From positions 398,501-462,500 of the forward strand of contig CAJNDT010002891.1 in the NCBI GenBank assembly GCA_905221615.1: a stretch of 64,000 bases of DNA. The letters are read 5' to 3'. Below, one piece after another: positions 1 to 64,000 of this stretch. Source of the stretch: Symbiodinium sp. CCMP2592 (taxonomy: Eukaryota > Sar > Dinophyceae > Suessiales > Symbiodiniaceae). A program made the position numbers and the translations under genes. Every line of letters begins with the position of its first letter. Position 1 is the stretch's first letter. The notes below the pieces were generated by a model. The model was not told where the DNA came from, ran no database searches, and worked only from the letters and a program-made list of their open reading frames with translations.

Positions 1-1134
1 GGTGTGACACGCGTTTTTCGACTTGCATCAAAGATGTCTGAAATTGGGGCACCAATTCACATTGCCGGGAGATCATGGCAGAGGGGTTGACGGGCTCTGT
101 GGTGCTGGAAACACTTATGCTGCAGTATCTGCCTGCAGGCTGTCGCGTACCTTGATTGGTCAGCATGTTTTGTTGGATGTGTATACACGAGTGATATGAA
201 CGTAGCAAAAGTATGTCCGTGAGCTAGTCAAGATCATGGGCATAATCTCCGAGAGCCCCGAGGCCTCGGATACTGTCATTCCTGTCGCTAATCAACATGG
301 AAGTCCAGAATTTCGTTGCAGACTCATGGGGGTCTACCCGCGGATATGAGTGCATGGGGGACGGCTTGGATTCCTCGGTGGACGGGGGGATTGATATCAT
401 CAGTGGGGGTTCTCCCCTCACACGGCCAAGTGAGGCCATCCTCGCTTTGATGCCCAGCCGGCCAGGTGCGCCCTCGCCGTCGCGGTGTGCCGCAAATGAC
501 ACCAAACATACCCGGAGTTGCCCTCGTGCCCGCCGATGCCTTCGGCGTTCGGCACTGGGACAGTGCAGCTCCCCTGCGCCTGCTCATGCGAAGCAAGGCT
601 GCGCAGCCACACGATCTCACGAGCTTCGCGATCGTCGCTTGAGTTTCACGATGGTCGGGGCTCTCTGCCGTTGCAGGCCAGCTGGCCTTCGCAGCACCCC
701 TCCGTGAACTGCTGTCCGCCGAGGTGCCGAGGTGGTGAGCGACGGTGGGGGGGGTGGAGTTGCACGAAGTCTTCGCTAACGCCAACCGCGATCAGCATCA
801 GTCTATCATCCAGGCTGGCGCAAAAAGGCTTCAAATTAGCGGCACACCTAATGCCACAGCGACCCGATATTCTCCAAACGGCCAGCCTGTGGGAGTCTTC
901 GGTCTTAAATCGAATTCGTGCTGCTATCGCAGCGCTGTGCAGATCTTGTCGGTGATGGGTGTTTCCGCCGCCTAAAATCGTGCTCTGCGCAGTACCGGCG
1001 AGCATTTTGGGGTGGGGCTCGCGGTCCACGGCGTGGTGCATGTTCCGGCGTGCCAGGGTGTTGGACTCATAAGGTGAGGATATCTTAGGGGTTTGTGTCG
1101 GGTGCTCTTGGAATGGTTTTGAGTATGTAGCGCT
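1..1134. other. unassigned sequence
   Basis: No gene, RNA or repeat is recognised here. Several overlapping open frames of 90-150 codons lie on both strands between 224 and 1041. None shows a motif, a start context or one clearly preferred frame, so they are treated as chance. The sequence has mixed composition without microsatellites. Confidence 0.5.
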
Positions 1135-1251
1135 TATAGTAGAAGCCAGAAAGTTGGAACATGGCTTTAGAAGGATTCGTGCTAGGATCCCTTTTGATTT
1201 ACCTTAAGAGCATGAGGAGAATGATGTTCCAACTTTCTGGCTTCTACTATA
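1135..1251. repeat. perfect 28-bp inverted repeat with 61-bp loop
   Basis: Bases 1135-1162 are the exact reverse complement of bases 1224-1251, with 61 bases between. As RNA or single-stranded DNA this would fold into a 28-bp perfect stem. The arms carry the core AGAAGCCAGAAAGTTGGAAC (1141-1160). The size (117 bp) and arms fit a small non-autonomous transposon (MITE-like) or a recent inverted duplication. A hairpin RNA precursor is possible, but the loop is long. No clear target-site duplication is seen: both ends carry only TA-rich bases. Confidence 0.8.
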
Positions 1252-2245
1252 TAGATTGCCAGGGTAGGTGCTCTTTGATTGTTGAAGGTCCATATGCCGG
1301 CATAAGGAAGGATCAGCAAGTAAGGGGATGCATTGCAACAGCCACAGGGTACATGGATCAGACCGATCAGTACTAGTGGCTTTAGAGCTGACAGCTTCTG
1401 TTGGGAGGCACCAGAGCAATCACTGGCGACAAAGTGGTTTACTCGCCTCGAAACGGGCAGGCGCGGTGCAGAACGGGATAGCCCAGGATTACTTTTGACT
1501 CTGACGCCGGGTCTCTAGGTCTTTCAACCTTTCAACATCTGCCCACAGCCTGAACTCCTATGTCGACACTTTGTTTACATAGCATGTCATATCGACTAGC
1601 ACCACTACGGCAAGTCCACACTTGGCAACCTCTCGGAAGCTCGGATACACCTCACTTCTAAAATAAGATATCCCGAAAAGTGCATTCTGAACAAGAGCTT
1701 CTTGCGATACTCCCAGTGACAAGCGGTAGCAAGGCGGTTGGTTGAAGCCGGTCGGATCGGTCGGTCATGGTTGGAGAAAAGAAACGAGCCTACCAACGCA
1801 TGCTCCCAACAGGGCAGCAGTCCTGCTTCACTGAATGTCAAGAATCTGCTTGCTCTAAGCCAATAATTGTCTCGAACTCGAAGTCTCCAGCCTCAGATCC
1901 TAAATCCTATACTGATACCCAGACCTCCCTTGTCATGAAGGCTATCCGCAGCAACAACATGGAGAGCCTGAGACGCAATCATGCGGACATTGCATAGTCT
2001 AGAATACTTCTTTGACGTTCCTGAAAAGTCCGGAGCGGTCCTCAGCACAGTTTGAAACCTGAACTCAGTTTCGGCAAGCTTTTTCCAGAGATTCAGGGTC
2101 AAGCTGCTTGGATCCTAGAAGGCTCAGGGGGTTGAGGACAACTCAGCACCCCATCCTTTCAGCTTTCGATGCGGCTTCAATGCCGAGTCAAGACGTATGC
2201 CTCCGAACTTGGGATTTCGGCCTGGGACTGGCCCAGAAAGCCATT
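1252..2245. other. unassigned sequence
   Basis: No supported gene. The open frames here are 60-80 codons, as expected by chance. No repeat structure was seen before the palindromic element that starts at 2246. Confidence 0.5.
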
Positions 2246-2399
2246 CACATGGGTGGTTGTCAAAATTAGGGTCCCTTTTTGGGTCGTCATTATAGTACGG
2301 CACCTAATAGGGTTCCCAAAAGGGACCCACAAAGCTTAGTACGGCACCTAATTTTAGGGTTCCCCAAAAGGGGCCATAATTTTGACAACCACCCACGTG
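2246..2399. mobile_element. MITE-like palindromic element
   Basis: The left end (about 2246-2277, starting CACATGGGTGGTTGTCAAAA) is repeated in reverse complement at the right end (about 2368-2399) with only a few mismatches, giving terminal inverted repeats of about 32-36 bp around a 154-bp element. The interior holds a direct repeat, AGTACGGCACCTAAT (about 2294-2308 and 2338-2352), and GGGTCCC/GGGACCC palindromes. There is no coding capacity. The core AAAATTAGGG followed by a CCC block recurs in the element at 17806-17915, suggesting one family. It lies 70 bp before the telomere-like array. The class of transposon cannot be told without target-site duplications. Confidence 0.7.
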
Positions 2400-2467
2400 T
2401 TTCAACTGAGCTTTCCGGTGTGGGACATGTCGAAGATCGGCCCTGGCCTCTCTGGATCTCCAGGGAT

Positions 2468-3008
2468 TCAGGAGTTCAAGGGTTAGGGTGTAGGGAGTTC
2501 AGGAGTTTAGGGTTTGGCGTTTAGGGTTAGTTGGGGTTTAGGGAGTTAAGGAGTTTAAAATTTAGGGTTTGGGGTTTAGGGTTTAGGGTTATGTAGGGTT
2601 TAGGGAGTTCAGGAGTTTAGGGTTTCGGGTTTAGGGTTTAGGGTTTAGGGTTGGTTGGGGCTTATTGGTTAGGGTTTAGATTTAGGGAGTTTAGGAATTT
2701 AGGGTTTGGGGTTTAGGGTTTAGGGTTATGTAGGGTTCAGGGAGTTCAGGAGTTTAGGGTTTGGGGTTTAGGGTTTAGGGTTAGTTAGGGTTTATTGGTT
2801 AGGGTTTAGGGAGTTTAGGAGTTTAGGGTTTGGGGTTTAGGGTTTAGGGTTATGTAGGGTTTAGGTAGTTCAGGAGTTTAGGGTTCGGGGTTTAGGGTTT
2901 AGGGTTGGTTAGGGTTTGGGGAGTTAAGGAGTTTAGGGTTCAGGGTTTAGGGTTAGTTGGGGTTGGTTAGGGTTTCGGGAGTTCAGGAGTTTAGGGTTCG
3001 GGGTTTAG
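2468..3008 (+). repeat. interstitial telomere-like minisatellite (TTTAGGG variants)
   Basis: About 540 bp built from TTTAGGG and variants (TTCAGGG, TTTGGGG, TTAGTTGGGG). They form a longer repeating unit of about 55-70 bp that begins with GGGAGTTCAGGAGTTTAGGG and often ends GGGTTATGTAGGG. TTTAGGG is the plant-type telomere repeat, also reported for dinoflagellates. The array is degenerate and flanked on both sides by ordinary sequence and by palindromic elements at 2246 and 3078, so it is interstitial and not a chromosome end. Confidence 0.85.
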
Positions 3009-3077
3009 TCCCGAGCCCTGTCTCCGTCTCAGAAGGTGAGACAGCGTGTTGCAGCCTCCGAGTTTCCAGGCTCCAGG

Positions 3078-3263
3078 CTGAGAGGATGGCAATCCTTACC
3101 TTTGGTGAGTAGGGAATGGAAGAATGGTATTAACAGTAGTTATAGTTGTACCCTTGTCTTTTTGGGTACCGCAATTAAAACCACCAAAGTAGAGATTCGG
3201 GTTTTGGAGTTCAAAACCCCATTCCTCCATTTCTTACGAACCAAAGGTAAGAATCCCGCTCAG
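3078..3263. mobile_element. MITE-like element with imperfect terminal inverted repeats
   Basis: The left arm (about 3078-3128, containing TTACCTTTGGT and GGGAATGGAAGAATGG) has an imperfect reverse complement on the right (about 3220-3263, containing CCATTCCTCCATTTCTTACG and ACCAAAGGTAAGAATCCCGC). The 11-bp core TTACCTTTGGT/ACCAAAGGTAA is exact. A second inner palindrome, GGGTTTTGGAGTTCAAAACCC, lies near 3200-3220. The ORF crossing it (3036-3503) has no recognisable domain. Non-coding, about 186 bp. Four bases, CAGG, occur at both edges and could be a short target duplication, but this is weak. Confidence 0.6.
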
Positions 3264-5011
3264 GAACATGATCAGAGACTCCCAGTCGATGATCCTGGAC
3301 CAGCAACTCTGCAAAGGAAGAGTTTGGCCATCTTGCCTTGTCTAACGGTTCTACAGCTGTTTAGTTGCGAGATTGTGGAATTGCTTAGGAGCTTTGTCGC
3401 TCCGGGTACCAGCCTTTTCTCGCTACTGGAAGCACTTTACAGACCTAAGTGGCACTATTACTTCTGCCACTGTGCTACTTGTATGTTTGTTTATGATTTG
3501 TAAGACCTTGCGCGTAGGTGTTCTTAGTTTTCGCGGGTAGTCATAATCTTGCTGGTGTCCGCTATGCCAGTAGTCATGGTCTGTCGACGGTTCAGTGGTT
3601 TTCTGCGAGTAGTGCAACTATCAGATGTTCACTCCACTGTTTTAGTTATCGTTGCCCTAAGTGTATACTGCAATGATCATCCCAAATGGTGTGAAGGCAT
3701 TCTTTATGTGAGTGCTATTGCTTACCGTTAGACGATCAAGACAACAACCATCGACCAAATGCTGCGTTTAGTGGACCCGTGACGAGTGCAAGTGCTACAT
3801 GATGCTTTGGCCCTGCGGTTCCGCGTGCTATAGACAACACACATGCTTATGTATCTATGTTTTGTTTTTGTACTTACTTGCCCTTGCGGCCTGGTTGCAG
3901 CCTTTGCGATCCCTTTGTCATCTGAAGCACGCAAGATCAAGAATAAGATGGCGACAGCAAGGGCTACTTTCCTCCTGTGCACTTGTCGCTTCTCGACGCA
4001 GACGACCCCAACCTCAAGTCTGTGAAGTTGAAGGCTGACAGCAGACCCATCGACGTCCAAACTGGAGCAGGTCACGCAGGGCTTCTCCTTGTTTGGCTAA
4101 GAGAGTACTGCGTTTCTACATTTTCCGATGTCGTGGACTAATCACCGGAGGTCTGAACTACGTAATTGACAATCATCAGGCTTCCTATTCCGAGTCTTTT
4201 CATCGCAATTAGCCACGGGGACTTTCATGGCTTTGTATGACTTCTTTGATTGTCGCGGTAGCGGCTCCTACGACCAAAGGTTTTTCGTTTACTTATTCTA
4301 CTCTAAGTATGCTCAATACCTATGCTTACTGTGATTGCCGTTGTAAGCTGTCGGAAAAGGTTTGTACCAATAAGTTTTCGGATGCACAGATTGCAGAGTC
4401 TCTGGAACACCATTCGAGCATGCAGACTGTGTGGAGCACAGTGAACTGCTGCTGCGCAGTGTGAGAGCAAGACACCGAAAGGAGACAGAGATTCTGAACG
4501 ATGCTAAGGGGAGGTGTTTCGTTGGCATGGTCTTACTAGTTGCTGGTGCTAGGTAAATGGATGCTTTGCGCTGTAAAGTGTTCTCTGACTGCACATGTGA
4601 TTTTTGTGCTTGACCAGAAGCCCTGATGCCTGAGCCACCCTCAAGCGGGCAGGTGGCTCATGATCCTGCCTCGAAGCTGATGCTTGTCCCCGGGCTTTGC
4701 CTCCGTCTTTTCGGCTTTGTGGTGGGTGGGGCAATTTTTGCTTCGCTTCTCAGGCTTCACGTCAAATCGACAGCCTGGTAGTTCAGCCGGTACATGCAAG
4801 TGTGCAGCTGTGTGAGCAATTCTACATGCGCAGATGATCGGTAGACATGAATTCTTGACAGGACGACAGTTGGAGTTGTATGTGTGGATAGATGAGGTTT
4901 TGTATCACAACAGGTATATTTGCCTTGCAAATGCTTTTACATTTTGCAGATGTTGCGAGGTTGCCGGATACAGTCAGTATTCAAGCACAGATGAGCATGC
5001 ACACATATGTC
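3264..5011. other. unassigned sequence
   Basis: No gene is supported. Short overlapping open frames on both strands between 3423 and 4734 show no domain. The sequence is moderately AT-rich around 3480-3900 and 4200-4400. The last part runs into the TGTA microsatellite. Confidence 0.5.
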
Positions 5012-5189
5012 TACATTGTATCTGTCTGTCCGTGTGTCTGTCTGTAATGTAATGTATGTATTGTAATGTACTGTAATACCATAATGTAATGTTGTCTATG
5101 TATGCATGCACGTACGCATGCATGCATGCATGGATGCATGTATGGCTGTCTGGCTGCCGGCCTGTCTGTCTGTCGGTATGTGTGTGTAC

Positions 5190-5220
<31 letters not shown>

Positions 5221-5398
5221 TGTTTGCGTATGTATGTATGTATGTATGTATGTATGTACGTATGTATGTATGTTGTATGTGTGCATGCGTGTGTATTTGT
5301 GTGTATGTGCATCTGTGTGTATGTATGTGTTTGTGCATGTGTATATGTCTCTACATATAATTTAGGTATGTATGTATCTGTGTGTCTCTGTAAGGTAT
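5012..5398 (+). repeat. (TGTA)n / (TGTC)n / (GCAT)n tetranucleotide array
   Basis: Degenerate tetranucleotide microsatellite. TGTC and TAATG variants come first, then CATG at about 5100-5135, then long TATG runs from about 5188 to 5275 and decaying copies to 5398. Every frame on both strands is open because the tetranucleotide has no stop in most phases, so the Cys/Met/Tyr- and His/Thr-rich ORFs here are artefacts. Confidence 0.9.
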
Positions 5399-6115
5399 GA
5401 GTTCAAGTGTGCATTTGAGCGTGCATTTTCGGGCTTAGGGGCTGGAAGTGGCCATCCGTAGGCTTTAGGGTAATTAGGGAGCCCCCTCCCTCATGATAAA
5501 CACGCTGCATGCCTGAACCCAATAATTGCACGGTGCACACAATGGATGCGCACTCGAGCTTGTGTGTGTGTGTGTCAAGAGTATTGAATGTCATGCACGT
5601 GCAGTCATAGCAACATCTTCAACTGTCAAGCTGTTGCGTGATTTCGCAATCTCGACAGCTTCGCCAGTTTCTAGTGGCAGCCACTCTAAGGCATTTCCTT
5701 CCTGGCTGCACATGCTTCTTGTTTGCAGGTTGTTGAAACTTTTGAGTTGCATACTTCGGATGCATGCTTTCAGGAGATGCAGACCCATCTTGGCATCAAG
5801 GCTTCGCGGCCTAGGGTTAGGGTTCTTGGAGAAGGCTCATGCAAAGGATTCCCGTCTCATGTAGCATGTCTCCCCGAACCATGCGTGCTAAATCCTTCAG
5901 CGTGCACCCGAGCACCCTGAACACTCAGTCGAAGTCGTGTCAGGCAATGGCACAGACCACAGTCATAGCAACAAGATGCTCGAAGTACTGATGATGGTGC
6001 GAGTCATGTAGCAAGTGCAGTTGTCGTAGCGATGATGCTGAACAAACCAGCAACAATTCAGCAAAACAGCATATAGTATACACGGCAATCATCTCGACGA
6101 TGTTGGATTATGCAG
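5399..6115. other. unassigned sequence
   Basis: Nothing recognised. A short CTAGGGTTAGGG patch near 5810-5822 recalls the telomere-like motif but is isolated. Confidence 0.5.
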
Positions 6116-6327
6116 AAGGTTTTTGGATTGTGACTCCTGTTGAAGCCACAAGCCGAAAGGGCTTCATTCTTCTTACTGTTTCTTCTTCAGCATGCATACA
6201 TGAAGCAGAACTGCTTGTATCATTCGAACTCCACGGAATCGTTTTCCTGAGCCCTCTGTCCGGAGAGCCCTCCAGACTCAGGCTGGTTGCGCTACTCACG
6301 TTTGCCAATGCAGCTGCCTACATCACG
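6116..6327 (+). CDS. possible internal exon, unknown protein
   Basis: A coding-like open frame (codons in the phase of 6100) lies between a possible 3' splice site (TTATGCAG, ending 6115) and a possible 5' splice site (GTGAAG at 6328). About 70 residues are encoded, with mixed charge and hydrophobic patches (residues reading GFWIVTPVEA, then AELLVSFELHGIVFLSP). Codons tend to start with G or A. No family is recognised, and no partner exon can be tied to it. The open frame runs on to 6378 if the donor is not used. It could be chance. Confidence 0.2.
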
Positions 6328-8649
6328 GTGAAGATCCTTGGTGCTTGGCCAGCATCCAGGGCTTCGTCGACGGATTAGAGTCTCGGGCATGGCTGCTGTG
6401 CAGTGGAATTGTAGGTGAGGTCAGGATTTGTTGTCTTAGGGTCTTACAGCCTGGTTGGGGGGCTTTCTCATCTCCAACTACATTCATCGGCGGCTGCCTG
6501 ACAGCGCTCTTGATTGCTTGCTGTGCTTTCAGTCCCTGTCGAAAGCTTCCCCAGTCATGGATGCAGGCCCGTAATGCTGTCATTGTCAGTCATCCGTTCC
6601 AGCTAAGATCCAGGTAAACACTTAGCTGCTACATTTTAGTCTTTGCTAGTGAGGAGGGAGCAATAACCAAAGCCCTACTTCCCCACATGACCACGAGTAC
6701 CGCCTAGCAGTAAATGCTAAGAACGTCTTCCTAATCCCCCGGTGGTTGCAAGGCTACATCGAAAGTAACAGCTCCGTGTTCGCTTTCGTCTCGACGACGG
6801 TCTACGGCATTTTGGCCACGATCTGCCCCTGGTCTCAGACATTTTGCAACGTGTGGACAAGGAATTTGAGGGGTTCGTGTGCGGCAAGTTCGCCCCTGGA
6901 AGATTTTACGATTTACCGGGCAGGTAGGGACGTTGAAGAAAATGAGGACCCCAAGTCGTCTTTGTTTCAATCAGGGCGGCCCGCGCTGATGCGGGCCATT
7001 TCAAGAAACAAGAAATATTGACCGTTAATTTCTTCTACGGTTGCTTTGCCGTGCGCTTGTTTTCAGTCGTTGCCGTTCGGAATCTAAACAACGGTATCAA
7101 TGCAAACACGATTTGATAAACAACATTTTTCTGTTAGTACTTGCAGCAATAGCTACGAACAAGGTCCTAACACAAGAACAAGCTATCAAAGTGCATGGTA
7201 AGTAGTGCTGGCAATTCTCAGCGACATAGATTAAGCTTCGGAGTGAGAGAGAGCTCTAGAGCAGTGCTGAAACCTCAATCTCTGAGCCTTCGATTGACAA
7301 GCACGCTCGAGCCGCCCCAGCCCTGAGCCCCAAGGCCACCTCCCGATAAATTCTCAAGCGCCCGCTGTCACAGCGCAGACTAAAACGATGTATAATTGAA
7401 GACCTCAACCCCAAGGCCTGACCGTCGAAGCGCACTAGCCGGAATCGCTGAGGCGTCCTTTTGCTCCGAAAAGCCTTGCGGTCTACAGACCTGCCGCTGG
7501 GTCAAGTGCTTCAGGGATGTGTACGAGTAAGACAAAGTAGTTTCATGCCCATCTGTCTGCTTGTCTATTTATCTACCTTCCCACGTGTTGATCCACCAAG
7601 TAAAGATGCATTTGTCTGTATGTCTGTCGATCTACATGTATGTCTGTAAGTAAGTATGGATGTTTATTTATGTTTATGATGTCACTGTAAACTTCCCGCC
7701 CCTCCGACAGCCAGACGCGCGCTGCCGTTACTGTCCATTAGCGACTTACCTGCGGTCACTAGCCACTAACTAACTACCATGGACCAGGTTTCAACCTACG
7801 AAGTACCATTTCTGGGAATGCAAGTCGCTAGCTGCCACTTTAAATCTAACAACTTCTACTTTCCTAATGGCTACTTGGACAATCCTATCCACCAACTACT
7901 GGCTAGGGAATGCAAGTACCAGTTATTAAGTACAGACTACGAACTACCGCTATCAAATTTGGGATTACGCCTCTAAGTAACATCCAACATAAGCCGGCAT
8001 TACTTGTTGTGGTGGTTTCAATTCTTAAGGAATGTTTGTTTTTTATATGACGGTGCGGCCATTGTCTGGATGAGCGGTGTTGATTTGCTGTTCTTGCTGA
8101 TGTACTCGTGCCTTGGTGCCTGCGTGTGCCTCGAGGAATCTGGCCGTGGATCGACTGCACCTCTTCGTTGCTGATTTCGAGTTGCATTGGAGCAAAGACC
8201 CATGGCTACAACATTGTGGTTGAAGCTTTCAGGGATCGGGGCATGACAAAACCTTGTTTCGGCAAAGGCTTCAAGTTTACAGAGGGCTGGTTGAGGAGAA
8301 GCGGAATGAAGCTCCAAGGTTCGCCGAACAGATGCAAGCAAGGCCGAAAGATTCAGATCCTCCAAGCCATGGAGCTTACACGTTTGTCCCTGAAGCCTAT
8401 ACGGCCTGTACCTTCACAAACCCCGAAGTGTCTGCGCCCTAAAGCTTCGCAACAGCTCGTCGTGTCAATATGTACTTCGTTTCTTCCTGTTGGGTAGTGC
8501 AAGCCTTAAGAGCAGGTAGGACGTGAGCATCGCAAGGTTTTGAGCGATGATAACTCCAGTCATGCAAGCATAACAAACTGTATGGACTGGGACAGTGAAC
8601 GACCCTGGTACTAGCGTGCGAGAAAGTGATGATGACGAACGTGCTTGTG
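6328..8649. other. unassigned sequence
   Basis: No supported gene. Around 6790-6930 two frames are open at once, one reading DKEFEGFVCGKFAPGRFYDL. This is protein-like but only about 50 codons, with no clear splice sites. 7550-7670 contains a weak TGTC/TGTA tetranucleotide patch. Otherwise nothing recognised. Confidence 0.4.
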
Positions 8650-8904
8650 GCGATGGTGATGTTGAGGATGAGGATGGTGATGGTGATGGTGATGTACTAT
8701 GGTATTGCCGGTGAAGGTGGTCCTGATCGTGACGGCACTGATGAGGGCTGATGATGATGATCATGACAATGGTGATGATCGTAATGAATACCATGAAGAT
8801 GGTGGTGACGGCGACTGCTGCTGCTGCTGCTGCTGCTGCCGCCGACAGTGATAACGATGATGATGATGACGACGATTACGATGCTGCGGCTCCTGCTCCT
8901 GCTG

Positions 8905-8958
<54 letters not shown>

Positions 8959-8970
8959 AGGACGACGCTG
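8650..8970 (+). repeat. GAT / GGT / GCT trinucleotide arrays
   Basis: GATGGT-type repeats at 8650-8700, GAT-rich sequence with variants at about 8748-8880, and two GCT runs (about 8812-8842 and 8884-8959). The translated poly-Ala, poly-Gln and poly-Asp ORFs on the two strands are products of the repeat and have no non-repeat domain attached. Confidence 0.9.
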
Positions 8971-10313
8971 ATGCTGGTGATGGTTTTCAGGCATTCCTAG
9001 TTTCTTGCTTCCCTTCTTGTTACCGGTCGCTGCGATGGACATCTTCTTCCTTGCGTAATCCTGACGATGCGTGTCGGCTTGAATGTATCATGAACGCCTG
9101 AGAGAGCTAGACTTAGCTGTCACCATCCCAGGAGCTAGAGCCTGATGCATCGAACCTCAACCCGAGATGCGCTGTTCTTGCTACGAGCCATCATTAATAA
9201 CGAGCAGCGACAAGCATGCAGTCTTCATTGTAGTAGGCGCCAAGACCCAAGGCCACAATCCGTAAACCTCAAACCGTGTCGGGACCAGGTTTCCGGCCAA
9301 GAGTGGAGCGCCTTGACTCCTCTAGCCGAAAAGAATCTCGGGAAGTGGCGTTGCGGACATCCAGGGACACACAAAATCCTGCAGCAAGCACCTCTATGCC
9401 CAGCGAGCGATAACTTGTCTTGACTGAGATTTTGGGGCTTGCGAGATCTGGGTTTCTGGTGATGAGGTTACATAAGCCTGGAGAATGGAGAAGACTACCG
9501 TGATTGGTCCATGTTATGCTCCAACCTTCGTGCAAGACAGACTTTTGACGGACTGAAAGAGGCATTTCGGGTTTCGCCCTTGATTCCCACAGCCCAGCAT
9601 CCAAGTATCTTTCGCGGAACTCCACCCCTTCAAAAGCGCCAAGCGTTCACCAGGAGGCTACGCTGTTGTGTGGTGTGTCATCGTGCTCATCTACGCGGCA
9701 ACGCAGGGGGCGCAGGCCTGCTCTCGGGCTCCAATGGAGCTGTGCGTGTGATTCTTCACTTGTCGTATCTCTAGACGATGACGACTATGCTCTTTGTGCT
9801 TTTCATTGTCCGTGTGCCGTGCTAAGGCACCAGGCAAAGTTTGGCCATTCTGTGCTTAGGCTTGTCGAGTTTTTTCGACCATGTGGCCTGCAATAAGATT
9901 TTCCTATGGTGCATTGCAAAGTGAGATAGTGAATGTGGATGTGCACCACCATTCACTCGCCCATGCTCTGGGTCATGCATGCCAGCAACTTTCTCCGCAT
10001 TTAGTCACTCGTCATGTGCTCTGCGATGGGAATGGAGTGGTAACAAGTCTCAGACGAGATAGAGTCCTTGTGCGCTTAAGTTCGATTTTGCAGTAGATTT
10101 CGCAGTTTCAAATTCGTTGCTGAGCTCTTTCCACTAGCCTGCTCTAGCCTCGAGCCTCACCCTGTTGAGTCTTGAAGCCAGTAGCTCTCAACGTTTAGCA
10201 AACTCTGCCTGGAGGCATGGGTCCTTCAAGAAGGCGCTGACGTTGGGTGAGGTTTTATCCACATGTTGTTTCTTGTCAAGCCCACATCACATAAAGGCTA
10301 CTGATGAAGAACT
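8971..10313. other. unassigned sequence
   Basis: No gene supported. ORFs of 70-118 codons on both strands between 9145 and 10096 lack any recognisable motif. Confidence 0.5.
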
Positions 10314-10480
10314 GGCTGCTGGTGCTGCTCCTGCTGCTGCCGCTGAAGCTGCTGTGCTGCCGCTCCCGCTGCCGCTACCCCTACCGCTACTCCAATGGCG
10401 ACTGCTGCTTCTATTTTTTTTGATATTGTTACAGTTGCTGTGAGTGCTACTCCTGCTGCTGCTACTGCTACTGCTACTGA
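10314..10480 (+). repeat. GCT/GCC/CTC trinucleotide array
   Basis: Imperfect CTG/CCG repeats (about 10314-10400) and CTACTG/CTGCTG repeats (about 10445-10478), separated by about 40 bp of non-repeat sequence. The Ala/Leu-rich frames across it are repeat artefacts. Confidence 0.85.
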
Positions 10481-10911
10481 CCCCAGCGAAAACTAGCCTG
10501 TAACGTGGTTGTCATCGCGATTACGCAGACAGGACAAGTCTTGGTTGAGGCAGCATTCCTAGTCCAGGCACGGTCAGAAGGAACCAGTGCTTGCTGTGCA
10601 GCTGCAACTATTCCCATGATGGTGAGAGCCAGGCTGCTATGATCAGAAGCTGCATGCCAGAACGAACTGCAGCAAGCACAGAGCCAGAGAAGCAGAAGCA
10701 GCTAGCAGGCGATTCCACATTGTCGAGTGGCCTCAAGACGCTCGGCATCGTGCTGGGTTGGGTCTGGCCGGTATTTGCTTCCCAGATACAGCAGCCTTTC
10801 TTGTACTCACTCATGTCCGACAACGTACAGTGACTGTACCTTACAATTACTATGATTATTGGGATATCACCTCCTCTCGCTACTGGCCGTCCATTGTCGT
10901 CCAAGTCTGCT
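10481..10911. other. unassigned sequence
   Basis: One 80-codon frame (10591-10833) encodes a non-repetitive peptide without a recognised domain. No splice or start context supports it. Confidence 0.4.
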
Positions 10912-11481
10912 GGGGGTGGCGGCAGCAGAGGCAGCAGTAGCAGTGGTAGTGGCAGTGGCAGTGGTAGAGGTGGAGCAGGCAGAGGCAGAGGCAGAATAAG
11001 AGCCAAACGCAGAGACAGTGATTGCATGGTGGTAGTCGTGTAGCAGTGGTGGTGGTGGTGGTGGTGGTGGTGGTCGTGGTAGAAGTATACTAGTATACTC
11101 GTATAGTAGTAGTAGCAGTTGTTGTAGCGCTTGTACTATCTGTAGCAGCAGCGGCAGGAGGCGGAGGAGGAGGAGTAGTATTTTTAGCACGAGTGGTACT
11201 GGTTTGAGTTGCACAGCAACATTGTAATCAGTACTACAACTGACAGAGTCAGAGCAGGAGTCCCCAGAGGACAGTAGGAGTGCTGGTGCTAGCACGGTAC
11301 TCGTAATGGTGGTGGTAGTTTTTTGTCGTAGTAGTCGTAGTCGTAGTCGTAGTAGTCGAAGTCGTACTCGTACTCGTACTCGCAGTCGTCGTGCCAGTGG
11401 TAGTGCTAGTGCTATTGCTAGTGCAAGTGCTAGTGACGAGTGCTTGTGCCAGTGCAAGTGCCAGTGCTAGTGCCAGTGGGA

Positions 11482-11539
<58 letters not shown>

Positions 11540-11672
11540 CAGTAGTACTAGTGGTAGTAGTAGTAGGAGGAAGTATTGTAGTCGTCATCGTTTTCGTCGT
11601 TTTCGTTATCGTTTTGGTAGCAATAGTAGAAGTACCGCCGTAGTTGTCGTAGTCGTAGTGCTCGTGTGTGGC
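10912..11672 (+). repeat. compound GGC/GCA, GGT and GTA/GTC/GTG trinucleotide region
   Basis: A patchwork of imperfect trinucleotide blocks: GGCAGN hexamers (10912-10996), GGT (about 11048-11078), GTA (11100-11160), a non-repeat stretch with GTA interruptions (11170-11300), GTAGTC/GTACTC (11320-11390), CTAGTGCTAGTGCC-type 6-12-mers (11396-11480) and a purer GTA run (11486-11560). Long Ser-, Val- or Leu-rich frames on both strands result from the repeat. Confidence 0.9.
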
Positions 11673-11752
11673 GTTGGTTTTGAAGGGAGGAAGTGAAGCG
11701 TCCCCTATGATTCATTTTCTGAGTTTGCTTGTTTCTGCTTCTGAGTATTGAA

Positions 11753-11773
11753 AAGACAGACAGACAGACAGAC
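11753..11773 (+). repeat. (CAGA)5 microsatellite
   Basis: Short perfect CAGA tetranucleotide run. Confidence 0.85.
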
Positions 11774-12698
11774 CTGCAATGTTTTCATTTTTCACGCCTC
11801 CCACGGTCCCTTGCCGATTACCGGTAGTCATAAAAACTCAAGTAAATGCCCTAGTACTTACAATCGCACAAGTACAGCTACATTGGCTACCCCGCCGCTT
11901 CATTAGTCCCGATACTTTGCCTTGGTCAAACAGAGAATGAGTATGTGAAAGCTCCCAACTCCCTGCTACAATGCACTTGCTGCCCACACCAGGATTGCGG
12001 TCCACTGCATGCAGATCTCCTCTGCACCTTTGGCTGAGCATCAGGAAGGGGGCGTTTCGGGCCTAGGGAGGACGTGGATTTCAGGGGCCGTGTTTGAGCC
12101 GATTCCGCCTCCCGTTTAGGAGGAGTTTCTGCTTTTGACTGTGCTGTGCAGCTTTGTACTTCTGGGACACGACTGTTTGATATCCAAAACCGCAGCCCAG
12201 CCCACAGCATATCTTCCAATAGCGAATCCCAAACTCGTAGCCTCCGGTACTTGAATCCTGTGAGGTTCTCAGCTTCGCGCTTTCAAGCGCGGTCGTGATG
12301 ATTGCAGCTGCCGGATTAAATTTGAGTATGTGGGATGCAGGCCTCTCCTTGTCTTCTGCATTCTTCTGCGTTCCAAGTAGCAGTTCTTCAACACACTGCG
12401 TATCCGGCTTGCTTCCACGTTTTCTTGAGATGCATACTTTCGTGCCATCCTCGGGTAAGATGTCTGGCTTTCTGTAAACCGATGCCACTCCGATCCAATA
12501 TCTCCAACTCAGTCTCCGACAATTTTGTTCTCATTGCTCCAAGTCCCAAAGTCGTTGACCCACAACCTGTATTGGACAAAGCGGCCGTCTGCAATACGTA
12601 ATTACGGCAGAAGGAACGTTGCTAGTTAGTTTTTTCGTGCTGATGGATGCTGGCGACACTATTCATACGCGCTGGAACGGCCCAAATCATGGTTTTGA
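11774..12698. other. unassigned sequence
   Basis: No gene supported. Several 65-135 codon frames on both strands overlap between 11838 and 12601 and none stands out. Confidence 0.5.
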
Positions 12699-12868
12699 TT
12701 GTCATCATCGTCACCATCGCCGCCGCTGTCATCTTCGTCACAACCGTCAACACCCGTCATCACCAAATCACATGCGATCATCGATCATCATCAGCAGCAG
12801 CGCCATCTTCTTGGCCTTCATCTGGTCCATCGTCGCCATCATCATCGTCGCCATCATCTTCTTGTTCA
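12699..12868 (+). repeat. ATC/GTC trinucleotide-rich tract
   Basis: Degenerate CATCATCGTCACC-type repeat. The Ser-, His- and Ile-rich translations in its three frames have no sequence beyond the repeat that suggests a protein. Confidence 0.8.
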
Positions 12869-13276
12869 TAAGCGCCACCGTCTTCAAGGTTATTGCCAGC
12901 ATCCAAGCACAGGGCTCAGGAAAGAGTAGAGTACGAGAGTTCTTGATGCCCGGTTGCTCTTCCTAGCAGTCGTCTTACATGTAACCGTCGGAGTAGCCTA
13001 GACAAGAGAAAGAGTCCAGCATTGGTGGAAGTCGCATAACCGTGATGCCGAAGGGGACAAGACGTCATCTGCTTTAGGTGTCCTTTAGCGCCATCACGAC
13101 GGCACGTGTTCTAGTTATGAAAACATCATCATCACCATGGAGATGACATCTGTGGCAGTCAGCAATTGTAATCGGTGACGGGCATGTCGCAGTTTATCTT
13201 AAACAGCACAGGCGCACTCTGCAGTAGCTGGTAAGTGGTTCGAAACCACGTGTAAACGACAGTTCTTGAAGCACTA
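12869..13276. other. unassigned sequence
   Basis: Contains a 15-base palindrome, GTGGTTCGAAACCAC (13235-13249), that includes a perfect tRNA B-box match. No tRNA cloverleaf can be drawn around it. Otherwise nothing recognised. Confidence 0.5.
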
Positions 13277-13545
13277 AGCAACAACCAACAAGCAACAAGC
13301 AGCATGCAACAAGCAACCAGCAACCAGGAACCAGCAACTAGCCAGCAGCCACCAGCAACCAGCAACAAGCGACCCGCAAGCAGGAACTGGCAAGTAGCAA
13401 CCAGCAATCAGAAATCAGCAACCAGCAACTAGCCACCACCACCACCAATACCACCACCACCAACAACAAAACCCAACAACAGCAACATCCAACAACAACA
13501 GCAACAACACCAACATCACAACACCAAGAGCAACATCGACAGCAA
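13277..13545 (+). repeat. CAGCAAC / CACCACCAA degenerate minisatellite
   Basis: Repeats of CAAGCAACAAGC, CAACCAGCAACCAG and CAGCAACTAGCCAG (13277-13430) pass into CCACCACCAATAC (about 13432-13465) and ACAACAGCAACA (13465-13545). The copies differ, so this is an old or fast-diverging array. The Leu/Val- and Trp-rich reverse-strand frames are its translation. Confidence 0.85.
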
Positions 13546-13989
13546 TTAACAGCACCTGCTTTGCAGCTAGAGGCCTATGTGCAGTCCCATCTTCTCCTTG
13601 GCCTGGACAAAAGTGCCCTTGCCGAAGCATCGGGGTGTGGGCTTGCGGCTTCTGGTTACGAGGTGCTCTTTTGTGTACTGCACTGACCTTGGCTGACTTT
13701 GTGTACACAGAGTCTTTGTCAGTATGGCGGCTTGCCCAGTAGCCGTATCTACACTCTACGCATTTATGTATGTGCTTGCGCTCATCTATGTGGACGCATG
13801 GGTGGATGGATAGTTGAATCCGGAGTGTCTGTGGGTCTGTGCGTTTGTGTGTGCCTTTTCTCGTGTATATGCACATGTACACGACTATGTACACGTACGT
13901 GATCGTACATTCATTTCAGCTGGATTTCATGTCATCAGCTTTATGTGCAGGAACAAGACACACGGGTGCTAGAGCAGAGTGATGATGGA
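13546..13989. other. unassigned sequence
   Basis: No gene supported. Weak ATGTGTGTGC-like and GTACACGTAC patches near 13840-13900. Confidence 0.45.
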
Positions 13990-14481
13990 TACGTGAAAAG
14001 TGTATGTATGTAATCACGCACCCATGCATCCGTATGTATGTCAATTCACGCGTGCATACAGACCTACATGCATACACTCTTTCATTGATTCATTATTTCG
14101 TTCATGCATTCATACATTCATGCATTCGTTCATGCATGCATTCATGCATCCGCGTGACATACAGACAGCCAGGCAGGCAGGCAGACAGAGACAGAGAGAG
14201 ACATCCAGACAGGCAGACAGACCAGCAGATCAACAGGGCCTATGGGAATAGGTGGATGTTTACAAACATGCATGCTGATTGCATGCATACGTACATGCAC
14301 ACATGCAAAGATGCATACATTGGAATATGAGCTTCATGTTCGTGCAACATCGAAACATACGTATTATACATGCGCGGCTGCCGACCAAAGCCAAACGCAC
14401 ATGCAATGGCATATACTGGCATGCATATATATATATATATATATATTTATATATTTATTTATATTTATATTTATATTTATA
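13990..14481 (+). repeat. CATG/CATT tetranucleotides, CAGA run and TA-rich tract
   Basis: Degenerate CATGCATT and CATACAT repeats (14005-14150), a CAGACAGG/CAGA block (about 14160-14226), further CATG copies (14265-14345), a (TA) run at 14424-14445 and TTTATA repeats to 14481. No coding value. Confidence 0.85.
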
Positions 14482-16673
14482 TGCACACCTTGCGCATGCA
14501 GGCATGTTCTCATAAGCACACATGGATGCATAAACAAGCTTGCGTGAGCATGTTATCGACACATGCATGTGCCCTTGTCTTGCACTATGTGCATGTGGCA
14601 CGTAGGTGCAGCAGGGCAGCAGGGGTCTCCAGCTCAGCTAAGGCCTCGATTGCTGGTGTTGCCAGGTCATCAACACACCGGCCTTTGCTTCGCGGCTGCA
14701 GTTTCGGCTGTAGGGCAGTAGGGCTGGGGTGTTGAGGCTTTCGGCATCGTAAGGGTCTTCATGTGGGAATGCCACAACCATGTCGACTTCGGGACAGAGT
14801 CGTGCTCGGACCGAGCAGTCGGTTCGGCTGACTGAAAATTTTTCCGGTGCTTAGCATACAGCGGAGTTCCACTTTTGAAGTCACTGTGATTGTCAGCTTC
14901 TGTGTTTCGCTGATAGAAAGTGCGAGGTAACAGCCCAAGCATCCTTTAACTCGCACTGATGCTGTCTCGTGAGAAGGTCCATCAGGCCGACACAGAGCTT
15001 CCGAAATCAGAATGCGAAGAGTTGGAAGCACACTTGGACTAGACTACTGGCGCCGGCTCCTTCCGGTCGTGGCATATAACTGAGTGCCTCATGTCTGCGG
15101 GTACCAGAGTGACTCGCCGGCAGATTCGGATCTGAAAGTCCGAAGCCGCACCATGAGTTGTACCCAGTATCCCAGGAGTTCGGCGTACAGAGCTGGAACA
15201 GCCTGCAGGCTCTCCTGCAACTTGGCCATGACTCCAATGGTGCTAAACAAGATGGGGGATGAGGGGGTCTTCTCGAGGTCTGGTGAGCTTTGGGCAAAGG
15301 GGCTTTAGTTTGGCTCCTCCTGACTATCCCAACGCCAGTCACAAAGCCGGCTCGGGGCGGTGGGCACGCACTGTCTGAAAACTTCGGCAAAGGCCGTGCA
15401 GCTCTCAAGCCCTGGTCGCGGTCAGGAAATGTGTTGGCCGAGAGCTTGCCAGCAGCTTCTTGTCCTTTCAAGCTGCTGGGCTGCACATGTTGTTAGGATC
15501 CAGAATGGCATGAATTTCAAGTGTTACATAAGTTAATCCTATATTCTACAGAATGCAGGAGACAGAGCGCTATAAACCCCAACTAGAGATCGGATGATTT
15601 AGTTCCCAGCGTGTGACATGGACGGCGCACTGTGTGGATGCATCTTTCGCATGCGGCGGGCTTGAGGTTTTGAGGCCTCAAAAGTGCAAGTATCGGTACT
15701 GCAGCGGGACGAAGTACCCTTTTGGGCTCGTTTGGCCTGCAAGGATTCCTTTCGACTTGTGAAACCTCTATCGTCTGAGCACTCGCTGTGGATGCAAGCG
15801 ACTCTTATGACTCTTCTTAGACCATTCTATCTCGGAAGGTCCATGCCAGAGATCCATACATTCCCGTGACACTTTCCAAAAAGACCGGAACAATGCCAGG
15901 TTATGGGAGCCTTGGGCTTCTTCTACGTCCTTGCCAGCAGCGTTGCCTGGCAGAGCTCGTGAATCCAAAATTCGCCCCCCTGGGATTCGGGGTTTGTCGG
16001 CTCTAAGTCGAAGCTTGTTTAAACAAGGAAAAAATCGCAAAGTCCCCCAGGTGTTGCCTGTTGGGTTTGGTGGGCGAAACTCGGTGAGACCTGGGCCCAA
16101 ATCCTCGATGCATGGAATCACAGCATGTAGGCCAGGCCAGAGTAGGGACTTACTCATGGCTCCACACTTCTCAAGGCTTCTTGCTGTCTGATTGTCCACC
16201 ATTACAGGCTTCAAACCTGATCTCCACGTCAACCCTGATCCATTTCTGAATTATTGGCTCTCGGCCAGTTTGTATCTGCAGCAGTGAAAATTCGGGCACC
16301 GGCCAGAATTCTACCTGTATCCAAACAGCGCTTGCAGCACCGTATTGTTGCTGCCGTCCCGGTTCGGTGTACCGATGGCGTGTTGGACCAGACATGGAGT
16401 CATTTGCCGATGCTTCCAGCATGCATTGCTCTTCTCTCCGTGCTGTGCTCTAGTCCTGGAGAAACTTGTAAGTTTCTTTCGGATGCTGTGGTGTGCAGTT
16501 TGTCTCAGTGCTTCAAACTCGAAGATCCATCAAGCGCGGCCATCTTCGGACCTAAATGCGAGACCCCGAGTCTTCCACCTGTGGCCTTCTGTCCAACTGG
16601 TGAGCTCTTTCAAGTTGAGGTTGCTTACGCCTTCAGGACGGACATCTTCTCCTGGCTGGGGCTGCGGAGTAGA
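14482..16673. other. unassigned sequence
   Basis: No gene supported. The longest non-repetitive frames (15007-15486 and 15768-16232, reverse strand; 16254-16724, forward) are near the chance limit. They overlap others on the opposite strand and show no motif. Confidence 0.45.
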
Positions 16674-16728
16674 ACTAGAAGCAGAAGTGGTAATAGAAGT
16701 AGGAGTGGTGGTTGGAAGTGGTAGCAGT

Positions 16729-16781
<53 letters not shown>

Positions 16782-16902
16782 CAGGAGTAGCAGTGGTAGT
16801 GGTAGTGGTAGTGGTAGTGGTAGTGGTAGTGGTAGTGGTAGTGGTAGTGGTAGTAGTAGTAGCAGTAGCAGTAGCAGTAGCAGTAGCAGTAGCAGTAGCA
16901 GT

Positions 16903-16949
<47 letters not shown>

Positions 16950-17085
16950 TAGGAGTAGTAGTAGTAGTACTAGTAGTAGTAGTAGCAGTAGTAGTAGTAG
17001 TAGTAGTAGCAGTAGTAGCAGGAGTAGGAGTAGGAGTAGGAGTAGGAGTAGGAGTAGGAGTAGGAGTAGGAGTAGGAGTAGTAGT

Positions 17086-17163
<78 letters not shown>

Positions 17164-17170
17164 GTAGTAG

Positions 17171-17239
<69 letters not shown>

Positions 17240-17249
17240 AGTAGTAAGC

Positions 17250-17305
<56 letters not shown>

Positions 17306-17306
17306 C
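16674..17306 (+). repeat. 633-bp compound AGN microsatellite with hexamer blocks
   Basis: Nearly every triplet in one phase is AGN, but the third base is set in homogeneous blocks: AGC run (about 16724-16778), AGTGGT hexamers (about 16793-16853), AGCAGT hexamers (16860-16902), AGGAGC hexamers (16903-16947), AGT with AGC (16950-17018), AGGAGT hexamers (17020-17078) and a long AGT run broken by single-base slips (17083-17306). The orderly hexamer blocks suggest successive rounds of slippage or unequal exchange. Translation gives Ser/Arg/Gly or Val/Ala/Gly strings on one strand and Leu/Thr/Tyr strings on the other. These are not taken as an RS-domain protein. Confidence 0.95.
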
Positions 17307-17543
17307 AGCAACTACCATGCCGGTCGCCCGCACCAGCAACGACAACAGCCGCAACAAGGGCAACCTTTGACGAGTACTAGTGTTGCCGGGGCTGGGGCAT
17401 CCCATGGTTTCTACTGTAGGACGATATCCACCCCTGCAAAACCTCAACCTTACAAATATGTGAACCATGTGTGCCCTTTGGCAGGCACTGCTTATACAAG
17501 TTTTCAGTAGCACTCTCAGTATCGTTCCACCTCACTGTCGATA

Positions 17544-17750
17544 TGGGATTGTATAATAGCCCCGCGCCTTTGTGTTTAGTCTTGGCATGTCCTTGTTGGG
17601 TTTTGTTTGGTTTTCTTTAAAGCGATTTGAATCAAATACAGCGATAACAAAACGATAAGGTAATTTTCATGGAAGAACGATAAGAAGAAAAAAGAACGAT
17701 AACGACGTTCAGGGATAAGGGTATTTATACGGGGTTATTATACAACCCCA
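17544..17750. mobile_element. terminal-inverted-repeat element with CGATAA motifs
   Basis: The left end (17544-17564, TGGGATTGTATAATAGCCCCG) and the right end (17730-17750) are reverse complements with two mismatches, bounding 207 bp. Each arm is itself nearly palindromic (GGGGTT...AACCCC on the right). The interior is AT-rich and carries four CGATAA copies (about 17642, 17653, 17678 and 17697) and a GGATAAGG. No ORF. It fits a MITE-type non-autonomous DNA transposon, with no transposase in the window. Another palindromic element starts 55 bp downstream. Confidence 0.65.
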
Positions 17751-17805
17751 ACGTGTCCCACACTCCCTCGCTGGCGTTCACCCGTACATTGATGGAACTT
17801 ACCGG

Positions 17806-17915
17806 CATGGGAGCTTCCGAAAATTAGGGGTACCCTATTTTGGGGCCCTTGTAATAAGGATCCTACTATTTGGGGTACTTTATTTGGGTCCCACATTTTC
17901 GGAAACTCCCGTATG
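17806..17915. mobile_element. short palindromic MITE-like element
   Basis: 110 bp with terminal inverted repeats of about 28 bp: left about 17806-17833 (core GGGAGCTTCCGAAAATTA), right about 17888-17915 (core CATTTTCGGAAACTCCC). The interior alternates GGGGTACCC, GGGGCCC, GGATCC and GGGGTAC motifs around TTATT/AATAA. It shares AAAATTAGGG plus a CCC block with the element at 2246-2399. Non-coding. Confidence 0.65.
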
Positions 17916-20100
17916 ACAAGTCTGGCTCTGCCCAAACTTGCCGTGGGCTGTGAGGACCGACTTCCACTGGCGCCCGATCCTGCTCGAATTCTGTTCGTCC
18001 TTACCTTTGCTTTTCCTGTTTGGCATGAGCAGCTTGGCTTATGTGTGTGCAGTTTGAGTCTGAAGCCCGAAGCACAACTCCCTATCGCCCTAAGCATTGG
18101 GCTTTGCAGGTAGACCCATCGCACGCCAAAGCATGCAAACATAACACAACACCCAGAAATCCTTTGATGTATGCCGCTCGTGTTGGTCAAGGAGCCCTGT
18201 GCAATCTAGGAAGAAGTTGGCGAGTAGCAGCAGCAGCCGAAGCAGCACCATCACAAGCAATAAAAGCTTAAGGTAGTAGTATTGAAAGCGGTAACCGCAG
18301 TACGAATGGGACGTCATTGGAGTCCTTTCGTTCTCCGGGCTGTATTTATTGTCTATAGTTGGCAACTGTTCTGACGTTCCATTTCTCCTGGTCCGAATAT
18401 CAGCAAGAAGACCATAACCAACGATGGGCAGCAGTGCCCACAGCAGCCACGTTTTGCATCAACAACATTGCTGGTGTTGTTGGAAGGGTTAGCAGCAGCC
18501 ACCGTATGCAGCAATGCCCTCACCAAGTCCAAAGTGCGCAGTGGGTCATGGGAAGGGTTGGTTGGTTGGGAGCTTGTCGTTTCAATTCCCGAAAGCGTCA
18601 CGGCACAGCGCGAAGCTCGAATCTCTCAGCTACTAGCCGATGCTCAGGTATGCGACTTTTTGCCAAAGGAGCTGCGCTTACCGAGCGTCTCGTCGCAGCA
18701 GATGCACTGTTCGGCAGCAAGAATGCTTACCTGATTTGGGGAGCACCGCGTGTCCTGATCAGTGTACCCGAATAGCTCGGAAGCGCTGACTTCCTGAAGA
18801 AGAGCTCCTCAAGGATCCTGTGGGGCGCTTGAGGCTTTGGCGTCGCAGGAAATTTCACAAGACCGGGTGCGATCGAATGCCTGTAGCAAAGCCTTGTGCT
18901 GCTTCGTAAATTCAACGTCATAGGTCCTGGGAGTCCTGGTAAGTTGATGATGCATTGTCAATCTGGGATGAAGACGCCTGCGCTGGTGGTGACAAGCTCA
19001 CTCCTTGATGTCTTCTCTTTACACTGTTTCAGCTCAGCATGGCCAAAGCGCTGGATCTCCAAGGAAGTGTCGGGCTGTTCCCGCGTTTGTCAACCAGATT
19101 CCGACCACACACTGGATCGATGTTCATCGCCAGTATCTTGTGACATTCATCACAGAGACTCACCTGCAGTCAGTCTGTGATTTATGGTCAATGTGGCCGT
19201 CTGTGGAGTGCGATCATGGCATGACAATCTTGGCACAGCTCGTTCGGCAGGGCTGCTAGGTGTTTCCTATGCAGTTTGACATTTGACTGAGAGGGTATGC
19301 TTTTCCCGACAGCATTGGGCGCTGAGCGACTACCTGAAATCTACGAAGCAGCGGCACATTCAATGTTGTTGACTGGGAGTTGGGGAAGTTTGTCATGTTT
19401 GTGTCGGCCAGTTCGTCGAACTCGTCGTCCCCATACAGCCCCTACGGCGCACCAGACAGTCATAGCTTAGCTCCCTCGGCACGAGGAAACGATATCATCT
19501 CACGGAGTCTCAGCCGTTCTGCTGCTCCTTTGAGTAGACCTTGAAACAATGACGGAACGGAGATTCCGCTCAACTCTAGCATGTCCGTGTTTCCTTTCGA
19601 CTGCCCATGCAGGGGTTGGGCTGTTCCTGGCGATTCCCCTTTACATACCGAACGGCCAGAAGAAGCGCACTAAGCAACATCGCTTCGGCGCCGGGTTGGT
19701 GAGGGTTGGAGAGTTTCAGTTTCGGCGGGTTCATTGCTGTCGCCGTTCAGTGCTCCGTTCCTTGAATCCTTGCCTTCAGCCCTCGCTTTTCAGGACAGCT
19801 CAGCGGGGTTCTTTGTGCGGGAGGTGAAAATCTCACAAGAGCTGCCACCTGGCCAGAAAGAAACTGACAAGCCCGAATCTCACATCCTTTCAAGAATCTT
19901 CGTGCAAAACCTAAGCTCCGAACAGCTGAGCCTGGCCAATGCTTGCAGGAAGATGGCACTCCTGTTAGAATTCCCGGGGAGTCTTGCACGGGGTACTGGA
20001 GAACTTCGCTTGGTGTCTTAGGATTTTGGGTCAGGGGTGTTGCGTCTTTTTCGTTCTAGGCTACTTGACAGGCCCATACCCGAGCTAGACTGCAAGGTGT
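17916..20100. other. unassigned sequence
   Basis: No gene supported. The forward frame 19005-19259 reads non-repetitively (e.g. VNQIPTTHWIDVHRQYLVTF) and might be an exon, but its splice signals are unclear. Two GTTGGTTGGGA-like patches near 18560 are minor. Confidence 0.4.
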
Positions 20101-23100
20101 CTTTTTGTTAAAAAATGGGGGCGACCTGAACTTTTCTAAGCCCCCAAAACACCGCGTCGTCGAAGCCTCGGACGATGAGTTTCACAGGTTCCTGAAGCAG
20201 TTCATCATCGTTGGTGGCTTGCTGTCTGGGATCTTCGGTGCCCTCTCCCGATTGTTCTTGTCGTGACCACGCTGAGCTCAGGCTTTGGGCCTCCGGTTCA
20301 CAAGCGTTAAGGCTTTGCGACTTTTGACCAAGGGTTGAAGGGTTCACATGTTTCAAGATATTTAGGCCGAGTTCTCGTGCTTCTCGTTTTACACGACCAT
20401 GCAACGCATCGGCAGATGCCCCAGGAAGCCGTCGGAGCTCATAGGTCTTGCAGTGCATGGTTCCACCATCTCAAACCCTGCGCCCTCAAGCGCGATGATT
20501 TCCAGTCTTTGCCTGCAGAGTTCATTCAACTGGCAGCAGGTTGGGTTTCTGTTTAACCATCGAATCATCGCCGAAGTGTTTCCATTCCTGCCACGCAGAG
20601 TTTTCAAAAAGCAACAGTAGGGTGCGTGGATACTAGATTCTAGCTCCTAGAATAATACAGACCGTGGGCCTTTGTGGCCGTCGCCCAGCGTGGTCCAATC
20701 AATCAATGTCTCAGACCTGGACGAGGTCGAAGGGGAGTGTTTCAAAGCACGGATTTGAAGACACTCCCTCCTTTGAATTTTGACAACACGATTCGCTTTA
20801 AAACTCTTTGATCTCTGGGGGTCTCGCAGCTCAGGTCACCGACTCCCCTATATACCTGCGAGCATAGGAAGGAGAAGTCAGTTGTCTGGGACAGCAGCGC
20901 AAAGGACAGTCACGGCCGCGTTGCTGTCTACACGAGGGCTAAACATCACGTTTTCGGACTGAAGCTCCAAAGGTCGATAGGCTACGGTTGGGGTTTGATG
21001 CTGGTTCTCAGTGCTGGTCGTGCCTGAGCTGAGCAATCCCTTCCCTTCGTGACAAGATGCCGGGGACCTGCAGCCAACGCAGTCGTCAGCCCAAACGACT
21101 TCCTGACAATTCAGTTAGCACAGAGAGCCTGCATCCTCTAGGCCCCCCACGTTTCGGCATTCCAGATAGATTTCCGAGCCTCTTGTAGATGTCCTTAAGC
21201 ATTCGAGAAAGCTTTCTCAAGCTGAGCTGCTAGGGTCTGCTCGAGACCCTCTGCCTGGAGAAGGGTGCGGGACAGTACAAGGGACCCCCCCCTCTTCCAT
21301 CACTGACGATGGAAGGACGAGCGCACGCCAAAAAGAACTGTCCTGGAACCAGGCATAAACACGCAACACGAGGTGCGAGGAGAAACCCTGCGGCTGGTCG
21401 TATGGTGCAGAAGGGCTTTTTTCTCTTCCGGCGAGAAGAAGACGACGTCATACCATTGATCAATAGCAACACCAGCACCAACAATCCGCCTTAGCTTCCG
21501 TCAGTACGGTAGCAGAAGAAGGAACCCTGGCCGAAGCATCCTCCACTTCTAGATCTCTTGGCCTTAAAGGGGCTTCGGCGCAGAGCCGGCCTCCAATTCA
21601 AGACTGAATATGTCGATGTGATTTTTCTTCTGTCACTTGGAGGTGCAGATGTCTTTCGGGAACCGACGGTCGGGGCCTGCGGGCTTTTTTGGGCTCTCAA
21701 GGAGTTCCCAATCCCCGGCTGACGGTTCCGGTGCCATGCCTCCGACAATTTCCGGGGGGGATTGTCCACACTTTGAACCCGGCGCTGGATTGGCCGAAAG
21801 CTTCGGCACCTTGAATCCTCAATCCAAACTCGAAGCTGTGAAGCCCGCGAACGGCGTTTCCTGTGGCCCGGGTAAGGTTCAGCCCTCGCGCTGCCTCAAC
21901 CGTCCGCCTTGTGCGATATCATTGTTGGCTACTCCTATGATTCTAAGTCATTGGTTTTGTATCATGCATCTAGCACCTCTTATCTCAGCCTCCCAAGCCC
22001 TGAGTTCTGAGTTCACAAGGGGACGACTTGTGAGCATTTTCCGAGCTGGTTTACTCCACCTGTGGAGCGTCTGGTTCCATGCAGGGGTGTTTTAAAAGCA
22101 GCTTTTGAAGGAACCTGAGTCTGCGAAAGAGCAGCGATTGACAGCCGACCAGCCATACACCCTGATGAACACTAGAGGTCCTCATTGCCAGCACTTACCT
22201 GCAAAGAAGAGACTCTCGGCTAGGTTCCTTCCGCGCTGAAACCAACCCATTGGCTGCGTCATCCTGCAGCAATCAAAATGGCCCAATCTGAATGCGAAAG
22301 CCAAAGCTATGAGATTTAGACTTTGGGCTCAGGCTCAGTGTCGTGTTCGCCTTGATGCTGAGCTGAGATAATCTCAAACCGATAGACTCCAATCCCCGGC
22401 ACACTTGATGCGATAAACCTCTCATCCCATGTTCGATTGCCAGCCCTCGCCGTGATGGCCGGGGTGATTGGCCCAAATGCAAAGCTGAGAGCTTCTCCGC
22501 ACAAGCCCTTGTCTTCCCTTGTCAAGCACCTTACTTGCCTGTAAAGCTGGGCATAGCAGAGTACCAGAGAACTGATAGACCCCGTGCACGGTGGCACGGA
22601 TACACGAAACGTAGTGAAAGAGCTCTTGCACTCTCCAATCGCGGGAGAGTCTCAAGTCTATATCCCCTGCCCTTCGTACAGTCTGAGAATCTGAGAAAGC
22701 GAGAGGTTGCGCAGCACAGTGTCCGACTACAGTGGGCGCCTCCCGAGCATTCTGGTGGAGCGACGGTGGAGGGCTATCAGGCGCCTGGGGTTGCTAGCCT
22801 TCAGCCTTATCCTAGATTTTCCGGTTTTCCGTACATGGACAGCTTGTTTATATAATTTCAGTTGGTGCACCGCTGAACTCATCACATTGGAACCTCTCAC
22901 ATGCTTGAACCTTGCATGGGCATCTCCCAGCTTGACATGGGGAGCCTATGGTTCACACGCCGAAGGCGAGAATGCTGCAACGAGGCTCTTTGTGTGCACT
23001 ACTCGATGCCAGCGAGGGAGAGGAGATTAGGATCCGGAGCGGAGGTAGAATCGCTGCAGCTGGCAGCTGGGACGCAGCAGCTGGTGCGCCTGGAGGCCAC

Positions 23101-24219
23101 AAGCGATGTGCGCAGATTCAGGTTTCAAGCGACAGGACCTTACAGCTGAACGAACATCTTGCCAGCTTCTCCACAAGTGACTTCTAGTTTATGACAATAT
23201 CGCAAAACATGCTGCGCCTCGGATTCCGGCATGTACATATGCTGCGGACACGTCCGGACGAGCTGATGCTCTGCCTTTTCAAAGTTTGTTGTTCAGAGCG
23301 CAGGAAGTTTCTCTGAATCTGGGCAGTCGTGACTCAGCTTGTTCACGACGAAGTTTGCTCCAAGTGACACTCCCACCAAGGCGCACTGAGAGCAGCCACA
23401 GGCATACTTTATGATATGTGAGTGTGCTTTAAGGGTTAGCCGGGCTCGGGGCGTTGAGAATGCTTGGGCAGGACGTCGCTGAGAACGCAGCCACTGTTGT
23501 CGAGCTGGCCTTGCTGCCTTGGTTGCGGTTCTTTCACACGAGCAGACATCACAGCCAGCTGGTTTTTTACGACGACTGGAAAAGCATTCGGAAGGTGATT
23601 GCTGCTTGTAGATAACTCGGTAGAACAGGCCACCTGTTCAGCCTATCACGCGCGGCTCCCTATCACAGAGAATCGCCACTATCAGCTTCCTGTACCTGCA
23701 GGGCACTTGCGGCATCGTGAAGCAAAGGTCGAGAATGGATACTGCATTGGGGGAATTTTGAGCCTCCGTGCCTGGACTTCAAGGCTGCAGGCTAGGTCAC
23801 AGACTGATGTCCAGAAGTCGTTCCGGCTCCGGTCCACAAAACCGTGCCAGGACGGAGACACCGAATACCAATTCCGCGTGCAGGTCGGGCCCTCGAGGCT
23901 CCCAGGTCATTGAATTGAGCTGTTGGAAAAGTGATCATCAGAGCGGCATGCGCGGACTGAACCAACGCTAAACCCAAGTCTCTGAAATCGAAACTCCAGA
24001 GCTTTTTTCCAAAAGGCGAGTGTCCTGCACCATGGGCCTGTGAGTGTTCACATCAAGACTAGAAGTCAACTTTGAGCCCATGGAGCCGCTAATGCCAGTG
24101 TTCCAATCATCACAATCGTCGCCATCGTCGTGGGTGTCGTAGCAGTAGCAGCAACAATGCCTCACGCATAAGGACATGTAAGGAGGAACCTGTTTCGATT
24201 GGAAGACAAACTGCCACTA
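20101..24219. other. unassigned sequence
   Basis: No gene, microsatellite or inverted repeat recognised. ORFs reach about 150 codons (21637-22095, forward), which is within chance. The frame 22948-23187 (+) contains a protein-like stretch (ALLDASEGEEIRIRSGGRIA) but has no supporting context. Confidence 0.45.
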
Positions 24220-24386
24220 CTGCTGCCGCAGCGGCCGTCGCCATGACGGCCGCTGCAGCAGTTGTTGCCACCATCGCGGCCACCACCACCAGCACTCACG
24301 CCACCGGCGCCGCGAGCAGTACTGGCAGCACCACCAGCACCAACATTAGCAGCAACAGCAGCACTTCCACCAACAGCGAATGCAAC
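24220..24386 (+). repeat. GCC/ACC/GCA trinucleotide-rich tract
   Basis: Imperfect GCCGCTGCAGCA, CCACCACCACCAGC and CAGCAACAGC repeats, with Ala/Ser/Thr-rich translations only. Confidence 0.8.
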
Positions 24387-25267
24387 AGCAACAACAGAAT
24401 TAAAAGGTTATCACCATCTGCGCCTTCGTACACCTCGCAGTGTCGAGTCAGAATAGTATTTCATGGGCCGGGTGAGGTTGCACGCTCCCTTTCCACAGCT
24501 CCCGATTCCGCAGCGCATCGATTCAGGTAGTGACGTCTTGGGGTCTTGGAGAATGGAGCAACTTTTCAATGAAGGTCTCAACAGCGGAGGCCGGAGTGAG
24601 TCTGCTTGCCTCTTGCCTTATCGGTGTTTGGATCCCATTATGGCTCGGTTGGGGGGCTCAGGGTTCGGCTGAATGTTGAGGGTTGCCTATAGTTTGGGAC
24701 ACAGGGGTTTGCCCTATGAGTGCAAGATCTGCAGAAGAACCTAGGAAAACGTGGTCTTGATTATCCGCTGTCACCACATCGCCACCAAGACGAAGCCCAG
24801 GAATCCAAAAGCAGATGTATTGCCTTCCGAGCCGATCCCGTAATACAAAGAATGAGCAGTTCAATTTAATGTGGATACAGACACAGCCATATGCACATAT
24901 GATTGCCATGTGTAAATACATACATAAACAGGGAAACGATGAACCAACAAATTGCATCAGTGTGTACGTAAGTCAGCACAGTCGTCAGTGATTACAACTA
25001 GGTAAATATCTAAACGAATACATTAGTTTAGTAACCAACACATAAAGGAATAGAAAGCATCATAAAACACTGAATAAATGCGCAGTTGCGAAGGAGTCAA
25101 CAACTACATGCGTGACTGACTCCACATATAAATCAGCATGAATAACGCCAATAACTGAATACGTCGATACATACACAAATCAATAGATAAACAAATCGAG
25201 ATACATCTGAATTATTACATGCAGCCATATAAGTATGTACGCAAGAACATAGTGACATAGTGCATCA
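24387..25267. other. unassigned, AT-rich in second half
   Basis: No gene. 24880-25260 is AT-rich with loosely repeated ATACATA and AAATAGATAAAC-like words leading into the TATG array. Confidence 0.5.
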
Positions 25268-25380
25268 ATGTATGTATGTATGCATGTATGTATGTATGTA
25301 TGTATGTACGTACACATACATTTATGTACATAACATACGCACACACACACACACACACACTCTCTCTCTCTCTCTATCTC
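25268..25380 (+). repeat. (TATG)n, (CA)n and (CT)n microsatellites in series
   Basis: TATG copies at 25268-25308, CA repeat at about 25340-25360 and CT repeat at 25361-25380, with short linkers. Three different motifs sit directly side by side. Confidence 0.9.
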
Positions 25381-26079
25381 TTACATACACATACAGAGGT
25401 GCATCAACCACCATTGCTGTGTCAAGAACATTCGGATCAAGAGTGAAGCTATGCCGGACAAGCGGTGTGCAGTCTAGCGCGAAACCATGCCACATAAGCA
25501 TACCACTTTCCCAACAGTTGGACAAGGGTGTGGTCGATGGCCGCAAGGAGACCCGTGAGGGAACTAGACAAATTCAAGCGAGGGCTGGATGATGGACGCG
25601 CGAAAAAGTCGAGTTTGCAAGGGCTATCAAGCTCGAGTGCGCGATGAGCTCCGTTTGTCGGCGACCGCGAGAAGCTTGCACAGAGGTGTGCATTTGAGTT
25701 GTTTCGAACATTACATGCATGTGAAAACCATGTGCTATGCAGATGGGCAGTGTTCAAACCGCAACCATCGTGAATGGTACTGCTTGTGCTTCTACGGGAG
25801 CGCCGTCTAAGGCCTGGATCGTAGCTTTGCGTTTTGTCTCCACAAAGCAAGCCTTGTTTCCTCAAGGACATTTGAGCCAAGTTGAAATGGGGGGCCGCCG
25901 TGTCGAATCTTCAGTCGTGGGCACTCAAACGGACAAGGCTATAGCGGACAAAAAAGCACGGCTGAAAAATGCTTGTCTCGTATTTCACGCTAACGCTTGC
26001 ATGTAGCCGGGCGCGGCAAATCCACAAAATGTTGTTTTGTTTCCGAATCCATCTCCTCGGTGCCGAGAAAACACAGAGG
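25381..26079. other. unassigned sequence
   Basis: Overlapping frames up to 143 codons on both strands (25449-25880, reverse; 25737-26006, forward) with no motif. No support for a gene. Confidence 0.45.
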
Positions 26080-26285
26080 ACCCCAAAGTGGCTGGCTCAA
26101 GTCCTCCAAACGCTTTCCCTTGTTTTTATTTGAAACCTTGTGGGCTTGACATCTTGGAAGCTTTCCTTGCTACATAGAGAGAGGCCAATCCCAAAGTGGC
26201 TGGCTGAAGTCCAACCGTTTTTCCTTCATTTTCATTGAAACCTTTGGGTTTGAGAATCCAAATGTGTCCCTTGCGTTTCTTTGAA
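26080..26285 (+). repeat. diverged tandem duplication, about 108-bp period
   Basis: Two adjacent copies, about 26080-26178 and 26188-26285. Both start CCCAAAGTGGCTGGCTNAAGTCC and continue through a CTTTCC/TTTTCCTT block, TTTATTTGAAACCT or TTCATTGAAACCT, then TGGGCTTGA or TGGGTTTGAGA. Identity is roughly 70% by eye. No coding function is evident. Confidence 0.7.
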
Positions 26286-27689
26286 TACCTCCGAGCCTCC
26301 GAGCTCCCCCGTCTATATGTAGAACGAACACGGCCCCAATGCAATGGGCAAATATTTCTTGGCGGTCTTCGCTTCCCGCGTGTGAACATGGAAGGACCTT
26401 ATCATATCAGCCTGTCATGTTCGAGATAATGGATAGATGCGGATAGATGCATGCACATACATGTCGATCATGCTGCACATACACATGCCTATTTATAGGG
26501 ATGGTGTTATACGGTGTTCTTGCAGCATTTTTATAAGACTTTATGTTGTACTATACTGTACTATATACTCTAGCGGCCCCTGTGGAGGTTCCGCCATTCC
26601 CTCCTGAAGCTCCGACGGCAAACAACATCTATGAGGACTGAAAAAATATCCTGGCTTACGAAACGTAGTGTTTCTGGCTTAAAGTGGTACTGACATTTGG
26701 CCCGCGTCGGAGCGGTAGAACCAAGATGAACAAAGGGTAGTTGTTACCAAGCTGGGACCAGTGCTATACCGGCAATGTGACCCCTTGAGCCTTGGCAGTG
26801 GCTTGCCTCGTGCTCCGTCGCTTTACAGTACGGTGGCTTAACTCGTTGCAGTTCTGACAGCATTTTTGGACGTCTAGACATTGAGCCTGATTGCAAAGGC
26901 AATCGTTTGTGGGTCGTGCCCAGCTCTTGCGATTCGGGCTGCAGCCAGCAACAAGGTATTCAGTTGGTCTCTAAGACTCTAAGCACCACATTATGGCAAG
27001 GATGCATCTATCAATCCGACCCCAAAGACCCATGAAGGCATGCCATTCTGTTGTGGCGGCCTTGAGTGAGGCGAATCCGTTTGGGCTATATGTGGGCTCA
27101 TATACCACGTGGCTGCTGGAGGACAGCTTTCACCTGTCCTGGACGACACCTCGCGATGGTGGCTTCGAGATTTTAGGGCCCGTCCAGCGCAGTTTCCATT
27201 TTGGGCTGTGCGTGCTGCTAGGTTGATTTTGTAGTTTGGCCTGGCTTTGGTGCCCAGAAGCGGTCTTTGCATGTCTCTCTCTCTCTCTCTGTCTCCCCTG
27301 GTGGGGTTGGCCGGGTCTGTGAGATGATCTTTCGGCAGCATCATCATGTGCCTTGTAAGCAGACTCCCTACACGCTAGACGCCCCAAATCCCAGCTTCTT
27401 TTCACTTCAACTTGCACTGCTCCATAATTGAATTCCTCAAGTCCAAGCAGCGACACTGCTCGTAGATTCCATGCTTGACTTCCATCTTGCAAACCAGTCT
27501 GTGCGAACACTGGGCCCGATAGTGCAAATGAGCGACGAGCGATCTTGCCAGGTACAGGCTTTACTTTCGAGAGACGGACGAAGATGGCCCTCGACTCAGG
27601 CTTTCTAAGCTTGACATTGTTGCCGGTGGTGGTAACCCGATGGTAGATTAGAATTATTTCTGTGATTGCACTCGCGATGGGTTTGATGG
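26286..27689. other. unassigned sequence
   Basis: No gene supported. A CTCTCTCTCTCTCTG run lies at about 27274-27292. The reverse-strand frame 27130-28065 is long mainly because it crosses the GGT array. Confidence 0.45.
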
Positions 27690-27815
27690 TGATGCTGTTA
27701 ACGGTGATGGTGATGGTGGTGGTGGTGGTGGTGGTGGTGGTGGTGGTGGTGGTCCGTGATGTTTTTGTTGTTGGTGGTGCTGGTAGTGGTGCTGGTGGTG
27801 GTGATGATGATGAGT
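27690..27815 (+). repeat. GGT/GAT trinucleotide array
   Basis: GATGGT copies, a pure GGT run at about 27714-27752, then TGGTGGTGCTGGTAGTGGTGC variants and GATGATGAT to about 27815. The poly-Val (forward) and poly-Thr/Pro (reverse) ORFs are artefacts. Confidence 0.9.
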
Positions 27816-30071
27816 GTGGTACTGACTCGGTGCATACGCATCCACTGCTAGTATGGATGCTGCAGGTGATGACCATGGTTGTGAAGAAGTTTATCACCTC
27901 AATAGCTGCATTGGCAGCAGCATGATTTCCCAGTCTTTCATCTCGTACGTACAAACACTCACATGAGACGTGCAGATGCCTTGTGCATTCTTTGGCAGTT
28001 TCTTTGCAGAGGAGTCGGGAGCGTCGCGGCTCTGTGCGCCCAGCACACAAAAACCCTTTGCACAAAAATACCCATACACATATGAATTTGTATCATTGAA
28101 CCAAGGGAACTGGACCATCTACGAGATCAACACCAACAGCCAGATCCCAAGCGTTATGCATGATGGTCTCTCAAAAGCTGATGCAGCCTGCATTTCAAAG
28201 TTTCCTGTTGGGCTCATGTTTACTCTACGCTCCTCAATTTGCTCATTCTATTTTGCAAGCGTCTCGCCGCCCGAAGCGGACTTCCTGTCCGCGTAACAAC
28301 AGATGAACAGCTTCAACAGCCAGTGTCGAGTCGAGGACGAAAAACAGCCAGGCTGAATAGCAGACACAACGGTTTTAAGAATACTTGTGTATGTCATATG
28401 GCCACAGTTAATAAGTTAATAGGCATGTCAACGGTAAGCTCCCCAAGCTGCATAGCGAGCGTTTGTTAGGATTCTCTGTTGTTAAGGGTTCGCCTCGGGC
28501 TCGCGTGAGTGTGGCTTCCCTCATCCACCCGCAAAGTACCTGTAGCAGCTCAGTAGCAGAAGCAGCAAACCAGTTGCCGGCAGTGTTGGCACATAATGGG
28601 TACTTGTGCAGTTGGCTCACATTCATACGGCTATGTGACGTTTATGCTTGTGAGTACGCGGGGCACATGTCCAGTATCAGACGCACACAGGTACGTACAT
28701 ATGTAAGTGCATAAGTATAGGTCGCTGTAGGTAGATTGGTCGGTCGGTCGGTGCATGCATTTTTACAGACGTGTATACGATGCAAGTGAGCACAGGTAGT
28801 AGGTCGCTCAGCACCCGGTTTCAAGTGTCCGGTCTCGTCAGTCTTCGCCGTAGATTGCACGATCTGGATTTCTGCAGGCAGCGAGACCTCTGCGACGATG
28901 GAGGGCCTGCAGGCTTGAGTCCGGGTGGGGCTGTTCCCAGCACAAAAGCCCTCCGTAGCCCTCCGTCGTTTGCGGCTGCTCAAAAATCCCTGAAAGGCGC
29001 AAGAAAGTGATGTCATTCGGAGTGTTGGTAGCCTTCGCACGGCATGCCGAATCGGAGGCTGTGCGTCTCGAAGAGATCTGTGCATACTTGCAGCGCTCTG
29101 TTACGTCTTATGCAGAGCCCGTTGGGATCTGCAGGTGGATGCCTGATGCACCAATCACACGAAGACTCTTGTGTTGCGGCAGTTCCATTTCCTTCGAGTT
29201 CCTGTCTCCAAGAATCGAAATGCCGTCGTGAACGCTGGTGGGCCCACGTGGGCAACCCCTCCTCCGAACCACAAACATCCAGACGTCCAGACAAAGACTG
29301 GGGGAGCTTTAGGTCCATGAACCCGATCTTCAGTGTGAGTCGCAGGGCGAACAGAAAAGTGAGTGATCTCGGCTACCACTTTGTGTCCAAAGGATCCCAA
29401 GGCCACCTCTTTGGCAGGGTTAAAAATATTCCACATGCTGATGAGGCGGGCACGTCGTACGACTTGGCCGTTGCAGGCCGGAAAGGAAGCAGTCTCAAGT
29501 GAGTTTTTCGCCCGAATATACATCATCGACCATTCGAGGTCTCACTGAAGGTTGGCCTGAACCCTCAAAGGTCCTTGATTTCATTGTCTCAGCCAGTGCA
29601 TACCTGGCAGGCATCAATGCACTTGGAGTCGGATTGCTAGGAGACATTGCGCGGCGTTCTCAGGAACACTTCTCAAGCCTCCGTTCCTCATCGGAGATGT
29701 TGGCCGTTGCCGTGACAGATTCCGATTTTTTTATGGATTGAGGGATGAGGAAGGCCTGTCAACCCACAAATCACCCCATAAGGAGATTTCATCAGGTCGG
29801 TGCAAACCGCCTCGTTTGACTTGTCTCGGCCTGGCCGGGTCGGACTCTCGGTGTTCGGGTTCTTCGAATTCAAGATCTTGGGCTACGGGGTTTCGGGACA
29901 TGGGGCTGCAGGATCCGTGGCCTGAACCAGTGAGGACTTCAGCTGTTTCCGTCTCAGCAGGAAGAATCTTGAAGGTTTTTTGCGTTACCAACGATGTAGA
30001 TGACAAGAAGGGTAGGTCTTTTTTGATGATGAGGTGGTTGAGGAAGAGGGGCAGGAAGACCAGGGGACGAG
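27816..30071. other. unassigned sequence
   Basis: No gene supported. A forward frame at 27970-28296 (108 codons) reads non-repetitively, with a stretch QGNWTIYEINTNSQIPSVMH, and a possible acceptor CTTTGCAG lies near 28010. It is only at chance length. Others between 29007 and 29741 are similar. Confidence 0.35.
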
Positions 30072-30100
30072 GATGATCATGATGATGATGATGATGATGG
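30072..30100 (+). repeat. (GAT)n microsatellite
   Basis: Short GATCATGATGATGATGATGATGATGG-type run. The poly-His translation on the reverse strand is an artefact. Confidence 0.85.
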
Positions 30101-31625
30101 GATGCCAACAGTGATCTTGCTGTGGCGTGATGTCGGTGATGGCCATGGTCAGGATCATGGTGATGCTGGCGATTGCGAGGACAAGGACCGTTGAGATTCT
30201 GGCTGACTTTTCTTCTATTGTAGCAGGAGATAAGACGATAAGAGATCTCAATCTGGGTAGCTGCTCGCCAACAGGTGTTGGTTCTGGCCATGGGCCAGAC
30301 CTGGGCCACCATCTCGTGGCTTAGCTGAGTCTTCGGGCAGGAATGCAGGAGGGCTCGCAGTGAGACCAACAGGGAGAAAACGACGTGTGCTGCGGGTGTC
30401 AGGACATTGCGATATTGGAAGGCAAATTCCGAGGCATACCAGATTTCACAGATCCAATTTTTCGGCAGCTTCGGATGGCGAAAACTTTATGTCCGAGCGT
30501 AAATCCTGTATTCCACAAACGCCCCAACCCTAGAAGCTTCACCAAGCCAGTAGATCATAATGAAGTCCGGCCCGACTCAAGCCTGTTCTGGGGGACCGAC
30601 AAAGGACAGCTGCTCATCCAGTCCCCACATCCCAACACTTGAACAGTGGTCCCGGTGGCGATTGAGTCGAAGGGTTCTTCCTAGAGAAGCTGCACTGGGT
30701 TTCAAGGGTACTTCCGGGGCCAAGAATCCCGACATCAAGATAGTCTCCTGAGAAGTCCGGCGACCCAGAACCCTGGCCGAAAGTGTTCCCAGGTGGGCTG
30801 CACCTGCCTCCCCTGCCGCCAACTATGCAATCAGTCTGCAACGAGGCTATGGTGGATGTACGGCTTCATTTTCACCGGCTTGGTCAACGCTCAAGTTGCA
30901 TAACGGGATATTTCATCGAGATGGGGTATGCGACGTGAACTAGGTACTTCAGAGGTTTGCAAAATCGGAGCACTCGATTGACCTGAGAAGGGGAATATGG
31001 TGGAATCACCTGGTTTCACAGAGCCTGTGAATCTGTGTTCTTTGATGTACTATAGCTTTCGGTGTTGAGGTAGCTGTATGGCCGAGACCATAAGACCTGA
31101 ATTAGCAGTGTTGTTCTCCTGAATCTGAAACTTCAAGCCGGCAAGCCTCCCAGTATGGATAGTCCAGCTATGTAGGAAGCACAACAAGGGTTTGGGGGCT
31201 TAGTGTTGCTCCTACCCGTGCTACAGAATTATTTCTATCGTTCGGGCCCTTCTGATTGTCATGCAGTGTCTGCTGCTCGAGGTCGCTTGGCCTCATTCAC
31301 TTGTGCCCTCTGTGTTTACCCCTTGCATCTCTGAAGCCGCCTGCCCAAATCTACCGAAGGCTTTTCAAGACGATAGTTCCTCCATATGAAATAAGTTCCT
31401 GGATCCACATAGCTGTGCAATCACATAAATGCACCTGTGCCCAAAGCTCAAAAACCCCTGGGCCCTCGCTCCTCCATGTGGTAACTGCCCACAACATCGT
31501 GGTGATCTTTAGACAGTGCTGCCCTGGACGGAAATTTCAGCTGCCTTTCAAACCTCAGAGCTAAGCCGAAGGAGGCCCAAGAGGCGTAACTGGATGCGTG
31601 GTGTAGGACAATGAAGCATGGATTG
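30101..31625. other. unassigned sequence
   Basis: No gene or structured repeat recognised. Frames are 60-100 codons. Confidence 0.5.
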
Positions 31626-31670
31626 TAGAGGAGCTGGAAGCCTTTAAGTCTTCAAGCTCCTCTATTTTTT
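31626..31670 (+). other. short stem-loop followed by a T run
   Basis: Bases 31626-31640 (TAGAGGAGCTGGAAG) pair with 31650-31664 (CTTCAAGCTCCTCTA) with one mismatch, leaving a 9-base loop. Six T residues follow directly (31665-31670). This is the shape of an intrinsic terminator or of the 3' end of a Pol III transcript. Dinoflagellate nuclei are not known to use such terminators for mRNA, so no function is assigned. Confidence 0.5.
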
Positions 31671-31810
31671 GGGTGTGGGGCTTATTAATCGACCCCTCTT
31701 ATGGACCAGACCGCTGTGATGATGAAGAGTGCGCCTCGACGCACCAGCAGCTTGAAAGCCCTCACCTTGCGGTCCTTCTTTCTGCTCCAAGGGGCCGAAG
31801 CCATTTCAGC

Positions 31811-31878
<68 letters not shown>

Positions 31879-31888
31879 CTAGTAGTAC

Positions 31889-31962
<74 letters not shown>

Positions 31963-31968
31963 CTGGTA

Positions 31969-32046
<78 letters not shown>

Positions 32047-32098
32047 GAGTAGGAGTAGTAGTAGTAGTACTACTACTACTACTACTCCTACTACTACT
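31811..32098 (+). repeat. long (AGT)n array ending in its complement (ACT)n
   Basis: About 250 bp of nearly pure AGT/TAG with a few TAC interruptions (ACTAGT junctions near 31876-31892). At about 32067-32071 it flips to (TAC)n, which runs to about 32098 with one CCT interruption. The end of the array can therefore fold back on itself. The Ser/Val homopolymer ORF is an artefact. Confidence 0.95.
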
Positions 32099-32644
32099 AA
32101 AGACTACAGAAGCTCACCATGCTGCAGATGGATCTGATGATTTCGTCCTGCTCGTGGCTGCAACTCCTGGAAACAGGCTCCGCTACCGCAGCTGCACCAG
32201 GTAAGCGAACCCCCCAAGCTCTTAACCATCTTCGGCGTCGACACCCCTCCTGAAGTGAGAATCCCCGGACAGCCTCCTAAAACTGAGCCCCCCAAGCTTT
32301 GATGTGGACAAACCTGGTCTCAGCAGCACTGTCGATGGTTGAAGGAGTTCGGGCCGGGCTTGGGTTCTTTCTCGATGGTCGAGATTCAGCCCACTTCGAA
32401 GATGCACGACACAGAATTACAGCATGCCAACGTAATTATACAACCATGGCATGTTTTTGTTCTCTGTTGCATCCGGATTCCTACCAGGACCGTTTACACC
32501 GTGCGTGGACTGGAAGGCCATCGTCGATTCCTTGTATTGCAATATGCAACTTGCCATGTAGATGAAGCATACGCCCAATACTATAAGTGCACGAGCCGGG
32601 TTGCTTACATGTGTGTATGTAAGTTTAAATACATGTATCCATCA
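32099..32644. other. unassigned sequence
   Basis: No gene supported. Frames are below 130 codons, and the longest runs into the TA-rich repeat that follows. Confidence 0.45.
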
Positions 32645-32682
32645 TATACATATATACATATATACATATATATATATATATG
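32645..32682 (+). repeat. (ATATAC)n/(TA)n microsatellite
   Basis: ACATATATACATATATACAT followed by a TA run. No coding value. Confidence 0.85.
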
Positions 32683-33117
32683 TCATACGTCTTTGATGTA
32701 CATATTATTTACTGCTGATATCCTTGTGTGAGCACATACCCAGAAAAGATAAGCAGGTGCACATGCTTATTCCGAGAGTATGAGAAAGCCTAGATGTGCA
32801 AGAGGATATGAGAGCCACGGAGACTGCGATGCGTGTTCAGGGTTTCACCTCGCATGATAGGTGTGTTGCCCGGTTTCAGTTCCACGCGGAAGTGCTCAGA
32901 TCCTGTCTTGCACGTTTTTATTGCATGTAAGCAAGTTTAATTCGTGCGCACACGCACACATATCGCCGATGTACATTGGCGTACTTGCGAAAATGACGAA
33001 GCTGAGTGCGCTTGCGTATTGAAGCCAGTCACCGTGTATAGTTTCATGCGCATGTCTGATCATGAATATGATATAAGTATGTGTGTATAAGCATTTATAC
33101 AGGTATGAATGTATCTC
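32683..33117. other. unassigned sequence
   Basis: Nothing recognised apart from scattered CATATG and GTATGT words that grade into the next array. Confidence 0.5.
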
Positions 33118-33209
33118 TGTGTGTATACATATGCATGCATGCATGTATGTCCGTAGGTAGGTAGGTAGGTAGGTAGGTATGTATGTGTATATATATATAT
33201 ACACACAAC
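33118..33209 (+). repeat. CATG, GTAG and TA microsatellites in series
   Basis: GCATGCATGCATG (about 33133-33147), GTAG copies (about 33152-33179), then TATG and a TA run (about 33187-33201) ending in ACACAC. Confidence 0.85.
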
Positions 33210-33440
33210 TACTTGTAGGTACACAGACGCACACTTTTTTGGTAGGGTTCGGCCAGCTGTGTAGTCAGTAGTGAGTGACCAGCGGTCTTACTTGCTGAGG
33301 AGAACATGAATCCGTTCGAGCCCCAGCCTACACTGGCGCTTGACCCACCGCGGTTCACGATTGCTGATCCAAGTTTCATAGCCATCGTAATGCGACACTC
33401 TTCACAGCGACGGCATCCAAATGTGGACTTGACACCGCAG

Positions 33441-33571
33441 GCGTTCGTAACCTAATTAAGTCGTTGGATCAAGTCCTTGTGGCCATGCAGCGCGCCTCCC
33501 TGCGCTTGGCAGCTGCTGCCGCTGCCGAGTGGACTGCTGAGGAAGGAAGGACTGCAAGCTTCAAAATCTAA
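33441..33571 (+). CDS. possible terminal exon, unknown protein
   Basis: An open frame following a possible 3' splice site (ACACCGCAG, ending 33440) encodes about 43 residues and stops at TAA 33569-33571. It includes LIKSLDQVLVAMQRASLRLA and an Ala-rich stretch, with an amphipathic helical look and codons mostly starting with purines or C and ending in C/G. The same frame is open upstream to about 33377. No family is recognised and no upstream exon is assignable. Confidence 0.22.
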
Positions 33572-34319
33572 AGGTTTCCATCATCTAGAGAGTGTTTCAG
33601 CTGTTTCTCCATTTTTCCTTTGCAAAAGGCGGTTTCCACCTAAGCGACATCTCCGAAGCTGGTGCAGGCTTTGCAACCAATGCGTGCAACAAACTGCTGT
33701 GGCAATACGACGCTGCGGAGCCCCTCGAAAGCCAAGGTGGGAGAAGCGCCTTGCAGCTGCTGTGCTGGCAGCTGATACCTCCAGCTTCAATGCCATCGCC
33801 GAGGGCCCAGCAATTTAGACCTCGTCAGAGGCTCGCGAATCGTAGCTTCCTCAAGCGACTCTTGGCATCTCCGGGTCAGGGCTTGGGAAATGCTGAAAAA
33901 ATCCTGCAATGAGCTCTGGAAGCCCGAGGTCGGTCTCTCGAAACCCCTGAAGAGCTTTCCCGACTCCCTCTCTTTTTTCATGCTCATCTGAATCAGCTTC
34001 TTCTAGGTTTTCCTTGCAGTCGTCCTTAGTTGATGTTTGTCTCTGAAGCAGCTGTTCATCTAAGACACTTGCACAAGTAAGCATCCTCGGATCCCCTACG
34101 ATGCGTCATCATCGGGCTTAGGCTTCAAGAGCTTGCGTATCTTGGTTGTAAACGTATTTGCTTCTGTCTGTATTGGTTTGGTTTGGGTTAGGCGGGCAGG
34201 TGTGACGGTGGGGGAGGGAGGGTCGGACACGCAGGGTATTTCAGGTTAGGTTAGATTGGGTCGGGTTATTATGGTCTGGGATAGCTTTGATTAGGGCGGA
34301 ATAGTGTCCCGAGCGAGGT
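33572..34319. other. unassigned sequence
   Basis: Frames of 66-106 codons on both strands, none convincing. 34160-34265 is GGTTAGG/GGGTTAG-rich and begins the degenerate repeat landscape that continues to 35.7 kb. Confidence 0.45.
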
Positions 34320-34945
34320 CGTGCGAACTCGAAGGTTTGAGAGTTTGAAAGCATGACGGTCTGAAGTTTGGAAAGTTTGAATCTTTGAAGGGTTGAAAGC
34401 TTCAAAGGTGCCGGAGTTCGAAAGGCTGTGCCGACTTGGTATGCGCAAGCGAGCGCGGCAAGCTTGAGACCTCGTCAATCTCGAAGATTTCGCATTCTCA
34501 AACTCTCACACCCTCGATCTTTCGAACTCGAAGGGCGGCCTCGAACTCAAGCTTCAAACTTTTTCCGTGGCCCAGTTCGATCGGCATCGGCGAAAGTTTG
34601 TATGTCTGACAGGTTCGACAGTCTCGAGTTAGAAAGTTCGATAGTTTCAAGCTCGACAGTTCGAAACAACGAACGTTCGAAAGCCTGGAGTTTGAAAAGT
34701 TGGCTTCAGATTCGGTCTGCTGCTGGCCATTGAGGTCGCTAAATTGACAGTTCGAAAGCTTCAAGCTTTGACTCATTTGGAATGCGATATCTTGAAAGTG
34801 TGAACGACATGAAAGATCGAGAGTTTGAGAGTTCGATCGTTTGGCAATTTCAGAAGATTGAAGGTTTGAAACACGTCAAGTTCGAAAGTTTGCCGAGTTT
34901 TGAGTTCGAAAGTTTCAAACTGCGAAGTTTCGAAAGGCTGCAGCT
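34320..34945. repeat. degenerate TTCGAAAG / GTTTGAA minisatellite-like region
   Basis: About 625 bp in which TTCGAA, CTCGAA, GTTTGAA and CTTCAAA recur every 8-20 bases, e.g. GAGTTCGAAAGTTTC, AGTTTGAAAAGTTGG and GTTCGACAGTCTCGAG. Because TTCGAA is self-complementary, both strands carry the pattern. Spacing is irregular, so it is not a clean tandem array. No gene is visible. Confidence 0.7.
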
Positions 34946-34989
34946 GCTGCCGTATCTTCAGCTCGCCCCCGCTTTCAGTGATTTTGGTT

Positions 34990-35215
34990 AGTCCCATTTC
35001 TTAAACCCGACCTCTGGGTAGACGGTGGCGCCTCATCGCATGTCTTGAACCCCGATGGCGGTTGGTTTCCTGTGCCAAACCGCCGGCGAGAGCGGTTGAT
35101 CCCAGATGTTAAACCCGGACCCTCGTGAGGCGAGTGCGGTTGATCTCATAATATCTTCATCCCATTCCGTATTAGGCGATGGGGGTTGATTCTATGTCTT
35201 TCCATATCTTAAACC
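34990..35215 (+). repeat. degenerate tandem repeat, about 60-bp unit
   Basis: About four diverged copies built around GCGGTTGATYYCA followed 8-15 bases later by CTTAAACCC or TTAAACCC (about 34995-35010, 35040-35055, 35090-35120, 35140-35215). Copies differ widely and no function is seen. Confidence 0.5.
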
Positions 35216-35680
35216 TGCCCGTGCAGGGCCATGTAGGGTAGGGAGGCCAGGCTCGCGGTGCAGAGCAGGGGTCAGAGTAGGGCCGGCTCGAGTAGGGCAG
35301 GAAAGGGTAGCGTAGGTGGTTTAGGTAAGGTTGGGTTTGGGCTAGGGATTAGGGTTTGCGCGTCAGGAGTGTAAAGTAGTTTGTGGCAGATTCGCTTGGG
35401 GTGCGGGGGAAGAATAACATGGGGGAGGGGGGCATGGGGTATGGTTTCGGTTAAGTGGATGCCTTTCGCGTTTGGGTAGTCCGTATGGCAGCGTGGGTGG
35501 GGTGGGGTGGGGTATGGTTTAGTTTAGTGTTGCAGGGTAGATTACTACGTAAAATGTCTACGTATACTGGGGTAGGGTGGGGTATTTTGCGTAAAGTGCG
35601 CGCAGCATACGATTTGGGTCAATTAGGCTAGGTTAGGTTAAGTTAGCTTAAACTGAGTTAGAGCAAGTCAAACCGAGTAA
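35216..35680 (+). repeat. G-rich TAGGG/GGGTA-like degenerate sequence
   Basis: GGGTAGGG, GGTTAGG, GGGGTGGGGT and TTAGGTTAAGTTAG words follow one another on the forward strand with C almost absent in places. It resembles decayed telomere-like or minisatellite DNA but has no fixed unit. Confidence 0.55.
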
Positions 35681-37133
35681 GTCGCTAAAGACTCTTGCCA
35701 GCCACTGCACCTCCACCTGCAATCAGCGCCTTCAGAAACAATTGAAATGAAAGGTCGCGGACCTGCGCGGGGCCTGTCGTGAAGCTGCTTTTCGGTCAAA
35801 GCCGCGAGAGATCGAGGCACCACTGTCTTCAGACAGTTCAGTGTGTTTCGCAGGCAGCCTTGGTGTGCTGGCTTGTCCTCTGAGCTCGCAGCTCGACTCT
35901 GAGCACACAGCCTAGCAACCAGGTGCATGAGAGCTAGAGTCCGTGTGCCTCAAGGTAAGGCTCAGGAGAAGGAGGAGGTAAAGGTTATGCTTGCAGCATT
36001 GCAGGGTGTCGCCACACTTACATCTGCGCTTGGAAAGGCGCACTTGTGCCTCGCAGGGCATTTTGGAAGTGGGCTCTTGGATTCAATTCGTCAGGATCTA
36101 TTTGCCGGAGATTCGAGATTCATCAGAAGAGACTAACGATCCTGCAAACCTGTTGCTCTTGAATTCTGTGCGTGAGGTTTCTAAACGGCTTGGCACTGTG
36201 CCAGCATGGGAAGAATCCTCCTGCAAAGTACGAAACTCGACATGCCAAGAACTGGGATGTCTGGCTTCATTTCACAGATCTGACTTCATACATGCCAAGA
36301 CCGGGTTTGTCTCGGTGCCAGCGTTCCCACATCATGATCCGCAGCAGGCACAGGCCCCATAGCAAACCATGGACCCTCGGGCTTCAACTGCGCCCGAAAG
36401 CCTGCGCAAAACAGAGCCCTCGTTTTCATGCAGCGCAACCTGTAAGCTGAAATTGCCCGGTAATCGTTTGCCGCCCTTCCAGCTCCTGACTGAAGCGATC
36501 GTACCGCTGCTTCAGAAAGTGCATTTGTCCAAACCTTAATGCCCCTAGTTGACAAGCTTCAGCCCGAAGGCGACAAAAAAAGCATGCTTCCACCCCAGAT
36601 CTTTGAAGCCTTTTGTGTTGCGAAGTCGGAAATTTGGTAGCCGGGGCAGGCTGCATTGGAAGGCCAAAGAGACGCCTTTGCGCGAGCCGAGGCTCAGTTG
36701 GATCTTCGAACTGTGATTTGAGGGCCTACAGGTTCGAGGTTTTCAGGGTTTCGGATAGGATTGGGGTTTGCGGGTGTGGGGATGCAGGGTGGGAAAAGGG
36801 TCCAGGCGATTCAGGGTCGATGGCTCAGGGTTGGAGTCATTGGTTCAGATGTGTTGGCCCAGCAGCTCTGTGGTTTGGAACCCTGGGCCTATTCGGAATG
36901 TTACTGCAGCTCAAACTTACCCATCATCGTCAATTGGACTGCTAGTTGTGGTCACTGCGCGAGATTTGCCGATGTCTGTCTGGTGCAAGGCCGATATAGT
37001 TACACTATAAAATACTTCCCAAGCTCTGTTATATTTGAAGTTGCTTTGTTTCGGGTTTGCTTTTCAGGTTCAGCGCAAGTCTACGAGTCTGTGAAGCGAA
37101 ACACAGCTTCAATGCCGCCCAGCGCCCTAAACT
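35681..37133. other. unassigned sequence
   Basis: No supported gene. The forward frame 36172-36450 has a stretch HAKNWDVWLHFTDLTSYMPR that reads like protein, but nearby frames are equally open and no splice signals frame it. Confidence 0.35.
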
Positions 37134-37445
37134 CCATGTATGTATGCATGTGCACAAATGTATGTAGGCATGTATGTGCGTAGGTAGGTATGCATGCATG
37201 GATGACCATGGGTGTATGGTGCTGTGTGTGTATATATATATATACAGAGACACATACAACACCACTGAAAATAGTGGGTTGCAAAAACGCAGGCACGACA
37301 GCCTTCTCTTCTGTAGACATATCATATATATATATATATACACATGTGCAGATATATGTGTATACATATTTCATGCATCTGTACATATTCATGCATTTAA
37401 TGTAATGCCTGCATGCATGGATGCATTCATAGACGCATGGATGGA

Positions 37446-37480
<35 letters not shown>

Positions 37481-38045
37481 ATGGATGGATGGATGGATGG
37501 ATGGATGGATGCGTGTATGTATGCACCTGTCTGTCTCTATGCCTGCATTTATGTGTGTATTTGGGTATGTAAGTGTGTATGTATCTGGGTATGTCTGCAT
37601 GTATCTGTACGTGTGCATGCGTGTATGTGTCTGTGCTTGTCAATGTGCACATGTATGTATATGTATGCATGTATGTATGTATGTATGTATGTGTGATAGT
37701 ATGTATGCAGGAAAGTATGGATTTCTGTATGTATGTCATATGTACGTGTGTACATATGCACGCATGTATGCACATATGTATGTATGTATGTATGTAAGTG
37801 CGTATGTATGTATGTGTACATTTATGTACATGTGCATGCACCTCTGTATGTAATGTATGTATGTATGCATGTATGTGTGCATGCAGGAATGCATGCGTGG
37901 ATGTATGTATCTGCCTATCTCCCTACCTACATACATATATTGCTACCTACCTGCCTATCTACCTACCTGCTTGCCTGCCTACCTACCTGCCTATCTGTCT
38001 ACCTATCTTGCCATCCATTTGTCCGTACATATTTCCCCCCCCCCC

Positions 38046-38083
<38 letters not shown>
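37134..38083 (+). repeat. cluster of tetranucleotide and dinucleotide arrays
   Basis: In order: degenerate TATG/CATG (37134-37205), TA runs (about 37230-37242 and 37326-37342), GGCT repeat (37447-37480) abutting a GGAT repeat (37480-37512), long degenerate TATG/TGTC region (37515-37900), CTAC/CTGC copies (37918-38020), a run of about 14 C (38035-38048) and a CA repeat (38049-38083). The many Cys/Tyr/Met- and His/Thr-rich ORFs on both strands are repeat translations. Confidence 0.9.
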
Positions 38084-39213
<1,130 letters not shown>

Positions 39214-39316
39214 CAGAGATAGAGACACTTAGGCGTTAGGGTGTATGTGAACACCTATTATGGGCATCATGTGCTAAAGCTACATCAGGACCAGGATTCT
39301 CAGTTTCCTTCTTCAG

Positions 39317-39658
39317 CTCGTTCTGCTTCGCTTGGGAGCTGAGGGTCGGGATCTCGACGGAGAAGAAAGTGCCCTAAGCCTTAGTGCGTCGCGCCGGAGG
39401 TACGCCAAGTTGGTCGAGAGATACAGGGGCGACTTGAATGACACCCGCCTGCTGCGCGCCACTTTGGAGCCTAGGCGGATGTTGAGAGTTCACAGTTCAC
39501 TTCTTCCAGACCTTTCAGCGAGACTTGGTGTTGCGTGGCTCGACTTGGAGCATAAGAAATGGGAAGTGGATGCATCATGCTCTGTTCTTGACGCCTCCCA
39601 TGGCTTCGTGAGCTCTGGGCGGAAGGCGGCCGCCATAGCCGTTCAAGATTCAGTTTGA
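39317..39658 (+). CDS. possible exon, unknown protein
   Basis: A pyrimidine-rich 3' splice-site-like sequence (TTTCCTTCTTCAG, ending 39316) is followed in phase by an open frame of about 113 codons that stops at 39656-39658. A donor-like GTGAGC at 39607 offers an earlier exon end. The encoded segment is rich in Arg, Leu and charged residues (e.g. RRRYAKLVERYRGDLNDTRL), and its codon positions look protein-coding. No family is recognised, and the start at 39332 would need a TTG, which argues for an internal exon. Confidence 0.3.
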   Translation, partial: LVLLRLGAEGRDLDGEESALSLSASRRRYAKLVERYRGDLNDTRLLRATLEPRRMLRVHSSLLPDLSARLGVAWLDLEHKKWEVDASCSVLDASHGFVSSGRKAAAIAVQDSV

Positions 39659-40175
39659 TCATCCAGCGACAATCCGGACCCAGATGCGAGTCGCAAGCTT
39701 GGCAACCATCAGGAGCCCCTCGGTACGAAAACCTCTCCGAACTATAGTTATCTGAAGCAGCATGAATGCAGTGAAGGAAGCTTGGACTTCCACCCGTAGC
39801 GGCAATCTCCTCGCACAGGCAAGCCATGGTTCATGTGCAGCATAAGCTTGCCGAACTGCGAGCCAAAGCTGCAACCCGACTTAAACGAGGATCTTGCCGG
39901 GGCGTACATCAAGATGCACTGTCTTGCATCTTGGCCATAACCTGGCAAACGGCAAGAACTTCAAGCCTCACAGCTGCTGTGGCCACGTCGGATTACCATC
40001 GAGTAACAGTAATGCAGGTGCTTGTAAGTCTAAGTCTTTGGCACATGATTCGGCACAGCACAGACAAGGGTAATAGTCGCTTTACCGGTGGGCAAAGCGA
40101 CCTCAATGAAGATAACCGCAGGAGTCAGAGAGGGGAGAGCACTGCACGTACCACTGGTTGATGAATACGTGATCC
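39659..40175. other. unassigned sequence
   Basis: Nothing recognised. Short frames on both strands. Confidence 0.5.
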
Positions 40176-40700
40176 GTTATATGTTCGTGTATACATCCAT
40201 CCATGCATCCATTCATTCTCCATCCATCCATCCATGCATGCCTGCCGAGTATTGTACATACGCACATCACACGCCCATATGCATACATACAAAATCCCAT
40301 ACATGTACCTACATATACATACGTCTACATACATGCACATACACATGCATGTGCACACACTCATACACATAGACTTACACTTATACTTATACATATTTAC
40401 GTATACGTATTCATATACATATTCATATACATACACATGTACTATACGCACACATAATATACAGACACACATACACATACGCCTACACATGCACACATAC
40501 ACTGATACACAATACGCACATACACACATGCACGCAAACGCGCACGCACGCGCGCACACACACACACACATACATGCATACATACATACGTACATCCATG
40601 CGTCCATGCATACACACATACATACATGCCTACGTACGTATGTACATACATATAGACTTGCGTACATACATGCATACATACAGGCATACATCCATACATA
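40176..40700 (+). repeat. degenerate (CATA)n/(CATC)n array
   Basis: CATCCATCCATG (40193-40240), CATACATA and CATATACATA variants through to about 40700, and a CACACA stretch (about 40553-40570). The motif is the reverse complement of the TATG arrays at 37.5-37.9 kb. Confidence 0.9.
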
Positions 40701-42495
40701 CAGAGTCAGACAGACAGCGATAAACAGGCGAGCAGACACACTGACTGGCACCCGCAAACCCTGGCACCCAGAGCCTCGTGTTTTCAAGGACAAGGCAGAG
40801 CTGCTGCTGGAGCAGGCAAAGCCCACCTGCCGAAAACTGGCAGGGCCTTGGGCTTCACGATGTTGCTCGGACTGGGGTGGAGTTGCGAAGGTTCTTCCGA
40901 CTTTTGGTTTTCAGACTTTGTGGGTTTTGTGCCCAGGGTCTTGTATGGTTGAAAGGGCCGCGGAGGTAAGTCTTAGTGGGGTCGCGAGTCTGGAGGCCAG
41001 GGCCCGAGGGTTGCTTTAAGTTGTTACCTTGTGATGCTACGGGTGGTCGAAGTATGTCAGGCTCATGCAGATGATGTCACTGATGGAAGCTGAGTTCCAT
41101 GACAAACCGTAAAGCTTAAGGAGTTCCGTTTCAGGCACTTGGGGTCGACTGAAGAGAGACCAAGGAACCTTACGAAGAGATAGCCATAAGTGCCATGTTG
41201 TGAACTGCGGAAGTTAAGGTTTCAACTTCCAGTCCTCAACCCTGAACCCTGCAGACTCTTTGAGCTTCGAATCCCGAACTCATAGGCAGCAAGCTTTAGA
41301 TCCACCACAAGCTGAGGCATCCGAGATCTCGCAGCCCTTCGCCTAGAGCAGGGAATGCAGATTCTCGTCAGAAGTTCAAAGCTGAGCACAGAGTTGCGGA
41401 CGTGTAGGGCCTAGGGTTCGAGGCTTGGGCCGAGGCTGTAAGATGTCATGATGTGGAGTGACCGTGTGCCCCAAATCCCTTTACTTGCCTTTCGCAGCAA
41501 ATTGGGTATGGTTTCAGCTCGGAAGACTCTGAGTCTTAGGACATTCACCCCCCTGAAGTCCAATGATTGCAATCCTCGAAACTCACATGTCTCAGGCCCG
41601 AAAGCGCTGCACTTCTAGAGGACTTGATCGATTCAGAGCCAGCTTCTGCAGCGCTGCAGAGGTCCGGTATGCAGGAGTGCACCTGGGTGCTTACTGCCAC
41701 AGCGGCGAACAGATGAGAAGTACTCCGGCTACTTGTAGTAGTGGTATCGGTACCAGTACAAGCACAACTGCCACGGGCGCTAGCACTAGCAGTAGTGTTA
41801 GTGGCTACTGGCCTGTGTGGAAGCAGCAGCAACCGTAGCTGTAGTATATTCAGAAGCAGCGGCCACAATACCGGCAGCAGCGTCAGTTCCACTGTTCATG
41901 GCCGGAGTGGCAGCAACATGACGGGGAGCAGCATCGATCACAGCAAATGCACAAGCGATAGCAATACTAAGGGGCTTATACGTTTGGCAACAGCAACCGT
42001 AATGGCGAGATTACGCCCAACACCCTCAACTTGCTGGTAAGAAGAATATAGTCGTGTAGTCATCTGCTACTATTGCCGTTTGCAAGAACGTGCTGATGCT
42101 GATCGTGGATACGCCTGCATGCTCGCATGCAGATTGGCAATTGCAACAAAGAAGTACTTCAAGTACAGAGCATCGGGAGTAACAGGATAGTGGGTGGCGA
42201 AGGACTGTGATTGCAATGCCACAACACGAGTGGTAGCAAAACGGCAATGGCGGCACCATTGCTTGCCAGTCTTACTAAAGCATTGTGTTGGCGTACATAG
42301 GCAAGTGTGTTGGAGATGTGTCTGCACGTGGGCTGCCATGAAGTAGCTACATACAAGTTGCACTCATTGAAATGTAGTCGCCAGTGACAACAGGATGCTG
42401 TTCCTGTTGTTGCTGCTAGCCCTCCAAGTTCTACTTTTGGACTGAAGATTCAGAGGTAGCTTCAGCGTCGAGGCAGACGGGCAACAGCGAGAGCC
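40701..42495. other. unassigned sequence upstream of coiled-coil gene
   Basis: No gene recognised. 41725-41800 has loose AGTAGTGG/ACTAGC repeats. An in-frame TAG shortly before 42496 supports the ATG chosen for the next gene. No spliced-leader relic was found upstream of it. Confidence 0.5.
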
Positions 42496-43746
42496 ATGGA
42501 TGTGCAGCAGACGCCGGAAGATCTGTCCCAGATGCAGCTGAGGCCCCTAGAGCAAGGCGGCAAGTGCACCAAGGATTTGCATGTTGTGCAGGCAGAGGTA
42601 ATTGTTGGGACGTCGGAACCAGAGCCGAAGCGGCCAAGACATGGACCTGAATTGAGCAGCCTCGAAGACAAGCAGCTCGAGGCCAAGAACCCTCTGCAGC
42701 GAGAGGTGCGCAGCTGTGACCCTGCTACTTTGCTGCTGAAGTTGGCCAAACTCGAGCACAAGACCGACGAGCTCGACGCCAGCTTCACATCGAAGGCACG
42801 GAGACAGCAGGAGATGGAGCAAAAACACTTTGCTCTTGAGAAGCAACTCGAAGATGAGGCTGCCACACGTAACGACATGTTCCTGGACCTCGACAACAAG
42901 CTGTCGCAGCATATCGAGCGGCACGATTGCGTCCAGGACCACATGGACATCCTTGAGCAGGTCATAGGCGGGACGGATGAAACAATTGTGGATGAGGAGA
43001 TGAGTCAGGTGCCTTTCATGCAACGCCTGAGACATCTGGAGCAGCTTGTGCAGCGGGAGTCGGTGACGCTCGAGCGATTGAACTCTCTTGAGAAGACTGC
43101 GCGTTGCCTGGGAGTTTGCAAAGAGGTTTGTCGCCAGTGTGGATGGCCTGCAGCATCACGTCGGTGTTGAAAACTTAAAAGCAGAGCAGAGCGATACATG
43201 TGGAAAGTGGACAGGCTCGAGACCGAAAAGTGTGACTTGGTTGAGCGTGTGCATCGACTGGAGCGGCAGTTCGGTCTGGCTGAAGAGGAACAGGTTGCCT
43301 CGCTAAAACACCGAATGGACTTTCTGGAGAAGGCTATGGGGGTTGGCGATTCCTTTCAGCTTGCCAGTGCCAGGGCGTCGGCAATGGTCGCCGTAAGCAC
43401 TCGCGGCGAGGCATGGGCAATCCCAGCCTTGGCTAGCAGTGTCGAGAAAGCGGATGGCACGGTCAGCCAGAAAACACCCCTCAAAGTCAGCCTGAGGGAG
43501 CGCATCGAGCTATTAGAGTCTTTTGTGGACACCTCCGCCGAGCACACGATGAACGTCGTGCAGACTTTGGGCAAGCGAGTGGACGTCTTGGAGTGCTGTA
43601 TGGCCGACAAGCTCGGCCAGGCAGCAGAGGCTGAGACCCTCAGAAATCGTCAAGACGCAGCTGCCCGTGCAAGAGCCAAGAAGGCCGAGCTGCAGCCAAG
43701 AATGCAGCCGGCTGTCAAAATGACAAGGAAAAGCCGGCACCGGTAA
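42496..43746 (+). CDS. coiled-coil repeat protein (reading frame interrupted)
   Basis: No enzymatic function is apparent; a structural or scaffold role is inferred. Translation starts at ATG 42496, after an in-frame TAG. The first 224 codons run to TGA 43168-43170. The same frame reopens and continues from 43198 to TAA 43744-43746 for 182 more. Both halves are charged, heptad-like sequence with recurring units of pattern [R/H/K]-[hydrophobic]-[D/E]-x-LE (HMDILEQVIG, QRLRHLEQLV, HRMDFLEKAM, ERIELLESFV, KRVDVLECCM), so they belong together. Between about 43095 and 43195 a different frame carries the coiled-coil-like sequence (FVASVDGLQHHVGVENLKAE). This points to two compensating frame changes, or a small unrecognised intron. 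The N-terminus has KRPRHG, which could be nuclear localising, and the C-terminus is basic. The LExxxG(D) units recall repeat proteins I associate with Symbiodiniaceae; that link is from memory. It may be a decaying copy. Confidence 0.75.
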
Positions 43747-44775
43747 GCACAATCAAGAAATTGTTAGGGGGGCTTGACCCGAATCGTGACCGTCAGGTCA
43801 TGCGTTGAGACGCGTGAGCTTTCCCGTGTTACAGCTCAGGCTTGACAGGCATTAATTTCGCTGCCTATGCCATGAGTATCGATTTCCAGACATGATTCCG
43901 CACCGGTCGCAGGCGCTGACAGATGAAAGGATCCTCGAGTGGGGTCTTGTCGAGCAGCCTATGATCCAGGAGGATGGTGTTGATAGCAACGTCTATAGAT
44001 CAGTATACGATCGTGGTAGCTTGTCAGCAGGAGCAGGAGCAGCAGGAGGAGGAGCAGTAGCTCAACGCAGTCGGTGTGTGTGTGTGTGTGTGTGTGTTTG
44101 TGTGTGCGCGCCTGTGTGCGCGTGTCGTTGGCACTTAGAGACACTTCCTTTTCGTTACCTGCACTGAATTCACGACCTACGGAACCTTCCTATTAGTGTC
44201 GTTGCTGTGGGCTTGATGTGCATCGTGTTCTCCTTTGACTTTTTGTGTAGGCTTTGACCTTAGGTTTTTTCTATATTTTCCACGTTTCCCTAACGAGCCT
44301 CTCTACACAGTAGGTCCGTAGGTATTGGCAGAAAGGCCATTCCATCAAAGCACGCACAGCCGTGGGCCCCATGTTCACTTCGAGCTCCGAACCCGGCCCG
44401 ACCCACGCATGACAGGCAGCTCGGAACAGTCTACAGCGCTATGGGTGACACGCTGCGGGCCAGCAACGCTTTGGAGGCAAGTTTCAGAAATATCCGACCT
44501 GTTGACTTGGAGTTGGCCCCGCCCGTCGTTGTGGGGGGGCATGTGATATCTGCAAGTAGCAGGTGTACGCTTGTTGTCTTTCCGTTCGCAGTCGCTGCTA
44601 TCTCGAAGAGTATTTGTTCAGGTGGTACCGCTAGGGGATGCGCAGTCCAAGCATAAGAAGGTACTATGACATGTTGCGCTGTGAGAGCTACTGCAATTTC
44701 ACTCCGAGCTGACATCAGCAGCAACGCGGACAGATATTTGTAGTAGCGTCATCGAGTCCTGGAGCTTGCGTTTCT
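43747..44775. other. unassigned sequence with a GT microsatellite
   Basis: No second gene. GGA/GCAGGA repeats lie at about 44028-44060 and a GT run at 44073-44097. AT-rich pyrimidine tracts (44220-44300) follow. Frames at 44325-44724 are short. Confidence 0.5.
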
Positions 44776-45592
<817 letters not shown>

Positions 45593-45691
45593 TCCTGCTG
45601 ATTTGCGCAAAGGCTTCCATTGTCCCTAGACCTTGGGGCTATCAGTAGTCCTCTCTTCTTCTCTTCGCTACTGGCCGAGACGTTGGCGCAG

Positions 45692-45850
45692 GAGGCCACC
45701 AGATTGACAGGCGATGAGCCAGACGCAGAGGACCTCGCAGAGCACTTAGAAGGCGTACAACGGATGATGATAGGTGCTCCAGCGTCTTCACTCGCTAAAG
45801 AAACTGTCCATCTAGATGCACGGCGGCAGTACATCCACAGTTCGAAGTCT
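45692..45850 (+). CDS. possible 53-codon internal exon, unknown protein
   Basis: A pyrimidine-rich stretch ends in GGCGCAG (45685-45691) and is followed by an open frame of exactly 53 codons before GTGAGC at 45851, so the exon would be phase 0 at both ends. The peptide is acidic and helical in character (EATRLTGDEPDAEDLAEHLE at its start). The frame stays open on both sides (45620-45886). No family is recognised. It lies 100 bp after the large trinucleotide array. Chance remains possible. Confidence 0.3.
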
Positions 45851-46352
45851 GTGAGCCTCTGGACAATCCGTGACCTGGGAAACTAACGATTCCCGGTGGC
45901 AAGCCTTGAGGAATTCTAACGCCTGAAGCTTGCATCACTTAGCTTCGAATCTTAACTGAGAGCCCAAAGCAGTCCCACAGCGAGGACCTGTGGCGCAAAG
46001 CTGTTGTGCGCAAACAGGAAGGTGATGGTCCAGCCGCAATTGCCACGCGATTGCAGGTTGAGGGAATGTCGTCGAGTAGTGTTGTGAGTGGGTGCCATGG
46101 GTTGGGCATGTCGCAATGGTGTGTGTTTCCGTGGGTTTCTGAGTTTGAGGGCATGCAAGCCCGTGCTGCCTCCATCTCAAGGCCATGCTGTTGGCCGTGC
46201 TGCAGAAGATGAGTTTCTCGAGCGATGCTGTAATGCTGGCAAAGGCCGGAGAGCGAAATTCCCCGGCACTCTGGTTCGATCCGGTTTGCATGGGATCACG
46301 AGTAGTTGGGATGCCAAATCGACTCTCGACTCCAGACATCTCTAGACACTTC
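45851..46352. other. unassigned sequence
   Basis: Three overlapping reverse frames and one forward frame (68-134 codons), none with a motif. Confidence 0.45.
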
Positions 46353-47318
46353 CTACTTTAAGATTCGCCTCCTCAAATTCGTGGTCTTGCGGAGCGATGA
46401 GTTAAGTGACCAGGCTGCTTCGAAAGTAGGGGCAGCATGCAGGCACAGCGCATTGTCACAACTTGTGGCAACGCTCTTCAGTTGAAGGTTAGTCTCGGGC
46501 AGATGCATCGCAAGCCGTCGGCGAATCGTGCAAGCAAGCAGTCGGAAGCGTGACAAACTTTCGCCGGACATCGCAGTACCCGCTATGTCTTTAGATTTCG
46601 CTGTACCTGTCGTACTCCAGGCATCGAGCAGCAATTGAGCCTTCATGTTCGTAGCCCAGTCAGCATTACTAGAGAATTCCCAGTAGCAAAAGTTAGCCGA
46701 TCCGATGGCCACTGGGCATTCAGACTTCGGTGTTTGAAATCTGTGAAAGGTCCAGCAATCACTGGCTGACTGTCGCCTGGCAGCTGAATACTACTGTCGA
46801 CCCAAGCTGCGTCCCTCTCTTTCCTTATCTGGTGCAGCCTTGCAAGCCTTCCTGTGGCACGACTCCTTGAAGTCAAACCATAGTCAAACCCATTTTCCAT
46901 GCACCAGCACCACCAAAAACAAGTGCTAAATATCAGTCCAATGAATAGCATTCGCTCGCGCTTGGCATGATCTGCAGAAGGTCGCATTTTCTCATTCGTC
47001 TGTGCACAAGCAGTTGCCAGCTATGGGAGATGTGAATTCGTGCTCAAGTGAGGCTATCTGAATGAAGGCATGGTTGCAGAAGCCATCGAGAGGCCTGGCC
47101 GGTATGCTTTCAAGTCTGCTTTCGAGAGGTTGGTTTTTCAGTATGACACAAAGATGAAAGAGAAACAGACTTCGAATGTTGTGTGTGGGGCCGTTTGGAT
47201 ATGCGTCGCCTGCTGAAGCTTTTTCTAGGGCTAGAGAACGTGGGAGTCTGCAAGAGTCGAGTACATCTCTCAATCTAGTACATGTACTGACGGCTTTCAT
47301 GACAATGGTCATGGTCAT
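46353..47318 (-). pseudogene. possible disrupted gene, unknown product
   Basis: Three reverse-strand open frames follow one another with almost no gap or overlap: 47318-46992, 46987-46643 and 46712-46353. Each has non-repetitive, protein-like translation. The middle one starts MRPSADHAKRERM, then has a hydrophobic, Trp/Cys-rich stretch of about 17 residues (LFIGLIFSTCFWWCWCM) that could span a membrane, and ends in soluble sequence. The last has a basic tail. Read together they could be one gene of about 320 codons broken by two frame changes. Each ORF alone is at chance length, and no family is recognised. Confidence 0.22.
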
Positions 47319-47344
47319 GATGGTAACGGTGGTTTACAACGACG

Positions 47345-47395
47345 ATGGTAATAGTGGTGGTGGTGGTGATGATGATGATGCTATCGATGGTTGCC
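47345..47395 (+). repeat. GGT/GAT trinucleotide patch
   Basis: Short GTGGTGGTGATGATGATGATG run, preceded by GGTCATGGTCATGATGG. Confidence 0.8.
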
Positions 47396-47469
47396 GTGAA
47401 CAACACCAGTGAGAAGAAGTTGTCTGTCTGCATCATCGTCATTCCTACATATGTCCATCGCCATCATCA

Positions 47470-48009
47470 TTGTCATCGGCACCACTATCATCACCGACAA
47501 TCACGTCTTGCTACATCGGATACCCGGCTGAGACTTCTGTGCCACCGGCTCGGAAAACAGGAGGTGCACAGCTTGAATCCGAGTGCAGCACTTTCCGCCT
47601 CGGCACCAGCACATCTGTTGGCTTCCACACCTCACGTGCTGGCAGTTTCCCTTTTACTGTCGCTCATGGCGATTGGGTTTATGTCTGGAGTGAGACGGGT
47701 GACCCTTCGTTCCACTGTGAAAGACACTGGGTTCATTCAGGCAGTAGGTGGCCGCCTGACGTTCTTCAGTTCATTCGCCCTCGCACCCTGGCGAGCTCTG
47801 AGCGCTGGATTCCTACTCGCTATCACGAGGATGGTTGTCACTTTGTGCGTCAGACTCCTCCCGGTTCTGCACGTTTGCTTCTCACATGGGGAGCGATCAA
47901 CCTGCCGGCTTCTGAAAACTGTGAGTGGTCACGAAGCCCTTCCGGAGGGGTGGCAGCTTGCACCCGGCTTGCTGCGCCGCTGTGCCGCTTTGCTTCTTCG
48001 AGACGGTGA
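47470..48009 (+). CDS. unassigned open reading frame, dual-frame region
   Basis: A 179-codon frame runs to TGA 48007-48009, and a second frame on the same strand is open from 47345 to 48214 (289 codons, the first 40 in repeat). The first has purine-first, pyrimidine-third codons and a soluble, Trp/His-rich product (e.g. HGDWVYVWSETGDPSFHCER). The second would be hydrophobic, with two or three possible membrane segments. Only one is likely real; the first is preferred on codon pattern. The combined lack of stops over 540 bp is unlikely by chance. No family is recognised. It may be part of a larger gene or a relic. Confidence 0.3.
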   Translation: MSSAPLSSPTITSCYIGYPAETSVPPARKTGGAQLESECSTFRLGTSTSVGFHTSRAGSFPFTVAHGDWVYVWSETGDPSFHCERHWVHSGSRWPPDVLQFIRPRTLASSERWIPTRYHEDGCHFVRQTPPGSARLLLTWGAINLPASENCEWSRSPSGGVAACTRLAAPLCRFASSRR

Positions 48010-48214
48010 TCTCTTGCTGTCCTTGGTCGGGGTCGGTTCAGGGTGTCGCGTTGGCTTTGCTTGTCCTTCTTGGCGGGTGTGGTGCCTCTGCCATGGTCAG
48101 CCCTCGGAGGCACTCACTGCACCCCCTCTCTGCATGGGGAAGTTCCCGTGGCGCCTGGCACCGTCCGATCGAGAGGACATGTCGTCTTATGTCTCCTTTC
48201 ACGGTTGGAGATGA

Positions 48215-49410
48215 CCTGACATTTGCTGTTACGCCAGACGACAACCAAACTCTCCATCCTAGGCCAGATTCCTAAGGCGATGCAGAAAACCATCGAGCAC
48301 AAAGCGTTGCGGCAGGTACGAAGTGGCAACAGCTTCCTTCGAAAAGCTTGCTCGCAACTCAGGCCGCGCCAGAAGGCCATGCGGCGTTGGGGGTGATACT
48401 AAGTAAGGGAAAGCAGCTGGTAAATGTAAGCCTCAAGAGTACAGTATGTAAGGCTGTTTTGGTTCAGATGCATGATGCTCCTCTGCATGTTCTTGATTCG
48501 CCAGTTGATGGACACCAGGTACCGGGTACCAGGCCTCCCTCTCCCGGATGCATGTTTGTGTGTCTAAGTTAGGGTGTGTGTGTGTGTGTGTGTGTGTTCG
48601 CACACCATGCTCCTAACGCCTCCCAGCACAGGAGCCCACTAGGCTAGATTCGCCAACTGTCTCTTTGCTGACGGCCGGGGGCTTGCCTTCTGCGAACGGA
48701 GTCACACAGAGGTGGGAACCTTGTCGCCCCTCTATGGTTCTGCCATGCAGGCGGATTGTGGCTTCAAGATGTACTTTACCTTTGTCTGGGTGTCATTAAT
48801 ATGCAGAAATCTAGTGAGCTCGAATGATAGGCTACTGCGTTTGCAATGCACTGGTTCGATTTTTGATTTCGCAGCGTGGATTGAGTGGGCTTGCGATGTT
48901 TGTTCCCTTCACGGGTAAATTTCTTCTCTAAAAGCTTGTAACATGGCCTGCAACCCTTCCCTGTAAACAAAGCGACAAACGACGCTGCAACTCCTGAATA
49001 TCTTACACGCGTTCAAGCTGCATATTTCCCGTATATGTCAGTCGAAGCCTCCAGAAAACCATGTCTCCCTAAACTTGCATGAGACCTATACACCTCCACT
49101 ACCTCACAACCGTGCGAAAGAGTAACCCAAACTCTTTCAGGCCTGGGCAAACATCATCCCAAGCCTCAAAGAAGCCTCGCGGATACAGTCTATAGGCCTC
49201 ACATTACCCGAAAAAAAACCTGCTTCCCCAAAAAGGAGTTCCAAAAGCACAAAACCTGCTTACCCCAAGCCCTCAACCGGTACACTAAACCCGAATACCT
49301 GGTACCCTAAGACCCGTACCGCAAATCCTGTATGTACCGTAACTCCGTCCCCCAAACCCCGTCCCGAAAACCTCTTGCGTTGACTTCATACCAAGAAGCC
49401 GCTACAATCC
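48215..49410. other. unassigned sequence
   Basis: No gene supported. A GT repeat is at 48574-48597. 49060-49380 is C-rich on the forward strand with loosely repeated AACCC, ACCCTAAGACCC and CCCCAAACCCC words. Confidence 0.5.
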
Positions 49411-49524
49411 CTCTCAGATCGGAGGCCTCACAAGGTGGGATGAAGGTAGATCCCTTATATAAGGACTCTTATCTGGGAATATCCCACCTACCTTCACCCT
49501 ACCTTTTGAGGCCCCCGATCAGAG
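49411..49524. mobile_element. palindromic MITE-like element
   Basis: 114 bp. The left arm (about 49411-49453, core GATCGGAGGCCTCACAAGG) is the imperfect reverse complement of the right arm (about 49480-49524, core CCTTTTGAGGCCCCCGATC), with an estimated 80% match over about 35 bp. The centre holds CCTTATATAAGG, a perfect 12-bp palindrome. Non-coding, with no target duplication identified. Confidence 0.65.
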
Positions 49525-50511
49525 ACCCTTCAGGGACTCGCCGAGTCGTTGGCAGGCGCCGGGCGCCGAGTGGAGGCCTTCGAGGCCGCCCTTGTTTGGA
49601 GGGTTTTGGGTTTTGGGCTCCAGGGCTTCGAGTGGTGATGGGAAGGCTTTCACTTGTCAGATCTGCAGGGTGGACGTTGTCGGGATTTCCCCGGATTTCA
49701 GGATGGTCTCAGAGGAGTTTTCGTGAGGTTGGAGCTGAGATTCAAAGTTCTGGGTGTTTCGGATGTAGTACCCGCTAGTGTATGTCCAGTGTTCAATGTT
49801 GACAGTTCAATAACATTCTGGCATCTTGATTTCTGGCTTTAGTGCATGTTTTCGGGCTTGGTGACACGGGTATTCAGTTTGTAGGTAGGTGATGCGAAGT
49901 TCAACCTTTGAGAGTGGAGCTTAGAGGCCTCCTCAAGACTTGGCCTTTTTGCTGTTGGCATTCTCATGTCGGCTTGGTAGCCGTTCAATGGTGAAGAGGT
50001 AGAGGCAACGATTTATTGCTCTCGTAGTTGTAGATGTACCAGCGACTCGTGGAAGAAGGTGTGCTTTGGGTCGTGTGACTATAGAGGTAGCAGCAAGTAG
50101 CAGAGACATAAAGAACTCTTTCAGGAAACCGAAGCTGAAATTGTGAGCGCGCCACAGGGATCAACCTCAGAAGATCCGCATGTGCATTGGGACTGTCGTT
50201 GTTTCAGATGCCTGGCCGATGAACTCATGTAGCAGTAAAGCAGGGAAGCATCCAGACGACCAGTGGTCGGTTGTGGGAAGTCGCCCCGCATAAGCTTTGG
50301 TCTGCATGTCGTTTCAAAACGTAAAAGGTCTCGATGTTCAGGGTCAAGCTCTCCGTTGCTTTCACCTGAGTGACGGGTGGAGGGCCATCTGTGCAGCCAG
50401 ACAACTCGCAGCCCTGCCACGCGTAGATCTGTGAGAAGTGGCAGTTCCTTGAATGTGTGGCATCTCAAGCAGGCTCTGCAGAAGGCCTTGGAGGCACGCA
50501 GAGCATCGTCC
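49525..50511. other. unassigned sequence
   Basis: No gene supported. G-rich stretches (49590-49720) give open frames by low stop density. Confidence 0.5.
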
Positions 50512-50634
50512 TACTCCTCCTCCTACTCGTCGTCCTTCCCTGCTCCTACTCTCACTCCTACTCCGAGTGCTGCTCACCTGCTCCTGCTTCTACTCCTCCC
50601 ACTCCTATTACGAGTACTACTGCTACTGCTGCTG

Positions 50635-50711
<77 letters not shown>

Positions 50712-50873
50712 GGTACTACGACGAAGTACTAGAACTCGTACTAGTACTAGTACTAACACTGGTACTAGCATTAGTACTAGTACTACTGCTCTTCTGCTGC
50801 CACTGCCAATGCCCATGCTAATGGTAATGTTAATGCGGCTACTGCTGCGCCAACAACAACAACAACAACAACA

Positions 50874-50916
<43 letters not shown>

Positions 50917-50943
50917 GTACTACGACTACGACTACGAATACTC
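50512..50943 (+). repeat. (CTC)/(CTA)n trinucleotide array with ACTAGT blocks
   Basis: CTCCTACTC variants (50512-50620), a pure CTA run (about 50632-50710), ACTAGTACTAGT and ACTGGTACTAGC blocks (50712-50785), a CAA run (about 50851-50872), a second CTA run (50873-50912) and ACGACTACG to 50943. Opposite in strand to the GTA arrays at 11, 17 and 32 kb. Confidence 0.95.
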
Positions 50944-52554
50944 ATCATGCCTAGTATTGGTATTTGTGTAGTCCTCCGTGCTTGTCTTCGTGTCCATGGC
51001 CATAGTACTTTGACTTGTAACTTGCAACCTCAGCTTGAGCTCGGGAAGTATCAGAATATAGAACTGTGCCAAGTCATGTAATTGCCCAGATCGCAGAGCC
51101 AGGTGCAAGCAAGCATGGATGGGATCCGGCCAACGCCGCTCTATGAGCTTCTGGATTTGGCCGAGGAGCAAATCCTTTTCTGAAGCTGCCCACAGAGTTG
51201 AATGTGTAGATTCGATATTTGTTTCACAAGGCTGCCAGTCCTCCCTTGCCATATGATAGGCACTGTTCAGACAAGCTTCAAGACGTATCACGAGCTTTAT
51301 GCCACTTGTAGCGATTGCCCGTTGCTTCTGCATCTTCGCACTGCTGGTGTTGATATCGTGGTGGCTTGGCCGTCGTTAGAGTCGTGCTCGTCTGGGGCGT
51401 GGTTGCCGGAACGGTGGATATGATGATTCTGCTTGCTGTATGACGATGATGGAGATGATGAGCGCTCTTTGTCTTGCAGAGAGTGGTTTCGTCTTCTATT
51501 GTTCTGACTGCTGATGGTGATGAGTGGTGGTAGTGACAGTGAGGGCGATTCGAGTTGTTGTAAGTTTGCAGCAACAGGAGCTGGTCCTGGGACCTGCTGA
51601 CAGCGAAGGCGAGGAGAGCGAGGTCGGCGTCGCAGCCTCGGAATCAGAAGCAGTCCGTGACAGATCGAAAAGCCATGGCAAGGATCGTTGGCTTAGCAGT
51701 GAGGATAGTGTCATCAAAAGTACGAACACCAGCAACAACAACCATGTGTGGACCGAGAATCAGGCCGAGACTACTCAAACTTGAAGAGAACGACGCAGAC
51801 GTATGCATTGTAACTGACTTTCACAGAAGCTTTCTCGAAATCTGTTGCTGATTGGACTTCTGCACCACTGGGCCGAGATGTCGTGTATTGACTCCACACT
51901 ACTATGCCGAGTGAGCTTCATCGGCTTTCCGCCAGCTTGCTCCCAACGTCGCGTTACTTCTTTGCCATTGGCGACTGTTGAAGACTTGGGCAAAGATGTG
52001 CTGTTGTTGGGACTTTTAGTCACATTCTGTGGCTTGACGCCAGCGCCGGACCTGGTACGCCTTTGGCAAATCTTATCATCTGCCTCCAGAACAGACCAAG
52101 GCTCCTACACAGAGTTTGCAGGCTACAAGAGTGAGTAGTTATGCAGGTCCACTCCGACTCAGAGCCAACCTACATAGCGTAAGCCAGCTGTCATGGGCAC
52201 AGGATCGTAAAGATCCAGAGCTGCATCCACACAGAGAAGCTACTGTACGGTCCGAGAACTTCTGAGTCCTGATTATGCTCTGACCCCTTAACAGCCACAG
52301 CTTTTCCCGAGGCCGCTTCGAAGGTGATGCCGGATCCGAGGTGGCTTTCTGAGCATGAGATGCGCAGCGTAGGCACAATACTATGATCGGGATGAGCAGG
52401 TTGCGAACCGAGTCTACTCTTGTGGGCCAGTTGGGGGTTCCTGCATCCAGTGCATCCCAAGTGCCGCTAGCAAGCTGGAGTAGGTGTGTACTGTGTGTTG
52501 GCTGCATGCGCAAGGCTCCTTTCTGAGTCACCTGGCCCGTCGAGAAACTTATGC
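50944..52554. other. unassigned sequence
   Basis: No supported gene. The forward frame 51524-51784 has an acidic, Ser/Glu-rich stretch (DSEGEESEVGVAASESEAVR) and 51845-52138 a plausible soluble stretch, but no splice sites or family can be named. Confidence 0.35.
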
Positions 52555-52660
52555 GCATGCTGCTACCTTGACATGAAGTGATCATGACCATATTGAGGAC
52601 GACAGTAAACTCTGCGGTTCGAGTATCGTGATGTGAAGCAATCCTGTTCCTCAAGGCTCA
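52555..52660 (-). other. segment related to 60000-60120, possible exon copy
   Basis: On the reverse strand, about 100 bp here align by eye with the reverse strand near 60000-60120. The best shared stretch encodes EFTVVLNMVMI here and EYTTVLNIVIV there, and upstream and downstream bases match with small gaps. A donor-like GGTAGC follows the shared part here. Either both are copies of one exon or this is a dispersed repeat. The 171-codon frame 52139-52654 (-) contains it but has no recognised domain. Confidence 0.4.
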
Positions 52661-53057
52661 GCTTTCGCTTCCTGGTTCCCGCTGTGGACCGCTTTGGGGG
52701 AGAGGGACCCCAAAGCTCGAAGCCGTGAGCCCAACACCCGGAGGAGTCCGTTCCTAACGGGCCGAACAGCTGCAGTGCAGCTCGGGGAAGTGCACTCTTA
52801 AGCCCAAGCAGCAAGAGTCCTAAGTAGACCCTTCGTCGCCTGAGCCCTCGAAGACCCAAGCTCTCAGACCCAGTTACCGGCCAACAACTGCCATTGTGCG
52901 ATGCAACAGTCCGTAAGGCGAGGTTCAGACAACAACTCCAGCAGGATTTAAGGGTTTCACGCTCAGAGACTGGAGACTTCAGTTTCAATTTTTTGTGAGA
53001 ATCGCTTATTTGAGGTGTTTACTTGGCGCAAGTATCTTCAGAAGTCAAAGCTAGTCG
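52661..53057. other. unassigned sequence
   Basis: A 141-codon reverse frame (52563-52988) crosses it without a motif. Nothing else recognised. Confidence 0.45.
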
Positions 53058-53112
53058 GAGTAGTAGTAGTAGCAGTAGTAGTAGTCGTCGTCGTTGCCGT
53101 AGTCGTAGTCGC
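53058..53112 (+). repeat. GTA/GTC trinucleotide patch
   Basis: GTAGTAGTAGTAGCAGTAGTAGTAG followed by GTCGTCGTCG and GTAGTCGTAGTCG. Confidence 0.85.
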
Positions 53113-53719
53113 AGAAGAACCTGAAGAACAAGACCAGTTCCGCTCTTGCCGGAAAGCTTCTAGAATGATTGCAACGAATCAGAGCGACAGCTGCTCCCTT
53201 GGATGGTGTGCCACTACTGTCATTTTCAATATGCTCGTTCTTGCTGTAGTACTGGTGCTTGAGCTACGCTTCTCGTGAGCTTCTCCGGTTATTCGAGGGT
53301 ATTTACGGTATATGCGGCGCATGCAATAATTTATCTAGTGTTCATTGAATCCATCTTCTTCTGCCGGAGGGGTGAGCCCTGAACCACTACGGGCTGTGAC
53401 TATTCCTGATGCACGGAGGACCAGGCTTTGACAAGCCTGTCGAAGCGTGGGTTGGACCAGGTGCGCAGACTCAGTGTGATCGTGAATGCGTTCACTTATC
53501 GGCGTCTTACTTTATGCGAAGATTAGATGTCGTGTCCATCCCTTTCTCTACTTCTTCTCTCCTGCCACTGCAGCTGCTGCTACTGCTACTGCCGCTACCA
53601 CGACGACGAGGATTGTAACCGCCAACTTGAGGACAATTCAGACAAGCAGGACCGAGTCCCTGTAGGCCAAGGTTGACACACGGCAAAGACTCGCTCATGA
53701 CTTCTGCCGCAAGCACGGT
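53113..53719. other. unassigned sequence
   Basis: No gene. A short CTGCTGCTACTGCTACTGCCGC patch lies at about 53571-53596. Confidence 0.5.
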
Positions 53720-53733
53720 GGGGGGGGGGGGGG
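53720..53733 (+). repeat. G14 homopolymer
   Basis: An uninterrupted run of 14 G. Its length is likely unreliable in sequencing. Confidence 0.9.
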
Positions 53734-55346
53734 TTCAATGCTGGCCTCCTTGGCTTCGGTCTCTATCTTCTCTCCTCAAAATTGAAAGGAGAGCTGCCTG
53801 TTGTGCTTCTGTTGAAGAGCCGAAAATCACCGGAGCCAGAAGCATCAAGAACTGCATGGATCGAACATTCAAATGTCTCATAGAACGTAAAACCGGAAAG
53901 ATGATAAGATAGAGAAGCGCTGTGGAAAATGAAGCTGAAGGATGCCAATGGTGGAGTCGTTTTGCAGAAGGCCCGGGGAATGCGAGCATGGTTTGGGTTT
54001 ATGGTTGGCTGTGACCTGTCGACTTTAGGCTGGTGATTGTGGCTCCGCCATGGCTTTGCAGGCGTTGCTCCCGCTAAGGATTTAGCAAAGTTGACTTCGC
54101 ATGCTTGATCCAGCACCTCAACTCACCCAAATGGCTTGAGGCCTGGTATTTTGAAACTGTCCAGCTCCTGCAGATACCCTCAGGCCGCACAGACGTTGAT
54201 TTACGCTGCTGACGCCATGTCAGGCCCATGAGCTTGGTTCGTTGTAGTTTGATGAGAATTTTGATCTGCGCATGTGACACAGCACCCAGCTTGGAGTGTC
54301 CACGGCCACGAATTGCAGTTAGTGGATGTTAGTGGGTGCCGACGGAATGCCACTACTAGTAGCAACAAATCCGACGGCGGCTGTGAGTAACTATGTCCAG
54401 CAGAGCTACCGCTGGCGCCGTCAACCCTGATTCCGGGGACAAGTCTGAGAGCTTTCGGGGAGCTTGGATACCGTCGAAGAGTGCTTTTGATCCACCAGTT
54501 TTGACGTGGATGCAGCTCCAAGTACTTCGATGGCGAAAGTTGTGTGTTGCGCCGAGCCTGACACCTACTCCGAACTTCAAGAAGGACAAGCCCTCAATTC
54601 CGAAACTGCGCAACCCACACAGAAAACCTTGTCGACCTGAACCACCAGGTCATGGCATGGATGAATCCCAAAGCCCCCAGATCGCAAGAGTGGCGGCTGT
54701 GAGACCTTCAGAAAACTTCAGGTGCTGGCACGCCTATGAGGCAACGCGGACTTGACCTCCTGAGGCCTGCCTGACAAACTCTTTTCCCTCGTTTCCCTGA
54801 CAAGGCCAGAGGACGAACACCGATGAACACTGAATCAGCCTACTCCTCTCCCCCAAACTTTGTTGAAAAGAGGACAGTTTTAAGGTTCCAGCGCGTAAAG
54901 AGAGGTCTTTCTCCAGGTACCTCCGGCCACTGCGAATTCGCCCACGGCCCAACCCCAGGCGTAGAACCCTGAGCGCTGCAATCCGAAGCGCAAGCGTTAG
55001 TCTTCTGAAACCTCAACCTCCACTAAATCTTTGAGTTATCTAATCTTTCTTCTGAGCCTGAAACCTCCATGAAACCTGAAAGTTGCCAAAGTCCAGAGTC
55101 CAAAAACCCCCGAACTCGGATAACTCTCCGATATCTCTGCGACTCTTCTTCGACCCCTACATGAGATAGTCTACCTTAGGGGTTCCGTACATAAAAGTAC
55201 TATGAGATAACAGTTGCACCCCGTTTGTGATAACCAGGCGTGCTCGGGAGCTGATGACTCGAGCCACAGAGTCAGGGGAGGTGGATCTCTCGGAGCTTTG
55301 CTCGGCCGCTGCTTGGACCTCTTTGTGAAGCATTCCTAGATTTTCT
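53734..55346. other. unassigned sequence
   Basis: Frames of 60-120 codons on both strands, none with a motif. 55000-55140 has loose AACCTCCA/AAACCTC words. Confidence 0.45.
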
Positions 55347-56066
55347 TTGGAGGGGGGAGGGGTGTTGAGGATTTTGGCGTGTTTGGGGCTTATACAAGAC
55401 TTATACAGGGCTTTGGCGTTCGAGTTTGGGGTTTTGGGGGTTGGGAGTTTAGTGCGTCGTAGGGTTTACAGTAGGGTTGTGGAATGTTGTGGAATGTTGC
55501 GGAGTCCTTGGGTTCAGGGTCTAGGCGACAGCGTGAGCCTCGCGGGCCGTGATGATTGGTGGTTAAGACTTTCATGCTGGAAGCTTGGGGAGATCTATGT
55601 GTTCGTTTACCCAAGAGCTGCGCACTTGCAGACAGATTGGGCAATTCACTTTCGCTGCCCAATGTCGGATCCCGGCCACTTTCGAGAAACTCAATCTCAA
55701 GACGCAGCCAATGTTGGCTTTGAGATGAACCCTGTGATTTCATCGACCGGTCACTTTAAAGCTGTCTACCTTCGCGCCTGCTGGCTTACATGCAGGCAGA
55801 TCTGTCTCCATCGTCTGAAACATCCATCGTCTCAGTACCACGTACATCTGTTTTCTCCCTTTCCGACTCGCTCTCGGACTCTCTTTCGGGTGGTCCTCGT
55901 CCATCTATCCTGCAAGGCTGACCTTCAACTCGAACTTCTGCAGGCAGGAGGGAATCTACATGTCGTTCTGAGCTGTATTTGCTGCTGGCATTGGAAGCTT
56001 GAGAATCGGCTCCCTGAGTCTGTCACCTTAGCAGTGGGTGTTTTCTCATCTTTCCTGCTATACTGA
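55347..56066 (+). CDS. unassigned 239-codon open frame
   Basis: A forward frame without simple-sequence content stays open to TGA 56064-56066. Its upstream end is a TTG, and the first ATG lies well inside, so it would be an exon or a fragment. The middle reads like a soluble protein (e.g. DWAIHFRCPMSDPGHFRETQ) and the C-terminal part is hydrophobic and Leu/Cys-rich. No family is recognised. An ORF this long is expected by chance less than once in this window, but the first third is G-rich, which lowers stop density. Confidence 0.25.
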   Translation: MEGGGVLRILACLGLIQDLYRALAFEFGVLGVGSLVRRRVYSRVVECCGMLRSPWVQGLGDSVSLAGRDDWWLRLSCWKLGEIYVFVYPRAAHLQTDWAIHFRCPMSDPGHFRETQSQDAANVGFEMNPVISSTGHFKAVYLRACWLTCRQICLHRLKHPSSQYHVHLFSPFPTRSRTLFRVVLVHLSCKADLQLELLQAGGNLHVVLSCICCWHWKLENRLPESVTLAVGVFSSFLLY

Positions 56067-56594
56067 TACCAATGCCATGATCCGTGTATGTTGTGAACCC
56101 TCGCCTAGACAGCTATATGTATGCTGTTGCGTTGCAGAATGTGTCGTGGCCTCTTGCCGTGCAGCTCCTAGCCAGCCGTCGCTTTCGATTGATCTTGCCA
56201 GTCGTGCGAACTGATGTGCTGCCACGACACAAGCGGATCACGTGAGACAAGAAGGGTGGACCGTCACAGGATGAATTTTCGAAACAGTTACGTGGAAAGC
56301 CATCGGATCGGTACTCTTTGTTGAGCGATCAGCAGAACAAGCATTGCCTCCTTCAGCGCCAGGCCCGCATGGAAACCTGACCGGTGCTGAAAACAGCGAG
56401 TGCTTGCGTAAGTGTTTTGTGGGCTGTGCAGTGCTTCAGGGGTTGAGGGTTGGGATGGAAGTTTTCGGGTTTGACCTGGAGTTTGGGGTTCGCAGTTCAG
56501 TCCGCATAATTGTCTTGTGCAAGGGTTGTGCAGTAGTTCTTCAGAGGTTCAGGGTCGGGCTTGGCACCGCGTAAAGCTAGGGAGAGAGACACAC
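56067..56594. other. unassigned sequence
   Basis: Nothing recognised. Purine-rich stretches lead into the GA tract. Confidence 0.5.
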
Positions 56595-56598
56595 AGAC

Positions 56599-56629
<31 letters not shown>

Positions 56630-56630
56630 A
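56595..56630 (+). repeat. (GA)n tract, left flank of tagged gene
   Basis: GAC and GA repeats become nearly pure GA from 56599 to 56630 and end directly at the spliced-leader copy. A second GA tract in the same orientation lies at 58749-58853. Confidence 0.9.
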
Positions 56631-56649
56631 GTAGCCATTTTGGCTCAAG
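56631..56649 (+). other. genomic copy (relic) of the dinoflagellate spliced leader
   Basis: GTAGCCATTTTGGCTCAAG matches exactly the last 19 of the 22 bases of the conserved dinoflagellate spliced leader, which is added in trans to nuclear mRNAs. It normally occurs in the genome only in spliced-leader RNA genes, where a splice donor GT follows. Here the next bases are TA then ATG, with no donor, so this is a relic of a mature mRNA copied back into DNA. Such relics upstream of genes are known in dinoflagellates as marks of recycled processed cDNAs. The first three bases are missing, and the copy begins exactly where the GA tract ends. Confidence 0.93.
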
Positions 56650-56651
56650 TA

Positions 56652-58100
56652 ATGCACCTGTGCTTTGGGGTCTGTGACGCCCCTTTGCCGGGGGGGGAGG
56701 CAGGGGGTTGGCCTGGATTGTAACTCCGGGAGAGCCTTCCTGTCTTCCCCAGCATTGCTTGAGTCTGCATACCGCATACCCGTTGCCACTTTGTTTAAGA
56801 GGCCCCTTGTAGGCTCGCTCAACCTGGAACCCGACCGCAGCCCTTCTTCGGAAGGTGGCCCGCTAGTAGGGGGAAAGGGCATACTTTTTGCCTGTGGACC
56901 ACACGGTGATCTCGCAAAGTACCGGTACCACGTCTACTTCGATGGCAAGCTCTTCAAAGAACCCCACGACGGGGGGGAAGACGGGCAAAGGGGGAGACAG
57001 CGCTTGAGGTCTCCATCTGTAAAGCCCGCAAAGGTCAACACCACCTGGGAAAGCAATGTAAGTTGGCAGAAGTGCTCAAGGAGATGGGGGTGAGTTGCCT
57101 TGCGTGTTTGCAAGGCCCCTTCTGCCACAAAGCTCATGAGCCGGGGGAAGGATGCTACAAGACCATGGTCGCCAACGGCACCTTCACCAGCACGGGGAGG
57201 GCATGTGACCTCCTACGCGGGGGAGCTGCGCAGAAAGTACTGGTGCAGACCCGCAGCCCAGAGGACGCTGAAGGCGGGGGAGGTGGGAAGCCATGGGCAC
57301 GTTTCGTCCGCTTCGAAACAGAAGGCGGCCTGGCGTTGTTGTGTGAACCAGGACCGCTCGACCGGTGGATCGGGAGAGACATCCACTACCTCTGGCGTTC
57401 CCAACAATATGTGGGCTGGACGACGGGGGAACCACTGCCGGATGAGGAAGCCGCCGACTACAAGTGCTACCTGCAGCGCCACAACGAAAGGCGAGCCACC
57501 GGCAGGAATGCCGACAAACCCGTGGAGCTGGTGGCGAATCACAACCCACGTATAGAAGAGGAGCTGAGGATCTACGTGGGGAGGTTTCCGTGGAAGGTCG
57601 CCCCACTCTTGTCTCAGGCGAAACGGGTCTTCAACACATCTCGTGAGGGGGATGAGCCAGCGAAGCCCGAGCACAAGAAGACCAAAAAGGCGGAGAAGTC
57701 CGAGCACAAGAAGACCAAGAAGGAGGGGAAGACCAAAGACCGAAAGCGCCGCAAAAACAAGAAGGAGCACAAGGACAAGAAGAGCAAGCCCGACGACGAA
57801 CAAAACCGTACACCTGCTGCACCGGGGGAGGGGACACTCCCGACGACGGGGGAGGTGAATGACGATGCACCGGACTGGGGGAGCGACAGCCTCAACGAGA
57901 ATGTCGACCAGGACGACGCCAGCCAGACTCCGGGGGGGGCAGAGAAACCCACGGCCAGTTCGAGCTCTACCTTGGAGGCTCAAAGGCCTCGTTCACCAAG
58001 CCGCAGCCCTCTGAGAGTCAACCTCCGACCCAACCCGAGTTGGAGGGCAGTGCAGCAAGTCCAACAGCATATGCGGGCCAGCTGCGAGCGACGACGATGA
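56652..58100 (+). CDS. spliced-leader-tagged gene with zinc-finger-like and Lys-rich regions; frameshifted
   Basis: Function unknown. The ATG at 56652 lies two bases after the spliced-leader relic. Coding-like sequence covers about 480 codons in three parts. (a) 56652 to about 56700, MHLCFGVCDAPLPGGEAGG. (b) About 56700 to 56980 in another frame, which has no ATG of its own (e.g. AKYRYHVYFDGKLFKEPHDG). (c) From about 56985 back in the first frame to TGA 58098-58100. Both switches fall at G runs (8 and 5 G near 56687-56708; 7 and 5 G near 56971-56994). Part (c) starts with a Cys/His-rich stretch containing C-x2-C-x5-C-H-x2-H-x5-C (about 57090-57150), possibly zinc-binding. A soluble domain follows with EGGLALLCEPGPLDRWIGRD and later YVGRFPWKV. 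Then come a Lys-rich repeat (57660-57790, two HKKTKK units), an acidic segment and a Ser/Pro/Arg tail (RSPSRSPLR). The tail suggests a nuclear or nucleic-acid-binding protein. No introns are apparent, as expected of a processed copy. It may be active with sequencing errors, or a pseudogene. Confidence 0.75.
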
Positions 58101-58748
58101 ACAAAGTGAGTGAAGGCGTGTGTAACAAGTTTTGAGGGAGCGATGGGGGGGGATGTGTCCTTACTGGGTTTGCTTTGTTGCTCTTTTGGGGGATGACACT
58201 GACCTGCCCTCGTTCCCGTAATGCATCCTAGCTGTCATGCACTTGCACAGACCTTCGATCTTTCGTTGCGACGCCACTGTGTACCTGGAAGTACCAGCGA
58301 AGCTGCGTCCCGGTGTGAATTCTTTATACGGGCCGACATGGCCCTTCTCGGGCAAACTCACTCCAATGGGCTGGACAAAGGTCCCTAATCCTAGTTTCTT
58401 TTCAGCACACCTTTCGCGACTGAATTCGGGGGACAAGAGGCCATAATTCGCCCCTTTCCGACCTTGACATGTCCAGAGTAACCCGTGTGAAACCGCGGGG
58501 AACAGCATGCCTTTTCCTCTTGCTCCCGGAGAAGGCCGGTATATGCTCTGCATGGTTCGCTGCTTTAGCTTTTGTTTGGGCACTGTTGTTGACTCTGGGG
58601 GGGGACAAATACCCACCTTCTCTCTTTACAAGTAAAGCCGAGCCCCTTTCCGTGAAACCGACGGGGGATAGTGGACAACCCGTGAAATGCGGGTGTGCGA
58701 ACTCGCACAGGGGGAGGGCCCTGGACGCTGGCCCGATCCCTACGCCCG
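58101..58748 (+). other. 3' flank of the tagged gene, inside the GA-bounded segment
   Basis: 650 bp between the stop codon and the second GA tract. It has the same G-run-rich style (GGGGGG at 58145-58151 and G8 near 58597). No poly(A) stretch is seen before the GA tract. A forward frame at 58469-58740 could encode a short peptide with one hydrophobic segment (ICSAWFAALAFVWALLLTLG), and a reverse frame 58161-58616 is also open. Neither is supported. Probably 3' untranslated region. Confidence 0.4.
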
Positions 58749-58784
<36 letters not shown>

Positions 58785-58853
58785 GGACAGAGCGAGAACG
58801 AGAGCGACAGCGGGAGCGAGAGAGCAAGAGAGAACGAGAGAGAGAGCGAGTAC
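58749..58853 (+). repeat. (GA)n tract, right flank of tagged gene
   Basis: Pure GA from about 58749 to 58782, then imperfect GAGCGAGAACGAGAGCGAC repeats to about 58853. Same orientation as the tract at 56595-56630. Confidence 0.9.
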
Positions 58854-59740
58854 AACTCCTGTGCTATTGAAGGGCTCGGCAGTGACCCGAGGAAGACGGT
58901 CCCCACTTTCGTATTCTCGTTTTCACTTGAGGCTTTGGCTGTTGGGTCTCAGGGTTTTAGATTTAGGATGCGGGGTTTAGTCTAAGTGCCGAACTGCTTG
59001 TTGCAATCCGCTGTGGCCACCTGCAGCATTTTCGGCACAGGCGCAACTCCATGAAGCATTGGTTCGGCCTCGGTCCATTTGTGAGGTTTACAGCAGTCGG
59101 CACAACATCCGCGGAGTGTCATGGCAGAGACACGAGGACAGATGCAAGAGCTGGATGTGCGGATCAGTATAGCAGTAAGGGCCACCGATCAGATGACCGG
59201 CTGAGACCGACGTAAAGTCCTTCTGTCTCCGATCTTGGACTTCTAGTATTTTAAGACACATACAAGGGCAGACTGTTTATGTTTGAATCAGACGCGCCCT
59301 GCAATCCTCCACACACTAACTAACCGGCCCTAACCCTGAAAGTTCCGACCAAGCCTGCAATGAGGGAGCGTCCGAAACACAGCTCTTAGACGCAAGTAAC
59401 TCTCGTGCCAACTGCTGCTGCTGGTGCATCTTTCAGGCAGGATCTGGTGCTTTGCCTGCTTACCCGGTTTCATGACCAGGGTGTCTGGGGATGGGAGCCA
59501 AGTTTGAATCGGCAGTTTCCTCTTGCCCTGACTATTCCACGAGTTAAGAGCTGAGAAGGAGTGAAACTTGCGACCTCGCCCAGTCGGTCGAAGTCCACAT
59601 CAGTCACCAGCGACAATCGTCAAGCCAGGTCCATGCAGCCATCTTTGCGCGATGACAGCTTCTTCTGGTCGAGTCTGCTTCTGGCTTCAGTGCTGATCTC
59701 AGACTTTCGATCTTCAGTTCCACGCGAGCTGTGCGTTTCA
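58854..59740. other. unassigned sequence
   Basis: No gene supported. Frames below 100 codons. Confidence 0.5.
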
Positions 59741-60316
59741 ACGGGCATCCTGACACCTCCAAGTTAGTGTCGCGCTTGATTCGAGTACGCTATGTGGTCG
59801 ACCTGAGTTGTGCTTCCTACTTTCGTCGGTGGAGCCACTGAGAGATGGTGAAGTTGTGAACCCACGCGGAGAGCCCGACTTATCGTGCCCGAATCTTGAG
59901 ATTTGTTCGAGTCTTGTTCGCCCTGAGGTGTCAAGCTGCGACACCGGCATTGCTGTTTGATAAACTCGCACTGTGATTTGTGGAAGCCGCACCGTCAGAA
60001 ATGAGACTGAACCATGAAGCACGATGACAATGTTGAGAACGGTGGTGTATTCTCGTCCTCGACGGGGCATGTAGACAGTCCTTGCAGGCCAGACGTTCCC
60101 CGAAATGTTTGGAATACTCTCGGTGGGAATTGGTATGTATCCAAGCATCCGAACTCCGAGAAAGGGCGGCCTGTACTGCGAGGTGATATTCTTGGTCTTG
60201 GCCGCTGTCAGACGCTTGCGTTGCTCTGGTGCTGCAAGGCCTGGGCATGCAATGCCTAAGAGATCTTGAGAACCTTTGTTCAGGGGTTTACAGTGTGGGC
60301 GTTTGAATTTGCGACT
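59741..60316 (-). CDS. possible exon, unknown protein; related to segment at 52.6 kb
   Basis: On the reverse strand the frame is open from just after TGA (60319-60317) to TAG (59740-59738), 192 codons. The first two thirds read like protein (ITSQYRPPFLGVRMLGYIPI, then REYTTVLNIVIVLHGSVSFL). The second stretch is hydrophobic enough for a membrane segment. An acceptor-like CCTTGCAG lies near 60233 and a donor-like ACGGTGCGG near 59998-60005. About 100 bp ending near 60000 align by eye with the reverse strand at 52555-52660. No family is recognised. Confidence 0.3.
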
Positions 60317-60722
60317 TCAGGATTGGGGGTCAAGGCCACAAAGCTGAATCCTAATCTTCAAGCCCTGAATCCGTGTATCTCGCAGCGGAAACCAACAGTC
60401 TGAAGGTCGAAGGCCTCAGAGCCTCAGCCTAGGAACCCGTGTTGCCCGAGTAGTCTATGGTTTGCTCACCAGTTTCGGCCGGGAGCCACAGGCTGGGCAC
60501 TTCGATAGGAAGAACAATGTCATTTCTTGTTGGCATCTCTTCCTGGATAAACGCTTCTATCGACTTCTTTCTCGCATCACGATTGATCACTATTGCGCTG
60601 TTTTGCCGCTGCTATAGTATGTCCAACGTCCAGGAGAGCCGTGCAGACACGGCCGAAAAAGCCGGCGACAGTCAGGCTCAGCACTTGTTTGCATGTGCAT
60701 GCTATGTTGCTCGTGAGAACTG
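60317..60722. other. unassigned sequence
   Basis: Nothing recognised. A 91-codon forward frame (60457-60732) has no motif. Confidence 0.5.
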
Positions 60723-60925
60723 CAGTAAGTAAGCAAGTATATATTTGTAAGTAAGTAAGCAAGTAGGCAAGTCAGTAGGTAAGTAAGCAAGCCAGCCAGC
60801 AAGCAAGTAAGTAAGCATGTAGATAAGTATGTAGGAGCACGTAGGTACGTGAGTAACAGTAAGCAAGACAGCAAGGAAGCAAGCAAGTAAGTAGGTAGGG
60901 AGCAAGGAGGCAAGCAAGCGTAGTG
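60723..60925 (+). repeat. degenerate (AAGT/AAGC/AGGC)n tetranucleotide array
   Basis: AAGTAAGCAAGTAGGCAAGTC-type units throughout, with GTAC interruptions near 60840-60850. The Leu/Tyr/Thr-rich reverse-strand ORFs are repeat translations. Confidence 0.88.
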
Positions 60926-63423
60926 TGCGTGCATGGGGTTTCATACCTGCATGTAACATATACATACAGAGGCACATGATATGCCTATCTATCTTATTCT
61001 CTGTGTCTCTCTTCCTTTTTGCATATGGATTGCTTCATACAGGTTAAACAGATGCACGTAAGATTGGGAATCGCTGTTCTACACTGGTCTCGCCTATTTA
61101 ATCGTTTGTTCCCGTCTTCATCAACCTCTCTCTGCAAACGGGGGCAAGCGTGGAAATCCAGAAAGACGACGAGGGAGTGTCACGTTCATTGCGCGTATAG
61201 CAACAGTATGAAATAGGAATAGTAATCGCGATGTCACGAGCAATGCCATCCTACTTACGATTCGGATAGAGGTCCAAGTAGTTATAAGCCGCCATGCGAG
61301 TTTCGAAGGATCCTACGAATCATGAATCATGTTAGTACGTCAGCAGCAAGGAGCTTGATGCCAACACATGGGAAAGGTGACCGGTACCACAACAAGCAAC
61401 AGTTGCACCAAGACATGTCGATGCAATGAACAAGGCAGCAAGCTACTGATAACGGTAGCCATTACGGGTTCGTGCTGTGATCTTGTTTCATGACACCTTG
61501 CATTTTCTTCTTATGTCGTTATTATTGCAACCATATAGTAAGAAACCAAAAATCGTCTCAAGAGAGACTCGAGGCTGACGGCCGCTGAGAATCATGAAAT
61601 TCAGGCGCGGCTTAGATTGCGGCGAGCGGTTTTTGGAGTTGAGAGTCCATGATGGCGATGGACTTTCGTCAGGCTAGGCTGAAGATTGTTGGGTTGTGCC
61701 AGATTTGCGCAGTTACGCATGGTCCAGGCATTGATGGACTGCCTTGATTCAGAGGTGAGAGTCTTGCTTCAGAAGTTCAGGTCTTGCGATCAAAAGCCGA
61801 GGGCACGTGCAACGAAGAATAAGTCCGTAAACTGGCCCTACCTGTGCTGTAAGCACTGTAGGCAGCAAGCCAAGTTCCAGATTTCTGAGTCTCCGACAAG
61901 GTTCTGGGTCTCAGCATTCAGAGACAACAGCTTTCCTGAAACATGTCCGCCAGGCCTGTCTCATTCTCTGCACCGAAGCCTGGAAGAAATCATTTTGCGA
62001 CCAGTACTGAGTAGTTGGTTGAGTCTACAGGTGAACCCTTAAAGGTCGCATCATTGAGGTTTTCCACACGACCTTGAAGGCAGTCCAAATCTTGGCTGAA
62101 CCAAGACCAGGCGCTCCCAGTTCAACAAACTTAAACACCGTTTCCTCCCTAACTTCTTACCCTGAGTTACAGATTTCATGCATCAAGAGCACCGAAGCAC
62201 CGATTACTGGCCCAACAGTCCAGTGTACCGTTGCTGCAGGTGCGGGTTTATGTTGCCTCTGAGTCAGCCCCACGGAACTGTGACGACGAAGAGGAGGCCT
62301 AGAGCAGCGCTTTGAAGACCAAAGTCGCAGGTTTTTGCTTCATGTCCTCGCCTGCTTCGTGACGGTTTGAGTATGGAGTCTTGAATCCGCCGATCAGAGC
62401 CTCTTTTGGGATGTTGTTCAGCTCTAGCTCCTGGGCGTGCAACTCACTGGGCCATTGTTTACGTGAACGTCCGCGTTGTCCAGCCAAACACCCTGTCAGG
62501 GCGAGCACCTGGTTCCGAGCCCGATACTGCACCAACAAAAACAGGATCAGAAGATCCGAAACTCTGGATTCCGAACAGGAATATGGACTGAATTTGCTTC
62601 GGCTGTTCCGCTTCTTGTTGTGGTTGTCGTTTCAGGTGTGACAACAACCCTTCTTGCGCAGGGCGAGTTGGCCTCCCGAGTTCAGGGTTCTCCCGGACAT
62701 GTGGTCTTCCTCTGGGGCCCTGTGTATGAGAGATTTGCAGACACAGTCTCTGGAAGACCCCAATTATGGAAGTCTAAGCCTTTCTCCCTGCAGGTGAGTG
62801 TGTCACTTGTCGTGGATGCCCGTTGCGCGGGCGCGGTGCTTCTGCAACGTGCCTGCTCCGCTCTCCAGGAGGTTGGAGCAAGTGGCTCTGTCGGGCTTCT
62901 ATTCAGGCTGCAAGAGTTGTCGGGACAGGGACGGTGGTTTCGGGTTTGTAAGGTGTAGAACGCACCATCTGATTTCACAGCTTAGGGATATACAAGTACA
63001 TCCAAAGTATTCATGTAAACACAATTGACAGGTCAGCTTCGAAAGTGGCAACTTCTATACAATGGCAGTTGTTTTGCATGGAGTGGAGGTTCCTTCTACC
63101 CTGTAAATTCTCCGTGGTTCTTGTTTGCTGCATCGTTTTCTGAGAGCCTATCAATTGTCTGGATGTACCGTCAGATTGCGCGATCTTCTGTATACTGCCA
63201 TGATCACACTTTAGAGAGAAGGGTTCGTGATGCGAGGTCCGTACATGAAGCGGCTGTAACTCGTCTTGCAGTCTCTATATCTGCGTGTTTATATAGCACA
63301 TCGTCACTGTCTCACTCCACCCAAGCTGGACATTTCTAACATCAACTGATAGCAGCATTCTCGAGATGCGAGGACGGGTTTGAAAAGCGCTATTACTCGA
63401 AGCTAAACCCCGATGATGCCGCT
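60926..63423. other. unassigned sequence
   Basis: No supported gene. Frames up to 160 codons (62476-62958, forward) lack motifs and overlap others. No inverted repeats or microsatellites of note. Confidence 0.45.
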
Positions 63424-63590
63424 GAGGATGATGATGATGATGATGATAATGATGCTGATGCCATACCGCTTTTTTAATGACGATATCGAGTGTCATCCTG
63501 ATACTGCAGTGGAGGGGGCGATGAAGACGATGAGGCTGATGATGATGCCGATCATGATCTGATGATGTTGATGGAGATGATGCTTACCAG
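63424..63590 (+). repeat. (GAT)n-rich tract
   Basis: GATGATGATGATGATGATAATGATGCTGATG (63428-63458), then GAAGACGATGAGGCTGATGATGATGCCGATCATG and variants to about 63590. Confidence 0.85.
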
Positions 63591-63930
63591 GATGCTTCAA
63601 GTACACATGGAAGTATGGCGATTTCAGCTAGCCAAGGTGCCTCTTTCTGTTGGCATCTCTTTTTCCCTCGAACCCGGTGCGACTTGGCATGTCAGCTTGT
63701 GACCCTGCAGGAGGTGGCGTGCTTGTGGCTGCCCGACGGGGCTGAATTGGCAGCTGGCTCGGTTTTCTCTACTAATATTTTTTGCTGCGTGCTGCTAGCA
63801 CATGGGCATGCAGATCACAGGCTTTCGAAGTAGCGAAACACTCAACCCCTACAGCCGAAGTATCCAGAAGTAGTTTCTACCTACGGGCCTCGCCTCCAAA
63901 GCTACACGCCGTAATTGGCATTCATGTTTC
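63591..63930. other. unassigned sequence
   Basis: Nothing recognised. One 72-codon forward frame. Confidence 0.5.
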
Positions 63931-64000
63931 GCCCTTGTGGTGGTAGAAGCAGGTGGTAGTGGTGATAGTGGTAGGAGTAGTGGTAGGAGCAGCAGCAATA
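63931..64000 (+). repeat. GGT/AGT trinucleotide array cut by window end
   Basis: GGTGGTAGAAGCAGGTGGTAGTGG and AGTAGTGGTAGGAGCAGCAGC units run to the last base, so the array probably continues beyond the window. Confidence 0.85.

Follow-up and report, generated by a model that had tools for sequence, protein, structure and literature searches.

A Spliced-Leader-Headed, Probably LINE-Dependent Retroelement at GA Microsatellites of Symbiodinium

Results

The Locus and Its Modules

The stretch 56,631–58,748 of the window (the whole 64,000-nucleotide piece of Symbiodinium sp. CCMP2592 DNA analyzed here) is, in our confident judgment, the decayed copy of a retroelement that lands in GA repeats, encodes a protein, and is not autonomous but relies on LINE (non-LTR retrotransposon) machinery. 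It belongs to a dispersed family whose copies start with a spliced leader (SL), lie between GA flanks and share modules and a conserved protein. The original prediction had taken it for a retrogene, processed from a single host gene. That reading is most likely wrong; the family of retroelements to which the stretch belongs, headed by SLs and sited in GA, is most likely tied to LINEs. The predicted reverse transcription of an SL-bearing RNA and its sharply bounded insertion at GA were supported.

The dinoflagellate SL has 22 bases, and the relic, GTAGCCATTTTGGCTCAAG at 56,631–56,649 (+ strand), corresponds to the final 19; it is the sole match to that SL in the window when up to three mismatches were allowed. 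A chance match was ruled out, because none arose in 100 shuffles and the exact 19-base relic occurred 716 times genome-wide (375 forward and 341 reverse, in 1,098,105,373 bases on 5,383 contigs), against 0 for the reversed pattern. Upstream, a GA-rich tract detected by Tandem Repeats Finder at 56,582–56,629 stops one base short of the relic; the 5′ target side is placed at 56,582–56,630 (+), and GA-rich 5′ flanks were also present at 13 of the 16 other family 5′ ends. A second GA tract follows at 58,751–58,850 in the same orientation. Both the relic beside (GA)n and the second tract had been predicted and were borne out. With GA on both flanks, a target-site duplication is indistinguishable from the repeat.

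Within these tracts the + strand carries a 5′ module that includes the relic (56,631–56,911) and is common to the shorter elements L057, L058, L060, and L063, its first part being related to the starts of L001, L013, L015, and the reverse transcriptase (RT)-coding L016. An open stretch with the conserved protein core (56,910–58,100; 396 codons plus stop) comes next, and then a 3′ module (58,280–58,748): of 47 family match rows, five cover the part from element position 1650 or 1651 to the end. The last part, GTA(GA)n at 58,749–58,850 (+), is either tail or 3′ target side, and most relatives have the same junction, CCCG-GTAGAGAG. The proposed bounds of 56,631–58,748 fit the family well, since copies begin at the SL and the common 3′ part reaches 58,748; the query ended at 58,748, and that common part extends a few bases (GTA) further into GA. 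No Rfam family and no tRNA were found in the window. Elsewhere in the window, positions 2462–3008 hold a long degenerate TTTAGGG-like array, an interstitial telomere-like repeat.

A coding region starting at the TA-ATG behind the relic, as had been proposed, did not hold up. The frame of the ATG at 56,652 stops at 56,721–56,723 after 23 codons, and relatives carry TACTGC, TGCTGC, or TGCCAC at the position of TA-ATG; a coding start here was rejected on both grounds. Upstream of 56,910–58,100 the frame is broken by stops and a change of frame, and the window copy is a decayed, broken copy of the element. Two window ORFs scanned against Pfam gave no RVT match, so that this copy does not rank as an autonomous LINE, and tblastn of ORF1 and ORF2 of the LINE at L064 (see below) against the window gave no match at E up to 1. 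The lack of an RT in the window element counts against a LINE-linked reading.

A Dispersed Repeat Family

With 40 of 229 candidates scored, the 2,118-bp insert had at least 47 match rows in the genome, itself included; the single-copy retrogene was rejected on this multi-copy result. Relatives of whole or nearly whole length were 96, 84, 81, 78, and 76% identical and the others partial, some of them confined to about positions 1–281 or 1–501. Elements of ∼1.2 kb (L057, L058, and L060) have positions 1–281 and 2049–2118 in common with the window element, the 5′ and 3′ modules surrounding other, non-matching middles, and 3′-module matches also occurred without the coding part. Rows at the same places as L040, L041, L042, and L055 (L044, L052, L056, and L059, respectively) were dropped. 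No intron-like interruption was evident in the 30 loci fetched out of the at least 47 rows.

Flanks of up to 1,000 bases (only 100–250 bases on the 5′ side of L061, L062, and L066) were compared, 45 pieces in all; L032 and L039 proved to be duplicates of one locus, and seven further similarities were short, at 40–99 bases. The flanks thus differ among copies, indicating separate insertions. The copies are dispersed, agree at the 3′ end, and vary at the 5′ end through SL truncation, as those of a non-autonomous, LINE-dependent element do. Scans of viral contigs with the window ORF, L064 ORF2, and GA plus SL found no relative.

At most family 5′ ends a GA-rich tract leads into an SL, either whole or shortened; at L035 the SL is nearly all gone. 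The 3′ ends are mostly GCCCG-GTA(GA)n, varying as CCCG-G(T/A)A(GA)n, with GGAG or GGAA at the junction in L051, L054, L057, L058, and L060. By a threshold of our choosing (GA or AG at 60% of the steps in a 24-base stretch), GA-rich flanks were present at 14 of 17 5′ ends and 22 of 22 3′ ends, against a background of 0.2% of window positions on both strands; each count includes the window copy (L031), and the 5′ end counted for L043 is that of a second element downstream. The family is therefore inserted at one simple repeat well above background, which supports the earlier suggestion that GA tracts act as landing sites. Three 5′ flanks, those of L032 and its duplicate L039 (AGAC repeat) and of L054, were not GA-rich and count against it.

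Element ends may themselves supply GA. At L043, L046, L054, and L067 an element end, GA, and the next SL follow consecutively (the SL of L046 being degenerate), so that later insertions can use the GA of an element end. Among 22 GA-sited SLs, the GA tract followed an element-3′-end-like motif in six, by a rule of our own writing under which L015 is doubtful.

The Element Protein

Three copies of a related subfamily (L061, L062, and L066) are 98–99% identical over about 2.2 kb, suggesting recent movement. All three are preceded by a GA tract and followed by a short GA run, their flanks are unrelated to one another, and the frame is open for 524–525 codons from the SL. One frame listing lacked the L066 frame, presumably because frames running off the end of a locus were omitted.

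For dN/dS the protein core was aligned from ten open copies, only copies with a recognized open core being taken in. Among L031, L034–L037, L041, and L047, 20 of 21 pairs had dN/dS of 0.10–0.37, and the remaining pair had 1.5 on six differences. In the 21 pairs with L061, L062, or L066, synonymous distance was not computable in 15 and exceeded 2 in six. The low ratios indicate purifying selection on the protein core of the open copies. In the protein, a zinc-finger-like motif rich in C and H can be made out by eye, as can a lysine-rich tail; Pfam gave only matches below the curated cut-offs and PDB no match of note. Single-sequence structure prediction for window 57,063–57,688 was uninformative (mean pLDDT 35).

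Links to LINEs

At L064, GA and an SL are followed by ORF1 (354 aa) and ORF2 (963 aa), both open from stop to stop. ORF2 matched RVT_1 (E 6.9e-18) and PDB reverse transcriptase chains, several of them named R2 retrotransposon protein (best E 1.1e-9). Its N-terminal part had only a sub-threshold endonuclease match (Exo_endo_phos_2, E 0.098), and what we take to be apurinic-type endonuclease motifs can be read there by eye. No GA run of more than three units occurred in about 3.6 kb downstream of ORF2; GA is known on the 5′ side of L064 only, which counts against GA on both sides for the autonomous LINE.

A tie to the window family came from L016, where the SL heads a 5′ module of window-family type and then partial RT coding (RVT_1, E 4.1e-10). 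No GA precedes this SL, a point against the GA-landing reading. RT is thus encoded at L064 and partly at L016, and no complete RT partner carrying both window-family ends was found among the loci examined.

ORF1 relatives of L064 follow GA-sited SLs at L017 and L029 and an SL outside GA at L010, and a second ORF1-like group follows SLs at L002, L004, L006, and L014. The two groups are related, with an hhalign probability of 98.3 at 11% identity (four sequences each) and a blastp match of L002 to L017 at E 1.4e-4. For the second group, no RT occurred within 1.5 kb after the SL, the extent covered. One further truncated SL was present at L002, L006, and L014, and two at L004, the pattern expected if a new SL is spliced onto an AG inside an older relic.

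SL Relics Across the Genome

The first 30 of the 716 relics, taken in list order and not as a random draw, were surveyed. In 13 the SL was followed by a window-type 5′ module (L001, L013, L015, L016, and L018) or a LINE-type ORF1, either of the L064 group (L010, L017, L029, and L020, the last being the same place as L064) or of the second group (L002, L004, L006, and L014). L009 and L027 have only a short motif after the SL in common, and the other 15 loci fell into no class.

A search for GA enrichment upstream of SL relics, proposed in the original prediction as a check, covered these first 30 of 716: tracts of (GA)5 or more ended within 12 bases upstream of the SL at eight of 30 loci, against a background of 0.0017, and the probability of at least eight by background is ∼4e-16 if the loci are independent. 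The corresponding count for (TC)5 was zero of 30, but TC is so rare around these SLs (background 0) that the zero says little alone. Genome-wide, (GA)5 followed by 0–12 bases and an SL 16-mer had 124 reverse-strand matches, one per site among the matches listed, and 628 forward matches, which count overlapping registers of one tract; the junctions vary among the matches listed.

Other repeats also preceded SLs. CCCTAAA telomere-like repeats lay within 12 bases upstream at seven of 30 loci (L003, L004, L011, L014, L019, L023, and L028) against a background of 0.0085, and TTTAGGG at none (background 0.002). L004 and L014 carry LINE-type ORF1s, and CCCTAAA repeats are possibly a second landing site. 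TATG/TATA-type repeats precede the SL at L006, L025, and L030, L006 having a second-group ORF1-like frame.

Some of the surveyed loci had features of other kinds. A long open frame after the SL at L022 (1–1515, -) looks tyrosine recombinase-like by eye, and frames of ∼500 codons follow the relic at L011 (1537–3018, +) and run through it at L023 (3–1526, -); none of the three had a Pfam match at 0.01. At L024 (1456–1556) the relic appeared by eye to lie in an inverted repeat, ∼45 bases before the SL being the reverse complement of bases at and after its 3′ end.

The 13-base SL core had one mismatch in 247 positions over 19 family copies, located at a truncation junction, and the 130 bases after the SL averaged 83% identity to the window in the same copies; the comparison left out L035 (SL nearly lost) and L039 (duplicate), included L065, which was chosen by its SL, and relied on an exact core search to place L043, L054, and L055, whose 5′ ends had first been detected by similarity. 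If the SL is added anew in every cycle, this would explain both the nearly invariant core and the near-complete SLs of diverged subfamilies despite frequent 5′ loss. Tandem SLs are absent from the window family, for which re-addition is deduced from other lineages.

Discussion

We infer a cycle with a helper LINE, trans-splicing of the element RNA, and target priming. The element RNA would receive its SL at the 5′ end by trans-splicing. Copying of this RNA by the RT of the helper LINE would take place at a GA microsatellite, with the GA at the end of the RNA probably base-paired to the nicked TC strand. The cDNA would usually reach the SL at the 5′ end of the RNA, which would account for most 5′-complete insertions beginning with an SL that misses none or some of its bases, L035 having lost nearly all. 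GA at the element end could then serve as the next insertion site and lead to head-to-tail stacking, an arrangement that was seen at some loci.

Two other explanations place the origin of the stretch in host genes. Capture of one host mRNA, inserted once in a GA tract, would produce an SL relic with GA on both sides, and dinoflagellates are known to have SL retrogenes (PMC6050394). The copy of a single gene would not, however, form a multi-copy family with recurring ends and with modules common to other bodies, nor would it come with dispersed near-identical copies of a related subfamily or place its 5′ module before RT-coding DNA; an intron-interrupted copy was not evident in the fetched loci either, and we regard this origin as decidedly improbable. 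Alternatively, a host zinc-finger-like gene family could be spreading by retroposition through LINE machinery, its low dN/dS reflecting host selection. The conserved coding core, with 20 of 21 pairs at low ratios, and the missing RT would suit such a family. Nevertheless, the modules surround unrelated middles in the 1.2-kb elements, the 3′ module occurs without the coding part, and dN/dS was drawn only from copies with an open core, making this improbable as well.

The remaining alternatives concern how the SL came to head the element. It could have been acquired once and inherited since as element DNA, retained as a promoter or other signal and not re-added per cycle. A constant junction between SL and body in the window family, the absence of tandem SLs there, and a core that barely varies, as a selected signal would, are all consistent with inheritance, and we consider it unlikely without dismissing it: 5′ losses are common and irreparable by DNA copying, yet diverged subfamilies retain near-complete SLs, and further truncated SLs accompany the SL-headed ORF1s of L002, L006, and L014 (one each) and L004 (two). 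The RT could also have switched template from the element RNA to free SL RNA, in which case the SL was never spliced on. LINE reverse transcriptases can switch templates. The SL part ends at CAAG, which is the splice-donor end of the SL, and in the junctions read it is the family’s own sequence that follows, so that template switching has very little probability. The decayed LINE-dependent element, with an SL joined to its RNA by trans-splicing, remains the best explanation.

By extension, it is conceivable, and we propose it only tentatively, that dinoflagellate LINEs renew their 5′ end in each cycle by SL trans-splicing and so make good in the RNA what insertion has cost them at the 5′ end, that GA ends of older copies are landing pads for newer ones, that the same machinery makes retrogenes from other SL-capped mRNAs, and that many well-preserved SL relics are LINE-type ends and not host retrogenes. 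SL-tagged retrocopies and microsatellite-inserting LINEs, known separately, are here joined in one system. The locus points to machinery that may recycle mRNAs into dinoflagellate genomes, and it makes testable which RT does so. Many of the SL relics that have been taken as evidence of gene retroposition may be ends of mobile elements. In S. tridacnidorum, 496 SL sequences were counted (PMC8045281). Recent movement is suggested by the 98–99% identical copies, although Symbiodiniaceae LINEs were regarded as left over from an ancient expansion (PMC8045281).

SL-tagged retrogenes and mRNA recycling in dinoflagellates were described by Slamovits and Keeling (cited in PMC6050394, PMC3229502). As there, an SL relic marks the 5′ end of an RNA-derived insert, and related loci here have tandem truncated SLs; unlike there, it is a mobile-element family and a LINE that begin with the SL, and GA is where they land. 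Splicing of a new SL onto an AG inside an older relic was described for host genes (PMC3229502). The type of retrotransposon mediating retroposition was called unknown, with Ty1/copia favored, in the relevant passage of PMC6050394, and retrotransposons or LINEs were discussed as possible mediators in passages of PMC12014239, PMC11453091, and PMC10235124.

Insertion into simple repeats is shared with non-LTR retrotransposons specific to microsatellites, such as Togen, which inserts at (TG)n, and certain HERO families, as summarized in PMC4640811; the 5′ SL, the GA target, the dinoflagellate host, and the lack of an RT in the window copy set the present element apart. SymbioLINE-Dnmt of Symbiodinium comprises two-ORF LINEs that lack poly-A and have conserved UTRs on the 5′ and 3′ sides (PMC5890265). 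L064 is likewise a two-ORF dinoflagellate LINE, but SymbioLINE-Dnmt has a DNMT in ORF1 and target-site duplications, whereas L064 ORF1 had no DNMT match; the phrase ‘spliced leader’ had 0 matches in the available text of PMC5890265. Among the titles and abstract openings listed in literature searches, no account of SL-headed, GA-sited LINEs was found.

HAL1-type half-LINEs depend on LINEs, having kept one ORF and lost the RT. The window element resembles them in its probable LINE dependence, its one ORF, and its lack of an RT, a likeness in layout. An association of LINEs with the SL is also found in SLACS, the target of which is the SL exon. NeSL, too, inserts into SL exons according to the section concerned of PMC4640811. 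In these elements the SL gene is the target, whereas here the SL lies inside the inserted cDNA and the target is GA.
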